DNA of 52,071 nucleotides from an uncultured Oscillospiraceae bacterium (GTDB lineage: Bacteria > Bacillota > Clostridia > Oscillospirales > Oscillospiraceae): assembly GCA_947626265.1 (NCBI GenBank), contig CANQRM010000021.1:1-52071 (forward strand). The letters are read 5' to 3'. Position 1 is the stretch's first letter. Every line of letters starts with the position of its first letter. Shown in pieces: positions 1 through 52,071 of this stretch. The notes beneath the pieces were generated by a model. That model saw nothing but the letters and a program-made list of their open reading frames with translations, made no database searches and was not told the DNA's origin. A program made the position numbers and the translations under genes.

Positions 1-18
1 ATTAAATGGAGGTAAACA

Positions 19-201
19 TTGGGTCGTAAGAAAAAGCTCGTAAACGACACCAACATCCCGCAGCACGAGATCGAAAAGCTCGCCCGGTGCTTCCTACCGG
101 ACATCCTCGCGTTCTACGAGAGCGAGGAGGGCCAGCGGGAGTTCGCGGCGTGGAAAGCCCAGCGGGAGAATGAAAGACACCTCCAAGACACCAAGGCGTA
201 A
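19..201 (+). CDS. Small conserved-type protein of unknown function (60 aa)
   Basis: The ORF starts at TTG (19) with a strong GGAGGT ribosome-binding site at 8-13, five bases upstream, which fixes the start. The product is small, charged and without membrane segments, with a Lys-rich N-terminus and a predicted helix ending in Glu/Lys/Gln-rich sequence. Proteins of this look are common beside recombinase or mobilisation genes in Firmicute conjugative elements; that is recollection of a type, not a database match. The gene is directly followed by a GC-rich hairpin (211-238). Its base composition is closer to the chromosome than to the AT-rich genes after it, so it may belong to a different module. 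Confidence 0.55.
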   Translation: MGRKKKLVNDTNIPQHEIEKLARCFLPDILAFYESEEGQREFAAWKAQRENERHLQDTKA

Positions 202-210
202 ATAACGCCA

Positions 211-245
211 GCGGCGGCAGTCACTTGACTGCCGCCGCGTCAGTA
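211..245 (+). terminator. GC-rich hairpin after the 60-aa ORF
   Basis: A perfect 12-bp inverted repeat (211-222 and 227-238) with a 4-base loop lies ten bases after the stop codon of the small ORF. The tail (gtcagtaaaattt) has only a weak T tract, so termination efficiency is uncertain. It also marks the switch from GC-richer to AT-rich sequence. Confidence 0.5.
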
Positions 246-287
246 AAATTTAAAAAAGGTTTTGAACATTCTTGGGCATAAATAAAT

Positions 288-1007
288 TTATAATTCATCC
301 CATATATCCAAAGCTTCTTGTTGTGAGAGTCTCTCCTGCACATCGCGCTGTTTCCAAAGAAGATCACAAAGGGTGTCAATACCCTTACCATATTGGCAGA
401 TTTTATCCTCTACGCTTTTGGGTAAAGAAATATAACCTTTATAAATATGTCTCGATGAAGGCCGCTTTTCTCGTGAATAGTCATATTTGCTAATTGTATT
501 ATACACTTGAGCAGACTGGTTGCTGACTCTCATGTACTTATAATCAATTAGTATTCGCTCAGCTTCCCCAATTATAGCTCTAATTCCTTGGTGTATTAGT
601 GCTTCAGCCTGTTTTTTGTCCTCATATCCACGGTATCTATCATTCGGTGCAGTTTTATAGGAAACATGAAGCCAGTAACTATCGTCTTTTAAAGTTTCTT
701 TAACTATTTGTTCGCATCGCTCTAGTGTGTCGCCAAGCCGCTGCTTCATCTCAACTAAAACTGCCCTATCAAGACTTTTAGTGTGCTCTGGATCAGATTT
801 AACTCCGTTTTCAACTACTTTCTTGATAGTTTCTTTTGCAAATGGCACGATTTCGATGGTTATTTGGTGTCGCAACTCATCAAATCGTTCCTGTTGCTTG
901 CAAATTTCTACTTCAACTTCATTTAGTTCTTTTTTAATCTCTTCAACCATCGATGTGAGTTCCTTTCCATCACAAAGTTTTAAAGGTTTTAAAATCAACT
1001 GCTCCAC
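288..1007 (-). CDS. Unrecognised protein, third gene of the higBA operon (239 aa)
   Basis: I do not recognise this family. The GTG start (1007) lies inside the end of higA, whose TGA is at 995-997, so the two genes overlap by 13 bases and are probably translationally coupled; no clear ribosome-binding site precedes it. An in-frame ATG at codon 20 is an alternative start. The protein is soluble, with no signal peptide or membrane segment. Residues about 19-50 are rich in Glu/Lys/Leu with coiled-coil character, and a Tyr/Arg/Lys-rich part follows in the C-terminal half. AT-rich codon use matches higBA, so the three genes travelled together. A role as a third toxin-antitoxin component or as defence cargo is only a guess from context. 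Confidence 0.6.
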   Translation of the reverse strand: MEQLILKPLKLCDGKELTSMVEEIKKELNEVEVEICKQQERFDELRHQITIEIVPFAKETIKKVVENGVKSDPEHTKSLDRAVLVEMKQRLGDTLERCEQIVKETLKDDSYWLHVSYKTAPNDRYRGYEDKKQAEALIHQGIRAIIGEAERILIDYKYMRVSNQSAQVYNTISKYDYSREKRPSSRHIYKGYISLPKSVEDKICQYGKGIDTLCDLLWKQRDVQERLSQQEALDIWDEL

Positions 1008-2116
1008 TCAAGTGTTGTTTTTAAAGAATTGTGCCAAGACCATTCAATTTTGTTATCGTGTTGAAGTCTACCAACGACAATTCCGGGGTGAATTTCCAGA
1101 TAGTTAGCAAAGTTGATAATATCTTCCTTGTAAAAGCGTCCTTGCCGAATAAACCTGGAATATGCAGGAGGTGGAATTAAAAAATCCCGCGACAAGCGGT
1201 CAGCTTCATTTTCGGCATCGGTGTTATCGATTTCATCACAATCAAGGAAAACTACTTTCTTGTGTTCTTTAATGATGTGAGCTGCTTCATGGAAAAATGT
1301 AAACCAAAAATGATCGTTCTTTTTAAAGCGCAGGCTCATTTGAATACAAGGAATACTATTGCAATTAATCCAATATGCTGCCCCACATATCCCTGAACGC
1401 GGAATTTCCTTAACAAACATGAGAATTACTCCTGCTTCTTGACAGAGTTTTCTCATTCTCTCACTAAATCCTTTGCTGGTGTCAATAGTAAGTTTCCTAA
1501 TTTGAATTAGAACTTCTTTAAACTTGCTTCTATTATATTCCGGAACATATTGCATATAGCCTTGGGCAAGGATTTGACCAACCCGTATCCAAGCAGAAGT
1601 GTTTCCAACTTTAGCAGCAGAAGCCCCAGCAATGCGACAGGAAGCGGGAAGATCACTGCAATAAAGGTTATTCCAGCTCTCCATATCGGAACAGCCAAAA
1701 AAAGTAAGCAGGTTATTAATTCGCGCAACCGTTGTTTTTGCGCTATCAAACTCCTTTACATATCCCATTTTTACAAGATTGGTATAATCAAATTGATTCA
1801 GCCATTCATCATATACCTGTGGATCTTTCTTATATTGTTCAGCAATTTGTATATTTCTCAAGAGAAGATCATAGGTTGTTTGCAATGAAAGCCAATATCT
1901 TGCTGGATGATCAACAAACACTTTTTCCAATGCATTTGCTAACTCAAATGTGATGGGCACCTTTCCGTTAATCAAATTGTTCAAATGCTTTGTAGTTATT
2001 CCAAGACGAATTGCCAGTTCAGTTTGACGCATCCCATAAGTCTCAAGTAATTCTTGAACATACTCACCCGGATGGACTGCATAAGTAGGTTGAAATGCAA
2101 ATAACTTATTCTCCAT
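995..2116 (-). CDS. higA: HigA-family antitoxin fused to an ImmA/IrrE-type metallopeptidase
   Basis: Predicted antitoxin and operon repressor of the upstream HigB toxin. Residues about 12-65 form an XRE-type helix-turn-helix of the HigA kind (HPGEYVQELLE, then TELAIRLGIT and LNNLINGK). The C-terminal half is a COG2856 (ImmA/IrrE) domain with the zinc motif HEAAH at residues 276-280. At 373 residues it is far longer than a classical HigA of about 100. I chose ATG 2116, preceded by GGTGAT and overlapping the higB end by 11 bases, over a TTG at 2134 without a ribosome-binding site. ImmA/IrrE proteins cleave partner repressors in mobile elements, so the fused domain might sense or process the antitoxin; that is inference. 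Confidence 0.85.
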   Translation of the reverse strand: MENKLFAFQPTYAVHPGEYVQELLETYGMRQTELAIRLGITTKHLNNLINGKVPITFELANALEKVFVDHPARYWLSLQTTYDLLLRNIQIAEQYKKDPQVYDEWLNQFDYTNLVKMGYVKEFDSAKTTVARINNLLTFFGCSDMESWNNLYCSDLPASCRIAGASAAKVGNTSAWIRVGQILAQGYMQYVPEYNRSKFKEVLIQIRKLTIDTSKGFSERMRKLCQEAGVILMFVKEIPRSGICGAAYWINCNSIPCIQMSLRFKKNDHFWFTFFHEAAHIIKEHKKVVFLDCDEIDNTDAENEADRLSRDFLIPPPAYSRFIRQGRFYKEDIINFANYLEIHPGIVVGRLQHDNKIEWSWHNSLKTTLEWSS

Positions 2117-2447
2117 GATAATCACCAATTTCAATAATCTGAATTCTTGTTACCTCGCTTATGTCAATGCCGCCGTCAGGCAAAGTTGGGAGGGGTTCCA
2201 TATATGGCTTAAAGACAATCCTATAAGGTTGCTTAATATCAACGGCGAATTGGCCGTCACGATTCTGGTTTAGTTGATGAAGCCTTGGTGGTGGCAAATG
2301 TGAGATTTGCGACAAGTTATCAACTGCATAAAGCTCTGATAGCCTCATAGTTATCTTTTTCGCGTTCTGCTGGCCGAATTCTGAGCACAACAGCGTTTCG
2401 CTGCCGCAAATCCGTTGCAACTTCTTGCTCGAAAAGAAAACGTCCAA
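2106..2447 (-). CDS. higB: HigB-family toxin (RelE/ParE superfamily)
   Basis: Predicted ribosome-dependent mRNA interferase, 113 residues. The N-terminus (VFFSSKKLQRICGSE) and the central DIKQPYRIVF strand are typical of HigB/RelE-like toxins that precede long HigA antitoxins. The TTG start at 2447 has a near-perfect ribosome-binding site (gaggtgatt, 2451-2459). The in-frame ATG at 2489 is rejected because it lies in the -10 region of the promoter at 2480-2508 and so would not be transcribed from it. Toxin-first order and overlap with the antitoxin are usual for higBA. Composition is AT-rich like the rest of the operon. Confidence 0.85.
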   Translation of the reverse strand: MDVFFSSKKLQRICGSETLLCSEFGQQNAKKITMRLSELYAVDNLSQISHLPPPRLHQLNQNRDGQFAVDIKQPYRIVFKPYMEPLPTLPDGGIDISEVTRIQIIEIGDYHGE

Positions 2448-2479
2448 AGAATCACCTCGTTTGTCTTTTGCCTTCTGAT

Positions 2480-2508
2480 AGTATAGCATCTAAGAACACA
2501 AATGTCAA
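2480..2508 (-). promoter_or_regulatory. Sigma-A promoter of the higBA operon
   Basis: On the minus strand, TTGACA (2503-2508) is followed by a 17-base spacer and TATACT (2480-2485). The predicted start of transcription near 2473 leaves a leader of about 25 bases before the TTG start of higB. The -35 box overlaps the right arm of the palindrome at 2505-2543. Confidence 0.85.
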
Positions 2509-2543
2509 CAAATCATTAACCTTTTTGGTTAATGATTTGTTGA
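2505..2543. promoter_or_regulatory. Perfect 17-bp palindrome, probable HigA operator
   Basis: Arms 2505-2521 and 2527-2543 are exact inverted repeats around five Ts. One arm runs into the -35 box of the higBA promoter, so a bound dimer of HigA would block RNA polymerase. It could also act as a terminator for transcription entering from either side, since the loop is TTTTT or AAAAA, but no T tract follows the stem. Autorepression by the antitoxin is known for higBA systems; the site itself is my assignment. Confidence 0.65.
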
Positions 2544-2651
2544 TAATTGATTATCTCTTTGACGATTCTTTTTCTTCTTCGGCCCCCGGGGTTTCGATTC
2601 CGGTCTCTTTCTTACCCCATTCCTGAAGTGCGTCGCCTCATAGGGCTCGAA

Positions 2652-2714
2652 GTAAAACACAAATCCGAACCCATCGCCCACTGGGAAGGGCCCCAGGTGG
2701 TACGGGTTCGGATT
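2652..2714 (-). terminator. Terminator downstream of tRNA-Leu
   Basis: An 11-bp perfect inverted repeat (2662-2672 and 2704-2714) with further internal pairing forms a long hairpin. On the minus strand it is followed by TGTGTTTTA. It lies ten bases beyond the encoded CCA end of the tRNA. Confidence 0.7.
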
Positions 2715-2723
2715 ATGCTGGTT

Positions 2724-2811
2724 TGGTGCGCGAGGCGGGAGTTGAACCCGCACGTCCGGAGTGGACACTAGAACCTGAATCTAGCGAGTCTGCCAATTCC
2801 ACCACTCGCGC
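2724..2811 (-). tRNA. tRNA-Leu (anticodon CAG)
   Basis: Read on the minus strand, the gene has a GCGCGAG/CTCGCGC acceptor stem, a D-loop region with TGGAATTGGCAGAC, an anticodon stem CTAGA/TCTAG with loop TTCAGGT (anticodon CAG), a long class II variable arm, and the T-loop GGTTCAACTCC. The CCA end is encoded (2724-2726). The long variable arm and the UAG/CUA-containing anticodon stem fit leucine. It is transcribed alone from the promoter at 2843-2871. Confidence 0.95.
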
Positions 2812-2842
2812 GTATGTTGGGCGCTCTCCTGAGCGCCCAGTT

Positions 2843-2871
2843 ATAATATCATCATTTTTGGGGATTGTCAA
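2843..2871 (-). promoter_or_regulatory. Sigma-A promoter of tRNA-Leu
   Basis: TTGACA (2866-2871), a 17-base spacer and TATTAT (2843-2848) on the minus strand point to the tRNA. A perfect 8-bp hairpin (2819-2826 with 2831-2838) lies between the promoter and the mature tRNA 5' end, close to the expected transcription start. Confidence 0.8.
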
Positions 2872-2943
2872 TCACAAATTTGCGCCTTTGCGGTGTTTTT
2901 CGGGGCGGCGGGGAACAGAAGGGCATCTCAGCAAACGAAAGTG

Positions 2944-2973
2944 TTGACACAGGGGCCGTTCAGGAACTATAAT
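2944..2973 (+). promoter_or_regulatory. Sigma-A promoter of the double-glycine peptide pair
   Basis: TTGACA (2944-2949), an 18-base spacer and a perfect TATAAT (2968-2973) lie about 46 bases upstream of the first peptide gene. Confidence 0.8.
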
Positions 2974-3018
2974 CTATATAAGAAGAGAGAAACCCTTCAC
3001 CGAGAAAGGAGCCTGACC

Positions 3019-3222
3019 ATGGTCGAACTGAAGGACGAAGTGTTGGAGGGCGCTACCGGCGGAGCCGCCAGCAAAGCCCAAAAGGAAGAGGAAGTGCGGA
3101 AGCAGGCGTTCATAGCGAAGTGCAATACATGCTGGAAAATGGGCGCGACCAAATGTGATGAGAGACTCAAAGCGGAGAAGTCCGGCTGGGCCGCCGCCTG
3201 CACGCAGTACAAACATTTTTGA
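3019..3222 (+). CDS. Double-glycine leader peptide A, Cys-rich (67 aa)
   Basis: The ATG at 3019 is chosen because AAAGGAG lies eight bases upstream; longer readings would start before the promoter. Residues 1-15 (MVELKDEVLEGATGG) have the acidic, Leu-spaced form ending in GG at 14-15 that C39-peptidase ABC exporters cleave in bacteriocin and RiPP precursors. The predicted 52-residue mature part is Lys/Glu-rich with four cysteines (35, 38, 46, 61), able to bind metal or form disulfides. It shares leader architecture and operon with the next gene, with 18 bases between stop and next ATG. No exporter, immunity or modification gene is adjacent. Activity is unknown; a secreted antimicrobial or signal peptide is inferred from the leader only. 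Confidence 0.75.
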   Translation: MVELKDEVLEGATGGAASKAQKEEEVRKQAFIAKCNTCWKMGATKCDERLKAEKSGWAAACTQYKHF

Positions 3223-3240
3223 TCGACAGAGGTGCCGAAC

Positions 3241-3450
3241 ATGAGCGAACTGATAGACGATGAACTGGACGCCGTGACCGGCGGCGCCGCCGACCCGGCC
3301 CCTTCAGCCACCGGTGGCAGCTCCTGTCTATGCCCTGTCTGCAAAAAAGTTACGATCAAATTCAATAACCGGGATACTTATGTGACCTGCCCCAACATGA
3401 CCTGCAAGGCCAGGCTCAAGGTCGTCAACGGCACGCTGCAAAAAGTGTAA
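3241..3450 (+). CDS. Double-glycine leader peptide B with zinc-ribbon-like core (69 aa)
   Basis: The ATG at 3241 follows AGAGG (3228-3232) at a usual distance; an in-frame GTG at 3232 is inside that site and is rejected. The leader MSELIDDELDAVTGG places GG at residues 14-15, exactly as in peptide A. A second GG occurs at 25-26 and could be an alternative cleavage point. The core carries CPVC (31-34) and CPNMTC (50-55), spaced as in a small zinc ribbon, plus Cys29. A leader normally used for export joined to a zinc-ribbon-like core is unusual. It is co-transcribed with peptide A, and a long inverted repeat at 3516-3577 ends the unit. Confidence 0.75.
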   Translation: MSELIDDELDAVTGGAADPAPSATGGSSCLCPVCKKVTIKFNNRDTYVTCPNMTCKARLKVVNGTLQKV

Positions 3451-3515
3451 GAAAAATAGAAAGCCAACAATAACCCCGTTCAGAGCGAATCATTCAGCCT
3501 CTGCGGAACCGTGTC

Positions 3516-3585
3516 GAAATAGCTCTGAAGATGAACAGGCCCGGAAACGGAGCTCCTTCATCGCTCAGAGCTATTTCTGCTTTTC
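3516..3585 (+). terminator. Long inverted repeat ending the peptide operon
   Basis: A perfect 13-bp inverted repeat (3516-3528 and 3565-3577), with an additional gatgaa/ttcatc pairing inside, is followed by TGCTTTTC. It lies 65 bases after peptide B. The large interior (36 bases) is unusual for a simple terminator. Confidence 0.55.
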
Positions 3586-3617
3586 ATGCCCCGCTGCAGG
3601 CCCTTTTGAGCGCTTCC

Positions 3618-3647
3618 CGCCCCATCGCGTTTTTGCGCGGTGGGGCG
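3618..3647. terminator. Hairpin before the GPH symporter gene
   Basis: A 12-bp stem (3618-3629 and 3635-3647, one G-T pair) closes a loop of five Ts. No T tract follows on either strand, so it may be a leader structure of the following gene rather than a terminator. Confidence 0.4.
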
Positions 3648-3682
3648 TTCGATGAGCGAAAAGAAAGAGGAGGAAACAGGAA

Positions 3683-5074
3683 ATGAAACTGACCCGGTCC
3701 CAGACCGCCGCATTCGGCATCGGCGCCGTGGGAAAGGACATGGTGTACGCCCTGTCCGCAAGCTACGTGATGTACTTCTACCAGGATATCCTGGGCCTGT
3801 CGGCCACCTTCGTGGGGCTCATTCTGATGATCGCCCGGGTGTTCGACGCGCTGAATGACCCCTTCATGGGCATCCTGGTGGCCAAGACCCGCACCAAATG
3901 GGGCCGGTTCCGGCCCTGGCTCATCAGCGGCACGGTGCTGAACGCCTTCGTGCTGTACGCCCTGTTCGCCGCGCCGGACCTTCACGGCACGGGCCTGATG
4001 GTCTACTTCGGCGTCATATACATCCTCTGGGGCGTTACATACACCATGATGGACATCCCCTACTGGTCCATGATACCCGCCGTCACCGACACCCCCAAGG
4101 ATAGAGAGAACCTGTCCGTGGTGGGCCGCACCTGCGCAGGCATCGGCTCGGCGGTGGTCCAGGTGGGCACGCTGCTGGCAGTGGCCGCCCTGGGCGGCGG
4201 CAATGAGCGCACCGGCTTCGGCCGCATCGCCCTCATCATCGCGGTGATATTCGTCGCGGCGGAGGCATTCTGCTGCGCCAAGGTGCGGGAGCACGACATC
4301 GGGAAGATGGAGACCTCCTCCGTCAAAGACATGTTCAAGGCCCTCTTCCGCAACGACCAGGCCATGATAACGGTCCTGGCCATCCTCATGATCAACGGGG
4401 CGCTGTACCTCACCAGCAACCTGGTCATCTATTTCTTCAAGTACGACTTCGGCGGCGCCGGCTGGATGGGCAGCTACACCCTCTTCACCACCGTGGGCGG
4501 CGCGTGCCAGATCCTGGGCATGATGGTGGTGTACCCGCTGCTGCACAAAAAGCTGGGCAACACCAGCCTCTTTAAGGTGGCCCTCACCATGGCCATGGCG
4601 GGCTATGCCCTCATCCTCGCCATATGCTTTATGGGCCTGGGCTCCAACATCATCCTGCTGTGCGTCTGTGGGGCGCTGGTGTTCGCCGCCAACGGCATCC
4701 TCACCGTGCTGACCACGGTGTTCCTCTCCAGCTCCGTGGACTACGGCCAGCTGAAGACCGGCCGCCGGGAGGAGAGCGTCATCTTCTCCATGCAGACCTT
4801 CGTGGTGAAGGCGGCCTCCGGCGTGGCGGTGTTCATCACCGGCATCGGCCTGGATCTGATAGGCCTGGTGGGGGATACCTCCGAGACCGGCGCGGCGGTG
4901 GCCCAAAGCGCGTCCACCATCCTGGGCCTGCGGCTTCTGATGACCATCCTGCCCATCCTGGGGCTCACGGTGGCGTTCATCTTCTTCGTGAAGAAGTTCA
5001 CCCTTACCGACGAGCGGGTGCAGGAGATCGCGGATACCCTGCGCGCCGGGAAGACGGGGGAGGCGGCGAAATGA
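3683..5074 (+). CDS. GPH-family sugar:cation symporter
   Basis: Twelve-segment inner-membrane secondary transporter of the glycoside-pentoside-hexuronide family (MelB/UidB/XynP-like), 463 residues as expected. The family motifs are visible: an Asp-rich helix end at about residues 55-62 (FDALNDPFMG) and the loop RTKWGRFRPW near 70-79. Substrates of the family are glycosides, pentosides and glucuronides carried with Na+ or H+. Its position beside a hydrolase and the uxuAB genes suggests a glucuronide or oligouronide substrate, which is inference. AAGAGGAGG precedes the ATG. Its stop overlaps the next ATG (ATGA), so the two are translated as a pair. Confidence 0.85.
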   Translation: MKLTRSQTAAFGIGAVGKDMVYALSASYVMYFYQDILGLSATFVGLILMIARVFDALNDPFMGILVAKTRTKWGRFRPWLISGTVLNAFVLYALFAAPDLHGTGLMVYFGVIYILWGVTYTMMDIPYWSMIPAVTDTPKDRENLSVVGRTCAGIGSAVVQVGTLLAVAALGGGNERTGFGRIALIIAVIFVAAEAFCCAKVREHDIGKMETSSVKDMFKALFRNDQAMITVLAILMINGALYLTSNLVIYFFKYDFGGAGWMGSYTLFTTVGGACQILGMMVVYPLLHKKLGNTSLFKVALTMAMAGYALILAICFMGLGSNIILLCVCGALVFAANGILTVLTTVFLSSSVDYGQLKTGRREESVIFSMQTFVVKAASGVAVFITGIGLDLIGLVGDTSETGAAVAQSASTILGLRLLMTILPILGLTVAFIFFVKKFTLTDERVQEIADTLRAGKTGEAAK

Positions 5075-6015
5075 CCGCGGCCATTGTTATACTCGTTCTC
5101 ATCATAGTGATATTGGCGGTGAGCTACGCCGCCTACCGCATTCCGTTTTATCATCCGAACCACACGGAGAGCCCCTATGACCTGCCCCCGGAGGAGCAGT
5201 ACGACCCCCACCGGGAGACCATGACGGCGCTCATCTCCGAGATGGACGCCATCCCCTTTGAGCCAGTGGAGATAACCTCCTACGACGGGACGAAGCTCTA
5301 TGGCCGGTACTACCCCATGGACGAGGATAAGCCCCTGCTGATAGGCTTCCACGGCTTCAAGAGCACCGCCCTGCGGGACATGTGCGGGGCGGGGAAGCTG
5401 GCCCGGCAGATGGGGATGAACGCCCTGTTGGTGGACCAGCGGTCCCACGGAAAGAGCGAGGGGAAAACCATCTCCTTCGGCGTGAAGGAACGCTTCGACT
5501 GTCTTGCCTGGGCCCAGTATGCCTCCAAGCGCTGGCCGGGCCGGCCCATCCTCCTGGCGGGGGTGTCCATGGGCGCGGCCACGGTGCTGATGGCCTCGGA
5601 CCTGGACCTGCCGGCGGAGGTGAAGGGCATCATGGCGGACTGCCCCTATTCAGACCCCGGCGCCATCATCAAAAAGGTGGGCCGCGACAGCATGGGCCCG
5701 GCGTCCATATTGCTCTATCCCTTCATCCTCCTGGGCGCCCGGCTGTACGGCGGGTTCAGCCTCACCGCGGCCAGCCCTGTGAAGGCGGTGAAAAACGCCA
5801 AGGTGCCCATCCTCTTCATCCACGGAGAGGACGACCGGTTCGTGCCCTGCGACATGAGCCGTGAGGCCTATGATGCATGCGTGAGCCCCAAGATGCGCGT
5901 CACCGTCCCCGGGGCGGCCCACGCCATCGCCTACATCCTGGACCCGGAAAAGTACGGCAGAGCGGTGCGGGAATTCATCGCCTCCTTAGGGCTCAAGGTC
6001 CGGGAGGATGCCTGA
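5071..6015 (+). CDS. Membrane-anchored alpha/beta hydrolase
   Basis: Serine hydrolase of 314 residues. A hydrophobic N-terminal segment (about 4-22) is followed by the alpha/beta-hydrolase core. The nucleophile elbow GVSMG has Ser at residue 166, the acid is probably in HGEDDRF, and the catalytic His in GAAHA. The HGFKS loop supplies the oxyanion hole. The ATG overlaps the symporter stop by four bases, which decides the start. Similar proteins are esterases or lipases of unknown substrate; with the GPH symporter it could remove acyl or methyl esters from imported sugars, but it could equally be a general esterase facing the outside. Confidence 0.8.
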   Translation: MTAAIVILVLIIVILAVSYAAYRIPFYHPNHTESPYDLPPEEQYDPHRETMTALISEMDAIPFEPVEITSYDGTKLYGRYYPMDEDKPLLIGFHGFKSTALRDMCGAGKLARQMGMNALLVDQRSHGKSEGKTISFGVKERFDCLAWAQYASKRWPGRPILLAGVSMGAATVLMASDLDLPAEVKGIMADCPYSDPGAIIKKVGRDSMGPASILLYPFILLGARLYGGFSLTAASPVKAVKNAKVPILFIHGEDDRFVPCDMSREAYDACVSPKMRVTVPGAAHAIAYILDPEKYGRAVREFIASLGLKVREDA

Positions 6016-6029
6016 AAACGATAAAGACA

Positions 6030-6062
6030 AAAGTGAGCCCCGGCCGATGGCCGGGGCTCCTT
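6030..6062. terminator. Bidirectional terminator between hydrolase and uxuB
   Basis: A perfect 11-bp stem (6035-6045 and 6049-6059) with loop GAT separates two convergent genes. T-rich tails follow on both strands (cttgtatgtgtt and, on the minus strand, acttttgtcttt). Confidence 0.85.
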
Positions 6063-6077
6063 GTATGTGTTGGGGAG

Positions 6078-7676
6078 TTAATGCACGTACTTCTTGAGGG
6101 TGGCGCGGATGGCGCCGGGGCCGGCGGTGAGTTCTTTGAGATAGCTGATGACCGCGCCGGCGAGGCCGGCCTCGTACAGGTCCACGTTGAAGATGACCTT
6201 GTCGTGCAGGATGGGGGCCACGGCGGCCTCCACGTCCTGGCCGGGCTCCAGCTTCAGGCCCGCCACATAGGGAGTGACTTCTTCCAGCATGGGGTCGTCG
6301 CTGCGCTCGAAAGGCTTGCCCTCGTCGTCCAGAGCCATCAGGTACCGCAGCCAGCCGGCCAGCACCAGGGGGATGAGCTTCAGGTCGTGGACGTCCTTGT
6401 CCGGGGCGTCCATATAGGCCTTGATGGTGTTGCCGAAGCGGATGGGTATCTTCTGGGAGGTGTCCAGGGCGATGCGCTGGGGGGTATCCGGCATGAAGGG
6501 GTTGGGCAGGCGGACGTTGATGACCGTGTCGATGAACTGCTTGGGGTTCAGGATGCCCGGGTCCACCACCACGGGCAGGCCCTCGGTGTAGCCCACGGTC
6601 TTGATGAGAGCCACCAGGTCCTCGTCCTCCATCTCGTCACATATGCGCTGATAGCCCAAGAGGCACCCGTAGATGGCCAGGCAGGTGTGCAGGGGGTTTA
6701 AGCAGGTGCAGACCTTCATCTTCTCCACCTTGTCCACGGTCTCCCGGTCCGTGAAGATGACGCCCACGGTGTCCAGGGGCGGGCGGCCGTTGGGGAAGAG
6801 GTTTTCGATGACCAGATACTCTGTCTCCTCGGAGTTGACGTAGGGGGCGATGTAGGTGCCGGTGGGGGTGATGGTCATATCCAGGCCCTCCACGCCGTCG
6901 TCCTCCAGCATCTTCTGGATGCTGGGGTCAGGCCGGGGGGTGATCTTGTCGATCATGGTCCAGGGGCAGGACAGCTTCTCCGCCGCGTACTGCACGAACC
7001 CGGCGTCCACCTTGCCGTTTTTCGCCCAGTTCTCCGCGAAGGCGGTGACGAAGGCGCGTATCTTGTCGCCGTTGTGGGAGCAGTTGTCGGTGCTCACCAG
7101 GGCCAGCGGCGCGCCGCCGTGCTGGTAGCGGGCGTAGAGCAGGGCGCACACCCGACCCAGGAAGCTGGTGGCCTTCTCGGGGCCATTTTCAAAGTCGGCG
7201 GCGATGTCGGCATGGGTGTTGCCCGCGCCGTCCACCAGGCTGTAGCCCTTTTCCGTGATGGTGAAGGTCACCATCTGCAGGCTGTCGGCGCAGAAGTGAC
7301 CCCGCAGGGCCTCAAAGTCCTCCGTGCCGGGACCGGTGAGCAGATAGTCCGCCACGATGGAGCAGATGACCGTCTTGTCCACGGAGCCGTCGGACTTCAG
7401 CGTGGCCAGGATGGAGTAGTTGTCGTTGGGCTGGTGCATGCCCTCGCCCTCCCGGTTCACGGCGAGGACGCCTCTATCCATGACGCCCTTCTCGATCATC
7501 TCCTGGGCCAGACGGGCCTGGAAGGCCTTGAAGAGGTTGCCGCCGCCGAACTGTATCCAGTAGGGGTGCTCCATGGTCTTGGGAGCGATGTCGGCCCGGT
7601 CGAAGGCGGGGATGTGGAAGCCCTTGGCCTCCCACGCGGCCCGCTCGTTTTTCAAACTCTCGGCAGTCAGTCTCAT
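6078..7676 (-). CDS. uxuB: D-fructuronate reductase (mannonate oxidoreductase), mannitol dehydrogenase family
   Basis: Reduces D-fructuronate to D-mannonate with NADH in hexuronate breakdown. The 532-residue protein is of the long-chain polyol dehydrogenase family: GGGNLFKAFQ near the N-terminus is the nucleotide-binding loop, and CTCLNPLHTCLAIYG and the later KIPIRFG segment are family signatures. The start is ATG 7676, four bases overlapping the uxuA stop (ATGA) and preceded by GAGGA; an upstream in-frame start at 7709 lies inside uxuA. With uxuA it forms a two-gene operon read from the promoter at 8870-8898. Other family members act on mannitol or altronate, but the uxuA partner favours fructuronate. 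Confidence 0.9.
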   Translation of the reverse strand: MRLTAESLKNERAAWEAKGFHIPAFDRADIAPKTMEHPYWIQFGGGNLFKAFQARLAQEMIEKGVMDRGVLAVNREGEGMHQPNDNYSILATLKSDGSVDKTVICSIVADYLLTGPGTEDFEALRGHFCADSLQMVTFTITEKGYSLVDGAGNTHADIAADFENGPEKATSFLGRVCALLYARYQHGGAPLALVSTDNCSHNGDKIRAFVTAFAENWAKNGKVDAGFVQYAAEKLSCPWTMIDKITPRPDPSIQKMLEDDGVEGLDMTITPTGTYIAPYVNSEETEYLVIENLFPNGRPPLDTVGVIFTDRETVDKVEKMKVCTCLNPLHTCLAIYGCLLGYQRICDEMEDEDLVALIKTVGYTEGLPVVVDPGILNPKQFIDTVINVRLPNPFMPDTPQRIALDTSQKIPIRFGNTIKAYMDAPDKDVHDLKLIPLVLAGWLRYLMALDDEGKPFERSDDPMLEEVTPYVAGLKLEPGQDVEAAVAPILHDKVIFNVDLYEAGLAGAVISYLKELTAGPGAIRATLKKYVH

Positions 7677-8746
7677 TTCCTCGTGGCCCCCTTTTCGATG
7701 GCCTCCCACAGGCCCTGGATGTAGCAGGCGCCCAGGGCGCGGTCATACAGGCCGTAGCCCGGCATGGCGACCTCGCCCCAGATCATACGGCCGTGGTCGG
7801 GACGGATGGGGCCGTCGAAGCCGATCTCGTAGAGGGCCTTCACGATCTCGTACATATCGAAGGTGCCGTCGCTGGACAGGTGCGCGGCCTCCTCGAAGTT
7901 GGTGGGGGAGTGGAACTTCAAATTCCGCACGTGGGCGAAGTGGATGCGGCCCTTGAGAGAGCGGATCATGTGGGGCAGGTCGTTCTTGAGGTTGGTTCCG
8001 TAGGAGCCGGCGCAGAAGGTGACGCCGTTGTGGGGGTCGTCCACCATCTTCATCATCCGCTGGATGTTCTCCTCGTTGATGATGATGCGGGGCAGGCCGA
8101 ACACGCTCCAGGCCGGATCGTCGGGGTGGATGGCCATCCTGATGTCGTACTTGTTGCATACGGGCATGATGGCCTCCAGGAAGTACTTGAGGTTGGCGAA
8201 GAGCTTCTCGTCGTCCACGTCCTTGTACATGGCGAACAGCTCCTTCACCCGGGCCATGCGCTCCGGCTCCCAGCCGGGCATGACCGTGCCGTTCATGTCG
8301 CCCGCGATGGACTCGAACATCTTCTCGGGCACCAGCGCGTCCACGGCCTCCTGGGTATAGGCCAGCACCGTGGAGCCGTCGGGGCGTACCCGGGCCAGCT
8401 CCGTCCTCGTCCAGTCGAACACGGGCATGAAGTTATAGCACACCATGTGGATGTCTTCCTTGCCCAGGTTCTCCAGGGTCTTGATGTAGTTGTCGATGTA
8501 CTCGTCCCGGCGGCCCGCGCCGATCTTGATGTCGTCGTGGATGTTGACGGACTCGATGCCGGCGATGTGCATGCCCGCGGCGGCCACCTCGTCCTTCAGG
8601 GCCTTGATGCGCTCCTGGCTCCAGAGCTCACCGGGCTGGGTGTCATAGAGGGTGGTGATGACCCCGGTGACGCCGGGGATCTGGCGGATCTGCTGGAGGG
8701 TGACGGTGTCGAATTTCGAGCCGTACCAGCGCAATGTCATTTCCAT
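7673..8746 (-). CDS. uxuA: D-mannonate dehydratase
   Basis: Dehydrates D-mannonate to 2-keto-3-deoxygluconate. The 357-residue TIM-barrel protein begins with the usual MTLRWYG; an upstream ATG (8746, giving MEMTLRWYG) fits the AAGGAG ribosome-binding site best. Metal-binding and active-site segments of the family are visible: NFMPVFDWTRT, AIHPDDPAW, FCAGSYG, HFAHVRNL and PDHGRMIWGE. Divergent from the tct transporter, with a 324-base shared promoter region. Confidence 0.95.
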   Translation of the reverse strand: MEMTLRWYGSKFDTVTLQQIRQIPGVTGVITTLYDTQPGELWSQERIKALKDEVAAAGMHIAGIESVNIHDDIKIGAGRRDEYIDNYIKTLENLGKEDIHMVCYNFMPVFDWTRTELARVRPDGSTVLAYTQEAVDALVPEKMFESIAGDMNGTVMPGWEPERMARVKELFAMYKDVDDEKLFANLKYFLEAIMPVCNKYDIRMAIHPDDPAWSVFGLPRIIINEENIQRMMKMVDDPHNGVTFCAGSYGTNLKNDLPHMIRSLKGRIHFAHVRNLKFHSPTNFEEAAHLSSDGTFDMYEIVKALYEIGFDGPIRPDHGRMIWGEVAMPGYGLYDRALGACYIQGLWEAIEKGATRK

Positions 8747-8869
8747 GGTGATGCATCTCCTTCTTTTGCTTTATTGAAAGGTGGTTTGCTTACTGTACAT
8801 TCGTCCCGCGGCGGAGGCCAATGACGGTTTTCACCAGTTTTGGCGGCCGCTCCCACGGGTTATTTATAC

Positions 8870-8898
8870 ATTTTACCGTATAAAGGGAGACAGTACAA
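8870..8898 (-). promoter_or_regulatory. Promoter of uxuA-uxuB
   Basis: TTGTAC (8893-8898), a 17-base spacer and TAAAAT (8870-8875) on the minus strand. The transcript would have a leader of about 117 bases. The 324-base intergenic stretch (8747-9070) has no gene; its middle is AT-rich and holds this promoter, the tctC promoter and two GACATGT repeats. Confidence 0.6.
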
Positions 8899-8949
8899 AT
8901 AACTATTTTCTATATATCTTATATATGTTTTGGAATATATGGCGCAAAC

Positions 8950-8984
8950 GACATGTGCATTTTTTCAAGTTTTTATTGACATGT
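8950..8984. promoter_or_regulatory. GACATGT direct repeats before tctC
   Basis: Two identical GACATGT heptamers (8950-8956 and 8978-8984) lie 28 bases apart; the second overlaps the -35 box of the tctC promoter. Direct repeats spaced near three helical turns are a form used by AraC-type regulators, and one is encoded at 13271. Assignment as an operator is tentative. Confidence 0.35.
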
Positions 8985-9004
8985 TTTCGATTGCGTGCTA
9001 CACT
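8976..9004 (+). promoter_or_regulatory. Sigma-A promoter of tctC-tctB-tctA
   Basis: TTGACA (8976-8981), a 17-base spacer and TACACT (8999-9004). Start of transcription is expected near 9011, giving a leader of about 60 bases with a small ggcg/cgcc hairpin. Confidence 0.75.
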
Positions 9005-9070
9005 TTATACAAATTTGGCGGTGTAAATCGCCGTCAATACAACGATTTTCTGAAAAGAAGGAGAAACGCC

Positions 9071-10060
9071 ATGAAGAAATTCATCTCTCTGCTGATCGCG
9101 CTTGCGATGGTCCTCAGCCTGGGCACCGTTGCCTTTGCTGCCGACTATCCCACCAAGGGCATCTCCGTCATCTGCCCCTGGGCTGCCGGCGGCGGCACCG
9201 ACGCCTGCCTCCGTGCCTTCTGCGACGCTCTGGGCCGCCAGCTGGGTGTGACCCTGACCGTTGACAACCTGACCGGCGGCGGCGGCATCATCGGCCACCA
9301 GGCCATTGCGGACGCCGATCCCGACGGCTACACCCTGGGTATGATCACCTTCGAGCTGGCCACCTACAATGCCCTGGGCCAGAGCGAGCTGCTGGACACC
9401 AGCTATGATCCCCTGTGCCGCGTCAACACCGACGCTGCGGCCATCACCGTGAACGCCGAGTGGGCCGAGGCCAACGGTATCACCGACCTGGCCACCTTCA
9501 TCGACTACTGCAAGGAGCATCCGGGCGAGGTCCAGATGGGCGGCTCCTCCAACGCCTCCGTGTGGCACATCGCCGGCGGCTATCTGATGAATGAGACCGG
9601 CATCGAGATCCAGATGATCACCTATCAGGAAGGCGCTGCCACTGCCGTGCAGAACGCGGCCGGCGGCTTCATCCAGGGCGTGACCGTCTCCCTCGCCGAG
9701 GCCCGCTCCTTCATCGAGTCCGGCCACCTGATCTGCCTGGGCGTCATGGACGCTGAGCGCAACCCGTCCTTCCCCGACGTCCCCACCTGCGCCGAGCAGG
9801 GCTATGACATTCAGTACTTCACCCAGCGCGGCCTGGCTCTGCCTCTGGGCGTCGACCCCGAGATCAAGGCTGTCCTGGAGGAGGCCTGCGCGGCTGCCGC
9901 CGAGGATGAGGCCTTCGTGGAGTTCATGAACAACAACGGCCAGACCATCGCCTACCAGAACTCCGAGGATTATGCCGCGTTCCTGGCGCAGAGCATGATC
10001 GACGTTCCCGCGGCCATGGAGGCTGTGGGCCTGGTAGAGGCCGAGGAGCCCGCTGCCTGA
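9071..10060 (+). CDS. tctC: Tripartite tricarboxylate transporter, substrate-binding protein (TctC)
   Basis: Extracytoplasmic solute receptor of a TTT-family importer, 329 residues. A signal peptide (residues 1 to about 23, ending VAFA before ADYP) is followed by the TctC/Bug fold: ISVICPWAAGGGTD forms the first ligand-binding loop, and GGGGIIGHQAIADADPDGYTLG is its characteristic second segment. ATG 9071 follows AAGGAG. There is no lipobox cysteine, unusual for a binding protein of a monoderm, so it may be free or held by an uncleaved signal. Known TTT ligands are carboxylic acids; beside uxuAB and eda a uronate or aldonate is likely. A terminator follows before tctB. Confidence 0.9.
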   Translation: MKKFISLLIALAMVLSLGTVAFAADYPTKGISVICPWAAGGGTDACLRAFCDALGRQLGVTLTVDNLTGGGGIIGHQAIADADPDGYTLGMITFELATYNALGQSELLDTSYDPLCRVNTDAAAITVNAEWAEANGITDLATFIDYCKEHPGEVQMGGSSNASVWHIAGGYLMNETGIEIQMITYQEGAATAVQNAAGGFIQGVTVSLAEARSFIESGHLICLGVMDAERNPSFPDVPTCAEQGYDIQYFTQRGLALPLGVDPEIKAVLEEACAAAAEDEAFVEFMNNNGQTIAYQNSEDYAAFLAQSMIDVPAAMEAVGLVEAEEPAA

Positions 10061-10094
10061 TACATATCGGACAGCAGCTACCTTTGAATGACCC

Positions 10095-10126
10095 GACGGG
10101 CAGGCGAATGCCTGCCCGTCTTTTGA
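10095..10126 (+). terminator. Intra-operon terminator between tctC and tctB
   Basis: A perfect 11-bp stem (10095-10105 and 10110-10120), loop GAAT, then TTTTGAT. Partial termination here would give more receptor than membrane subunits, a common arrangement in binding-protein operons. Confidence 0.8.
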
Positions 10127-10159
10127 TAGACCCTGATTCGGATATAAAGGAGTGATCTC

Positions 10160-10693
10160 ATGAAAAAGACCCAAACGAAGGCGTTCGCCAACCTGGTGGG
10201 CTCCATCGTTTTCGGCACCCTGGGCCTGTGGGCGCTGGTACAGACGTACAGCTTCCAGGAGGCAGGCGGCGCCACCACCTACGTGCAGCCGGCCGTGTTC
10301 CCCCGCATCATGTCCATAGGGCTGCTGATCTTCTCCGCCGCACTGCTCATCCAGTCCGTGTGGAAGCTGCTGCGCATGAAGCCCGAGGACGACATGGCCC
10401 AGCCCGCCGAGAGCATCAACTTCGTCAAGGACAAGGGCGTGCTGGCGGGCCTGGCGGTGATCGCGCTGTGCATCCTGTTCGTGGTGGGCTTTGAGCCGCT
10501 GGGCTATGTGCTCACCGCGGCGCTGGTGAGCGCGGCCATCATGCTCTTGATCGGCAAGCGCAACGCCCTGCAGATCATCCTGGTCTCGGTGCTGGTGCCG
10601 CTGGTCATGTGGCTCTTATTCTACAAGCTGCTGGCCGTGAATATCCCCATGGGCGTGCTGCAGTTCCTGCGCGACCTGGTGGACAAGATCTGA
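10160..10693 (+). CDS. tctB: Tripartite tricarboxylate transporter, small membrane subunit (TctB)
   Basis: Small integral subunit of the TTT importer, 177 residues with about four hydrophobic segments (roughly 10-28, 48-65, 92-112, 128-165). The family is defined mainly by size, topology and position between tctC and tctA, all of which agree. An AAAGGAG ribosome-binding site precedes the ATG. The 16-base gap to tctA implies co-translation. Confidence 0.85.
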   Translation: MKKTQTKAFANLVGSIVFGTLGLWALVQTYSFQEAGGATTYVQPAVFPRIMSIGLLIFSAALLIQSVWKLLRMKPEDDMAQPAESINFVKDKGVLAGLAVIALCILFVVGFEPLGYVLTAALVSAAIMLLIGKRNALQIILVSVLVPLVMWLLFYKLLAVNIPMGVLQFLRDLVDKI

Positions 10694-10709
10694 GAGGGGA
10701 GGTACTTGC

Positions 10710-12242
10710 ATGAATTGGCAACTATTGGCTGAAAGCTACGCGGCTGTATTCACCAACCCGCAGGTGCTCCTCATGACCCTGCTGGGCGCCGCCGGCGGCG
10801 TGCTGCTGGGGGCCATCCCCGGCATGACCGCCACCATGGGCGTGGCGCTTCTCATCCCGTTCTCCTTCGGTATGGACCTGGTGCCCTCCCTGGGCCTGCT
10901 GCTGGGCATCTACTGCGGCGGCATGTACGGTGGTTCCATCTCCGCCATCCTCATCCACGCTCCCGGCACACCCTCCGCGGCGGCCACGCTGCTGGACGGC
11001 TATCCCATGTGCCAGAAGGGCGAGGCGGGCCGGGCCCTGTCCGTGGCTATGTTCTCCTCCTTCTGCGGCGGCGTCATCGGCGCGCTGGTCATGACGTTCC
11101 TGTCGCCCATCATCGCCAATATGGCGATGAAGTTTGGCCCCGGCGAGATGTTCATGCTGGTGGTGTTCGGCCTGTCGGTCATCATCGCCATCTCTGGCAA
11201 GAGCATCGCCAAGGGCATGATAAGCGCCTTCTTCGGGCTGCTGCTGTGCACCGTGGGTCTGGACCCCACCAACGGCATCCCCCGGTATATCACCTACAAG
11301 CAGACGGACCTTCTGGAGGGCTTTGAGTTCATCCCCCTGCTGATCGGGCTGTTCGCCGTGGCGGAGATCATCGCCGGCGTGGAGCGGATGATCAACGGCA
11401 AGGAAAAGCAGGAGCGCTCCACAGAGAAGATCAAGAACGTCCTGCCCGACTGGCACACCATCCTGAAGATCTGGCCCAACATCCTGTCCGGCGGCCTCAT
11501 CGGCACCTTCATCGGCGCCATCCCCGGTGCCGGCGGCGATATCGCCGTGTTCGTGTCCTATGGCTTCTCCAAGAGCGTCAGCAAGCACCCCGAACAGTAC
11601 GGCACCGGCATCCCCCAGGGTGTGGCGGCCACGGAGTCTGCCAACAACGGCTGCTCCGGCGGCGCTATGATACCGCTTCTGAGCCTGGGCGTGCCCGGCG
11701 ACGCCGTCACGGCCATCATCCTGGGCGCGTTCATCATGAAGGGCATCCAGCCCGGTCCCATGATGTACATATCCGAGCTGCCCACGGTGTACAAGGTTTT
11801 CGCGGCCCTGATGCTTGCAAACCTTGCCATGCTGGTGGTGGGCTGCTGCGGCGTGCGGTTCTTCGCCAAGATCGTCTCCGTGGAGAAGAAGATGCTCTAT
11901 CCCATCATCCTGGTGGTGTCCATCCTGGGCGCGTTCTCCATCAACAAGAGCGTGTTCGACGTGGGCGTGTGCGTGGCCTTCGGCGTCATCGGCTGGCTCA
12001 TGAACAAGTATGAGTTCCCCCTGAGCCCCATCCTGCTGGCGCTGATTTTGGGACCCATGTGCGAGCAGAACTTCGTCCGGTACATGAACATCCAGCACGG
12101 CAACTTCTTCGCTATCGTGAAGTCCCCCATCGCCATGGTGTTCGCCGGCGTGGCGCTGCTGGTCATCGTCTACTCCATCTACAACCAGCACAAGATCAAT
12201 AAGCGCGAGGCCGCGGCCCGGGCAGCGGGAAACGCCGAGTAA
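10710..12242 (+). CDS. tctA: Tripartite tricarboxylate transporter, large permease subunit (TctA)
   Basis: Large membrane subunit, 510 residues with about 11-12 transmembrane helices, forming the secondary-active transport path. Diagnostic repeats are present: LLGAIPGMTATMGVALL near residues 30-46, GSISAILIHAPGTPSAAATL near 75-95, and the pseudo-repeat FIGAIPGAGGDIAVF plus GGAMIPLLSLGVPGD in the second half. GAGGGGAGG precedes the ATG. Transport is driven by ion gradients in characterised systems. A terminator follows, then eda. Confidence 0.95.
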   Translation: MNWQLLAESYAAVFTNPQVLLMTLLGAAGGVLLGAIPGMTATMGVALLIPFSFGMDLVPSLGLLLGIYCGGMYGGSISAILIHAPGTPSAAATLLDGYPMCQKGEAGRALSVAMFSSFCGGVIGALVMTFLSPIIANMAMKFGPGEMFMLVVFGLSVIIAISGKSIAKGMISAFFGLLLCTVGLDPTNGIPRYITYKQTDLLEGFEFIPLLIGLFAVAEIIAGVERMINGKEKQERSTEKIKNVLPDWHTILKIWPNILSGGLIGTFIGAIPGAGGDIAVFVSYGFSKSVSKHPEQYGTGIPQGVAATESANNGCSGGAMIPLLSLGVPGDAVTAIILGAFIMKGIQPGPMMYISELPTVYKVFAALMLANLAMLVVGCCGVRFFAKIVSVEKKMLYPIILVVSILGAFSINKSVFDVGVCVAFGVIGWLMNKYEFPLSPILLALILGPMCEQNFVRYMNIQHGNFFAIVKSPIAMVFAGVALLVIVYSIYNQHKINKREAAARAAGNAE

Positions 12243-12255
12243 ACCCAACATAACG

Positions 12256-12285
12256 GAAAGCCCCGCTCCCGCGGGGCTTTCTCCA
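12256..12285 (+). terminator. Terminator between tctA and eda
   Basis: A perfect 11-bp stem (12256-12266 and 12271-12281) with a TCCC loop, ending in CTTTC. The T tract is short, so some transcription into eda is expected; no separate eda promoter was found in the 65-base gap. Confidence 0.7.
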
Positions 12286-12307
12286 TCTTAGTTTCGAGGT
12301 GAGCGCA

Positions 12308-12955
12308 TTGAGAGAACAAGTCATAGAGCGCATTAAGGCGAAGAAAATCATCACCATCGTCCGGGGCGTGTACGGCGAGGATATATGCTCTCTCGCCCGG
12401 GCCCTGGCGGCGGGCGGCATAGAGCTCATGGAGGTCACCTTCGACCAGAAGAACAAAGACTCCTGGCAGGATACCGCCGCCGCCATCCGGGCCATTGGTG
12501 AGACCATGAACGGCCAGCTCATCGCCGGGGCCGGCACGGTCACCACGCCGGAGCTGGCGGAGATAGCCCATGACGCCGGGGCGGCCTACATCGTCTCGCC
12601 CAACGTGAACGAGGCGGTCATCTGCCGGACCCGGGAGCTGGGGATGGTGTCCCTGCCCGGAGCCCTGACCCCCAGCGAGATATGGAACGCCTGGGAGGCG
12701 GGGGCGGACTTCGTGAAGGTGTTTCCCGCGGCCCAGCTGGGCCCGGCCTACATCAAGGCCGTCCGGGGGCCCCTGAACCACATCCCTATGCTGGCGGTGG
12801 GCGGCGTCAATGAGCACAACATCGCCGACTTTTTGAAGGCCGGCTGCGCCGGCGCCGGCGTGGGCGGCAACCTGGTGAACAAACAGTGGATCGCCGAAGG
12901 CCGGTGGGACGATATCACCGCCCTGGCCCTGGCCTTTGTGAAGGCCTGCGAATAA
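12308..12955 (+). CDS. eda: KDPG/KHG aldolase
   Basis: Cleaves 2-keto-3-deoxy-6-phosphogluconate to pyruvate and glyceraldehyde 3-phosphate, the last step of the uronate route. The class I aldolase features are visible: IVRG, the Glu of GGIELMEVTF, the GAGTV loop and the Schiff-base lysine (about residue 137) in FVKVFPAAQLGPAYIKA. TTG 12308 is preferred because GAGGTGA lies five bases upstream; a GTG at 12299 sits within that site. Length of 215 residues is normal. Its placement after tctCBA and uxuAB completes a degradation block lacking only KDG kinase and the uronate isomerase. Confidence 0.9.
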   Translation: MREQVIERIKAKKIITIVRGVYGEDICSLARALAAGGIELMEVTFDQKNKDSWQDTAAAIRAIGETMNGQLIAGAGTVTTPELAEIAHDAGAAYIVSPNVNEAVICRTRELGMVSLPGALTPSEIWNAWEAGADFVKVFPAAQLGPAYIKAVRGPLNHIPMLAVGGVNEHNIADFLKAGCAGAGVGGNLVNKQWIAEGRWDDITALALAFVKACE

Positions 12956-12972
12956 GCGTAAAATGAGACAGC

Positions 12973-13006
12973 AAGGCCTCCGGCAGCTCGCCGGAGGCCT
13001 TGAAGC
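12973..13006. terminator. Bidirectional terminator after eda
   Basis: A perfect 12-bp stem (12973-12984 and 12990-13001) with loop AGCTC between convergent eda and the small minus-strand ORF. The T tract is weak on both sides. Confidence 0.65.
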
Positions 13007-13010
13007 TTTC

Positions 13011-13148
13011 TTACCGGTCCACCAGGGGCACCAGAACGTTGTTGACGAACACATAGGCGGTGGGGCGGATGAGGGGCCGGAACTGGCGGCGGCCGCAGTC
13101 CAGGGCCTGGCGCTTGGAGAGCTTCTTTATCAGTTTGCAAACGGTCAT
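13011..13148 (-). CDS. Possible small basic protein (45 aa)
   Basis: The ORF starts at ATG 13148 with GGAGGA seven bases upstream, a good ribosome-binding site that sets it apart from chance ORFs. The product is basic at the N-terminus (CKLIKKLSKRQ) and ends with a hydrophobic segment (AYVFVNNVLVPLVD). No family is recognised. It is divergent from the AraC regulator and convergent with eda, ending at a terminator hairpin. An in-frame extension up to 13250 has no ribosome-binding site. It could be a small regulatory or membrane-associated peptide, or an unexpressed ORF. Confidence 0.45.
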   Translation of the reverse strand: MTVCKLIKKLSKRQALDCGRRQFRPLIRPTAYVFVNNVLVPLVDR

Positions 13149-13184
13149 TGGTTTGTCCTCCCGTAAGTTATTTTTGATGGTCTT

Positions 13185-13240
13185 ATTATGCCAGACGGGG
13201 CAGATAGAATATTGCATTTTCATTCGAATTATGGCATAAT
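13185..13240. promoter_or_regulatory. Spaced inverted repeat in the divergent control region of the AraC gene
   Basis: ATTATGCCA (13185-13193) and TGGCATAAT (13232-13240) are exact inverted copies 38 bases apart. The right copy contains the CATAAT -10 box of the AraC gene promoter, and the left copy is in the matching position for the small minus-strand ORF. Symmetric control of both genes by one factor is plausible. Confidence 0.45.
13212..13240 (+). promoter_or_regulatory. Promoter of the AraC-type regulator gene
   Basis: TTGCAT (13212-13217), a 17-base spacer and CATAAT (13235-13240), with TG two bases before the -10. The start of transcription would be about 25 bases before the ATG. Confidence 0.65.
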
Positions 13241-13270
13241 GATGTTGCAAATCACAGGGGAGGCGGAACT

Positions 13271-14008
13271 ATGAGCCAGATGACGGTGGATGAGAAAAAG
13301 CTGCGGTATATGGAATATATCCACCGGGAGACGGGGGAGAGGCACCATACAAACGAGGAGGACATGCGCCAATACGAGATGCTCCGGGCGGGTGACCCGG
13401 GGACCGTGGCGGAGGCGGACAGGATGTTCGCGTCGGGGCTCGCGGGCCATGTGTCCGACGACCCTGTGCGCAACTGCAAGTATCTGTTCGTGGCCTCCGT
13501 CACCATGGCCTGCCGCACGGCCATGGCCGCGGGGATGGAGCCGGAGCGGGCCTACAACAGCAGCGACCTCTATATCCGCCGGATGGACGAGATGAGCACG
13601 GTGGAGGATGTGGTGCGCCTGCGGCATGAGATGTTCGAGTTTTACTTAAAAGAAGTCCGGGCAATCCCCAAGCGGACGCCCTGGTCCCGGCCGGTGGCCC
13701 GGTGCGTGGACTATATCTACGAGCACCTGCACCAGCGCATCACCGTGCCGGACCTGGCGGAGCACGCGGGCCTCACGGAGAGTTATCTCTCCACGCTCTT
13801 CAAAAAGGAGACGGGCCGGAGCATATCGGACTATGTGCTGGACCGGCGCATCGAGGCGGCGGGGAACATGCTGAAGTTCTCCGACTACTCCTGCGCGGAC
13901 ATCGGTGCCATCCTGGCCTTCAGCTCCCAGAGCCATTTCATCCGCGCCTTCAAGGCCCGCACGGGCCTGACGCCCCGGGCCTACCGGGAGTGGTATTTCG
14001 AGGCGTGA
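13271..14008 (+). CDS. AraC-family transcriptional regulator
   Basis: A 245-residue DNA-binding regulator. The C-terminal third (from about residue 140) is a two-helix-turn-helix AraC domain: ITVPDLAEHAGLTESYLSTLF is interrupted in family style by FKKETG, and the second half contains IGAILAFSSQSHFIRAFK and GLTPRAYR. The N-terminal 135 residues are helical and lack the cupin fold of AraC itself, so the effector is not predictable. GGGGAGG precedes the ATG. By position it is the best candidate regulator of the uxu-tct-eda block; the GACATGT repeats at 8950-8984 are possible targets. Confidence 0.9.
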   Translation: MSQMTVDEKKLRYMEYIHRETGERHHTNEEDMRQYEMLRAGDPGTVAEADRMFASGLAGHVSDDPVRNCKYLFVASVTMACRTAMAAGMEPERAYNSSDLYIRRMDEMSTVEDVVRLRHEMFEFYLKEVRAIPKRTPWSRPVARCVDYIYEHLHQRITVPDLAEHAGLTESYLSTLFKKETGRSISDYVLDRRIEAAGNMLKFSDYSCADIGAILAFSSQSHFIRAFKARTGLTPRAYREWYFEA

Positions 14009-14013
14009 GCCGC

Positions 14014-14042
14014 TTGACAGGTTTTGGAAAATCGGCTACAAT
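14014..14042 (+). promoter_or_regulatory. Sigma-A promoter of the cobalamin-riboswitch transcript
   Basis: TTGACA (14014-14019), a 17-base spacer and TACAAT (14037-14042), beginning just after the AraC gene. Transcription would start near 14049, ahead of the riboswitch aptamer. Confidence 0.85.
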
Positions 14043-14069
14043 AACCTAAAATACAGGATTTCGTGGCCA

Positions 14070-14255
14070 TGGGGGGCGCTTGACCCGTATGGCTGAACAA
14101 GACAACCGGGTGAGAATCCCGGACGGTACCGCCGCTGTATGCGTGTGAGGCCTCTCATGGCGAAAGCCGGTCACTGGAGCGAGCTCTGGGAAGGCGAGAG
14201 ACCGGGAGGGCATGTGCCCTCGCTCACGCGAGCCAGAAGACCTACGAAGTCCGAC
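14070..14255 (+). ncRNA. Cobalamin (B12) riboswitch aptamer
   Basis: The conserved core is present: GGTGAGAATCCCGGACGGTA with CCGCCGCTGTA (14106-14139), which matches the B12-box region GGTGAA..CC..GCGGTCCCGCCACTGTA, and the downstream GCCAGAAGACCTAC (14232-14245), matching the GCCAGGAGACCTGCC element. The 356-base gap between the AraC gene and the DUF4430 gene is fully explained by promoter, aptamer and terminator. Adenosyl- or methylcobalamin binding is expected to switch off the genes below. Exact ends are approximate. Confidence 0.9.
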
Positions 14256-14305
14256 GATGACCGGCCTCCGCGCGCTACGGGGGGCGGCTTGCTTGTTGCA
14301 CGGAA

Positions 14306-14350
14306 AAACGGCCGGGGCAGCTCCATTGGAGCGTCCCGGTCTTATTATTT
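14306..14350 (+). terminator. Riboswitch expression-platform terminator
   Basis: GCCGGGGCAGCTCC pairs with GGAGCGTCCCGGT around an ATT loop (14311-14340) and is followed by TTATTATTTT. It lies directly before the ribosome-binding site of the DUF4430 gene, so B12-dependent termination is the probable mechanism. Confidence 0.8.
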
Positions 14351-14364
14351 TGGAGGATAGACCC

Positions 14365-14760
14365 ATGAAAAAGAGCACGAAGATCATCATTGCCGTGGCG
14401 GCGCTGGTGGGCGCGGCAGCCATTCTCCTGGCCGCCTATCTGGGCACCCGCCCCGAGACAGCGGCGGGGGACAAGACCATCGAAGTGGAGGTGGTCCACG
14501 GCGACGGCAGCCAGAAGACCTTCACCTACGACACCGACGCCGAGTATCTGGGCCAGGTGCTCCAGGACGAAGGGCTCATCCAGGGCGAGGAGAGCCAGTA
14601 CGGCCTTTACATCACCGCCGTGGACGGGGAGGAGGCTGTGTATGAGACCGATGGCGCCTACTGGGCCCTCTACGAGGGAGAGGACTACGCCCAGCAGGGC
14701 ATAGACGAGACGCCCATCGCCGACGGCGGGCAGTATTCCCTGGTCTACACCATTGGCTAA
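14365..14760 (+). CDS. DUF4430 protein, probable surface cobalamin-binding component
   Basis: A 131-residue protein with an N-terminal membrane anchor (about 5-25) and an extracellular DUF4430 domain resembling the C-terminal domain of transcobalamin. Family features are KTFTYDTDAEYLGQVLQDEG, YGLYITAVDGEEA and DGAYWALY. GGAGG precedes ATG 14365. It is the first gene under the B12 riboswitch and overlaps the ECF S component by eight bases. The inferred role is capture of cobalamin or a corrinoid at the cell surface for delivery to the S component; direct binding is not shown for this protein. There is no lipobox. Confidence 0.85.
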   Translation: MKKSTKIIIAVAALVGAAAILLAAYLGTRPETAAGDKTIEVEVVHGDGSQKTFTYDTDAEYLGQVLQDEGLIQGEESQYGLYITAVDGEEAVYETDGAYWALYEGEDYAQQGIDETPIADGGQYSLVYTIG

Positions 14761-15256
14761 GAAGGGCGCGACGCTCCGGCAGCTTTCCTTCTTTGCCATC
14801 CTGGGGGCCCTCACCTTCGGGGCCAAGGTGGCGATGATGGGCCTGCCCAACATAGAGCCCGTGTCGCTGATGGTGCTGCTGTTCGGGGCGGTGCTGGGGC
14901 GCAGGGCGCTGTATCCTGTGTATGTGTACGTGGCGCTGGAGTGCCTGCTCTTCGGGCTGAACCTCTGGAGCGTCAACTATCTCTACGTCTGGCCCCTGCT
15001 GGTCCTGCTGGGGTGGCTCTTTCGGGGGATGGAGAGCCCCTGGGGCTGGGCGGTGCTGTCCGGGGCCTTCGGGCTGGGGTTCGGGCTTCTGTGCGCGCCG
15101 GTGTATCTGGTCACCGGAGGCTGGGCCTTCGCCGTGAGCTGGTGGGTCTCCGGCATTCCCTTCGACCTTTTCCACTGCGCGGGGAACTTCGTCATCGCCC
15201 TAGCGCTGTTCAAGCCCCTCCGCCGGACGCTGGAGAGGCTATGGGCGCGGATATGA
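14753..15256 (+). CDS. ECF transporter S component, probable cobalamin specificity subunit
   Basis: A 167-residue integral membrane protein with five to six hydrophobic segments, of the size and style of ECF substrate-binding S subunits (ATLRQLSFFAILGALTFGAK at the start is typical). It starts at TTG 14753, overlapping the DUF4430 stop by eight bases; no later start leaves a complete protein. The energy-coupling EcfA and EcfT subunits are not nearby, so it would use the shared module encoded elsewhere. Control by the B12 riboswitch points to cobalamin or a precursor as substrate. Confidence 0.8.
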   Translation: MAKKGATLRQLSFFAILGALTFGAKVAMMGLPNIEPVSLMVLLFGAVLGRRALYPVYVYVALECLLFGLNLWSVNYLYVWPLLVLLGWLFRGMESPWGWAVLSGAFGLGFGLLCAPVYLVTGGWAFAVSWWVSGIPFDLFHCAGNFVIALALFKPLRRTLERLWARI

Positions 15257-15292
15257 AAAGAGCCGGTCAGGATGCTTCCTGACCGGCTGGTT
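15257..15292. terminator. Bidirectional terminator between ECF S and rlmD
   Basis: A perfect 12-bp stem (15261-15272 and 15277-15288) with loop TGCT. On the minus strand it is followed by CTTTTCATAT and serves rlmD; on the plus strand the tail is ggttatat. Confidence 0.85.
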
Positions 15293-15295
15293 ATA

Positions 15296-16630
15296 TCAGT
15301 CCCCGTGTGTCAAAAGCACACAGCTTTCTATGTGCGCACAGCGCGGGAACATGTCCACGGCGGTGCAGCGCTCCGCCTTGTAGCCCAGCTCGGCCAGGCG
15401 TTTCAGGTCCCGGGCCAGGGTGGCCGGGTCGCAGGAGACGTAGACGATCCTCTCCGGGGCCATGTCCGCCATGGCAGCGAGCACCGCCTCGTCCATGCCC
15501 TTCCGGGGCGGGTCGGTTATAATGACGTCGGGGCGGAGGCCCTCCGCCGCGAGGGCCGCGGCCACGTCCCTGGCGTCGCCGCAGATATACCGGGCGTCCA
15601 CGCCGTTTCGGTGGGCGTTGGCTCGGGCGTTCTCAATGGCGGCGGGGACGATGTCGCTGCCGATGAGCCGGGCCGCGTCCCGGGCCACGGCGAGGCCGAT
15701 GGACCCCGCGCCGCAGTAGAGGTCCAGCACCGTCTTCCCGGCAGGCTGGGCGTATTCGCCCGCGACGGTGTAGAGCCTCTCCGCCTGGGCGGTGTTCACC
15801 TGGAAAAAGGCCAGAGGGGAGAGGGTCAATCTTGCCCCGCAGATGGTCTCCTCCACGGTATCCGCGCCCCGGAGAAGGCGGATGTCGCCGTTCAGCACCA
15901 CGTTGCCCGGTTCCCTGTCCACGCACAGCAGCACGCCCGTGAGCTCCGGGCAGGCCCGGATGAGGGCGTCTGCGGCGCTTTTATCCACCACGCCCGCTGC
16001 CACGATGCAGGCGGCGAAGTGGGAGCTCGTCCGGCGGAGGAACAGGTGGCGGATGAGCCCCCGGCCCGCGGCCTCGTCATAGGCGGGCACATCGTTCTCC
16101 TTCATCCAACCCAGCAGCGCCGCCGCGGCCCGGTCGAAGCATTCCGGCTGCAAAAGGCACCGCTCCGCGGGGATGACCTCATGGCTCCGGGCCCGGTAGA
16201 AACCGCAGACCGGGCCGGGGGCAAAATTATAGATGGCCTTGTTGCGGTAGCCCTCGGTGCTGTCCGCGCCGAGGATGCGCTCCGCCCGCAGGTCCAGGCC
16301 GCCGATGCGCCGCAGGGCGTCGTTGACCCGGTCCAGCTTCAGCTGCTTTTCCAGCTCGTAGTCCATGTGGAGCATGTCGCAGCCGCCGCATTTGCCGAAG
16401 GCGGGGCAGCCCGGGTCCCGCCGGTGAGGGGAGGGGGTGAGCAGCGCCTCGCCCCGGCCGAAGACCGCCGTCTTTGTCACCTTCACGATGCGCACCCGCC
16501 ATGTCTCCCCCGGCAGGGCCCGGGGCACGAACACCGCCCGGCCGCCGACGCGGCAGACCCCGGCGCCCTGGGAGGTGGCGCCGTCCACGGTGCACTCGAA
16601 TATGGCGTTTTTCTTGAGCTCATTTTCCAT
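15296..16630 (-). CDS. rlmD: 23S rRNA (uracil-C5)-methyltransferase, RlmD/RlmCD family
   Basis: SAM-dependent RNA methyltransferase of 444 residues. An N-terminal TRAM-type RNA-binding domain (about 5-65) is followed by the Cys cluster Cys75, Cys81, Cys84 (CPAFGKCGGC), completed by a later Cys near 157, as in iron-sulfur members. The SAM site is VLDLYCGAGSIGLA, with DPPRKGMD and the catalytic Cys400 in VSCDPATLARDL. In Firmicutes one such enzyme may modify both U747 and U1939, so the exact target is open. The -10 box ends seven bases before the ATG, suggesting a leaderless transcript. Confidence 0.9.
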   Translation of the reverse strand: MENELKKNAIFECTVDGATSQGAGVCRVGGRAVFVPRALPGETWRVRIVKVTKTAVFGRGEALLTPSPHRRDPGCPAFGKCGGCDMLHMDYELEKQLKLDRVNDALRRIGGLDLRAERILGADSTEGYRNKAIYNFAPGPVCGFYRARSHEVIPAERCLLQPECFDRAAAALLGWMKENDVPAYDEAAGRGLIRHLFLRRTSSHFAACIVAAGVVDKSAADALIRACPELTGVLLCVDREPGNVVLNGDIRLLRGADTVEETICGARLTLSPLAFFQVNTAQAERLYTVAGEYAQPAGKTVLDLYCGAGSIGLAVARDAARLIGSDIVPAAIENARANAHRNGVDARYICGDARDVAAALAAEGLRPDVIITDPPRKGMDEAVLAAMADMAPERIVYVSCDPATLARDLKRLAELGYKAERCTAVDMFPRCAHIESCVLLTHGD

Positions 16631-16636
16631 GGCCCC

Positions 16637-16645
16637 ATTGTAGCA
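16637..16645 (-). promoter_or_regulatory. Extended -10 promoter of rlmD
   Basis: On the minus strand TGC directly precedes TACAAT (16637-16642), an extended -10 element; the -35 region (GCCCAT) is poor. Only GGGGCC separates the -10 box from the ATG, so transcription should start at or next to the A of the start codon. Confidence 0.6.
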
Positions 16646-16704
16646 TAGTTGGACGGGAAATGGGCGGTTTTTCTTTCCAGGGAGCAGGTTTTCGCGGAAA
16701 AGGG

Positions 16705-16733
16705 TTGTATTTGAGGGAAATATGTGTTACAAT
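16705..16733 (+). promoter_or_regulatory. Sigma-A promoter of the GH25-SLH gene
   Basis: TTGTAT (16705-16710), a 17-base spacer and TACAAT (16728-16733), about 41 bases before the ATG. Confidence 0.75.
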
Positions 16734-16774
16734 GCTCGTAACTTTTGTTACTAAGTTTACCACGAGGTTACAAA

Positions 16775-18490
16775 ATGAGCAAAACTACCAACGCGATGCG
16801 AAATGTACTGGTCCTGCTGGTGACGCTGGCCCTGGTCCTGGGGATGGCGCCCGGGGCGATGGCGGCGGAGGCACCGCCCCAGGCGGAGGAGCCTCCCATG
16901 GCGGAGGAGCTGCCCCCTGTCCAGGAGGAGGCCCCCGCACCGGAGGAGGCACCTGTTCCCGAGGCGACGCCTGTCCCTGAGGAGACGGCCCAGCCCACGC
17001 CGGAGACCACACCCGCGCCGGAGGAGACCCCCGTGCCGGAGACGCCCGTGCCCGACCCCACGGAGCCGCCCCTTCTGGAGCCCACCCCGGCCCCGGAGAT
17101 CACGGCGGAGCCCCAGGACGCGCCGGAGACCGTATCCGTCACGGACTACGATCCGGAGGACCCCATCTATTACAAGATGAGCCATCTTTCGGCGGCCGAG
17201 CTCCCCTCGGCGGCGTCCGTCACCACGGATTCTTTCGATAAATTCACCCCCCGGGCCCTCGCCGCCAACGAGACGCTGCGCCTGGGCGTGGACGTGTCCG
17301 CTTACCAGCACACCATCAACTGGTCCCAGGCGGCGGCCAGTGGGCTGGATTTCGCCATCATCCGGGTGGCCTACCGCACCACCGGCTCCGGGGAGCTGAA
17401 GCCCGACAGCTACTTCGCCCAGAACCTGGCCGGGGCCAAGGCCGCGGGATTAAAGGTGGGCGCGTACATATTCTCCCAGGCCATCACCCAGGAGGAGGCC
17501 ATCGAGGAGGCCCAGTACCTGATGAAGCTGGTGCAGGGCTACAGCATCGACCTTCCGCTGGTATTCGACTTTGAGTACGCCGGCGGCCGGCTCTATCAGG
17601 GAAAGCTGTCCCGCCAGGAGGGCACGGACGTGTGCAACGCCTTCTGCCGGGAGATAGAGAACGGCGGCTATGAGAGCATGGTCTACTCCAACCTCTCCAT
17701 GCTGTACAATGACCTGTACCGGGAGCAGATGGGCAGGCTGTGGCTGGCCCACTGGGCGAAGAAGACCACCTATACCGGCCCCTATGAGTACTGGCAGTGC
17801 GGCTATGATAAAGTGAACGGCATCGAAGACGTGGTGGACATGGACTTCTGGTTCGACCCGGGCGGGAAGCAGACCCCTCCCGGCCAGCAGCAGGTAAAGC
17901 CCACCGCCACGCCCAAGCCCACGGCGACCCCTGAGCCCACCCCAAAGCCTCCAGAGCTTAAGAACCCCTTCGGGGATGTTGCCTCCGGCAGCTGGTACTA
18001 CAGCGACGTGCTGGCGGCCTACGGCGCGGGCATCGTGAAGGGCCAGACCGACACGGTCTTCGCCCCCAGCGCCACCGCCACCCGGGGCCAGGTGGTCACC
18101 ATGCTCTACCGCATGGAGGGGGAGCCCGCCGTGCCCACAACGGCGGCGTTCCTGGACCTGACCCAGGACTACTATAAGAACGCGGTGAACTGGGCCGCGG
18201 CCAAGAATATCGTCAGCGGCACCTCAGAGACCACCTTCTCCCCGGGCAACAACATCACCCGGGAGCAGCTGGCCACCATGCTCTACCGCATGGCGGGCAG
18301 CCCCTCTGTCAGCGGCAGCCTGAGCAAGTTCTCCGACGGCGGTTCCGCCCAGGACTACGCTCAAAACGCCCTCATATGGGCCGTGAGCAAGGACATCGTC
18401 CGGGGCAACGCCGACGGCACGCTGGCGCCGGGCGCCTCGGCCACACGGGCGGAGGTCTGCGCCATGCTGATGCGCTACGATAAACTGTAA
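16775..18490 (+). CDS. Secreted GH25 lysozyme with three SLH repeats
   Basis: Cell-wall hydrolase of 571 residues. A signal peptide (to about residue 30, ending AMAA) is followed by a long Pro/Glu/Thr/Ala-rich linker to about 130. The GH25 muramidase domain (about 168-365) has the catalytic acidic residues in GVDVSAYQHTINW and LPLVFDFEY, with GAYIFS and YWQCG also typical. A TPTP-type linker leads to three S-layer homology repeats (about 396-571: NPFGDVASGSWYY and two further copies) that anchor it to secondary wall polymer. ATG 16775 follows GAGG; a start at 16745 would leave no signal-peptide context. The role is likely wall remodelling or surface display. Confidence 0.9.
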   Translation: MSKTTNAMRNVLVLLVTLALVLGMAPGAMAAEAPPQAEEPPMAEELPPVQEEAPAPEEAPVPEATPVPEETAQPTPETTPAPEETPVPETPVPDPTEPPLLEPTPAPEITAEPQDAPETVSVTDYDPEDPIYYKMSHLSAAELPSAASVTTDSFDKFTPRALAANETLRLGVDVSAYQHTINWSQAAASGLDFAIIRVAYRTTGSGELKPDSYFAQNLAGAKAAGLKVGAYIFSQAITQEEAIEEAQYLMKLVQGYSIDLPLVFDFEYAGGRLYQGKLSRQEGTDVCNAFCREIENGGYESMVYSNLSMLYNDLYREQMGRLWLAHWAKKTTYTGPYEYWQCGYDKVNGIEDVVDMDFWFDPGGKQTPPGQQQVKPTATPKPTATPEPTPKPPELKNPFGDVASGSWYYSDVLAAYGAGIVKGQTDTVFAPSATATRGQVVTMLYRMEGEPAVPTTAAFLDLTQDYYKNAVNWAAAKNIVSGTSETTFSPGNNITREQLATMLYRMAGSPSVSGSLSKFSDGGSAQDYAQNALIWAVSKDIVRGNADGTLAPGASATRAEVCAMLMRYDKL

Positions 18491-18498
18491 AGACCTAC

Positions 18499-18533
18499 AA
18501 AAAACGGAACACCGGTGGTGTTCCGTTTTTTGT
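18499..18533 (+). terminator. Terminator after the GH25-SLH gene
   Basis: A perfect 15-bp stem (18499-18513 and 18517-18531) beginning with six As and ending in six Ts, loop GGT. Confidence 0.95.
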
Positions 18534-18552
18534 GAAAAAATGCTTTTCTTTT

Positions 18553-18582
18553 TTGCGATATTGTTGTAAAATACGATATTAT
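18553..18582 (+). promoter_or_regulatory. Possible promoter of the CapA-like gene
   Basis: TTGCGA (18553-18558), an 18-base spacer and TATTAT (18577-18582) lie 28 bases before the GTG start. The match is moderate and the region is generally AT-rich. Confidence 0.4.
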
Positions 18583-18609
18583 GACAACTTGTGCAGTTGA
18601 GGTGAGCGT

Positions 18610-19953
18610 GTGAAGAAGAACGGATTGGGCACCGGCGTGATGTACGTGATGCTGGTGCTGCTTTTAGTGGGCCTGGTATTCCTGGTGTTTTTCAACTACC
18701 GGGCCAATAAGGAACAGAACGACGCCATCCAGGCGGCCATCGAGGCTTTGAACGCCACGCCGACCCCGACCCCCACGGCCACCCCCGCCCCCACGGCGGA
18801 GCCGGACCGGAACACCCAGAACGTGACCTTATCCTTCGCCGGGGACATCATCGGCCAGGCGGGTCTCACAACCGAGGCCCAGCGCACGGAAAACGACACG
18901 ACGATCTATGACTTCACCGACGAGCTTTCCGGCGTGCGGGCCGCGGTGGAGAGCGCGGATCTCGCCGCCTGCACCCTGGTGAGCACCCTTACAAGCTCGG
19001 GGACCTACGACGCTTATCAGATGCCCCGGTCCATGGCCGACGGGCTCAGGAACGCCGGCTTCGACCTGGTGAACGCGGCCACGGACCACCTGCTGGACCG
19101 GGGGCTCACCGGTCTCGTGGAGACGGTGGATACCCTGCGCAACACAGGCCTCGGCGTGCTGGGCGCCTACAGCACCGAGGGCAGCCGCTCTCTGCCCATG
19201 GCGGAGAAAAACGGCATGAAGATCGCCTTTCTGAGCTATACCTACGGCACGGCGGGCACGGGAGCCCAGCCGGTATCCGTGGCGGAGAACCCCTGGTGCA
19301 TCGACCTTCTGACCACGGATTACATGACAGAGAAGCAGACCATCGACTATGAGAAGATCGACGCCGACATAGCCGCGGTGAAGGATGCCGGGGCGGACAT
19401 CGTGGTGTGCTTCGTGTACTGGTGGGACAGTGCCCAGTACTACACCGAGCCCCGCCAGAGCCAGACGGAGCTGGCCCAGTACCTCTTTGAAAACGGCGTG
19501 GACGTGCTCATCGGCGGCGGGGTGAAGGTACCCCAGCCCATCCAGGTCCAGGTGGTGGAGCGCTCCGACGGCACCAAGGCCAACTGCGTGGCCTGCTACA
19601 GCCTCTCCAACCTCATGAGCTGCTTTAACGACAACTACACCAACATCTCCGCCGTGGTGGATATCCAGCTGAGCCGGGACACCGAGAGCAACGAGGTGTG
19701 GATAAGCTCCGTGGCCGCAAAGCCCCTGTTCATGGTGGATACCAGCGACTACGAGGGCTACACCGGGCCTATGTTCCGTTACCGGGTGCTGGACGCCCGG
19801 GAGGCCATAGGCATGTATGAGCAGAGTCAGGGCGGCCCCCTGTCCTCCGGGGCCTATGAGGCGGCCCGGCAGGGGGTGGAGGACCTGATGGGCTTGCTGG
19901 GCAACGAGTATGACGCTGCCAACGGCGGCACGGCGCTGCAGTTTCCCTACTGA
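18610..19953 (+). CDS. CapA-family surface protein
   Basis: Probable metallophosphatase-fold enzyme of the poly-gamma-glutamate CapA family (PGA_cap), 447 residues. An N-terminal membrane anchor (about 9-31) is followed by a TPTPTPTATPAPT linker and then the CapA domain (about 75-330), with LSFAGDIIGQ, NAATDHLLDRG and IAFLSYTYGT as conserved motifs. In the first motif the usual GD-metal ligand is present, but the NNHxxDxG-type motif is changed to ATDHLLDRG. The GTG start (18610) has a GAGGTGAG ribosome-binding site. No capBC genes are adjacent, so capsule synthesis is not implied. Its last bases overlap the convergent ylbJ by seven. Confidence 0.8.
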   Translation: MKKNGLGTGVMYVMLVLLLVGLVFLVFFNYRANKEQNDAIQAAIEALNATPTPTPTATPAPTAEPDRNTQNVTLSFAGDIIGQAGLTTEAQRTENDTTIYDFTDELSGVRAAVESADLAACTLVSTLTSSGTYDAYQMPRSMADGLRNAGFDLVNAATDHLLDRGLTGLVETVDTLRNTGLGVLGAYSTEGSRSLPMAEKNGMKIAFLSYTYGTAGTGAQPVSVAENPWCIDLLTTDYMTEKQTIDYEKIDADIAAVKDAGADIVVCFVYWWDSAQYYTEPRQSQTELAQYLFENGVDVLIGGGVKVPQPIQVQVVERSDGTKANCVACYSLSNLMSCFNDNYTNISAVVDIQLSRDTESNEVWISSVAAKPLFMVDTSDYEGYTGPMFRYRVLDAREAIGMYEQSQGGPLSSGAYEAARQGVEDLMGLLGNEYDAANGGTALQFPY

Positions 19954-20858
19954 AGCAGGTAAGCCCCAATATAAGTGTATGCCGCGGCGAACAGGCCGCA
20001 CAGCGCCCGGCCCGCAAGGTGCCGGGCGCAGCTTATATCCGTGTCCGACAGCACCCCCATGGTCTGACAGTGGACAGATAGGCCGCCCCAGCCGATGATA
20101 AAAGCCGCGCAGGCGAGATGCAGCGGTGTGGGGGCCATCCCCGCAAAGGCGGCCACGCCGCCCCCCAGCTCCAGAAAGCCGGTCACCAGCGCCCGGGCCA
20201 GGGACGGCAGGGCAAGAAAGGGCGTCAGTGCCCCCACGATGGCCCCGAAGAGCACCACATAGCCGCACACGGCCAGAGTGGAGCTCACCGCCTTGCCCAC
20301 AGCGGCGGGCAGGGCCTTGGCGAAGGACTGGACCGGCGGCGGCGCGGGCATTTCCCCGGAGGGTGACGCCTTGCCGCGGAAGAGGAGCCCCACCGTGGCG
20401 GCGCCCAGAACGTGGGTGAGAAAGAGAAGAAGCCCCGCCGCCGGGCTTTGGAACACCGCCCCAGCCGCGCCGAGAATAAAAGCGGGGCCGGAGTTGTTGC
20501 AGAAGGCGGCGAGCCGCTCCCCTTCGTCCCGGGAGATGAGTTCCGCCCGGCGCAGGTCCGCCGTCACCGACGCGCCTAGAGGATAGCCCCCGGAGAGACC
20601 CAGGATGAACGCCTGGGCCCCGGCGGGGGAGACGTGAAAGAGCCGCCCCACGGCCCGGCCCGGGCCGCCGCTCAAAAGGGCCGGCAGGCCCAATGCTGTA
20701 AGAAGGTTCGACAGCGTGAAGAAGGGCAGCAATGAGGGGGCCAATGTGGCCCCGCAGACGGAAAGGGCATTCCTCGCCCCGGCGGCGGCCTCCTGAGAAA
20801 GGCACATGAGCCCTATGCCCAGGGCCAGGACGGAAAACAAAGGCAGATACTTTTTCAT
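19947..20858 (-). CDS. ylbJ: Sporulation membrane protein YlbJ (SpoVV-like)
   Basis: Polytopic membrane protein of 303 residues with about eight hydrophobic segments and a nucleoside-recognition (Gate) type fold. Family landmarks are SLLPFFTLSNLLTALG, FILGLSGGYPLGA, FCNNSGPAFILG and IIGWGGLSVHCQT. In Bacillus subtilis YlbJ/SpoVV moves dipicolinic acid across the outer forespore membrane. The gene lies next to yqfC-yqfD, also sporulation genes. Only a weak ribosome-binding site precedes the ATG. The 3' end overlaps the convergent CapA gene by seven bases. Confidence 0.9.
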   Translation of the reverse strand: MKKYLPLFSVLALGIGLMCLSQEAAAGARNALSVCGATLAPSLLPFFTLSNLLTALGLPALLSGGPGRAVGRLFHVSPAGAQAFILGLSGGYPLGASVTADLRRAELISRDEGERLAAFCNNSGPAFILGAAGAVFQSPAAGLLLFLTHVLGAATVGLLFRGKASPSGEMPAPPPVQSFAKALPAAVGKAVSSTLAVCGYVVLFGAIVGALTPFLALPSLARALVTGFLELGGGVAAFAGMAPTPLHLACAAFIIGWGGLSVHCQTMGVLSDTDISCARHLAGRALCGLFAAAYTYIGAYLLQ

Positions 20859-20926
20859 GGGGAAAGCCTATGCGGCTCCTGTCCTTTTTTTGCCTCGCCC
20901 GGCATAGTATCCTTCGGGTGATGAAA

Positions 20927-21196
20927 ATGGAAAAGAGGACCATCGCGCGAAAGATGCTCTCCCGGCTGGATATCCCCGCCGAGGCGGCCACGGCCGCGCC
21001 CCGTATCACCATCTCCGGGGACGGCCGGGTGCTGGTGGAGGGCCACAGGGGGCTTTTGGAGTACGCCGGGGACCGTATCGCCGCCGCCGGGCCGGGCTGC
21101 CGCATCCTCATCAAGGGGGAGGGCCTGGGCCTGGTGGCCATGAACCGGCGGGAGATGGTGGTGTCCGGCCGTCTGTGGGCGGTGGAGCTTCAATGA
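20927..21196 (+). CDS. yqfC: Sporulation protein YqfC (YabP/YqfC family)
   Basis: An 89-residue protein of the YabP/YqfC family, expressed in the mother cell in Bacillus. The family core ITISGDGRVLVEGHRGLLEY and the ending LVVMNRREMVVSGR-like segment are visible. ATG 20927 is placed best behind GGGTGA (20917-20921); ATG 20921 is an alternative two codons earlier. CATAGTAT at 20903-20910 resembles a sigma-E -10 box but no good -35 was found. The stop overlaps the yqfD start by four bases (ATGA). Confidence 0.85.
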   Translation: MEKRTIARKMLSRLDIPAEAATAAPRITISGDGRVLVEGHRGLLEYAGDRIAAAGPGCRILIKGEGLGLVAMNRREMVVSGRLWAVELQ

Positions 21197-22419
21197 CGTG
21201 GGCGCGGTATATCACGGGCTGGGTCACGGCCCGCGTCACCGGCGCAGCGCCGGAGAAGTTCCTGTGCGCCCTGGCGGAGCGGGGCATACCCTTCTGGGAG
21301 GCGGGACCGCCGGTAGACTATGCCCTCACGGTGCGCATACCCTGGCGGGCGGCCCGGCTGGTGGAGCCCCTGGCGGCGTCCTTGGGCTGCGAGGGGACCA
21401 TCCTGCGCCGCCATGGCCTGCCAGCCCTGGCAAGGCGGCTCAAAAACCGGTACTTCCTGTGGGCGGGCTTTGCGCTGGTGCTGGGGCTCTTATACGTGGG
21501 CAGCGCCTTCATATGGGAGATAGAGATAGAGGGGAACGATACCGTCCCCGACGGCGTCATCCGCCAGGCCCTCAGCCAGTGCGGGGTGGACATCGGCGCT
21601 TACTGGCCCGCCATGAGCCAGGACGCGGTGCGAAACGGCGTCATTCTGCGTGTCCCTGAGATACGGTGGATGACCGTCACTATGCGGGGCAGCCACGCCC
21701 GGGTCATCATCCGGGAGCGGTATGAGCACCTGCCCGTGGTGCCGGAGCGGGAGTACGCCAACATCGTGGCGGCCAAGGCGGGGCTCATCGAGCACGTGGA
21801 TGCCTTTCAGGGCACCGCAGAGACGGAGGAGACGAAGGCCGTCCTGCCCGGGGAGACGCTCATCGGCGGGTACATCACTGGCCGCATCGGCGTGCAGGGA
21901 CCAGTCCGGGCCGTGGGCGCCGTCACCGCCCGGACCTGGTATGAGCTGACGGCTAAAATGCCCGCCCAGGCTATGGAAAAGACCTATACAGGGCGCGGCC
22001 ATACCCGCTGGGCGCTGGTGATAGGAAAAACCCGGATAAATTTTTATAAAGACAGTAGTATTTGCCCTGCCGGTTGTGATAAAATCATAGAGGAGTACCC
22101 CCTGGCGAAAAATGGGCTGTTCGCCCTGCCGCTTATGCTGGTGAAGATCACCTACGCGCCCTATGAGGCGAGCGTTGCAGAGGACAGTGACCTGCGGGGT
22201 GAATTGGAGGCCCGGCTCAGGGAGACGCTGGCCGACGCCATCGGCGAGGACGGCGAGGTGCTCTCCAGCCGCTTTTCCGCCTCCATGGAGGACGGGGCCC
22301 TCTACGGCACCCTGCGGGCGGAGTGCCGGGAGAAGATCGGCCAGACCGTGCCATTTACAGACGAAGACCTGGCGGAAGTCCAGGATAAAGTATTACATGC
22401 GAAGGAACAGTGGCAATGA
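21193..22419 (+). CDS. yqfD: Sporulation protein YqfD
   Basis: A 408-residue single-pass membrane protein of the YqfD family. A cytoplasmic N-terminal part (about 1-85) with RLKNRYFLWAGFALVLGLLY marks the transmembrane helix at about 88-106, followed by SAFIWEIEIEGN, a strongly conserved family motif, and an extracytoplasmic domain including YEHLPV and GLIEHVDAFQGTA. ATG 21193 overlaps the yqfC stop. It is needed for efficient sporulation in bacilli; the biochemical role is unknown. It is the second gene of the yqfC-yqfD-phoH-ybeY-era chain. Confidence 0.9.
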   Translation: MTWARYITGWVTARVTGAAPEKFLCALAERGIPFWEAGPPVDYALTVRIPWRAARLVEPLAASLGCEGTILRRHGLPALARRLKNRYFLWAGFALVLGLLYVGSAFIWEIEIEGNDTVPDGVIRQALSQCGVDIGAYWPAMSQDAVRNGVILRVPEIRWMTVTMRGSHARVIIRERYEHLPVVPEREYANIVAAKAGLIEHVDAFQGTAETEETKAVLPGETLIGGYITGRIGVQGPVRAVGAVTARTWYELTAKMPAQAMEKTYTGRGHTRWALVIGKTRINFYKDSSICPAGCDKIIEEYPLAKNGLFALPLMLVKITYAPYEASVAEDSDLRGELEARLRETLADAIGEDGEVLSSRFSASMEDGALYGTLRAECREKIGQTVPFTDEDLAEVQDKVLHAKEQWQ

Positions 22420-23423
22420 CAGAGAGAACCATGCAGATAGACCGGATGGAGAACGTGATAAGCGTATTCGGCTCCTTCGACCAGAATCTGCGCATCATTG
22501 AGACGGAGCTGGGCGTGACTATCACCAACCGGGACGAGAATTTAAAGATCGCCGGGGAGGCGGAGAACGTCATGCACGCGGAAAAGGCCATTGACGGGCT
22601 TTTGTCCCTGGCGGCCCGGGGCGAGGCCATCGACAGCCAGAACGTGCGCTACATCATCAAGATGGTCCTGGCCGGCCAGGAGGACAAGATCGGCGACCTG
22701 GCCCGGGGCGTCATATGCGTCACCGCCAAGGGCCGGCCCGTGAAGCCCAAGACCATCGGCCAGAAGACCTATGTGGACGCTATCAAGAACAACACCGTCA
22801 CCCTGGGCGTGGGCCCCGCCGGCACGGGCAAGACGTATCTCGCCGTGGCCTGCGCCGTGGCGGCCTTCCGGGAGAAGCGGGTCAACCGCATCGTGCTGAC
22901 CCGCCCGGCGGTGGAGGCCGGGGAGCGGCTGGGGTTTTTGCCCGGGGACCTGCAGAGCAAGGTGGACCCGTACCTGCGGCCTTTATACGACGCCCTCTTC
23001 GACATGCTGGGGGCGGAGACCTATAACAAGTACCTGGAGCGGGGGGACATCGAGGTGGCGCCCCTGGCTTATATGCGCGGCCGGACGCTGGACGACAGCT
23101 TCATCATCCTGGACGAGGCCCAGAACACCAGCCGGGAGCAGATGAAGATGTTCCTGACCCGCCTGGGCTTCGGCTCCACGGCGGTGATCACCGGCGACGT
23201 GACCCAGATAGACCTGCCCGCCGACAAGGTGTCGGGCCTTAAGGAGGCCATGCGGGTATTGGAGGGCGTGGAGGACATCGCCATCTGCCGCCTCACCGGC
23301 GCGGACGTGGTGCGCCACATCATCGTACAGCGCATCATCGAGGCCTATGAAAAGCACGCCAAGGACGAGCCCCCTGTGAAGACGTACAAGCCAAAATATA
23401 AGAATAACGGAGGCCGCCGCTGA
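22416..23423 (+). CDS. phoH: PhoH-like ATPase/RNA-associated protein
   Basis: A P-loop ATPase of 335 residues. An N-terminal KH-like region (about 1-90, with [12 protein letters not shown]) precedes the PhoH ATPase: Walker A GPAGTGKT at about residues 133-140, the Walker B region [12 protein letters not shown], and [18 protein letters not shown]. The start is ATG 22416, nine bases after AAGGA and overlapping the yqfD stop; a GTG at 22410 is too close to the ribosome-binding site. The family is linked to RNA metabolism and always sits before ybeY in Firmicutes, as here. Confidence 0.95.
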
Positions 23424-23896
23424 TGGAAAAGCTGAAGCTGTCCCTGCGCTGCGAGCACGGCGCAAAGTGCCCGCCGGAACTGAAAAAGCGCATCAGGACC
23501 GCCGCCCGGGCGGTATTGGAAGCGGAGAAGGTGGAGGGACCCTGGGAGCTCTCCGTGCTGCTCACCGACGACGAGGGCATCCGGACCATCAACAAGGAAT
23601 TCCGCGATGTGGACAAGCCCACGGACGTGCTGAGCTTTCCCATGGGAGACACGGACCCGGAGACGGGCCGGCTCCTGCTGGGGGATATGGTGCTGAACAC
23701 GGCACAGGCGGAAAAGCAGGGGGCCGAATTCGGACACGGGGCGGACCACGAGATAAGCTATTTGACCGTCCACAGCGTGCTGCACCTGCTGGGGTACGAC
23801 CATGTGGACGAGGGAGAGATGAAAAAAGCCATGCGGGCCCGGGAGAAGGCCATCATGGCGCAGTTGGAGCCGGATACGGCCACGGAGGAAGCCTGA
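23423..23896 (+). CDS. ybeY: Endoribonuclease YbeY (rRNA maturation factor)
   Basis: A 157-residue metalloprotein involved in 16S rRNA 3' maturation and ribosome quality control. The zinc motif HSVLHLLGYDH gives His117, His121 and His127, and DVLSFPMGD and LGDMVLN are conserved. The ATG shares one base with the phoH stop (TGATG), and its stop is similarly joined to era. Confidence 0.95.
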   Translation: MEKLKLSLRCEHGAKCPPELKKRIRTAARAVLEAEKVEGPWELSVLLTDDEGIRTINKEFRDVDKPTDVLSFPMGDTDPETGRLLLGDMVLNTAQAEKQGAEFGHGADHEISYLTVHSVLHLLGYDHVDEGEMKKAMRAREKAIMAQLEPDTATEEA

Positions 23897-24795
23897 TGAT
23901 CAAAAAGACCGCCATGGTGACCATATGCGGACGGCCCAACGTGGGCAAGTCCACCCTGACCAACGCCCTGGTGGGGGAGAAGATCGCCATCGTATCCCCC
24001 AAGCCCCAGACCACCCGCACCCGCATCCTGGCCGTGGCCAGCCGGGGCGAGACCCAGTTCGTCTTTGCCGACACCCCCGGCTTCCACCGGGCCCGGACGA
24101 AGCTGGGCAATTACATGGACGACGTGGTCCGCCAGAGCGTGGCGGACGTGGACGCGGTGGTGCTGATGGCGGAGCCCGTGCCCCAGGTGGGAGAGATAGA
24201 GAAAAAACTCATCGCCCGGATAAAGGAGACCGACGTGCCTGCGGTGCTGGCCATCAACAAGGTGGACGCCCTGGAGGATAAGCGCACGCTCCTGCCCGTC
24301 ATCGCGGCCTACAGCGCGGAGCATGATTTCGCCGCTGTCGTGCCCATCAGCGCCCAGACAGGCGAGGGCGTGGAGGAGCTTCTGGCGGAGCTGGACAAGT
24401 TTGCATTGGAGGGGCCTGCGCTCTTTCCGGATGACGTTATTAGCGACCAGCCGGAGAAGCAGATATGCGCCGAGATCGTCCGGGAGAAGCTGCTTCTGTG
24501 CCTTGACAAGGAGATACCCCACGGCACCGCCGTGGTGGTGACAAAGTTTGCCGAGCGGGACGACGGCAGCGACATCATCGACCTGGACGTGACCATCTAC
24601 TGCGAAAAGCAGTCCCACAAGGGCATCATCATCGGCAAGCACGGCGCCATGCTCAAGCACATCGGGGAGCTGGCCCGGAAGGACATCGAGGCTTTCATGG
24701 GCACGAAGGTGTTTCTGCAGACCTGGGTGAAGGTGAAGGAAAACTGGCGGGACTCCGACGCGCTGCTGCGAAATTTTGGATTTACCAACGAGTGA
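23896..24795 (+). CDS. era: GTPase Era
   Basis: Essential GTPase for 30S subunit assembly, 299 residues. G1 is GRPNVGKST (about 12-20), G2 lies in PQTTRTRI, G3 in DTPGFH, G4 in NKVD and G5 in ISAQ. The C-terminal KH domain (about 205-299) contains the GxxG-type loop IIIGKHGAMLKHIG. It follows ybeY directly (TGATG); dgkA and cdd, often between them in bacilli, are absent. Confidence 0.97.
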   Translation: MIKKTAMVTICGRPNVGKSTLTNALVGEKIAIVSPKPQTTRTRILAVASRGETQFVFADTPGFHRARTKLGNYMDDVVRQSVADVDAVVLMAEPVPQVGEIEKKLIARIKETDVPAVLAINKVDALEDKRTLLPVIAAYSAEHDFAAVVPISAQTGEGVEELLAELDKFALEGPALFPDDVISDQPEKQICAEIVREKLLLCLDKEIPHGTAVVVTKFAERDDGSDIIDLDVTIYCEKQSHKGIIIGKHGAMLKHIGELARKDIEAFMGTKVFLQTWVKVKENWRDSDALLRNFGFTNE

Positions 24796-24835
24796 TTTTT
24801 GCCTGCATCCCGTGGCACACTAATGCCGTGGGGTG

Positions 24836-24928
24836 ATGGATTTGAAAAGCGAATTGCTTTGGCAGATATTCATGGATACGGGCGACCCCATGTGCTGGAT
24901 GCTGTACCGGCGCATGGAGCGCCGGTGA
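24836..24928 (+). CDS. yqzL: YqzL-family small protein (30 aa)
   Basis: A very short ORF between era and recO, the normal position of yqzL in Firmicutes. The sequence MDLKSELLWQIFMDTGDP and the ending YRRMERR resemble the family pattern of a hydrophobic helix, then F..TG and LLY..ME. ATG 24836 follows GTGGGG closely. It is shorter than the roughly 45-residue family average, ending directly after the ME motif. Function is unknown in all species. Confidence 0.75.
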   Translation: MDLKSELLWQIFMDTGDPMCWMLYRRMERR

Positions 24929-24944
24929 TGGACGGGGTACATAG

Positions 24945-25688
24945 ATGTTTTTGACGACCAGGGGCCTGGTGCTGCGCTCGGTGCGCTATAAGGAGGCCGA
25001 CCGCATCCTCACCGTGCTGACCCAAGACGCGGGCAAGCTTACCGTAAAGGCACGGGGCGCCCTCAGAAAGGGCAGCAAGATGGCCGCCGCCAGCCAGGAC
25101 CTCTGCTGGTCGGAGTTCACCCTCTTCGGCAACCGGGGGAAGTGGACCGCCGACGAGGGGTCTACCTTAGAGCAGTTCCTGGGTCTTCGGGAGGACATCT
25201 CCCAGCTGGCTCTGGGAGCCTATTTTGCCGAGCTTCTGGACACGGTATGCCCCGAGGAGCAGCCCGCGGGCCCGGCCCTGCAGCTGGCCCTGAACGCCCT
25301 GTACGCCCTGAGCCGGGGCATCTATGGGCCGGAGCATGTGAAGGCGGTATTTGAGCTGCGGCTCATGAGTTTGGAAGGGTTCCAGCCGGAGGTGGAGGCC
25401 TGCGGCGTATGCGGCCGCCCAGACCCGGACGGGCCTATGTTCTCCCCGGCGTCGGGCATGGTCCACTGCGCCGGCTGCGCCCCAGGGGCGGAGGGGCCAT
25501 CGGTGGCCCTGGACGGGGATGCCCTCGCCGCCATGCGGCACATCGTCGCCGCGGCGCCCAAAAAGGAGTTTTCCTTCCACATCCCCGAAGGCTCTCTGGA
25601 GCGGCTGGGCCGGGCGGCGGAGCTGTTTGCCAGGTATCAGCTGGACAGGAATTTCTACTCACTGGACTATTGGAAGAGCGTAAAATGA
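24945..25688 (+). CDS. recO: DNA repair protein RecO
   Basis: Recombination mediator that loads RecA with RecR, 247 residues. The N-terminal OB fold begins TTRGLVLRSVRYKEADRI and contains GKLTVKARGALRKGSK. The C-terminal half has the zinc-binding pair CGVCG and CAGC (about residues 151-180) seen in Gram-positive RecO. ATG 24945 is 16 bases after yqzL, and the stop overlaps the mutS2 ATG by four bases. Confidence 0.93.
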   Translation: MFLTTRGLVLRSVRYKEADRILTVLTQDAGKLTVKARGALRKGSKMAAASQDLCWSEFTLFGNRGKWTADEGSTLEQFLGLREDISQLALGAYFAELLDTVCPEEQPAGPALQLALNALYALSRGIYGPEHVKAVFELRLMSLEGFQPEVEACGVCGRPDPDGPMFSPASGMVHCAGCAPGAEGPSVALDGDALAAMRHIVAAAPKKEFSFHIPEGSLERLGRAAELFARYQLDRNFYSLDYWKSVK

Positions 25689-28057
25689 GTTTATACGAAA
25701 AATCCTTACAGACCATCGAACTGCCGGCGGTGTTGGAGCTGCTGGCGGCCAAGTGCGCCTCCGACGGGGCCAAGGCCCTGGCCCGGGCCCTGCGGCCATT
25801 CGATGACAAAAACCGGGTGGGGGAGCGCCAGCGGGAGACCACCGACGCCAAGACCATGGTGGAGACAAAGGGCAGCCCCTCCTTCTCGGGGCTGAAGGAC
25901 GTGCGCCCGTCCCTGGCCCGGGCGGACATGGGCGGCATGCTCAACACCCGGGAGCTTCTGGACATCGCCGGGGTGCTCTTCTGCGCCCGGGCGGTGAGTT
26001 CCTATGCCTCTGGCCGGGGGGACTGCGGGAGCCTCAAACGCCTTTTCACCGCCATCAGCCCCAACCGTTTTCTGGAGGAGAAGATCACCACCGCCATCAC
26101 CGGCGAGGAGGAGATCGCCGACGGGGCCAGCCCCGAACTTGCGGACATACGCCGGAAGATGCGGGCGGCCTCCGCCCGGGCAAGGGACGCCCTGCAGAAG
26201 ATCATCACCGCGCCCAGCTACGCGAAAGTATTGCAGGAGCCCATCATCACCCAGCGGGGCGGCCGGTTCGTGGTGCCCGTGCGGGCGGAAAAGAAGGGGG
26301 ACCTGCCGGGGCTGGTCCACGATGTGTCCGGCAGCGGCGCCACCCTCTTCGTGGAGCCCATGGGCGTGGTGAAGGCCAACAACGAGCTGCGGGAGCTGGG
26401 GGCCAGGGAGAAGGCGGAGATAGAGCGCATCCTCATGGAGCTCTCCGCCGAGTGCGCCGGGGCCCGGGGCGGGATAGACCTTGACTATACCGTCCTCACG
26501 GAGCTGGATCTCATCTTTGCCAAGGCGGAGCTGAGCTATGACCTGAACTGCGGCGAGCCTATTTTGACGGAAAATGAGCTGATTTTGAAAAAAGCCCGGC
26601 ACCCGCTGCTGCCGAGAGGCACGGCGGTGCCCATCGACGTGACCTTGGGCGGGGAGTACGACGCCATGGTCATCACCGGCCCCAACACCGGCGGCAAGAC
26701 CGTGACATTGAAGACCCTGGGTCTCATGTGCGCCATGGCATGCTGCGGGCTTCACATCCCCGCGGGGGACGGCAGCGCCGTGCCCGTGGTGGAAAGGATT
26801 CTCGCGGACATCGGCGATGAGCAGTCCATCGAGCAGTCCCTTTCCACCTTTTCAAGCCACATGGTGAACATCGTGGCGATACTCAAGGAATGCGGGCCGG
26901 GTAGCCTGGTGCTCCTGGACGAGGTGGGCGCTGGCACCGACCCCACGGAGGGGGCGGCGCTGGCCATCTCCATTCTGGAATATGCCCGCGAGGCCGGGGC
27001 CACCGTGGCCGCCACCACCCACTACGCGGAGCTGAAGGTCTACGCCACCAACACCAAGGGGGTGGTGAACGCCTCCTGCGAGTTTGACGTGAATTCCCTG
27101 CGGCCAACCTACCGCCTGCTGGTGGGCATCCCGGGCAAGTCCAACGCCTTCGCCATCAGCCGGCGTCTGGGCCTTCCCGAGAGCATCATCGAGGATGCCG
27201 GCCGGCGGATAGACGCTGGCTCCACCGATTTTGAAAAGACCATCGAGCGGCTGGAGGCCCAGCGCCTCGCCATGGAAAAGGAGACGGAGGAGCGGGAGCG
27301 CGCCAACCGGGCCGCCCAGGAGGATGCCGCCAAGGCCGAGCGCATGCGCCGGGAGCTGGAGGTGCGCCTGGAGAAGGCAGAATTGAAGGCCCGCCGGGAC
27401 GCGGAGCGCATCATAAAAGAAGCTCGCGCCGCCGCCGACGAGGCCTACCGGCAGATCGACCGGGAGCGGGCCATGGGCCTGGAGGAGCTGGATCACCAGA
27501 AGATCAACGAGGCCCGGGCCGACCTGCGCCGGCGGCTCAACCTGGCGGAGGAAAATGTCCGCAGCCGGGAGGAGATAGCCGCGCCCCGGAAGAAGGAGCA
27601 GACCCGGCCCATCGTGGCGGGGGACACGGTGGAGCTTCTCTCCACCGGCCGGCAGGCGGAGGTCCTGGCCGTCAACGGCAACGGCACGCTTTCCCTCCAA
27701 ATGGGCGCCATGAAGGTGACCGTCTCCCCGGAGGAGGTCAACCTGGTGGACAAGCCGGGGAAGCAGAAGATATCCGTCGCCGCGGCGGCGGGAAGAGCCC
27801 TTCGCACCGCGTCGGTGTCCCGGGAGCTGGACATACGGGGCATGATGGCGGACGAGGCGGAACTGGCCGTAGAGCGGTATCTGGACGCGGCCTCCGCCGC
27901 GCGGTTGGAGACCGTCACCATCATCCACGGCAAGGGCACAGGCGCTCTGCGGGCGGCGGTGCAGCAGATTCTGAAGCGCAGCCGCCTCGTCAAAAGTTAC
28001 CGTCTGGGCCGGTACGGCGAGGGAGAGACCGGGGTAACAGTTGTGGAACTGAAATAA
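25685..28057 (+). CDS. mutS2: Endonuclease MutS2
   Basis: A 790-residue MutS-family ATPase. Walker A GPNTGGKT lies at about residues 332-339, the signature STFSSHM and Walker B LVLLDEVGAGTDP follow, then a long coiled coil (about 510-640), a KOW-like segment and a C-terminal Smr nuclease domain (about 715-790) with LDIRGM and IHGKGTGALR. Newer work ties MutS2 to collided-ribosome rescue, older work to suppression of recombination. ATG 25685 overlaps recO (ATGA). The Smr LDxR motif reads LDIR, so nuclease activity is plausible. Confidence 0.95.
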   Translation: MSLYEKSLQTIELPAVLELLAAKCASDGAKALARALRPFDDKNRVGERQRETTDAKTMVETKGSPSFSGLKDVRPSLARADMGGMLNTRELLDIAGVLFCARAVSSYASGRGDCGSLKRLFTAISPNRFLEEKITTAITGEEEIADGASPELADIRRKMRAASARARDALQKIITAPSYAKVLQEPIITQRGGRFVVPVRAEKKGDLPGLVHDVSGSGATLFVEPMGVVKANNELRELGAREKAEIERILMELSAECAGARGGIDLDYTVLTELDLIFAKAELSYDLNCGEPILTENELILKKARHPLLPRGTAVPIDVTLGGEYDAMVITGPNTGGKTVTLKTLGLMCAMACCGLHIPAGDGSAVPVVERILADIGDEQSIEQSLSTFSSHMVNIVAILKECGPGSLVLLDEVGAGTDPTEGAALAISILEYAREAGATVAATTHYAELKVYATNTKGVVNASCEFDVNSLRPTYRLLVGIPGKSNAFAISRRLGLPESIIEDAGRRIDAGSTDFEKTIERLEAQRLAMEKETEERERANRAAQEDAAKAERMRRELEVRLEKAELKARRDAERIIKEARAAADEAYRQIDRERAMGLEELDHQKINEARADLRRRLNLAEENVRSREEIAAPRKKEQTRPIVAGDTVELLSTGRQAEVLAVNGNGTLSLQMGAMKVTVSPEEVNLVDKPGKQKISVAAAAGRALRTASVSRELDIRGMMADEAELAVERYLDAASAARLETVTIIHGKGTGALRAAVQQILKRSRLVKSYRLGRYGEGETGVTVVELK

Positions 28058-28124
28058 AAAGATTCTTCCAGGTTAATGCCAACTGTGCATTCCTCCAAAG
28101 TATAAGAAAACGCGCTTAAAACAT

Positions 28125-28153
28125 TTGCGAATCCGGGAGTTTTTTGCTAAAGT
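28125..28153 (+). promoter_or_regulatory. Promoter of ptsH
   Basis: TTGCGA (28125-28130), a 17-base spacer and TAAAGT (28148-28153), about 40 bases before the ATG, in an AT-rich gap after mutS2. Confidence 0.6.
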
Positions 28154-28192
28154 ATAGTTAAACATCTGCTTGTAAAGGATAGGTGTACTCCC

Positions 28193-28456
28193 ATGATCAA
28201 TCGTGAAGTTACCATCAACAACCAGGTAGGTCTGCACGCCCGGCCCGCCACCTTCTTCATCCAGAAGGCCAATGAGTTCAAGAGCGTTATCTGGATCGAG
28301 AAGGAAGACCGCCGCGTGAACGCGAAGAGCCTGCTGGGCGTCCTGTCCCTGGGCATCGTCAAGGGCACCACGGTCAACATCATCGCCGACGGTCCCGATG
28401 AGAACGAAGCGGTGGAGACGCTGACCGACCTCATCGACAAAGAGTTTGCCGAGTGA
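28193..28456 (+). CDS. ptsH: HPr-family phosphocarrier protein
   Basis: An 87-residue PTS carrier. The phosphorylatable His15 is in GLHARPA and the regulatory Ser46 in NAKSLLGVLSLG, so both EI-dependent phosphorylation and HPr-kinase control are possible. Its presence excludes a Crh-type paralogue, which lacks His15. No PTS enzyme gene is near. It has its own promoter and terminator and so is a single-gene unit. Confidence 0.93.
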   Translation: MINREVTINNQVGLHARPATFFIQKANEFKSVIWIEKEDRRVNAKSLLGVLSLGIVKGTTVNIIADGPDENEAVETLTDLIDKEFAE

Positions 28457-28470
28457 TCCCTATTAGCGGA

Positions 28471-28502
28471 AAGAAGGGTGTGTGAAAAACACACCCTTTC
28501 TT
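28471..28502 (+). terminator. Terminator after ptsH
   Basis: An 8-bp GC-containing stem (28476-28483 and 28489-28496) flanked by AAGAA and TTTCTT, loop GAAAA. It ends 17 bases before uvrC. Confidence 0.85.
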
Positions 28503-28518
28503 GCTATCTGTAAAGACT

Positions 28519-30339
28519 ATGGATAAGATCGCCCAGTTACGGGAAAAAGCCAATAAGCTGCCCCTGCTCCCCGGCGTTTACATCATGCAAAACGCCGCCG
28601 GGGAGGTCATTTACGTGGGCAAGGCCAAGGCCCTGAAAAACCGGGTGACCAGCTATTTTAGGGGCGAGCACCTGCCAAAGGTGGCGGCCATGGTCAGCCA
28701 TGTGGACGACTTCTCCGTCATCGTGGCGACCTCGGAGTTCGAGGCGCTGATGCTGGAAAACAGCCTTATAAAGCGCCACAAGCCACACTACAACATCCTT
28801 CTCCGCGACGACAAGACCTACCCCTATATCCGCCTGGATGAGCGGGAGGAGTATCCCGGCTTCTCCATCGTGGGCCGCACGGCCCCGGACGGGGCGCGGT
28901 ATTTTGGCCCCTACGGGGGGCGGGGCGTGAGCCACAGCATATTGAACACCCTGGCAAAGGCCCTGAAAATGCCCACCTGCGGGAAGAAATTTCCCCGGGA
29001 CATAGGCAAAGCCCGGCCCTGCCTCAACTGGCATATGGGCGTGTGTGAGGGCTGGTGCCGGGGCGAGCCCGATGGGGCGGAGTACCGGGCCCGGATCGGT
29101 CAGGCGGAGCAGATACTCTCCGGCGGGGCGAAGGAGCTGATGGGCCAGCTGGAACGGGAGATGCTCCAAGCCTCCGAGGACCTGCGCTTTGAAAAGGCGG
29201 CACAATTGCGGGACCGCCTCGCCGCCGTGAAGGAGCTCAATAACCGCCAGACGGTCTTAAAGGCCGCCCGGGCGGATGTGGATGCTGTGGGCTTTCACCG
29301 CTCGGCCAAGACCTCCTTCGTGGTCCTGCACTACGCCGAGGGGGACCTGGCGGGAAAGGATCTGGAACAGATGCCGGAGCCCCTGGAGGACGACGCCGCG
29401 GCGGTGTCTGCCCTGGTGCGGCAGTACTATACCATCCGGGGCGCCTGGCCGAGACAGATCCTGCTGCCCGTGGAGATAGAGGACGCCGAGCCACTATCGC
29501 AAATGCTCAGCGAGATGGCGGGGCGGAAGGTGGAACTGATCGCCCCTCAGCGGGGGATCAAGCGGGAGCTCATGGAGGCCGCGGTGCGAAACGCCCGGGA
29601 GGAGAGTTTGCGTGCCGAGAGCGAGGCCGAGCGGCGGGTGAAGACCCTGGAATGGCTCCAAAAGATGCTGGGCCTTCCCGAGCCCATCCACCGGATGGAG
29701 TCCTTCGACATCTCCAACACCGGGGATTTCGGCATCGTGGCATCCATGGTGGTGTTCGTGGATGGAAAGCCCGCCCGCAGCCAGTACCGGAAGTTCAAGA
29801 TGAAGACCGTGGAGCATCAGGACGACTTCGCCAGCATGCACGAGGCCGTGAGCCGGAGGCTGGCTCACTTCAAGGACGGGGATGAGAAGTTCTCGCCGCT
29901 GCCCGACGTGCTGCTCATCGACGGCGGCGTGGGCCAGGTGGCCATGGCGGTGCAGGCCATGGAAGAGCAGGGGTATCCCGATATCCCCGTGTTCGGCATG
30001 GTGAAGGATGACCGGCACCGGACCCGGGCCCTGACGACGCCGGATGGGCGGGAGATCGGCATCTCCGCCAGCCCCGCAGTGTTCGCCCTCATCGGCAATA
30101 TCCAGGAGGAGACCCACCGGTTCGCCATCACCTACCACAAGACCCTGCGGAAAAAGGCTATCGGCTCCAGCCTGGAGGAGATAGAGGGCGTGGGCCCGAA
30201 GCGCCGGGCGGCGCTTTTGAAGCGGTTCAAGAGTGTCAAAGCTGTGGCGGCCGCGTCCCTGGAGGAATTGCAGGACGTGGTTCCAAAGGACACCGCCCGG
30301 GCGGTATACGACCATTTCCATTCCAAGGAGAACGAGTAA
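28519..30339 (+). CDS. uvrC: Excinuclease ABC subunit C
   Basis: Dual-incision nuclease of nucleotide excision repair, 606 residues. The GIY-YIG domain is at the N-terminus (LPGVYIMQNAAGEVIYVGKA), a UVR motif lies at about 200-235 (LRFEKAAQLRDRL), the RNase H-like nuclease domain follows (MESFDISN, VLLIDGGVGQ), and a helix-hairpin-helix pair closes it (IEGVGPKRRAALL). ATG 28519 is preferred to an in-frame TTG at 28501 inside the ptsH terminator. Neither has a clear ribosome-binding site. The stop shares one base with the rsmD ATG. Confidence 0.95.
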   Translation: MDKIAQLREKANKLPLLPGVYIMQNAAGEVIYVGKAKALKNRVTSYFRGEHLPKVAAMVSHVDDFSVIVATSEFEALMLENSLIKRHKPHYNILLRDDKTYPYIRLDEREEYPGFSIVGRTAPDGARYFGPYGGRGVSHSILNTLAKALKMPTCGKKFPRDIGKARPCLNWHMGVCEGWCRGEPDGAEYRARIGQAEQILSGGAKELMGQLEREMLQASEDLRFEKAAQLRDRLAAVKELNNRQTVLKAARADVDAVGFHRSAKTSFVVLHYAEGDLAGKDLEQMPEPLEDDAAAVSALVRQYYTIRGAWPRQILLPVEIEDAEPLSQMLSEMAGRKVELIAPQRGIKRELMEAAVRNAREESLRAESEAERRVKTLEWLQKMLGLPEPIHRMESFDISNTGDFGIVASMVVFVDGKPARSQYRKFKMKTVEHQDDFASMHEAVSRRLAHFKDGDEKFSPLPDVLLIDGGVGQVAMAVQAMEEQGYPDIPVFGMVKDDRHRTRALTTPDGREIGISASPAVFALIGNIQEETHRFAITYHKTLRKKAIGSSLEEIEGVGPKRRAALLKRFKSVKAVAAASLEELQDVVPKDTARAVYDHFHSKENE

Positions 30340-30878
30340 TGCGCGTGATCACAGGCACGGCCCGTGGCCGGAAGCTCATGGAGCCCAAGGATATGTCCGT
30401 GCGGCCCACCACCGACATGGTGAAGGAGGCCATCTTCAGCATCGTCCAGTTCGACGTGCCGGGCCGGCGTGTCCTGGACCTGTTCGCCGGGACGGGGCAG
30501 CTGGGCATTGAGGCCCTGAGCCGGGGGGCGCGGGAGTGCGTCTTCGTGGACCAGAGCCCCGCCTCGTTGGCCCTGGTGCGGAAGAATCTGGAGATATGCA
30601 AAATGCAGGCGCCCGTGGTGCGCGCCGACGCCCTCTCCTATCTTGAAAGCTGCGGAAAATTCGACCTGGTGCTCCTGGACCCGCCCTACCACGAGGGCTT
30701 ATACGACAAGATTCTGCAAAAAGTATTTGGATTTGACATATTGAACGATGGTGGTATAATATTGGTCGAGAGCATGCGTGACGAGCCCATGCCCCCGGCC
30801 CCCGCGCCCTATGAAAAGGGACGGACCTACAACTACGGGAAGATCTCCCTGACCACCTACAGGAGAAACGCCTCATGA
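30339..30878 (+). CDS. rsmD: 16S rRNA (guanine966-N2)-methyltransferase RsmD
   Basis: SAM-dependent methyltransferase of 179 residues. It starts with the family's MRVITGTARGRKL and has VRPTTDMVKEAIFSI, the SAM loop VLDLFAGTGQLGIEALSRGA and the catalytic LLDPPY. It overlaps uvrC and coaD by one and four bases respectively, and the rsmD-coaD pairing is conserved in bacteria. Confidence 0.95.
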   Translation: MRVITGTARGRKLMEPKDMSVRPTTDMVKEAIFSIVQFDVPGRRVLDLFAGTGQLGIEALSRGARECVFVDQSPASLALVRKNLEICKMQAPVVRADALSYLESCGKFDLVLLDPPYHEGLYDKILQKVFGFDILNDGGIILVESMRDEPMPPAPAPYEKGRTYNYGKISLTTYRRNAS

Positions 30879-31372
30879 CCACCGCCATCATTCCCGGCAG
30901 CTTCGACCCCATCACCCTGGGCCACCTGAACATCATCCGCCGGGCGGCGAAGATATTCGACCGGGTCATCGTGTGCGTGATGAAAAACCGGGCCAAGACG
31001 CCCATGTTCACCATCGACGAGCGCATGGACATGGTCCGCCGGAGCACGGAGCGGTTCGGGAACGTGCAGGTGTCCACCACGGACATGCTCCTGGCGGAGT
31101 ATGCCAAGCAGTTCGAGGGCGCGGTGATCGTGAAGGGCCTGCGGGCGGTGTCGGACTTCGACTATGAGTTCCAGATCGCCCTGGTCAACAAGAAGATGAA
31201 CCCGGACCTGGACACCCTGTTTTTGACGTCCAGCGAAAAATATACCTTCCTCAGCTCCACCGTGGTGAAGGAGATGGCCGCCTACGGGGCGGACCTCTCC
31301 GAGCTGGTGCCGAAGGAGATCATATCCGATATCACAGAGAAAACAAAGATCAGGAGGCAGACAGAGAAATGA
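30875..31372 (+). CDS. coaD: Phosphopantetheine adenylyltransferase
   Basis: Fourth step of coenzyme A synthesis (ATP + 4'-phosphopantetheine), 165 residues. The nucleotidyltransferase motif GSFDPITLGHLNII is at the N-terminus, VKGLRAVSDFDYE in the middle and the SSTVVKE signature near residue 129. It overlaps rsmD and the next gene by four bases each. Confidence 0.96.
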   Translation: MTTAIIPGSFDPITLGHLNIIRRAAKIFDRVIVCVMKNRAKTPMFTIDERMDMVRRSTERFGNVQVSTTDMLLAEYAKQFEGAVIVKGLRAVSDFDYEFQIALVNKKMNPDLDTLFLTSSEKYTFLSSTVVKEMAAYGADLSELVPKEIISDITEKTKIRRQTEK

Positions 31373-31863
31373 ACGAGAATCAGGGGATCCTTGAGCTGAT
31401 AGAAATGCTGTATACCATGATCTCCGACGCCTGGGGCGTGCCCCTGGGGCAGGACAAGTGCCTGGTGGACCGGGAGAAGGCCCTGGACCTCATTGAGGAG
31501 ATCAAGGCCCAGCTGCCCGCCGAGATGGCGGAGGCCAAGCGCCTGGTGTCCGCCCGGGACGAGTTCATCCGCAACGCCAAGAAGGAGGCCGAGTCCGTCC
31601 GCAAGATGGCGGAGGAGCGGGCCCGGAAGATGGTGGAGGAGCAGGAGGTCGTCCGCGCCGCCAAGGCCCGGGCCGAGGAAATGATCGCCACCGCCGACAA
31701 CAAGTCCCGGGAGCTGCGCAAGGCCGCCAACGAGTACCTGGTGGAGTCCATGCAGAACGCCGAGGAATCCATGGCCCAGGCCCTGGACATCGTGCGCAAG
31801 ACCCGCGCCAAGTTCCGCTCCGCCGCCTCCGGCACCAAGATGGACATCCAGCGGGAGCAATAA
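31369..31863 (+). CDS. Coiled-coil protein of unknown function downstream of coaD
   Basis: A 164-residue soluble protein without signal peptide or membrane segment. Residues about 40-145 are a long Ala/Glu/Lys/Arg-rich coiled coil resembling the stalk of ATP synthase b subunits or DivIVA-like proteins, but neither the membrane anchor of b subunits nor the DivIVA N-terminal domain is seen. The N-terminus (ILELIEMLYTMISDAWGVPL, DREKALDLIEEIK) is distinctive. The gene is the last of uvrC-rsmD-coaD, starting inside the coaD stop, and ends at a strong terminator. Genes of this type after coaD recur in Clostridia; their function is not known to me. Confidence 0.75.
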   Translation: MNENQGILELIEMLYTMISDAWGVPLGQDKCLVDREKALDLIEEIKAQLPAEMAEAKRLVSARDEFIRNAKKEAESVRKMAEERARKMVEEQEVVRAAKARAEEMIATADNKSRELRKAANEYLVESMQNAEESMAQALDIVRKTRAKFRSAASGTKMDIQREQ

Positions 31864-31887
31864 TGTCTGCCTGATTTTAAATAAGCC

Positions 31888-31922
31888 ACGGGAGGACCTT
31901 TTTCAAGGTCCTCCCGTTTTTT
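31888..31922 (+). terminator. Terminator of the uvrC-rsmD-coaD operon
   Basis: A perfect 13-bp stem (31888-31900 and 31905-31917) with loop TTTC, followed by a run of six Ts. Confidence 0.95.
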
Positions 31923-31986
31923 CTGTCACGGCGGGGATGAAACGCTCGTTATTCGTGGTGAGCGCGCTGGAAAGGAGGCAATCAAG

Positions 31987-32520
31987 TTGGATGAGAATGC
32001 GGCCCTGGCCCGTCTGCGCCGGGGCGACGAGAGAGTGTTGGAATGGTTCGTAAAGCGCTATACCCCCTATGTGGGCGCCATCGTGTGGAGCATCATGGGC
32101 GGGCATTTGACCGTGCAGGACGCCGAGGAGGTCACGGCGGACGTGTTTCTGACGCTGTGGCGCAGCCGGGAAAAGCCCCGGCCTGGGTCGGTGAAGAGCT
32201 ATCTGGGCGCCATTGCCCGCAGCCGGGCCATCGACCGCCTGCGCCGGAGCCAGTGTATGCCGGAATTAGAGTATGACGAGCTGGACGGGGCCATAGAGGG
32301 CCCGGAGGGGGATATGCTGGCACGGGAGGACAGGGAAGAGCTCTTAGCGGCGGTGGACGCCTTGGGGGAGCCGGACCGGGAGATATTCCTGCGCCGGTAC
32401 TGGCTGGGCCAGGCGGCCCCGGAGATCGGCCAGCGCCTTGGCATGACGGCGGAGGCCGTCCGTCAGCGGCTGAAACGGGGCCGGGACGCCATCAAAGTGA
32501 TGCTGACGAAAGGAGAATAA
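31987..32520 (+). CDS. ECF-type RNA polymerase sigma factor
   Basis: A 177-residue sigma-70 family factor with region 2 (VQDAEEVTADVFLTLWR and AIARSRAIDRLRR) and region 4 (ALGEPDREIFLRRYWLGQ, then IGQRLGMTAEAVRQRLKRGR). TTG 31987 is set by AAAGGAGG eight bases upstream. It is followed two bases later by a single-pass membrane protein, the usual sigma/anti-sigma layout. The gap upstream contains GATGAAAC and CGT elements (31934-31955) that recall ECF autoregulated promoters, but their spacing is short and I do not assign a promoter. Confidence 0.88.
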   Translation: MDENAALARLRRGDERVLEWFVKRYTPYVGAIVWSIMGGHLTVQDAEEVTADVFLTLWRSREKPRPGSVKSYLGAIARSRAIDRLRRSQCMPELEYDELDGAIEGPEGDMLAREDREELLAAVDALGEPDREIFLRRYWLGQAAPEIGQRLGMTAEAVRQRLKRGRDAIKVMLTKGE

Positions 32521-32522
32521 GA

Positions 32523-34232
32523 ATGGATTGGTATGATATGTTCAACGGGACATGCCCCGGGGACCTGCCTTTGGAGGACAGCCCTATTGACGCAAAGCGT
32601 GTGATGGGCCTGGTCCGGGAGGGCATGACCGGCGCAAAGCGGTCCCACAGGCTGGGACGGATGGTGCGGGTGGGCCTCATCGCGGCGGCGCTCATCGCTG
32701 CCCTGGGCGTCACCGCTTACGCGGTGTACGAGATGTTCATCGACAAGTACGTCATCGAACAGCCTTTTGCGCTTGAGACGGATGAGAAGACGGAAGAGCA
32801 GAGCTCCCGGGCCCGCATCTCGCTCACCGGCTATCAGGGCACGCCGGAGTACCAGGCCTATACCGAGTGGGAGGCGTATGAGAACGACTGGTGGGAAAAG
32901 GCTATGGAGCATAATCCATGGCAGGAGCGGGGCGTGGACGACTCCTGGCACGAGACGCCGGACAATTACGCCTATCTTTACGACGCCAGTTTCCAGGAAC
33001 AGGCGGACGCCCTGGACGCCATCATAGAGAAGTACGGCCTGACCCTCCATCAGGACCGGGCTGTCTACTATCAGACGAAGGACCTGTACGAAGCCCTGGG
33101 CACGGAGCCCTTCTTCAACGATTCCATCGACCCTATCGCCCCAAACTATGATGTGGGCGGGTATATCTACGACGACGGCAGTTTCAAGGCGGAGTTTCGG
33201 GAGCTTCTGTCCGGGGACCGCCGGGTGGACATGAGCGTATTCGTCAACGCCAAGGGTTCCTTTGCCATCATCTCCGGTTCGGCGGAGCTGTCCGAGGACA
33301 GCGAGGCCTGGGAGTATACCACCGCCAGCGGCAAGACGGTGGACCTGTATCTCTCGCCCAACAGCGCAGTGATCATGACGGAGAGCCCCGGCGCCTACAT
33401 CTATGTGGGCGTGAAAGCAGGCAGCGCCTCCGGTTACGACCCGGCCACGGACCCGGAACTGGACGAGGAGCATAAAGCGTTCGTTTTGGAGAACATCCTG
33501 CAAAACGAGCCGGACCTGACCGAGGCCGAGCAGGAGGCCGCGTGGCAGGAGTATTATGACGGCTATGTCCGGAACCAGCGGGAGAGCCTGCCGCCCGCTA
33601 TTACGAAGGAGGACCTGGAGACCATCGCGGACAGCGTCGATTTCGCTGTCCTGGCGGACCGCTTCGACGGCGCGCCCCACCCGGAGACGGCGGATATGCT
33701 GCCGGTGCTGCAGGAGCGGGAGAACGCCCGGTACGAGGCCAGCACTGCCGCGGCAGCGGAGAGGGAGGCACGGTCCGCCGACGCTATCGCCCAGCTGGGC
33801 CGGTACGCGCCCAGCGTGCTCCCGGCTTCCTTTGCCGACTGGCTCTGGGGCGTGCAGGAACCTTTGGACCCGGATCTGATCGGCCTGGAGGGCGAAGCGC
33901 TGTCCTGCAGCGGCAATTATACCCCCACCGAGGTCGAGGTGGATACGCTCGTGTACTACCGCATCACGGACTCGCCTACAGAGCCGGCGGCGTATATTTC
34001 GACCATCCGCGAGTTCCTGGCGGAGAGATACCCGGACGGGGAGGTCACCGACGAGACCGTGCAGGGACATCCGGCGGCGATGGTGCTGCTGCCGGACCAC
34101 GGCGCCGTGTACTGGTACGACGAGGACGCGGACCTGCTGTTCGCCGTGAGCATCGACGATATGAGATATAAACCTGCCGTGGAGCGGGACGCGGTCCTGG
34201 CCCTGGCGGAGAGCGTGGAAAAAGTGGGATAA
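32523..34232 (+). CDS. Single-pass membrane protein, probable anti-sigma factor
   Basis: A 569-residue protein whose gene starts two bases after the sigma factor gene. The N-terminal 45 residues are cytoplasmic and lack the HxxxCxxC zinc motif of ZAS anti-sigma factors; one membrane helix spans about 48-68. The remaining 500 residues are extracytoplasmic and acidic, rich in Tyr, Trp, Asp and Glu, with no catalytic motif that I recognise; the last 110 residues (VDTLVYYRITDS, AAMVLLPDHGAVYWY) resemble DUF4367-type sensor domains. Inferred role: sequester the sigma factor until an outside signal arrives. Confidence 0.7.
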   Translation: MDWYDMFNGTCPGDLPLEDSPIDAKRVMGLVREGMTGAKRSHRLGRMVRVGLIAAALIAALGVTAYAVYEMFIDKYVIEQPFALETDEKTEEQSSRARISLTGYQGTPEYQAYTEWEAYENDWWEKAMEHNPWQERGVDDSWHETPDNYAYLYDASFQEQADALDAIIEKYGLTLHQDRAVYYQTKDLYEALGTEPFFNDSIDPIAPNYDVGGYIYDDGSFKAEFRELLSGDRRVDMSVFVNAKGSFAIISGSAELSEDSEAWEYTTASGKTVDLYLSPNSAVIMTESPGAYIYVGVKAGSASGYDPATDPELDEEHKAFVLENILQNEPDLTEAEQEAAWQEYYDGYVRNQRESLPPAITKEDLETIADSVDFAVLADRFDGAPHPETADMLPVLQERENARYEASTAAAAEREARSADAIAQLGRYAPSVLPASFADWLWGVQEPLDPDLIGLEGEALSCSGNYTPTEVEVDTLVYYRITDSPTEPAAYISTIREFLAERYPDGEVTDETVQGHPAAMVLLPDHGAVYWYDEDADLLFAVSIDDMRYKPAVERDAVLALAESVEKVG

Positions 34233-34243
34233 AATACAAAAAG

Positions 34244-34275
34244 GAGGGCTCCCCAAATCGGGGAGCCCTCTTACC
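34244..34275. terminator. Bidirectional terminator between the anti-sigma gene and galT
   Basis: A perfect 11-bp stem (34244-34254 and 34260-34270) with loop AAATC lies between convergent genes; the minus-strand tail is ctttttgtattt. Confidence 0.9.
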
Positions 34276-34283
34276 GTATACTC

Positions 34284-35771
34284 TTACTTCACGCTCTCCA
34301 CGAACCGCAGGAAGGCGGCCTTACCCTCGTCGGTGCGCTTGTAGACGCCCGCGTGCTCCAGGACCTGGGCGAACACCTTGCCCACCTCGTCCTGCAATAT
34401 GCCCATGGCGTTGTCTGCGGTGAAGGTGTATTTCTTCTGCAGGTCCTCGGCCCAATCCGCGTGCTTGGAGAGCACCTCGTCGCCCCGGATGTCGCTGCCC
34501 TTCACCAGTGCGTCCGCGAGAGCGGCCAGCTCCGTCTTGAGCCGCGCGGGCAGGACGGCCAGGCCCATCACCTCGATAAGGCCGATGTTCTCCTTTTTGA
34601 TGTGGTGCAGCTCCTGATGGGGGTGGAAGATGCCGAGAGGATATTCCTCCGTGGTGCGGTTGTTGCGAAGCACCAGGTCCAGCTCAAACTTATCCTCCCG
34701 CATCCGGGCGATGGGGGTGATGGTGTTGTGGGGTTCGCCCTTTGTCTCGGCCAGCACCTCCGCCGCCGGGTCGGAATAGCCTCGCCAGGCCAGCAGTATC
34801 TTGTCCGCCAGGTCGATGAGCCGGTCCGGGTCGGTGGAGCGGATGCGTATGACGCTCATGGGCCACTTTACCAGCCCCGCCTCCACGTCCTCATACCCGG
34901 GGAAGGAGACCGGGGTCTCCACCGGGGCCTTCGCCATGGCGAATTCGTACCGCCCGCCCTGGAAGTGGTCATGGCTCAGGATGGACCCGCCCACGATGGG
35001 CAGGTCCGCGTTGCTGCCCAGGAAGTAGTGGGGGAAGAGCCGCAGAAAGTCCATCTGTTTGCGGAAGGTGGACCTATCGATCTTCATGGGGATGTGCCGG
35101 GCGTTCAGGACGATGCAGTGCTCGTTGTAGTAGACATAAGGGGAGTACTGGAAAAACCAGTCCTGCCCGTCCAGGGTCAGCGGTATCATCCGATGGTTCT
35201 GCCGGGCGGGGTGGTCGAGACGGCCCGCATAGCCCTCGTTGGAGGCGCAGAGCTGACAGGCGGGGTAGGCATTCTGGGGGGCATTTTTCGCCGCGGCGAT
35301 GGCCCGGGGGTCCTTCTCGGGCTTGGACAGGTTTATGGTGATGTCGATGTCGCCGTACTCGGTGGGGGCGACCCACTTCACGTCCTTCGCGATGCGGTAG
35401 CGGCGGATGTAGTCCGTGTTCTGGGAGAAGTCATAGTACCAGTCCGTGGCGGCCTGGGGGCTGCGGGCGTACCGGGCCTGGAAAGCGGCGTTCACCTCGC
35501 TGGGGCGGGGGGTGAGCCGGCCCATGAGTTCGGTGTCGAAGAGGTCCCTCGTGGCGGTTCCGTCCTGGATGCGGCCGTTTTCAACCGCCCAGTCCAGGAT
35601 GTCCTTCAATATATCCTCCAGGGGCCGGTGCTCCCCCGGCTCCGGGGCGGACCAGCGGTCCAGGCCCAGGGCGTCCAGCAGCCGGTTGGCCGCCCATGTC
35701 ATGTCCGGCGGCGCGATGAGGGCCTTCTCCATGGCGTAGCGCACAAGCTCCGCGATATAGACGTCTATCAT
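34284..35771 (-). CDS. galT: UDP-glucose--hexose-1-phosphate uridylyltransferase (GalT, type 2)
   Basis: Leloir-pathway enzyme exchanging UMP between UDP-glucose and galactose 1-phosphate. The 495-residue length and sequence (NEHCIVLNARHIPM, GGSILSHDHFQGG, FHPHQELHHIKKENIGLIEVMG) identify the Firmicute GalT family 2, distinct from the 350-residue E. coli type. It is third in gluQ-galK-galT, 12 bases after galK. galE is not in the window. Confidence 0.95.
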   Translation of the reverse strand: MIDVYIAELVRYAMEKALIAPPDMTWAANRLLDALGLDRWSAPEPGEHRPLEDILKDILDWAVENGRIQDGTATRDLFDTELMGRLTPRPSEVNAAFQARYARSPQAATDWYYDFSQNTDYIRRYRIAKDVKWVAPTEYGDIDITINLSKPEKDPRAIAAAKNAPQNAYPACQLCASNEGYAGRLDHPARQNHRMIPLTLDGQDWFFQYSPYVYYNEHCIVLNARHIPMKIDRSTFRKQMDFLRLFPHYFLGSNADLPIVGGSILSHDHFQGGRYEFAMAKAPVETPVSFPGYEDVEAGLVKWPMSVIRIRSTDPDRLIDLADKILLAWRGYSDPAAEVLAETKGEPHNTITPIARMREDKFELDLVLRNNRTTEEYPLGIFHPHQELHHIKKENIGLIEVMGLAVLPARLKTELAALADALVKGSDIRGDEVLSKHADWAEDLQKKYTFTADNAMGILQDEVGKVFAQVLEHAGVYKRTDEGKAAFLRFVESVK

Positions 35772-35783
35772 CTTTCTCTCTCC

Positions 35784-37064
35784 TTATGCGATCTTCGCTC
35801 CGCCCACGGGGCGCACGTTCAGGATGTGGCAGGCGCCCTGGCCCAGCACCGCCTCCACCCGGGCCTTGAAATCGTCCACCATGTCCAGGGGCACGAAGGC
35901 CTGGGCTGTGCCGCCGAAGCCGCCGCCGTGGACCCGCACCGCGCCCCGGCCGTTCAGGATGTGGCTGGCGAGAGCGATGGTGAGCATCAGGGCCTGGTCC
36001 GCGGTCTGGCCGGTGGGCACCACGTTTTGCAGATACAGCGCCGAGGACCGGCCGGAGGCGGAGACAAGGGCCAGGAAGCCGTCAAAATCTCCCGCCTTCA
36101 GGGCGTCGGCCTGGGCCTTGGCCCGGTCATTCTCGTCGAAGTAGTGCATGGCCCGGAGCACCGCCCGGTCCCCGGCCTCTTTCCGCAGAGTGGGGATGGC
36201 GGCGGAGAAGTCCGCTTCGGCCACATCCCGCAGGACCTCTTTGCCAAAATGGCGGCTCACGGCCTTTAATTCGTCGGTGATGGCGGCGTACTCCGCCGTC
36301 AGGTCCCCGTGGCCAGCGCCGGAGTCCAGGATGCACAGGGCATAGCCCGCGCCGCGGAGGTCCAGGCTTATCTGCTCCACGACAGGGTGGGCGGGGTCCT
36401 TGAAGTCGATGGCCACCACGCCGCCCACGGAGGAGGCGGTCTGGTCCATGAGGCCGCAGGGCTTGCCGAAGAAGAAATTCTCCGCGTACTGGCCGATCTG
36501 GGCCAGCTCCACAGGGGTGCATTTGTTCTCAAAATAGAGGTCGTTGAAGATGTTCCCTGCCAGCACCTCGAAGGCGGCGGAGGAGGATAGGCCGCTGCCG
36601 CCGGGCACGTCCGAGACCATATAGGCCTCGAAGCCCTTTCCGGCAAGAACGCAGCCCATCTGGGCGAACCGGGCGGCCACGCCCCGGAGAAGCGCCGCGG
36701 TGGTGTTGCGCTCATTTGCCTTGGGCTCCAGCTGGGCAAGGTCTATCTCCACCATGGGATAGCCCTCGGACAGGACCCGGACCTTGCCGCTCTCATTGGC
36801 CGCCACGGCGGCCAGGATGTCCATATCCACCCCGGCGGCCAAGACCCGGCCGTGCTGGTGGTCGGTGTGGTTGCCGCCCAGCTCCGTGCGGCCGGGGGCG
36901 GTGAAGAAGGCCGCTGGGTCATGGCCGAAGGTCTGGGCAAACTTGTCCAGCACATAGGCGTAGCGCTCACGCTCCCGGCTGAGCCGGGCGGAGCCGTAGA
37001 GGCGGGTGAGCTCGTCATCCAGCGCGCCGGTTTCCAGCCGCTGTAAAAGGGGGGAGTTTTCCAT
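35784..37064 (-). CDS. galK: Galactokinase
   Basis: GHMP-family kinase phosphorylating galactose, 426 residues. The galactokinase signature GRTELGGNHTDHQHG is at about residues 45-60, the ATP loop PGGSGLSSSAAFEV near 140, and the third motif GAVRVHGGGFGGT near 375. ATG 37064 follows AAGGAG at eight bases; the longer reading to 37298 lies inside gluQ. An N-terminal extension of about 35 residues precedes the usual start and is typical of clostridial homologues. Coupled with galT for galactose use. Confidence 0.95.
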   Translation of the reverse strand: MENSPLLQRLETGALDDELTRLYGSARLSRERERYAYVLDKFAQTFGHDPAAFFTAPGRTELGGNHTDHQHGRVLAAGVDMDILAAVAANESGKVRVLSEGYPMVEIDLAQLEPKANERNTTAALLRGVAARFAQMGCVLAGKGFEAYMVSDVPGGSGLSSSAAFEVLAGNIFNDLYFENKCTPVELAQIGQYAENFFFGKPCGLMDQTASSVGGVVAIDFKDPAHPVVEQISLDLRGAGYALCILDSGAGHGDLTAEYAAITDELKAVSRHFGKEVLRDVAEADFSAAIPTLRKEAGDRAVLRAMHYFDENDRAKAQADALKAGDFDGFLALVSASGRSSALYLQNVVPTGQTADQALMLTIALASHILNGRGAVRVHGGGFGGTAQAFVPLDMVDDFKARVEAVLGQGACHILNVRPVGGAKIA

Positions 37065-37078
37065 AGGGTGTCTCCTTT

Positions 37079-38002
37079 TTATATCATGATGTCCTCGCGG
37101 GGGACGTTGTTCCAATCGAAAAGGGGGATGAGCTCCCGGGGGGTGACGTCCTCCGGGGCGGGGATGAGCCCGGCGAGAAAGGCCAGTTTCCCCACCAGCG
37201 CCTGGGGGGTGTATGTTTCCCGCAGGCCCTGGGTGCTGAGACTGCCCACCCGCTTGGAGAGCTTGCCGTCCGCGTCGACGAGCAGGGGGCAGTGGCAATA
37301 CTCCGGGGGCGTGCCGCCCAATGTGCGGATGAGCCAGGCCTGCCGGGGGGCGGAGGAGAGAAGGTCCCGGCCCCGGACCACATGGGTCACGCCCATCGCC
37401 ATATCGTCCACGCTCACGGCCAGCTGGTAGGCATATATCCCGTCCGCCCGGCGGAGGATAAAATCCCCGCCCTCCCGGGCCAGGTTCTCGGTGTAAGTAC
37501 CGTAGTGTCCGTCCTCCACGGTCACGGTCCTGTCCGGCGTGCGCACCTTCCAGGCGGGGGGACGGTCGGAGGCCAGCCGGGCGGCCCGCTCTTCATCGTT
37601 GAGCCGGGCGCATTGGCAGCGGGGATCATGGACGGCCTCGCCGGGGTGGGGGGCGTTGGCGGCGGCCAGCCGCTGGGCCCGGCTGCACCAGCAGGGATAG
37701 ACGAGGCCCTTTTCTTCCAGGGCGTAGAACGCCTCCTCGTAGAGGGCGGTTCGGCTGCTCTGCTGATAACTGGGCTCCGGCCAGCCCTCGTCCCAGTCCA
37801 GGCCCAGCCATGTGAGGTCGTCGGCGATGGCCCGGGCATATTCGGGGCTCGTCCGCACCGGGTCCAGGTCCTCCATGCGCAGCAGGATGCGCCCGCCGTG
37901 GGCGCGCACATCCAGCCACGCCAGGAGCATGGCCAGGAGATTCCCCATGTGCATATACCCGGAGGGGCTGGGCGCGAAGCGGCCCACATACGGCTCGTTC
38001 AT
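37079..38002 (-). CDS. gluQ: Glutamyl-Q tRNA(Asp) synthetase
   Basis: Truncated GluRS paralogue (307 residues, no anticodon-binding domain) that attaches glutamate to queuosine in tRNA-Asp. The N-terminus GRFAPSPSGYMHMGNL carries the HIGH motif variant HMGN, and KLSKR is the KMSKS equivalent. The zinc-type Cys set appears as CWCSRAQR and CQC. Unusual neighbours: it heads the galK-galT operon, 14 bases before galK. The -10 box sits seven bases before the ATG, suggesting a leaderless transcript. A glutamate-tRNA ligase is excluded by the missing C-terminal half. Confidence 0.9.
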   Translation of the reverse strand: MNEPYVGRFAPSPSGYMHMGNLLAMLLAWLDVRAHGGRILLRMEDLDPVRTSPEYARAIADDLTWLGLDWDEGWPEPSYQQSSRTALYEEAFYALEEKGLVYPCWCSRAQRLAAANAPHPGEAVHDPRCQCARLNDEERAARLASDRPPAWKVRTPDRTVTVEDGHYGTYTENLAREGGDFILRRADGIYAYQLAVSVDDMAMGVTHVVRGRDLLSSAPRQAWLIRTLGGTPPEYCHCPLLVDADGKLSKRVGSLSTQGLRETYTPQALVGKLAFLAGLIPAPEDVTPRELIPLFDWNNVPREDIMI

Positions 38003-38008
38003 ACCATT

Positions 38009-38036
38009 ATTATACTATTTTTCGCCCCGTTGTAAA
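38009..38036 (-). promoter_or_regulatory. Sigma-A promoter of gluQ-galK-galT
   Basis: TTTACA (38031-38036), a 16-base spacer and TATAAT (38009-38014) on the minus strand. AATGGT separates the -10 box from the ATG, so the transcript should begin at or next to the start codon. Confidence 0.75.
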
Positions 38037-38056
38037 GGCAGAAATGGCCGCCGGGG

Positions 38057-38085
38057 TTGACAATCCGGGCCGCATTTACTACAAT
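38057..38085 (+). promoter_or_regulatory. Sigma-A promoter of pgsA
   Basis: TTGACA (38057-38062), a 17-base spacer and TACAAT (38080-38085), 42 bases before the ATG; divergent from the gluQ promoter. Confidence 0.9.
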
Positions 38086-38127
38086 GTGGCCCGGAATGAC
38101 ACGATGAACGAAGGAGCGGCGTTTTAC

Positions 38128-38670
38128 ATGAATCTGCCCAACAAGCTGACCCTGGCCCGCATCGCCATGACCGTGCTGATGGTGGTGTTTCTGCTGCTGC
38201 CCGGCCCGGTATGGGCGTGGCTCGCGGCGGTGATGTTCGTGGCGGCGTCCCTCACCGACATGGCCGACGGGCGCATCGCCAGAAGCCGCCACCTCATCAC
38301 CAACTTCGGCAAGTTCATGGACCCCCTGGCCGACAAGATACTCAATTACTCCGTCATGGTCATGCTCATCCCTGAGGGGCTCATCCCGCCTGTGGTGCTG
38401 GTGATCATCCTGTTCCGGGAGTTTCTCGTCTCCGGCATACGCCTCTCCGCCGCGGAGCAGGGGAGAGTGGTGGCAGCCAACATCTGGGGCAAGCTCAAGA
38501 CCGTGGTGCAGGATGTGTCCCTTGTGGCGATCCTCGTCCTGCGGGCGCTGGACGCAACCGTCTTGAACACCGCGGCGAACGTCATGATGTGGCTGTGCGC
38601 GGCGCTGACGGTGGTGTCCGGGGCCGTGTACCTGGCGCAGAACATAGACGTCTTAAAGGACGCCGACTGA
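38128..38670 (+). CDS. pgsA: CDP-diacylglycerol--glycerol-3-phosphate 3-phosphatidyltransferase
   Basis: Membrane enzyme making phosphatidylglycerol phosphate, 180 residues with about four to five helices. The CDP-alcohol phosphotransferase motif is complete: DMADGRIAR, then FGKFMDPLADK (about residues 40-70). The family's NLPNKLTLARI start supports ATG 38128, 11 bases after AAGGAG; ATG 38104 is before that site. cinA-recA, frequent neighbours elsewhere, are absent. Confidence 0.93.
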   Translation: MNLPNKLTLARIAMTVLMVVFLLLPGPVWAWLAAVMFVAASLTDMADGRIARSRHLITNFGKFMDPLADKILNYSVMVMLIPEGLIPPVVLVIILFREFLVSGIRLSAAEQGRVVAANIWGKLKTVVQDVSLVAILVLRALDATVLNTAANVMMWLCAALTVVSGAVYLAQNIDVLKDAD

Positions 38671-38680
38671 AAAAAGAGAT

Positions 38681-38715
38681 ACCGCCGGGGGCTCACGCCT
38701 CCGGCGGTTTTTTGC
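38681..38715. terminator. Bidirectional terminator between pgsA and the M3 peptidase gene
   Basis: ACCGCCGG (38681-38688) pairs with CCGGCGGT (38701-38708), extended by internal GGG/CCT pairing, then six Ts; the minus strand also ends in ctcttttttc. Confidence 0.92.
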
Positions 38716-38717
38716 TG

Positions 38718-40511
38718 TCAGGAAAGGGCGGCCATACGCGCCAGTTCCTCCAGGAAGGGAGAACATATCGCCTCCACGGCGCCGGGCGCGGTAAAGGGTG
38801 TGAGCCCGCACTGCTCCAGGGTCTCCACATATCCGCCGTTATATTTGTCGGCGGCCATGATGTCCTTCAAGAGTCCCATGCCCGCGGCCAAGTCCTCCCG
38901 GGCGGCGTCCCATATCTGGATGACCGCCAGAGCGGAGGCGGCGTAGCTGATATAGTAGAGCGGGTCAGAGAAGTTGTGGGGGATATATATCCAGAAGTAG
39001 TCCACCCCTGTGGGCTCGTAGACCCCATATTGGGCGCTGATGTCCGCGAAGAGCGCGTTGATCTCGTCAAGCGTCATGTCCGGCCGGGCGTAGATCTCCC
39101 GCTGGAACTCGTCGTATATGCACCCGTCCACCACGGCGCTGAAGAGGTCGCACAGCACCGCGGTCCGGACGCTGTCCCCATCGGCGCCGTAGATATCGTC
39201 GTAGCAGAAGCTGCCCAAGGCCTCCAGGGCCGTGGAGGGTATCTCCATCAGGTCCAGGTTCCCAAAACTGAACAGATCGGGGGGCGGGGAGGAGAGCGTA
39301 TCGGCGAAGTGGCCGAACTCATGGGTGAGGCTGGCCAGGTCATAGAAGTCCCCCCGCTGAGAACAGAAGACGAAGGGCATGCCGTATTCGGAAAGATAGG
39401 TGGTATAGCTGCTGTCCAGCCGGTCGGTCCCCATGCCGATATCGGAAAGACCGTGCTCCGTCATATAGGCGAAGGGCGCTTCCAGCGCCGGGTCCAGGGC
39501 CGAGACGCACCGGCCCAGGGCATCCAGCAGGCTCTCGCCGTCAGGGAAAGAGGCCTCGCCGCCGTCGGGGAGGGAGTAGTAATAGAGGCTGTCGTAATAC
39601 TCTCTGGCCAGGGGTTTCACCGCGTCGCACAGAGCCTGGGCCTCGCCGGGACCGTAGTCACGGAAATAGACCGTCTCATAGGCAAGGTCCGTATAGCTCT
39701 CGTACCCCGCCAGTTCCGCCTGCTCCGCCCGCAGGTCCACCAGTTCCTGAAAGATGGGTCCCACCTGGTCGCAGAGGGCCTTTTGCAGGCCGAAATATAC
39801 CTCCAGATAGGCGTCATAGTCCCGGCGCGCCAGGTCCGCGCCCTGGAAACCGTCGATCATGTCCTCCGTCCAGTCCTGGCCCTGAAAGGAGTAGGTCACG
39901 TCGCCGGCCCCGGCCATGAGCTCGTAATATCGGTCGATGAGCTCCGTCTCCCGGGCGGCCAGCTCCGTTTCCCGGGAGGTCTGCGGCTCGTAGCTCTCAA
40001 AGAGCGCCGCCAGGTCCGGCCCCACATGGTCCCGGAGAGCGCCGGCGCAGGAGCCCTGCATCACCCCGCGGCAGGCGGTGAGGAAGGCGTCGTACATCTG
40101 GCCGTACACCGTCTCGCTGTATACGGACTCGTCCGACCAGTAGCTGTCGGTGACGTTGCCGCCGTAGCGGATATAGGCTATCTCCGCCTGGGTGGCGGCG
40201 TGGGTAAGCTGGGCGTAAAGGGCGTCGTATTCGTCTGTAACGGCCTGTGCGTCCCGCTCTTCCGCCAGGGCGCCGGCGCTCTCATAGAAGGAGTCAGGGT
40301 CCACATGCTCATAGACCACATCCTCCCAGTTTACCGTCTGGCCGGGGACGGCCGCGGCCATGGCCGGGGCGTCGTCACCGGGCGCGAGGGCGTCTCCCGC
40401 CGCCTCCAGCCGGTCCTGCCGCCGGTCGATGACGTCCCGCAGGTCCGCAAGACCGCCGGAGGCGTTGAAGGCCAGGATAAGGGCCAGAAGGAGAGAGAGG
40501 ATGGTGTGCAT
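38718..40511 (-). CDS. Secreted M3-family metallopeptidase
   Basis: Zinc oligopeptidase of 597 residues. The active site HEFGHFAD lies at about residue 395, with the third ligand in the following EIPSTALE helix. Unlike cytosolic PepF oligoendopeptidases, it begins with a hydrophobic signal-like segment (ILSLLLALILAFNASGG), so it should act outside the membrane, perhaps lipid-free and anchored by that helix. Residues 25-90 are acidic. Divergent from a MATE exporter, with overlapping -35 boxes. Confidence 0.88.
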   Translation of the reverse strand: MHTILSLLLALILAFNASGGLADLRDVIDRRQDRLEAAGDALAPGDDAPAMAAAVPGQTVNWEDVVYEHVDPDSFYESAGALAEERDAQAVTDEYDALYAQLTHAATQAEIAYIRYGGNVTDSYWSDESVYSETVYGQMYDAFLTACRGVMQGSCAGALRDHVGPDLAALFESYEPQTSRETELAARETELIDRYYELMAGAGDVTYSFQGQDWTEDMIDGFQGADLARRDYDAYLEVYFGLQKALCDQVGPIFQELVDLRAEQAELAGYESYTDLAYETVYFRDYGPGEAQALCDAVKPLAREYYDSLYYYSLPDGGEASFPDGESLLDALGRCVSALDPALEAPFAYMTEHGLSDIGMGTDRLDSSYTTYLSEYGMPFVFCSQRGDFYDLASLTHEFGHFADTLSSPPPDLFSFGNLDLMEIPSTALEALGSFCYDDIYGADGDSVRTAVLCDLFSAVVDGCIYDEFQREIYARPDMTLDEINALFADISAQYGVYEPTGVDYFWIYIPHNFSDPLYYISYAASALAVIQIWDAAREDLAAGMGLLKDIMAADKYNGGYVETLEQCGLTPFTAPGAVEAICSPFLEELARMAALS

Positions 40512-40586
40512 GGTCGGCCTCGCTTTACATAGTGATAAAGGATAGTGTGCGCCGCCGGCGCGGGAACATACATTTGTACCTTCACT

Positions 40587-40615
40587 ATTCTACCACAGGC
40601 CGGGAAAATTGACAA
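40587..40615 (-). promoter_or_regulatory. Promoter of the M3 peptidase gene
   Basis: TTGTCA (40610-40615), a 17-base spacer and TAGAAT (40587-40592) on the minus strand. The -35 box overlaps that of the divergent MATE promoter. Confidence 0.7.
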
Positions 40616-40637
40616 CGGCTCTGCCCTCGGGTATAAT
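40609..40637 (+). promoter_or_regulatory. Consensus sigma-A promoter of the MATE gene
   Basis: TTGACA (40609-40614), a 17-base spacer and TATAAT (40632-40637): a perfect consensus, 29 bases before the ATG. Confidence 0.92.
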
Positions 40638-40666
40638 AGCCCTCTGTCTGAAAAGGAGGATGCCCC

Positions 40667-42058
40667 ATGTCCGGAAACGTCCACAAGTTCATAGGGGATA
40701 AGCGGTTCTACCGCCGGGCGCTGACGGTGGCGCTGCCCATCATGCTCCAGAATACGGTGACGAATTTTGTCTCCCTGCTGGACAATATCATGGTGGGCCA
40801 GACCGGCACCGCCTCCATGAGCGGCGTGGCGGTGGTGGGGCAGCTCTTTTTCATTTTCTATATCATCATCTTCGGCACCGTCTCCGGCCCGGGCATCTTC
40901 TGCGCCCAGTACTGGGGCGCGGGGCAGGAGAGGAGCTTCAAGGCCGCCTTCCGCTACAAGATGGTGACGACTTTGCTCATGTGCTTTGTGTGTCTCGCGG
41001 TGCTGGGCCTGGCGGGCCGGCCCCTCATAGGACTTTACATCACAGGCGGGCCTGAGGAGAGCGCCGAAGTGGCCGGCTATGCCCAGGGGTATCTTCGCGT
41101 GATGCTGTGGGGGATGGTGCCCTATACCGTCGCCATGGTCTACGCCACCACCCTGCGGGAGGCGGGCCACGCGGTGGTGCCCATGGTGGCCTCCTGGTCG
41201 GCGGTAGGGGTGAACCTTTTCCTCAACTGGGTGCTCATATTCGGCCATCTGGGCGCCCCGGCCATGGGCGTGGAGGGCGCGGCGCTGGCCACCGTCATAT
41301 CCCGGTTCGTGGAGCTGGGGGTATGCGTGGGGTGGAGCCACCGGCACAGTGACCAGGTGCTGTTCACCCGCCATATGATGGAGGGGGCGCCCATGCCCCG
41401 GGCCCTTCTGTGGGATATGTTCCGCCGCAGCACGCCCCTGATGGCAAACGAGGCCCTCTGGTGCCTGGGCACGGCCACCCTGACCCAGATATACTCCACC
41501 CGGGGCATCACCGTCATGGCGGCCATGAACATCGCGCTGGTCCTGTTCGACGTGTTCACCGCCGTGGCCTTCAGCGTGGGCACCACCATAGGCATCATCG
41601 TGGGGCAGGAGCTGGGGGCGGGCCTTACGGAGCAGGCGGTGGATACGGACCGGAAGCTTTTGACCCTGGGCATCATGATATCCACGTCCATCGCCCTTCT
41701 CATGGCGGCGGTGTCCGGGCTCTTCCCCCGGTTTTACAACACCACGGAGGAGGTGCGCTCGCTGGCCGGGTCCCTCATCCGCATCATGGCGGTGATGCTG
41801 CCCTTCGACTGCTTCGCCAACGGCAGCTATTTCACCATGCGCTCCGGCGGCAAGACCCTGGTCACGTTCCTCTTTGACAGCTGCTTTGCCTGGGCGGTGA
41901 ACGTACCGGTGGCGTGGGTCCTGGCCCACTGCACGGGCCTTGGCATCCTGACGGTGTACGCCCTGAGCGTATCCACGGTGCTCATCAAATGCGTCATCGG
42001 CGCCGTGCTGGTGCACAAGAGATACTGGGTCAACACCCTGTCGGGGCTGGATACCTGA
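40667..42058 (+). CDS. MATE-family efflux transporter
   Basis: Twelve-helix multidrug/toxin or metabolite exporter, 463 residues. Two MATE halves are evident; the first begins ALTVALPIMLQNTVTNFVSLLDNIMVG, a strongly conserved family start, and the second TPLMANEALWCLGTATLTQIYS. AAAGGAGG precedes ATG 40667. Substrate cannot be predicted. No clear terminator follows; only a weak TTTCTA/TAGAAA repeat near 42087-42104. Confidence 0.92.
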   Translation: MSGNVHKFIGDKRFYRRALTVALPIMLQNTVTNFVSLLDNIMVGQTGTASMSGVAVVGQLFFIFYIIIFGTVSGPGIFCAQYWGAGQERSFKAAFRYKMVTTLLMCFVCLAVLGLAGRPLIGLYITGGPEESAEVAGYAQGYLRVMLWGMVPYTVAMVYATTLREAGHAVVPMVASWSAVGVNLFLNWVLIFGHLGAPAMGVEGAALATVISRFVELGVCVGWSHRHSDQVLFTRHMMEGAPMPRALLWDMFRRSTPLMANEALWCLGTATLTQIYSTRGITVMAAMNIALVLFDVFTAVAFSVGTTIGIIVGQELGAGLTEQAVDTDRKLLTLGIMISTSIALLMAAVSGLFPRFYNTTEEVRSLAGSLIRIMAVMLPFDCFANGSYFTMRSGGKTLVTFLFDSCFAWAVNVPVAWVLAHCTGLGILTVYALSVSTVLIKCVIGAVLVHKRYWVNTLSGLDT

Positions 42059-42120
42059 GGGGCAAACATGACAAATAGTAAAAAATTTCTATAATTTTAG
42101 AAAATAATCAGAAACTCTCG

Positions 42121-42149
42121 TTGACAACGGGCAGAATTGATGATAAAAT
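42121..42149 (+). promoter_or_regulatory. Sigma-A promoter of the surface-protein gene
   Basis: TTGACA (42121-42126), a 17-base spacer and TAAAAT (42144-42149). The leader of about 78 bases contains a GAATCCA/TGGATTC inverted repeat (42157 to about 42218). Confidence 0.85.
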
Positions 42150-42233
42150 TGTAACCGAATCCAGACGGAAATAACAATTAATAACAAAAAGATTACACGA
42201 CCCGTAATGCTTGGATTCTGGAGGTACTGCCTT

Positions 42234-45020
42234 ATGAGAAAAACTTGGACAACGCTCATAGTGCTGGGCATCCTGCTGTGCATGTTCGTGAGCATCGGAG
42301 CGAACGCGCAGGCGGCGGAAGACGCCCTCACTATCTTGGCTGTGGACGGCGACGTGCTCACCGATGAGCAGATCGCCGCGCTGAAGAACGAGTATTCCAA
42401 CGGCTATATCCTGGATGTGTCCGGTGAGGGCACCAACAGCGGCCTGGATATCATTTTCACCGAGTCTCACCCTGTGGAAATGGGCGCACTTATCCCCGAG
42501 TCCGGCGAGCATAAGACGGAACCGCTGTATCTGGGCGACCCCATGACCCTGGAGGCCAACGGGGAGAAGATCACCCTCATCGGCGTGAACGCTGAGCTGG
42601 ACGCCGGCACCATCGGCATGCTGCTGGAGGGCGCCGAGGGCAAGATCGTTGCCGTGGGCAAGGCCGAGGCCGGCCAGGCCGTGAAGGAAGCAGGCATCGA
42701 CCTGTTCCTGACCACCGACTCCGGCGACGGCGTGCAGACCATGGTCACCGCCAACGTGGGCGTGACCCAGATCGTGAACGTGGGCGTTGACAGCGCCTGG
42801 CCCATCACCAAGGTCACCCTGGACTGGGAGGGCAATCTCCAGGCCGAGCCCATAGCGGTCCCTGAGGATATGACCATGGTGGAGCCCGGCCCCGCGGTGG
42901 AAGAGCCCGCCCCCGACCAGCCCGTTCAGGACCAGCCTGCCCAGGACCAGCCCGCGGCCGATGCTGTCTTCAACGTGTGGTATGACCGCAACGGCGCCGA
43001 GGAGGGCGTGGTCTACGACACCCAGGTGTCCGAGAGCAATCCTCTCGTCCTGCCCGAGAACGGCTATAACCACTATGGCTATACCTTCGCCGGCTGGAAC
43101 TACAACGGCAACATCTATCAGCCCGGCGACAGCATCTATCTCAGCGGCGACGCCACCATCTACGCCGCCTGGGATCCTGTCGTTGAGACCGAAGTGTACG
43201 ACGTGACCTTCAACGCCAACGGCGCCGAGAGCGGCTCCATGGAGGATACCCAGGTCACCGCCGGCAACGCCTTCGAGCTGCCTGCCAACGGCTATGCCCG
43301 GGAGGGCTATGAGTTCACCGGCTGGGACGTGAACGGCTCTGTCTATCAGCCCTATGAGACCGCCAGCATCAGCGCCGACACCACGGTATACGCCCAGTGG
43401 GAGGCCGTGAGCGTGGCTCCTGTCGTGTACAACGTCTGGTTCGACGCCAACGGCGCCGAGGGCGGCTCCATGGAGGCCACACAGGTCACCGAGGGCAACG
43501 CCTTCGAGTTGCCCGAGAACGGCTACACCTATACCGGCTATAACTTCACCGGCTGGAACGTGAACGGCTCGGTCTATCAGCCCCATGAGACCGTGACCAT
43601 CACCGCCGACACCACCGTCTACGCTTCCTGGGAGCAGGCTCCCGCGGAGAGCGTCTCCTACACCCTGACCTATGAGCCGGGGGAGGGCACCGGCGAGGCC
43701 TATACCGCCACCGGCACCCAGCTGACCCTGGACGAGAGCCCCTTCACCGCTCCCGAGGGCAAGCATTTCGCCTCCTGGAGCATCAACGGCGCCCCCTATG
43801 ACGCCGGCGCGGCCTTTGAGCTGACCGCCGACGCGGCCGCCGTCGCCACCTATGAGGCCGACGGCGATACCGCCGCCACCGCCCAGGACCCCGGCCTGCA
43901 GAACGGCAGCGACATGCGCACCTGGAAGCACGGCGGCACCGACGCGCTGTTCGTCTCCTTTGCCAACGCCAAGGTGGACACCGTGGCCGTTGGTCCCATG
44001 GACGCCATGACCCAGACGCTGGATACCTCCAGCTATACCGTGACCGACTATAACACCACCGGCAGCACCGTGACCCTGACGAAGGAATACCTTGACAGCC
44101 TGACCGTGGGCAACTCCTACTTCATGGAGTTCCGGTTCAAGACCTCCGCCGACGGCGTGACCTATGAGCCCGTCATGCTGATGCTGCACATCAACGAGGC
44201 GGACGCCCAGGACGCCGGCATCCAGAACGGCACGGATATGCGCACTTGGAAGCAGGGCGGCACCGATAACCTGGCGATCTCCTTCGCCAACGCCAAGGTG
44301 GCCACCATCACCGTGGCGCCCGAGGGCAGCACCGGCGCGACCCTGACGGCCGGGTCCCAGTTCACCGTGTCCAACTTCGGCGACAACGGCCAGACCGTGA
44401 CCTTCGTCAAGACCTACCTGGACAGCCTGACTGCCAACACCACCTATAACGTGAGCTTCACCTTCGCCGACGCAAACGGCCTGAGCTATGAGCCCATCAG
44501 CGTGAAGCTGCACGTGACCCCTGCCGACCCCGTGGTCACCCCCGAGCAGAACCGCAAGGAGACCTGGAACCGGGCCTATGAGCTGCCCCTGACCTTCGAC
44601 GGGCGCACGCCCTCCGGCCTGCAGATCCGCTTCGGCGCGGACAACTGGGTCAACGGCACCAACAACACCGACTATCGTCTGAACGGCAGCACCATCACCC
44701 TGCTGCCCGCCATGGTCAACGGCGGCAGCCGCTGGCAGTCCTGGGGCAACGGCGGCTACACCTTCCGGGTGAGCTTCACCAGCGGCGACCCCGTGGAGGT
44801 GAGCGTGACCCTGGAGGGCACCGCCCCCGTCAGCCAGACCCAGCCCACCGCGACGCCCGAGCCCGGCTCCACCGCGGCTCCCCAGAACCTGGGACCCACC
44901 GCGCCTGTGACCGGCGACGAGACGCCCATCGTGCTCTACGTCGTGATCCTGGTGCTCCTGGTGGCGGCGCTGGCCATCGTCATCATCCTTCTCACCAAGA
45001 AAAACCGCGGCCGCAGATAA
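42234..45020 (+). CDS. Sortase-type surface protein with InlB B and X2-like repeats
   Basis: A 928-residue cell-surface protein. A signal peptide (to about residue 26, AQA) precedes a unique N-terminal domain (27-215) and a DQP-rich hinge. Then come three Listeria-Bacteroides (InlB B) repeats, about 245-315, 322-390 and 399-466, each ending in GW.N.NG..Y.P and TVYA.W, and a diverged fourth (476-541). Two X2-like immunoglobulin modules (554-650 and 662-762) are near copies, and a third diverged one follows. The C-terminus has APVTGDE, a 23-residue hydrophobic helix and KKNRGRR, a sortase signal differing from LPXTG. ATG 42234 has a GGAGG site. Likely adhesion or glycan binding. Confidence 0.85.
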   Translation: MRKTWTTLIVLGILLCMFVSIGANAQAAEDALTILAVDGDVLTDEQIAALKNEYSNGYILDVSGEGTNSGLDIIFTESHPVEMGALIPESGEHKTEPLYLGDPMTLEANGEKITLIGVNAELDAGTIGMLLEGAEGKIVAVGKAEAGQAVKEAGIDLFLTTDSGDGVQTMVTANVGVTQIVNVGVDSAWPITKVTLDWEGNLQAEPIAVPEDMTMVEPGPAVEEPAPDQPVQDQPAQDQPAADAVFNVWYDRNGAEEGVVYDTQVSESNPLVLPENGYNHYGYTFAGWNYNGNIYQPGDSIYLSGDATIYAAWDPVVETEVYDVTFNANGAESGSMEDTQVTAGNAFELPANGYAREGYEFTGWDVNGSVYQPYETASISADTTVYAQWEAVSVAPVVYNVWFDANGAEGGSMEATQVTEGNAFELPENGYTYTGYNFTGWNVNGSVYQPHETVTITADTTVYASWEQAPAESVSYTLTYEPGEGTGEAYTATGTQLTLDESPFTAPEGKHFASWSINGAPYDAGAAFELTADAAAVATYEADGDTAATAQDPGLQNGSDMRTWKHGGTDALFVSFANAKVDTVAVGPMDAMTQTLDTSSYTVTDYNTTGSTVTLTKEYLDSLTVGNSYFMEFRFKTSADGVTYEPVMLMLHINEADAQDAGIQNGTDMRTWKQGGTDNLAISFANAKVATITVAPEGSTGATLTAGSQFTVSNFGDNGQTVTFVKTYLDSLTANTTYNVSFTFADANGLSYEPISVKLHVTPADPVVTPEQNRKETWNRAYELPLTFDGRTPSGLQIRFGADNWVNGTNNTDYRLNGSTITLLPAMVNGGSRWQSWGNGGYTFRVSFTSGDPVEVSVTLEGTAPVSQTQPTATPEPGSTAAPQNLGPTAPVTGDETPIVLYVVILVLLVAALAIVIILLTKKNRGRR
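42966..43857 (+). repeat. Tandem InlB B-repeat coding region
   Basis: Four units of about 200-210 bases start near 42966, 43197, 43428 and 43659. Units 2 and 3 are close at DNA level (for example CAACGCCTTCGAG and GTGAACGGCTC recur in register), so copy-number change by recombination is possible. Confidence 0.75.
43893..44520 (+). repeat. Duplicated X2-like module coding region
   Basis: Two units begin at 43893 and 44217, each opening with a G(L/I)QNG(S/T)DMRTWK segment and ending with L(H)-type beta strands. The protein copies are clearly homologous over about 100 residues. Confidence 0.7.
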
Positions 45021-45046
45021 GTAAGCGCCGCAAGCGTATAGCAAGC

Positions 45047-45078
45047 AAGGGCCGTGGGCTTTTCCACGGCCCTTTTGC
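45047..45078 (+). terminator. Terminator after the surface-protein gene
   Basis: A perfect 11-bp stem (45047-45057 and 45064-45074) with loop GCTTTT, then TTTTGC. Confidence 0.88.
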
Positions 45079-45105
45079 AGACGAACTTTGGAAAGGCGGT
45101 GCCCC

Positions 45106-46746
45106 GTGACCGTGCGCATGAGGAAAACATGGCGGTGTATGACCGCCGTCATACTGGCCCTGGTGCTGATGCTCCCCGGCGGCTGCGGGAAGAAGGAGGC
45201 GGGCCCGGCGGAATACAACGATGGCGCGGAGTTCCGTCTGGGCATAACGGAGCAGCCGGACAGCCTCAATCCCTTTACGGCCCGGAGCCGCATCGCGGAG
45301 GAGTTCTTCCTGCTGGTCTACGACCCCCTGTGGCGGCTGAACGCCGCGGGCGAGCCGGTGAACTGCCTGGTGGAGGACTGGAGCATGTCCAGCGACCAGC
45401 TGACATGGACCCTGCGGCTGCGTAAGGACGTGACCTTCTCCGACGGCACGCCCCTGACCAGCGAGGACGTGCGCTACACCTACGAGGCGCTGATGCAGGG
45501 CGACACCGCCTATACCCACTGCTTCGACGGCATCACCTCTGTCCGCTGCCCCGACAGCAGCACGGTGGTGGTGACCACCTCCTATGTGAAGGGGGATATG
45601 CAGTACCTGGGCGTGCCCATCCTGCCCAAGCACATATGGGGCGCGGTGAGCGGCTCTCTTGCGGATTTTGATAACGAGCAGATGATAGGCTCCGGCCCCT
45701 TCGTCCGGCAGCTGGAGGACACAGGCCCCCAGGAGATCAGCTGGATATTCAAAGCTCGGTCCAACTACTTCGGCGGCTCGCCCAAAATAGGGCAGCTCCG
45801 CTTCATCTACTACGCCACCGCCACCGGCGTGGGGCGGGCCGTGTCCGCCGCCGAGCCGGAGGTGGACGCCGCCATCGGTCTTACTGACGTGCAGATAACC
45901 ACCCTGCAGGGCGTGCCCGGCGTGCGGCAGATGCAGGCCTATCTCCCCGGGTCCCAGATATGGGCCATCGCCTTCAACACCCGGGAGGGTGTCTTTACGG
46001 AGGCCGGCATGCGCCAGATGGTGGAGTACTGCACGGATCGGGCCCGCATCGTGTCCATGTCCGCGGGCGACGCGGCCATGGCGGGCAGCTCCTGGGCCAG
46101 CCCCGGCGTGGATTACCACTATGAGGTAGCAGGCCTGCGGGGCTATAACCCCGACGCGGCCGCCGCCATCCTCAACTCCATGGGCTACGCGGACCTGAAT
46201 ATGGACGGCCATGTGGAGCACATCGGCACCCGCAACGACCTGGTTCTCACCCTGGTGACCAGCTCCCAGGACGACTGGTCCTCCTCGGCGGCTACCATCC
46301 TCACCGAGGCCCTGACGGCCCAGGGCGTGCAGGTATCCCGCCCCGTGACCGACGGGCCGGTGCAGGATAAGTGCGGGCCCCAGGACGACTGGGACATGTG
46401 CATGGTCTCCTGGCGGGGCAGCCCCAACGCTGTGATGGCCGCCCAGCAGTTTTACGGCTCCGACGCCAGCCTCACCGGCTGGAGCAGCGACAATTATATG
46501 AGTACCTTCGGCCGCCTGCAGGTGGCCCTGGACCGGAACGACGTCCGGGACCTGGCCGGGCAGCTGCAGCAGATCGTCTACGACGAGTGCCCCTATCTGA
46601 TATTGGGCTACCACAGCGACATCCAGGCCATCCGGGAGGACGTCTGGACCGGCTATGACGAGGTGCTGAGCGCCGCCGGCGGGCTATTCTGCAACGGCAG
46701 CGCCGACGCCTATATGACCCTGACTCCCGCCGGGGCGGGAGACTGA
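45106..46746 (+). CDS. Family-5 solute-binding lipoprotein (oligopeptide/nickel-type), orphan
   Basis: Extracytoplasmic binding protein of the OppA/DppA class (SBP_bac_5), 546 residues. The signal peptide ends in the lipobox LPGGC. Family landmarks are GITEQPDSLNPF, LVEDWSMS..LTWTLRLRKDVTFSDGTPL, the GSGPF motif and the late segment MCMVSWRGSPNAV. GTG 45106 is six bases from AAAGGCGG; ATG 45118 is an alternative. No ABC permease or ATPase genes are adjacent, so it must serve a transporter elsewhere or act as a sensor. The gene may be cotranscribed with the aminotransferase 25 bases downstream. Confidence 0.88.
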   Translation: MTVRMRKTWRCMTAVILALVLMLPGGCGKKEAGPAEYNDGAEFRLGITEQPDSLNPFTARSRIAEEFFLLVYDPLWRLNAAGEPVNCLVEDWSMSSDQLTWTLRLRKDVTFSDGTPLTSEDVRYTYEALMQGDTAYTHCFDGITSVRCPDSSTVVVTTSYVKGDMQYLGVPILPKHIWGAVSGSLADFDNEQMIGSGPFVRQLEDTGPQEISWIFKARSNYFGGSPKIGQLRFIYYATATGVGRAVSAAEPEVDAAIGLTDVQITTLQGVPGVRQMQAYLPGSQIWAIAFNTREGVFTEAGMRQMVEYCTDRARIVSMSAGDAAMAGSSWASPGVDYHYEVAGLRGYNPDAAAAILNSMGYADLNMDGHVEHIGTRNDLVLTLVTSSQDDWSSSAATILTEALTAQGVQVSRPVTDGPVQDKCGPQDDWDMCMVSWRGSPNAVMAAQQFYGSDASLTGWSSDNYMSTFGRLQVALDRNDVRDLAGQLQQIVYDECPYLILGYHSDIQAIREDVWTGYDEVLSAAGGLFCNGSADAYMTLTPAGAGD

Positions 46747-46771
46747 GAGCACCCAAAGAGGAGAGAAAGAA

Positions 46772-47911
46772 ATGGAACTGACCATCAACACCGCTGCCCA
46801 AAAGGAGCAGCTTTCCGGCATCCGGGAATTCACCTATCTCGTCCGGGCCACCCCCGGCGCCATCGGCTTCACCCTGGGGGAGCCGGACCTCAATACCCCG
46901 GAGGAGATGAAAGAGGCGGTGAAGGCCGCCCTGGACGATAACGACACCCACTATCCTCCCGGCAACGGCTATCCCGAGACCTTGAAGGCCATCTCCGACT
47001 ATGAAAAGCGGGCCCATGGCCTTTCCTACAGCCCCGACGAGGTCATCCTCACCGACGGAGCCACGGAGGCGCTGTTCGTGAGCCTGTCCACGGTGCTGAA
47101 TCCCGGCGACGAGGTCATCATCCCCACGCCGGCCTTCGGACTATACGAGTCCATCACCCGGCTCTGCCGGGGCGTGCCCGTGGCCCTGCCCACGGAAGGG
47201 CATGATTTCCAGATAGACCCGGATGAGCTGGCCGCGGCAATCAACGGCAAGACCAAGGCCATCATCCTCACCTCGCCCAACAATCCCACCGGGTGCATCT
47301 ATACAAAAAAGACCCTGGACGCGGTCCATGAGGTCTTGAAGGATAAGCCCCTGTTCGTGATATGCGACGACGTGTACCGGGAGCTGGTCTACTCCGGGGA
47401 GTACCACAGCTTCTCCGAGTACCAGGACATGCGGGACCGCATCATCGTGGTGCAGAGCTTCTCCAAGCCCTACGCCATGACCGGCTGGCGGCTGGGGTAC
47501 CTGCTGGCGGACGCCCCCATACGGGAGCGGCTGCAGGTGTTCCATCAGTATTGCGTCACCTCCGCGCCCAGCTTTTTGCAGCGGGCCTGCGCCGTGGCGC
47601 TAAATAGCGACGTGGAGCCGGTGCGGGCGCTTTTCAAGCGCCGCCGGGACTATGTGTACGGCCGGCTCAGGGCCATGGGCTGGGAGCTGGGGGAGCCGGA
47701 GGGGGCCTTCTATCTTTTCCTTCCCATCAGCCAATATGGCATGGACTCCATCAGCTTTTGCAAAAAGCTTTTGGCGGAGGCGGGCGTGGGTTTCATCCCC
47801 GGCGTCTTCTTTGGCACGGAGGGCTACATGCGCATGAGCTACTGCTACTCCGACGCCGAGCTCAAAGAGGGCATGGATAGGCTGGAGAAGTTCGTAAAGG
47901 ATAATCAATAA
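46772..47911 (+). CDS. PLP-dependent class I/II aminotransferase
   Basis: Fold-type I aminotransferase of 379 residues. Motifs are LGEPDLNTP, the GNGYPETLKAI region, SPNNPTG, and the PLP-binding Lys232 in SFSKPYAMTGWRLGY. It resembles PatA/AspC-type enzymes with aspartate or aromatic donors; the specificity is not deducible. AGAGGAG precedes ATG 46772. The neighbouring binding protein suggests a link to amino-acid or peptide supply, which is weak inference. A strong terminator follows. Confidence 0.9.
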   Translation: MELTINTAAQKEQLSGIREFTYLVRATPGAIGFTLGEPDLNTPEEMKEAVKAALDDNDTHYPPGNGYPETLKAISDYEKRAHGLSYSPDEVILTDGATEALFVSLSTVLNPGDEVIIPTPAFGLYESITRLCRGVPVALPTEGHDFQIDPDELAAAINGKTKAIILTSPNNPTGCIYTKKTLDAVHEVLKDKPLFVICDDVYRELVYSGEYHSFSEYQDMRDRIIVVQSFSKPYAMTGWRLGYLLADAPIRERLQVFHQYCVTSAPSFLQRACAVALNSDVEPVRALFKRRRDYVYGRLRAMGWELGEPEGAFYLFLPISQYGMDSISFCKKLLAEAGVGFIPGVFFGTEGYMRMSYCYSDAELKEGMDRLEKFVKDNQ

Positions 47912-47914
47912 GAG

Positions 47915-47948
47915 AAAGCGGCGCTGCCATCCGGCAGCGCCGCTTTTG
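47915..47948. terminator. Bidirectional terminator between the aminotransferase and ireB
   Basis: A perfect 14-bp stem (47915-47928 and 47933-47946) with loop ATCC starting AAA and ending TTT. The T tract on both strands serves convergent genes. Confidence 0.93.
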
Positions 47949-47957
47949 CATATAGGT

Positions 47958-48206
47958 TTATTTTTGTAGGTATGCGGACACGAGCTCCTGCAGCAGGTCG
48001 TCCCGGTCCAGCCGGCAGATGAGTGTGCGGGCGTTGTTGTAGTTGGTGATGTAGGTGGGGTCCTCGGAGAGGATGTAGCCAACGATCTGGTTGATGGGGT
48101 TGTAGCCCTTCACCAGCAGGGAACTGTACACGCTGGACATGATCTCTCTTATCTCGGCGCTGTGGTCTACGACCTTGAACTTGCGGGTGGATTCCTCCAT
48201 GCTCAT
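47958..48206 (-). CDS. ireB: IreB-family regulatory phosphoprotein (UPF0297)
   Basis: An 82-residue protein with the family core GYNPINQIVGYILSEDPTYI and the closing LDRDDLLQELVSAYL. In Enterococcus IreB is a substrate of the Ser/Thr kinase IreK and restrains cephalosporin resistance. ATG 48206 follows AAGGAGG. Normally the gene lies between alaS and ruvX; here it is alone, with its own promoter and terminator. The threonines usually phosphorylated are in the N-terminal part, where Thr7 is a candidate. Confidence 0.92.
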   Translation of the reverse strand: MSMEESTRKFKVVDHSAEIREIMSSVYSSLLVKGYNPINQIVGYILSEDPTYITNYNNARTLICRLDRDDLLQELVSAYLQK

Positions 48207-48251
48207 ATCCCTCCTTAAAAACCGAATATCGCGGAACTTGCCGCTGAATGC

Positions 48252-48260
48252 ATTATAGCA
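48252..48260 (-). promoter_or_regulatory. Extended -10 promoter of ireB
   Basis: TGC followed by TATAAT (48252-48257) on the minus strand; the -35 region is poor. The leader is about 39 bases. Confidence 0.65.
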
Positions 48261-48327
48261 TATCCCACGGGTAAAAAATGTTACAGAAGTATTAAAAATA
48301 AATTACATCGACTTGAAGCGGTTTAAA

Positions 48328-48356
48328 TTGACGGATGAAAAATGGAATATTATAAT
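48328..48356 (+). promoter_or_regulatory. Sigma-A promoter of the nnrD-alr operon
   Basis: TTGACG (48328-48333), a 17-base spacer and TATAAT (48351-48356), 29 bases before the ATG; divergent from ireB. Confidence 0.9.
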
Positions 48357-48385
48357 GTCCGTAGAGATCAGGAGGAGGTGACGGC

Positions 48386-49903
48386 ATGGAACTGTCCGAC
48401 GCAAGGCGCATGAAGGCCGCTGACGAGGCGGCCATCCATGGCCGGGGCATCCCCTCTCTGAAGCTAATGGAGACGGCGGCGGGCCATGTGGCCCGGGCCG
48501 CGGCGGAGCTGGCGGGAAAGCGGAAGAGCGCCGTCATATTCTGCGGCCATGGCAACAACGGCGGCGACGGCATCGCGGCCGCCCGCATCCTGATGGATAT
48601 GGGCTTTTCTGTGCGGTGCCTTCTGGTGGGCAGCCGGGAGAAGATGACCGAGGACGCCCGGAGCATGGAGCGGGAGCTCCAGTCCGCCGGGGGCGCATTG
48701 GAGGACTTCGACCCGGAAGACAACGCGCTGGCGCATGAGCTGAAGAACTCCGGGGTGATCGTGGACGCCCTCTTCGGCATTGGCCTGAAGCGCCCCCTGG
48801 AGGGGGCGGCGCTGGCGGCGGTGCGGGCCATGAACGGCGCGGGCCGGCCCATCGTGTCGGCGGACATCCCCAGCGGCGTGTCGGCGGATACCGGCGCGGT
48901 GCTGGGCGAGGCGGTGAAGGCCGCCTGCACCGTGACCTTCTCTATGGCCAAGCCCGGCCACTTCGCGGAGCCGGGGTGCGTCTATCGCGGGGAGCTTCGG
49001 GTGTGCGACATCGGCATCCCTGCCGATATACTGGAAAAGGCGGGCTGCGGGGTCTACGCCATCCATGGGGAGGACCTGGCCCTGCCCGAGCGGTCCCCCC
49101 TGAGCCACAAGGGCGACTACGGAAAGCTCCTCGTCGCCGCGGGCAGCGTGGGCTATACGGGGGCGGCATGCCTCTGTGCCCGGGCCGCGGTCCGGGGCGG
49201 GGCGGGACTGGTCTATCTGGCCGTCCCGGCGGATATATATGAGATAGAGGCGGGCAAGCTGGACGAGGCCATGGTCCTGCCCCTGGCGGGCAATGAGACA
49301 GGCCGGTTTTCCCAGGAGGCGATACCTGCGCTGGAGGAAAAGCTCAACGGCTGCGACGTGTGCGTGATCGGTCCCGGCTTGGGCCGGGATGAGGACACGG
49401 CGGCGGTGGCGGCGGCGGTACTGAAAGCCGCGGGCGGCCCCGTTGTGGCCGACGCGGACGCCCTCTGGGCCATTGCCGGCGCGCCGGAGCTCCTGAGCCA
49501 GGCGGCGGGGCCGGTGGTGCTGACGCCCCATGAGGGGGAGTTTGCCCGGCTCTTAGGCCGGCCGGTGGAAGACCGCCTCACCGACGCCCTTACATACGCC
49601 GCGGAGCATCGGTGCGCGGTGGTGCTGAAGGGCCACCGGACCATATGCGCCTTCCCCGACGGCAAGGCCTACATCATCGACGCCGGGAACCCCGGCATGG
49701 CCACCGGCGGCACGGGGGACGTGCTGGCGGGGCTCATCGGGGCCTTGCTCGGCCAGATGCCCGCCCGGCGGGCGGTGGTGACGGCCTGCTGGCTCCACGC
49801 CCGGGCCGGGGACCTGGCCGCGGAGAAGCTGGGCCAGTACGCCCTGCAGGCGGGGGACCTGATAGACTTCCTGCCCCAGGCGGAAATGGAGATCACACGA
49901 TAA
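48386..49903 (+). CDS. nnrD: Bifunctional NAD(P)H-hydrate epimerase / ADP-dependent dehydratase
   Basis: Repairs hydrated NAD(P)H. The N-terminal epimerase domain (about 1-210, NnrE/YjeF_N) has CGHGNNGGDGIAAAR, ALFGIGL and SADIPSGV. The C-terminal ribokinase-like dehydratase domain (about 225-500, NnrD/CARKD) has KGDYGKLLVAAGS, GPGLGRDEDT, LTPHEGEFARL and the catalytic GNPGMATGGTGDVLAG. The length of 505 matches fused bacterial forms. AGGAGGTG precedes ATG 48386. It leads the lipoprotein-alr-mazF cluster; acpS, often next to it, is absent. Confidence 0.95.
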   Translation: MELSDARRMKAADEAAIHGRGIPSLKLMETAAGHVARAAAELAGKRKSAVIFCGHGNNGGDGIAAARILMDMGFSVRCLLVGSREKMTEDARSMERELQSAGGALEDFDPEDNALAHELKNSGVIVDALFGIGLKRPLEGAALAAVRAMNGAGRPIVSADIPSGVSADTGAVLGEAVKAACTVTFSMAKPGHFAEPGCVYRGELRVCDIGIPADILEKAGCGVYAIHGEDLALPERSPLSHKGDYGKLLVAAGSVGYTGAACLCARAAVRGGAGLVYLAVPADIYEIEAGKLDEAMVLPLAGNETGRFSQEAIPALEEKLNGCDVCVIGPGLGRDEDTAAVAAAVLKAAGGPVVADADALWAIAGAPELLSQAAGPVVLTPHEGEFARLLGRPVEDRLTDALTYAAEHRCAVVLKGHRTICAFPDGKAYIIDAGNPGMATGGTGDVLAGLIGALLGQMPARRAVVTACWLHARAGDLAAEKLGQYALQAGDLIDFLPQAEMEITR

Positions 49904-49913
49904 GGAGCATTGC

Positions 49914-50474
49914 ATGCGGAAACGGTTTCTTTCCGCACTGATGATGACCCTCCTGCTGCTGCCGGGCTGCGGCGGCCGGGAGGCACGGATGGAAAAGGCC
50001 TTCGGGAGCCTGCGAAGCGCCGTGACGGCGGCAACGAGCATCACCTTCCGGGCGTCCATGACGGCAGACAGAGGCGACACGGCGGAGCAGTACGTGCTGG
50101 GCGCGGCCTGTGACGGGCAGAAGACAGAGATAGAAATACTCTCTCCGGCGCTGCTGGCCGGGGTGAAGGCGTCGGCCAGACGGGGCGAAACGGACCTTGC
50201 CTACGAGGGCGTCATACTGGGCGCGGGGCCTCTGGACAAGGAGGGGACCACGCCGGTCAGCGCCATCCCGGTGATGCTGGACGCGCTGGCAAGCGCCTAT
50301 GTGGAGCTTTTGTGGCGGGACGGGGACTTTCTGGCCGCCCGGCTCTACGTGGGGGAGAGCTCCGTGCTGACGGTGTGGCTGGATAAGGACACCATGACCC
50401 CCCAGGCGGCGGAGATCGCCGCGGACGGGCGGACGGTGGTGACCATGCTCATATCGGACTGGCAATTGCGCTAG
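49914..50474 (+). CDS. Conserved-context lipoprotein of unknown function
   Basis: A 186-residue protein with a short signal peptide and lipobox LLPGC (Cys at about residue 19), so it is probably anchored to the outer face of the membrane. The rest is predicted beta-rich (TSITFRASMTA, TEIEILSPALLAGVKA, LTVWLDKDTMTPQAAEIA), reminiscent of LolA/LppX-like half-barrels, but I do not recognise a family with confidence. It lies ten bases after nnrD and 27 before alr. Confidence 0.75.
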   Translation: MRKRFLSALMMTLLLLPGCGGREARMEKAFGSLRSAVTAATSITFRASMTADRGDTAEQYVLGAACDGQKTEIEILSPALLAGVKASARRGETDLAYEGVILGAGPLDKEGTTPVSAIPVMLDALASAYVELLWRDGDFLAARLYVGESSVLTVWLDKDTMTPQAAEIAADGRTVVTMLISDWQLR

Positions 50475-50501
50475 TCATTTGCATACAAAGGAGAAAGAGA
50501 C

Positions 50502-51623
50502 ATGACGGACGAGACAAAGAGAACATGGGCGGAGATAGACCTGGGGGCCATTGAGCACAACTACCGGGCCATGCGGGCAAAGCTGGCTCCCGGCACCCGA
50601 TACATGGGCATCGTGAAGGCCAACGCCTACGGCCACGGGGCCGTGCAGGTATCCCGGCTGCTGGCGGGGCTGGGGTGCGAGTATCTGGCGGTGGCCTGCC
50701 TGGACGAGGCCATGGAGCTGCGCCGGGCGGGCATCAAGCTGCCCATCCTCATTTTGGGCTATACGCCGCCCCAGTATGCCCAAGTGCTGGCGGAGAACGC
50801 TATCACCCAGGCGGTGGGGAGCCTGGACGTGGCCCAGGCGCTGAACGATGAATTGGCCGGCACAGGTATGACCTTGAAGGTCCACTTCAAGCTGGAGACC
50901 GGCATGGGCCGCACCGGCTTCCGTGCCTACGGCGAGGCGGCTCTGGACCAGGCCGCGGCGGCCATGGCCCTGCCAAATCTTGTGCCCGAAGGGGTGTTCA
51001 CCCACTTCTGCGTCTCCGACGGGGACGAGACCGTCCGGGATTTCACATGGACCCAGCTGGAGCGGTTCAGGGCCGGTTTCCAGGCCGTGGAGGCCCAGGC
51101 GGGGAAGAAATTTGAGATACACCACTGCACCAACTCCGGGGCCATGATCGCCTTCCCGGAGACCTATATGGACATGGTCCGGCCCGGCGTGGCGCTGTAC
51201 GGCGTCTATCCCGGGCCCGATAAGGGGGACCTGGACCTGGTCCCCGCCATGAGCCTAAAGAGCCGGGTGGCCTACGTGGAGAAGCATGAGCCGGGGGACA
51301 CCATCAGCTACGGCCGCACCTTCACCGTGGAAAAGCCCAGCTCTATCGCCGTGCTGCCCATCGGCTACGCCGACGGCCTGCATCGGGCCCTCTCCAACAA
51401 GCTCACCGTGGACATCGACGGCAAGAAGGTCCGGCAGGTGGGCCGCATCTGCATGGATATGTGCATGCTGGACGTGACCGGCCAGGACGTGAAGAGCGGC
51501 GACGTGGCGGAGATATTCGGCAAGGTCATGCCCGCGGGAGATGTGGCGGACCTGGCCGGGACGATCCACTATGAGCTCTTCTGCGCCGTGAGCCCCCGGG
51601 TGCCCCGCATCTACGTGCAGTAA
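50502..51623 (+). CDS. alr: Alanine racemase
   Basis: PLP enzyme making D-alanine for peptidoglycan, 373 residues. Lys39 in VKANAYGHG binds PLP, and the second catalytic base is the Tyr of TISYGRTF. RTGFR, HCTNSGA, DMVRPGVALYG and the QVGRICMDM segment are conserved. AAAGGAG precedes the ATG. In Firmicutes alr is typically followed by ndoAI-ndoA; here only the toxin gene follows. Confidence 0.97.
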   Translation: MTDETKRTWAEIDLGAIEHNYRAMRAKLAPGTRYMGIVKANAYGHGAVQVSRLLAGLGCEYLAVACLDEAMELRRAGIKLPILILGYTPPQYAQVLAENAITQAVGSLDVAQALNDELAGTGMTLKVHFKLETGMGRTGFRAYGEAALDQAAAAMALPNLVPEGVFTHFCVSDGDETVRDFTWTQLERFRAGFQAVEAQAGKKFEIHHCTNSGAMIAFPETYMDMVRPGVALYGVYPGPDKGDLDLVPAMSLKSRVAYVEKHEPGDTISYGRTFTVEKPSSIAVLPIGYADGLHRALSNKLTVDIDGKKVRQVGRICMDMCMLDVTGQDVKSGDVAEIFGKVMPAGDVADLAGTIHYELFCAVSPRVPRIYVQ

Positions 51624-51664
51624 GTATAAAAATCGCGCCTTCGTGGGAGAATAGAAGCATGTCC

Positions 51665-51679
51665 GTACATAGAATGTAC
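51665..51679 (+). promoter_or_regulatory. UACAU-containing hairpin in the mazF leader
   Basis: GTACAT and ATGTAC form a perfect 6-bp hairpin with loop AGA, 29 bases before the mazF ATG. It contains TACAT (51666-51670), the RNA sequence cut by Bacillus-type MazF. Possible feedback cleavage of the mRNA is discussed under findings. Confidence 0.45.
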
Positions 51680-51708
51680 CGGGCGACTCTTTCACGGAAG
51701 GTGCTCAC

Positions 51709-52071
51709 ATGACAAATCCGGTCCGACGCGGAGACATCTACTACGCCGACTTAAGCCCCGTCGTGGGCTCGGAGCAGGGCGGCCTGCGCCCGGTGCTCAT
51801 CATACAAAACGACACCGGCAACCGCCACAGCCCCACGGTGATCGCCGCGGCCATCACCTCCCAGGTGGGGAAGGCCCGGCTGCCCACCCACATCGAGATA
51901 CAGGCCCCGGACAGCGGCCTTACCCGGGACAGCGTGATACTCCTGGAGCAGATACGCACCCTGGACAAATCCCGCCTGCGGGAGCGGATGGGAAAGCTGT
52001 CCGGCCCCACCATGACCAAGGTGGACGACGCCATCGCCGTCAGCTTCGGCCTGAACCAGTCTCTGTCGTAA
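51709..52071 (+). CDS. mazF: MazF/PemK-family endoribonuclease toxin (NdoA-like)
   Basis: Sequence-specific mRNA interferase of 120 residues. The family motifs are [20 protein letters not shown] with RPVLIIQND, the TVIAAAITS strand, LPTHIEI, and [17 protein letters not shown], as in Bacillus NdoA. GGAAGGTG precedes ATG 51709. There is no antitoxin gene in the 85-base gap after alr, where ndoAI normally sits. The stop codon TAA occupies the last three bases of the window, so the ORF is complete. Confidence 0.93.

Follow-up and report, generated by a model that had tools for sequence, protein, structure and literature searches.

Two small genes lie in tandem in the stretch of DNA analysed here (the window, 52,071 nucleotides from an uncultured Oscillospiraceae bacterium). 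Both open with a double-glycine (GG) leader of one form, and the cores behind the leaders are unrelated. The question raised by this locus is to what kind of system such a pair, here P1 and P2, belongs and by which route its products could leave the cell. A preliminary description had proposed a GG-leader secreted-peptide system with the architecture of a two-component bacteriocin or RiPP.

The P1/P2 locus

The tandem arrangement is as first described: both open reading frames carry a 15-residue leader that follows the form M-x-E-L-x8-T-G-G exactly, with GG at the same residues (Table 1), and their cores are mutually unrelated, with four cysteines each. The P1 core counts 52 residues, is charged and has the spacing C-x2-C-x7-C-x14-C, and the P2 core counts 54 residues and is zinc-ribbon-like, with the motifs CPVC ... 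CPNMTC. The strong promoter claimed ahead of the pair was likewise found, with full agreement to consensus, and a scan of positions 2600-3800 gave three promoter-like sites, where shuffled sequence averaged 0.5. Both promoter hexamers and both genes are retained in the sister genome G168. The inverted repeat on the 3' side is a possible transcript end; the terminator scan did not call it, and the second arm of its G168 counterpart is imperfect.

Table 1. Coordinates of the features discussed in the text, in the window, on other stretches (L numbers) and on contig C11 of the source genome.
Feature	Location	Strand	Remarks
Presumed HigB/HigA-type toxin-antitoxin pair with ImmA-like domain	window 995-2134, 2106-2489	-	by resemblance
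tRNA-Leu, upstream of the pair	window 2724-2811	-	
sigma-70-type promoter TTGACA-18-TATAAT	window 2944-2973	+	12/12 consensus matches
P1, GG-leader peptide gene	window 3019-3222	+	67 aa; ORF list
P1 leader MVELKDEVLEGATGG	window 3019-3063	+	GG = residues 14-15
P2, GG-leader peptide gene	window 3241-3450	+	69 aa; ORF list
P2 leader MSELIDDELDAVTGG	window 3241-3285	+	GG = residues 14-15
Inverted repeat 3' of the pair	window 3516-3577	+	GAAATAGCTCTGA 3516-3528, TCAGAGCTATTTC 3565-3577
Transporter gene, next clear gene downstream of the pair	window 3683-5074		ORF list; presumably MFS sugar-porter type
STAS protein with weakly methyltransferase-like part	L048 4360-5598		
STAS protein with weakly methyltransferase-like part	C11:37135-38487		
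~ 550-aa protein near exporter (G159)	L124 13322-14983		
~ 550-aa protein near exporter (G180)	L136 1206-2864		
Radical SAM protein (G181)	L142 13922-14983		
GG-tagged CW_7/LysM genes (G004)	L161 12744-13073, 15788-15988		
GG-tagged CW_7/LysM genes (G109)	L162 12641-12904, 13265-13594		
GG-tagged CW_7 gene (G084)	L163 13058-13390		
Giant proteins, presumed Sel1-type (G000)	L009 1943-7231; L040 8986-15993; L042 5706-11306		
Giant proteins, presumed Sel1-type (other genomes)	L125, L129, L130, L133, L134, L135, L139		

Two of the leader profiles used (A5 and A6) include the P1 and P2 leaders, so that matches in the window with them are partly by construction. In the window test the profile was rebuilt minus both window leaders and run against 892 six-frame segments of at least 30 residues, among which the P2 segment ranked first (17.2 bits) and the P1 segment second (5.0 bits). 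Scored as peptides with this window-free profile, P2 reached 17.3 bits, a value attained by none of 2000 leader shuffles, and P1 6.3 bits, attained by 12/2000. The weakness of the P1 leader counts against the reading that we favour below.

P2 has homologues in 13/35 genus genomes, the source genome (G000) included. Conservation of the GG position, which had been named as a check, is complete in the alignment of these proteins (A7), where GG and the four cysteines are invariant in 10/10 sequences, the window's own among them. The homologues of G159, G180 and G162 and the second one of G165 are absent from A7; those of G159 and G180 both have the GG and the four cysteines. Moreover, P2 is under purifying selection, with a dN/dS of 0.06 against its G168 orthologue (5 synonymous and 1 nonsynonymous changes, one inserted G168 codon excluded). 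The family is narrow: 6/400 family genomes match at E<=1e-4, four of those within the genus, and the six named loci all come from uncultured Oscillospiraceae MAGs labelled 'Lapin', presumably of rabbit gut origin. The AlphaFold2 model of P2 displays an all-beta core with five strands after residue 25, at a mean pLDDT of 67.5 and block means of 77-81 from residue 31 on. Against Pfam PF03119 P2 scores 18 bits, under the cut-off of 25.8. A PDB search with the P2 family retrieved a multi-zinc-finger design, at E 9e-9 for the chain taken as a whole but with none of its stretches passing individually, besides weaker matches to zinc fingers and RNA-polymerase zinc ribbons. Judged from the motif spacing and the medium-confidence model, the cores probably bind metal.

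P1 is an orphan in comparison. An orthologue exists in one other genome, G168 (93% identical; 2/35 genus genomes with its own), at a dN/dS of 0.24 (5 synonymous and 5 nonsynonymous changes). Its AlphaFold2 model is helical and of low confidence (mean pLDDT 60.5), and Pfam and NCBIfam searches returned chance-level matches only. The genus contains a four-Cys family (A12; NC-x2-C ... C ... C) whose 28 members were picked by eye and score 15.9-56.8 bits in a leave-one-out test, so that the set coheres. Against A12 the P1 core scored 2.0 bits, and since this value is reached by 154/995 scored shuffles and by 590/997 with the cysteines fixed, P1 shares only the spacing with this family; membership as a proven fact was dropped. 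Run against the sequences of the PDB, the profile of this four-Cys set produced two weak matches, of which one (E 0.81) is to a Nif11-domain protein, at the leader end.

The exporter and the leader repertoire

In the source genome (3.2 Mb, 77 contigs) a single C39 domain passes the Pfam cut-off; it is located on contig C11 and scores 116 bits. The C39-peptidase ABC gene that carries it is an NHLM_micro_ABC1 (TIGR03796; 950.4 bits, cut-off 853.3) and the next gene an NHLM_micro_ABC2 (TIGR03797; 751.4 bits, cut-off 709.4). The peptidase-containing exporter that the preliminary description had suggested looking for is present in the genome, and its remark that no exporter is at hand holds for the window but not for the genome. 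Ahead of ABC1 lies a gene for a 163-aa protein which scores 43.8 bits with the HlyD-like model TIGR03794, below the cut-off of 156.2, and aligns to model positions 1-59 only. Four GG-leader genes with zinc-knuckle-like cores are found directly downstream of this exporter. As to a second exporter in this genome, a weak C39 match on contig C17 (20.2 bits, family cut-off 22) was rejected, and at E<=1e-105 a TIGR03796 search lists no genes but those of C11. Counting against the favoured reading, the window pair and the exporter are on separate contigs, and it is only P2 homologues that adjoin one.

Further upstream of the C11 exporter there are STAS-domain genes, one of which is fused to a phosphotransferase-like part (TIGR02172, below cut-off); in another, the attached part resembles, as we take it, SAM methyltransferases. 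A C-terminal STAS domain joined to a weakly methyltransferase-like part is seen in the protein upstream of the C11 exporter genes and in that of L048, which has an LCM match below cut-off and immediately precedes a GG gene (L034); both are points against the favoured reading, in which the cores are unmodified.

The leader itself occurs many times. In the source genome a nine-leader profile matched 39 places at E<=10, of which 18 pass E<=1e-3, and a 21-leader profile 25 at E<=1e-3 and 28 at E<=0.01. Across the 35 genus genomes the counts at E<=0.01 are 44 in G171, 40 in G159, 34 each in G168 and G180, 28 in G000, 11 in G172, 6 in G166, 4 in G174, one in four genomes and none in 23. The search for further genes with this leader, also proposed at the outset, thus returned 25-28 in the source genome; for four sister species the range is 34-44. 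Profile A6 under-counts other genomes because it was built from G000 leaders, and it missed GG genes of G173 and G175. A sample of 150 family genomes gave a leader match at E<=1e-3 in six, G000 included.

Leaders and exporter co-occur. TIGR03796 is above cut-off in 13/35 genus genomes and C39 is detected at E<=1e-10 in 14/35. Among the eight genomes with at least four leaders, seven have TIGR03796 above cut-off (one-sided Fisher p 0.0017, ignoring relatedness), and in the eighth, G171 (78% complete), the C-terminus of ABC2 is found at the edges of two GG-rich contigs. C39 is present in 10/13 genomes with a P2 homologue vs 4/22 without one (Fisher p 0.001, ignoring relatedness). Furthermore, in three genomes (G173, G175, G182) and at the named MAG locus L147, a P2 homologue lies immediately 5' of a HlyD-like gene, which is followed by ABC1, all on one strand; L147 and G182, whose P2-homologue sequences are identical, are possibly one genome. 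G175 has a four-Cys GG gene directly 5' of the P2 homologue, and G173 a similar one near it on the same strand, with one gene between. Two observations count against this association: G165 (93% complete) and G162 (77%) have a P2 homologue and were negative in the C39 search, and 0-1 profile leaders are found in 7/14 C39-bearing genomes (G155, G157, G163, G173, G175, G181, G182).

The two G171 contigs (L132, L134) both start with the C-terminal end of ABC2, followed by GG genes; the ABC2 fragments are 86-87% identical over 86-88 aa, and they may reflect two exporter copies or an assembly fork. Near the exporter in G159 and G180 there is also a related protein of ~ 550 aa, which we take to be possibly a GH3-type ligase.

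With a C39 exporter in the genome and an invariant GG, the proposal of a GG-leader secreted-peptide system is supported, export being the predicted step.

Composition and evolution of the cores

Stretches of 13 genomes, chosen for GG genes, exporters or P2 homologues, yielded 143 distinct GG peptides from nine of the 13. Cores of at most 90 aa are present in 140 (three were dropped), 99 of them non-redundant, and 98 make up alignment A11, one peptide whose 15-residue leader runs into a stop being omitted. GG is present in 98/98 of these peptides, which were selected by that leader. CxxC occurs in 82/99 non-redundant cores, and their C-x2-C pairs number 116, against 23.7 in 2000 shuffles (sd 4.4, maximum 41), all other Cys spacings from x0 to x11 being below expectation. 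Proline follows 78/361 cysteines in the same cores. A plain count over the fetched G000 stretches gave CxxC in 18/27 GG small ORFs vs 9/140 others. By a broad pattern, 80/140 cores are zinc-ribbon-like, with the automatic classes varying between two classifications because their rules differ; a GG leader on a core of this kind, initially called unusual, is not rare in the genus.

Searched against Pfam, the 98 peptides matched 48 families at E<=0.01, and among the 25 of these listed, the best-populated are zinc ribbons, zinc fingers and LIM, none with more than four members. With NCBIfam 20 families were matched at E<=0.01, mostly zinc proteins apart from the RiPP family XyeA (4/98 peptides, best 0.0021) and the CTB bacteriocin model (2/98, best 5.7e-5), both of which may owe their matches to the leader. 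PADLOC gave three one-member matches.

The alternative with most in its favour is that these are class IIb two-peptide or multi-peptide unmodified bacteriocins, secreted antimicrobials whose diversity reflects an arms race. Class IIb bacteriocins are encoded by two adjacent GG-leader genes, an arrangement which P1 and P2 share. The strong promoter, the variable cores and the CTB matches would fit as well, as would a core dN/dS of 1.21 vs 0.21 for the leader in four G159-G171 gene pairs. Diversifying selection on the cores was retained as a hint only, since that value comes from four gene pairs with low dS; in larger sets the cores are constrained (0.28 in seven G000-G168 pairs, 0.50 in 17 G159-G180 pairs; the G171-G159 and G171-G180 comparisons are non-independent), and P2 in particular evolves slowly. 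Moreover, P2 homologues are present in 13/35 genomes vs 2/35 for P1, which is missing from 11/13 genomes with a P2 homologue, and neighbouring GG genes mix core types (four-Cys then zinc-ribbon 15, the reverse 11, two zinc-ribbon 33, two four-Cys 11; no shuffle control), no fixed pairing of the P1/P2 type being seen among them. No immunity gene was seen beside P1/P2, by eye and on the ORF list, a possible second difference from class IIb besides the lack of obligate pairing, and charged, knuckle-like cores do not have a membrane-active look. The absence of P1 from most of these genomes and the mixing of core types in clusters make a two-peptide bacteriocin, as first suggested, unlikely, and we regard the wider bacteriocin reading as improbable.

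In the GG clusters of G159, G180 and G171, but not in G000-G168, leader dS is several-fold core dS in near-orthologous pairs, which may reflect reshuffling of leaders and cores or gene conversion.

Cargo, modification and a proposed role

A second alternative is that P1 and P2 are RiPP precursors: an enzyme such as a radical SAM protein would tailor the cores, which would then pass through the NHLM exporter. In Haft 2010 (PMC2887384) the NHLM exporter families are tied to RiPP precursors. In G181, upstream of an NHLM exporter, a radical SAM gene adjoins two GG genes and could mark a tailored branch, and the XyeA matches point the same way. On the opposite side, a LanC-type cyclase was found in 0/35 genus genomes, G000 included, at E<=1e-5, whereas the control search found it in 1/14 named genomes, and the CxxC spacing suits metal knuckles. 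The cargo of related exporters also bears on this point. In a family sample, TIGR03796 is above cut-off in 13/150 genomes. Beside NHLM exporters of sister genera, GG leaders are followed by CW_7 repeats (102-106 bits; G004, G109, G084) or by LysM (56-60 bits; G004, G109), and in G148 and G005 long-leader Cys-rich or Gly-rich peptides lie beside the same exporter type. CW_7 and LysM are ordinary cell-wall modules, and their presence is an argument that exporters of this kind are able to transport small domains in unmodified form. Taken together, with LanC as the tailoring enzyme searched for across genomes and the exporter neighbourhoods read by eye from translations that were in part cut short, tailoring of the cores appears quite improbable.

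Zinc ribbons are usually intracellular and the weak Pfam matches fall mostly in zinc-ribbon and zinc-finger families of other proteins, but a fortuitous GG in intracellular proteins is very improbable, given that one leader, with GG in every peptide selected by it, precedes unrelated cores and both co-occurs with and adjoins a C39 exporter.

We consider it likely that P1 and P2 belong to a repertoire of mini-proteins that are secreted unmodified through a RiPP-type exporter and that probably bind metal. They would be two dispersed members of a genus-wide set of GG-tagged mini-proteins, whose short acidic leader ([E]L-x-D-E-x-L-D-x-V-x-G-G) would be recognised by the NHLM-type C39-peptidase ABC exporter working with the second ABC subunit and the short HlyD-like partner. 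The leader would be cut after GG and the core exported with no further modification. Outside, in the oxygen-free gut, CxxC cores might fold on a metal, with zinc as the most probable ion, or become disulfide-bonded; their site of action could be the cell surface or adjacent cells.

Candidate surface partners are giant repeat proteins, presumably of the Sel1 type, which lie beside many GG clusters. Those next to GG genes in three G000 stretches have lengths of 1762, 1866 and no less than 2335 aa; the first two have a lipoprotein-type signal and the third is cut by the stretch end. Such a protein is present in 10/57 stretches: three come from G000, and the remaining seven are GG stretches of G159, G168, G171, G180 and G172. 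It was not seen in the other 47, which include the window, the C11 exporter region, many further GG stretches and 16 stretches around exporters of other genera. A bolder conjecture, which we hold to be rather unlikely, is that in some gut Oscillospiraceae 25-45 different metal-knuckle mini-proteins per genome, hypervariable and sent by one GG tag to the NHLM exporter, are displayed on or read by Sel1-type proteins from many of these clusters as a modular system of extracellular 'zinc-finger' recognition or signalling, reduced and metal-loaded only in an oxygen-free habitat.

MAM of Faecalibacterium prausnitzii is to our knowledge not a cysteine-knuckle repertoire. Among the openly licensed papers listed, judged by title and opening lines of the abstract, none dealt with zinc-ribbon GG peptides of the present bacteria. 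A close known system is NHLP/Nif11 (Haft et al. 2010, PMC2887384), which has the same exporter families (TIGR03794/03796/03797), large paralogous sets, a shared GG-ending leader and hypervariable cores; its authors attribute the conservation of the leader to the transporter more than to tailoring enzymes. Its leaders are long there, whereas those described here have ~ 15-24 residues; LanC was found in none of the 35 genus genomes, the cores are mostly CxxC knuckles and the HlyD-like partner is short. P1 and P2 gave no match to the Nif11-type leader model TIGR03798 at E<=10, and three long-leader paralogues scored 25.8-27.5 bits, below its cut-off of 32.3. EbfG1-4 of Synechococcus elongatus, which like MAM are a precedent for the proposed export, form a comparable group of small GG-motif proteins; they lack known domains, their secretion is aided by the C39 transporter PteB, and they are needed for biofilm, not for killing. 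They differ in being four proteins rather than dozens and in coming from a cyanobacterium, and the accessible text mentions no zinc-knuckle cores (PMC4997328). In MAM the GG is at residues 20-21, MAM-derived peptides occur in supernatant, some strains have a C39 transporter close to the gene, and the region also contains a HlyD-type gene; it differs in having, in the text consulted, one or two genes per genome (PMC8836110).

The new part would be dozens of knuckle mini-proteins per genome as exporter cargo, a type not usually linked to the NHLM transporter. NHLM exporters have been portrayed as machinery for exporting peptide natural products, many of them modified; here such machinery seems to have dozens of small domains of ordinary kinds as its cargo, zinc knuckles in this genus and LysM or CW_7 in sister genera. 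If this is true, NHLM would offer the mini-proteins of gut bacteria a secretion route of general use, more proteins of gut microbes would have to be counted as secreted, and a simple leader motif would serve for finding them.
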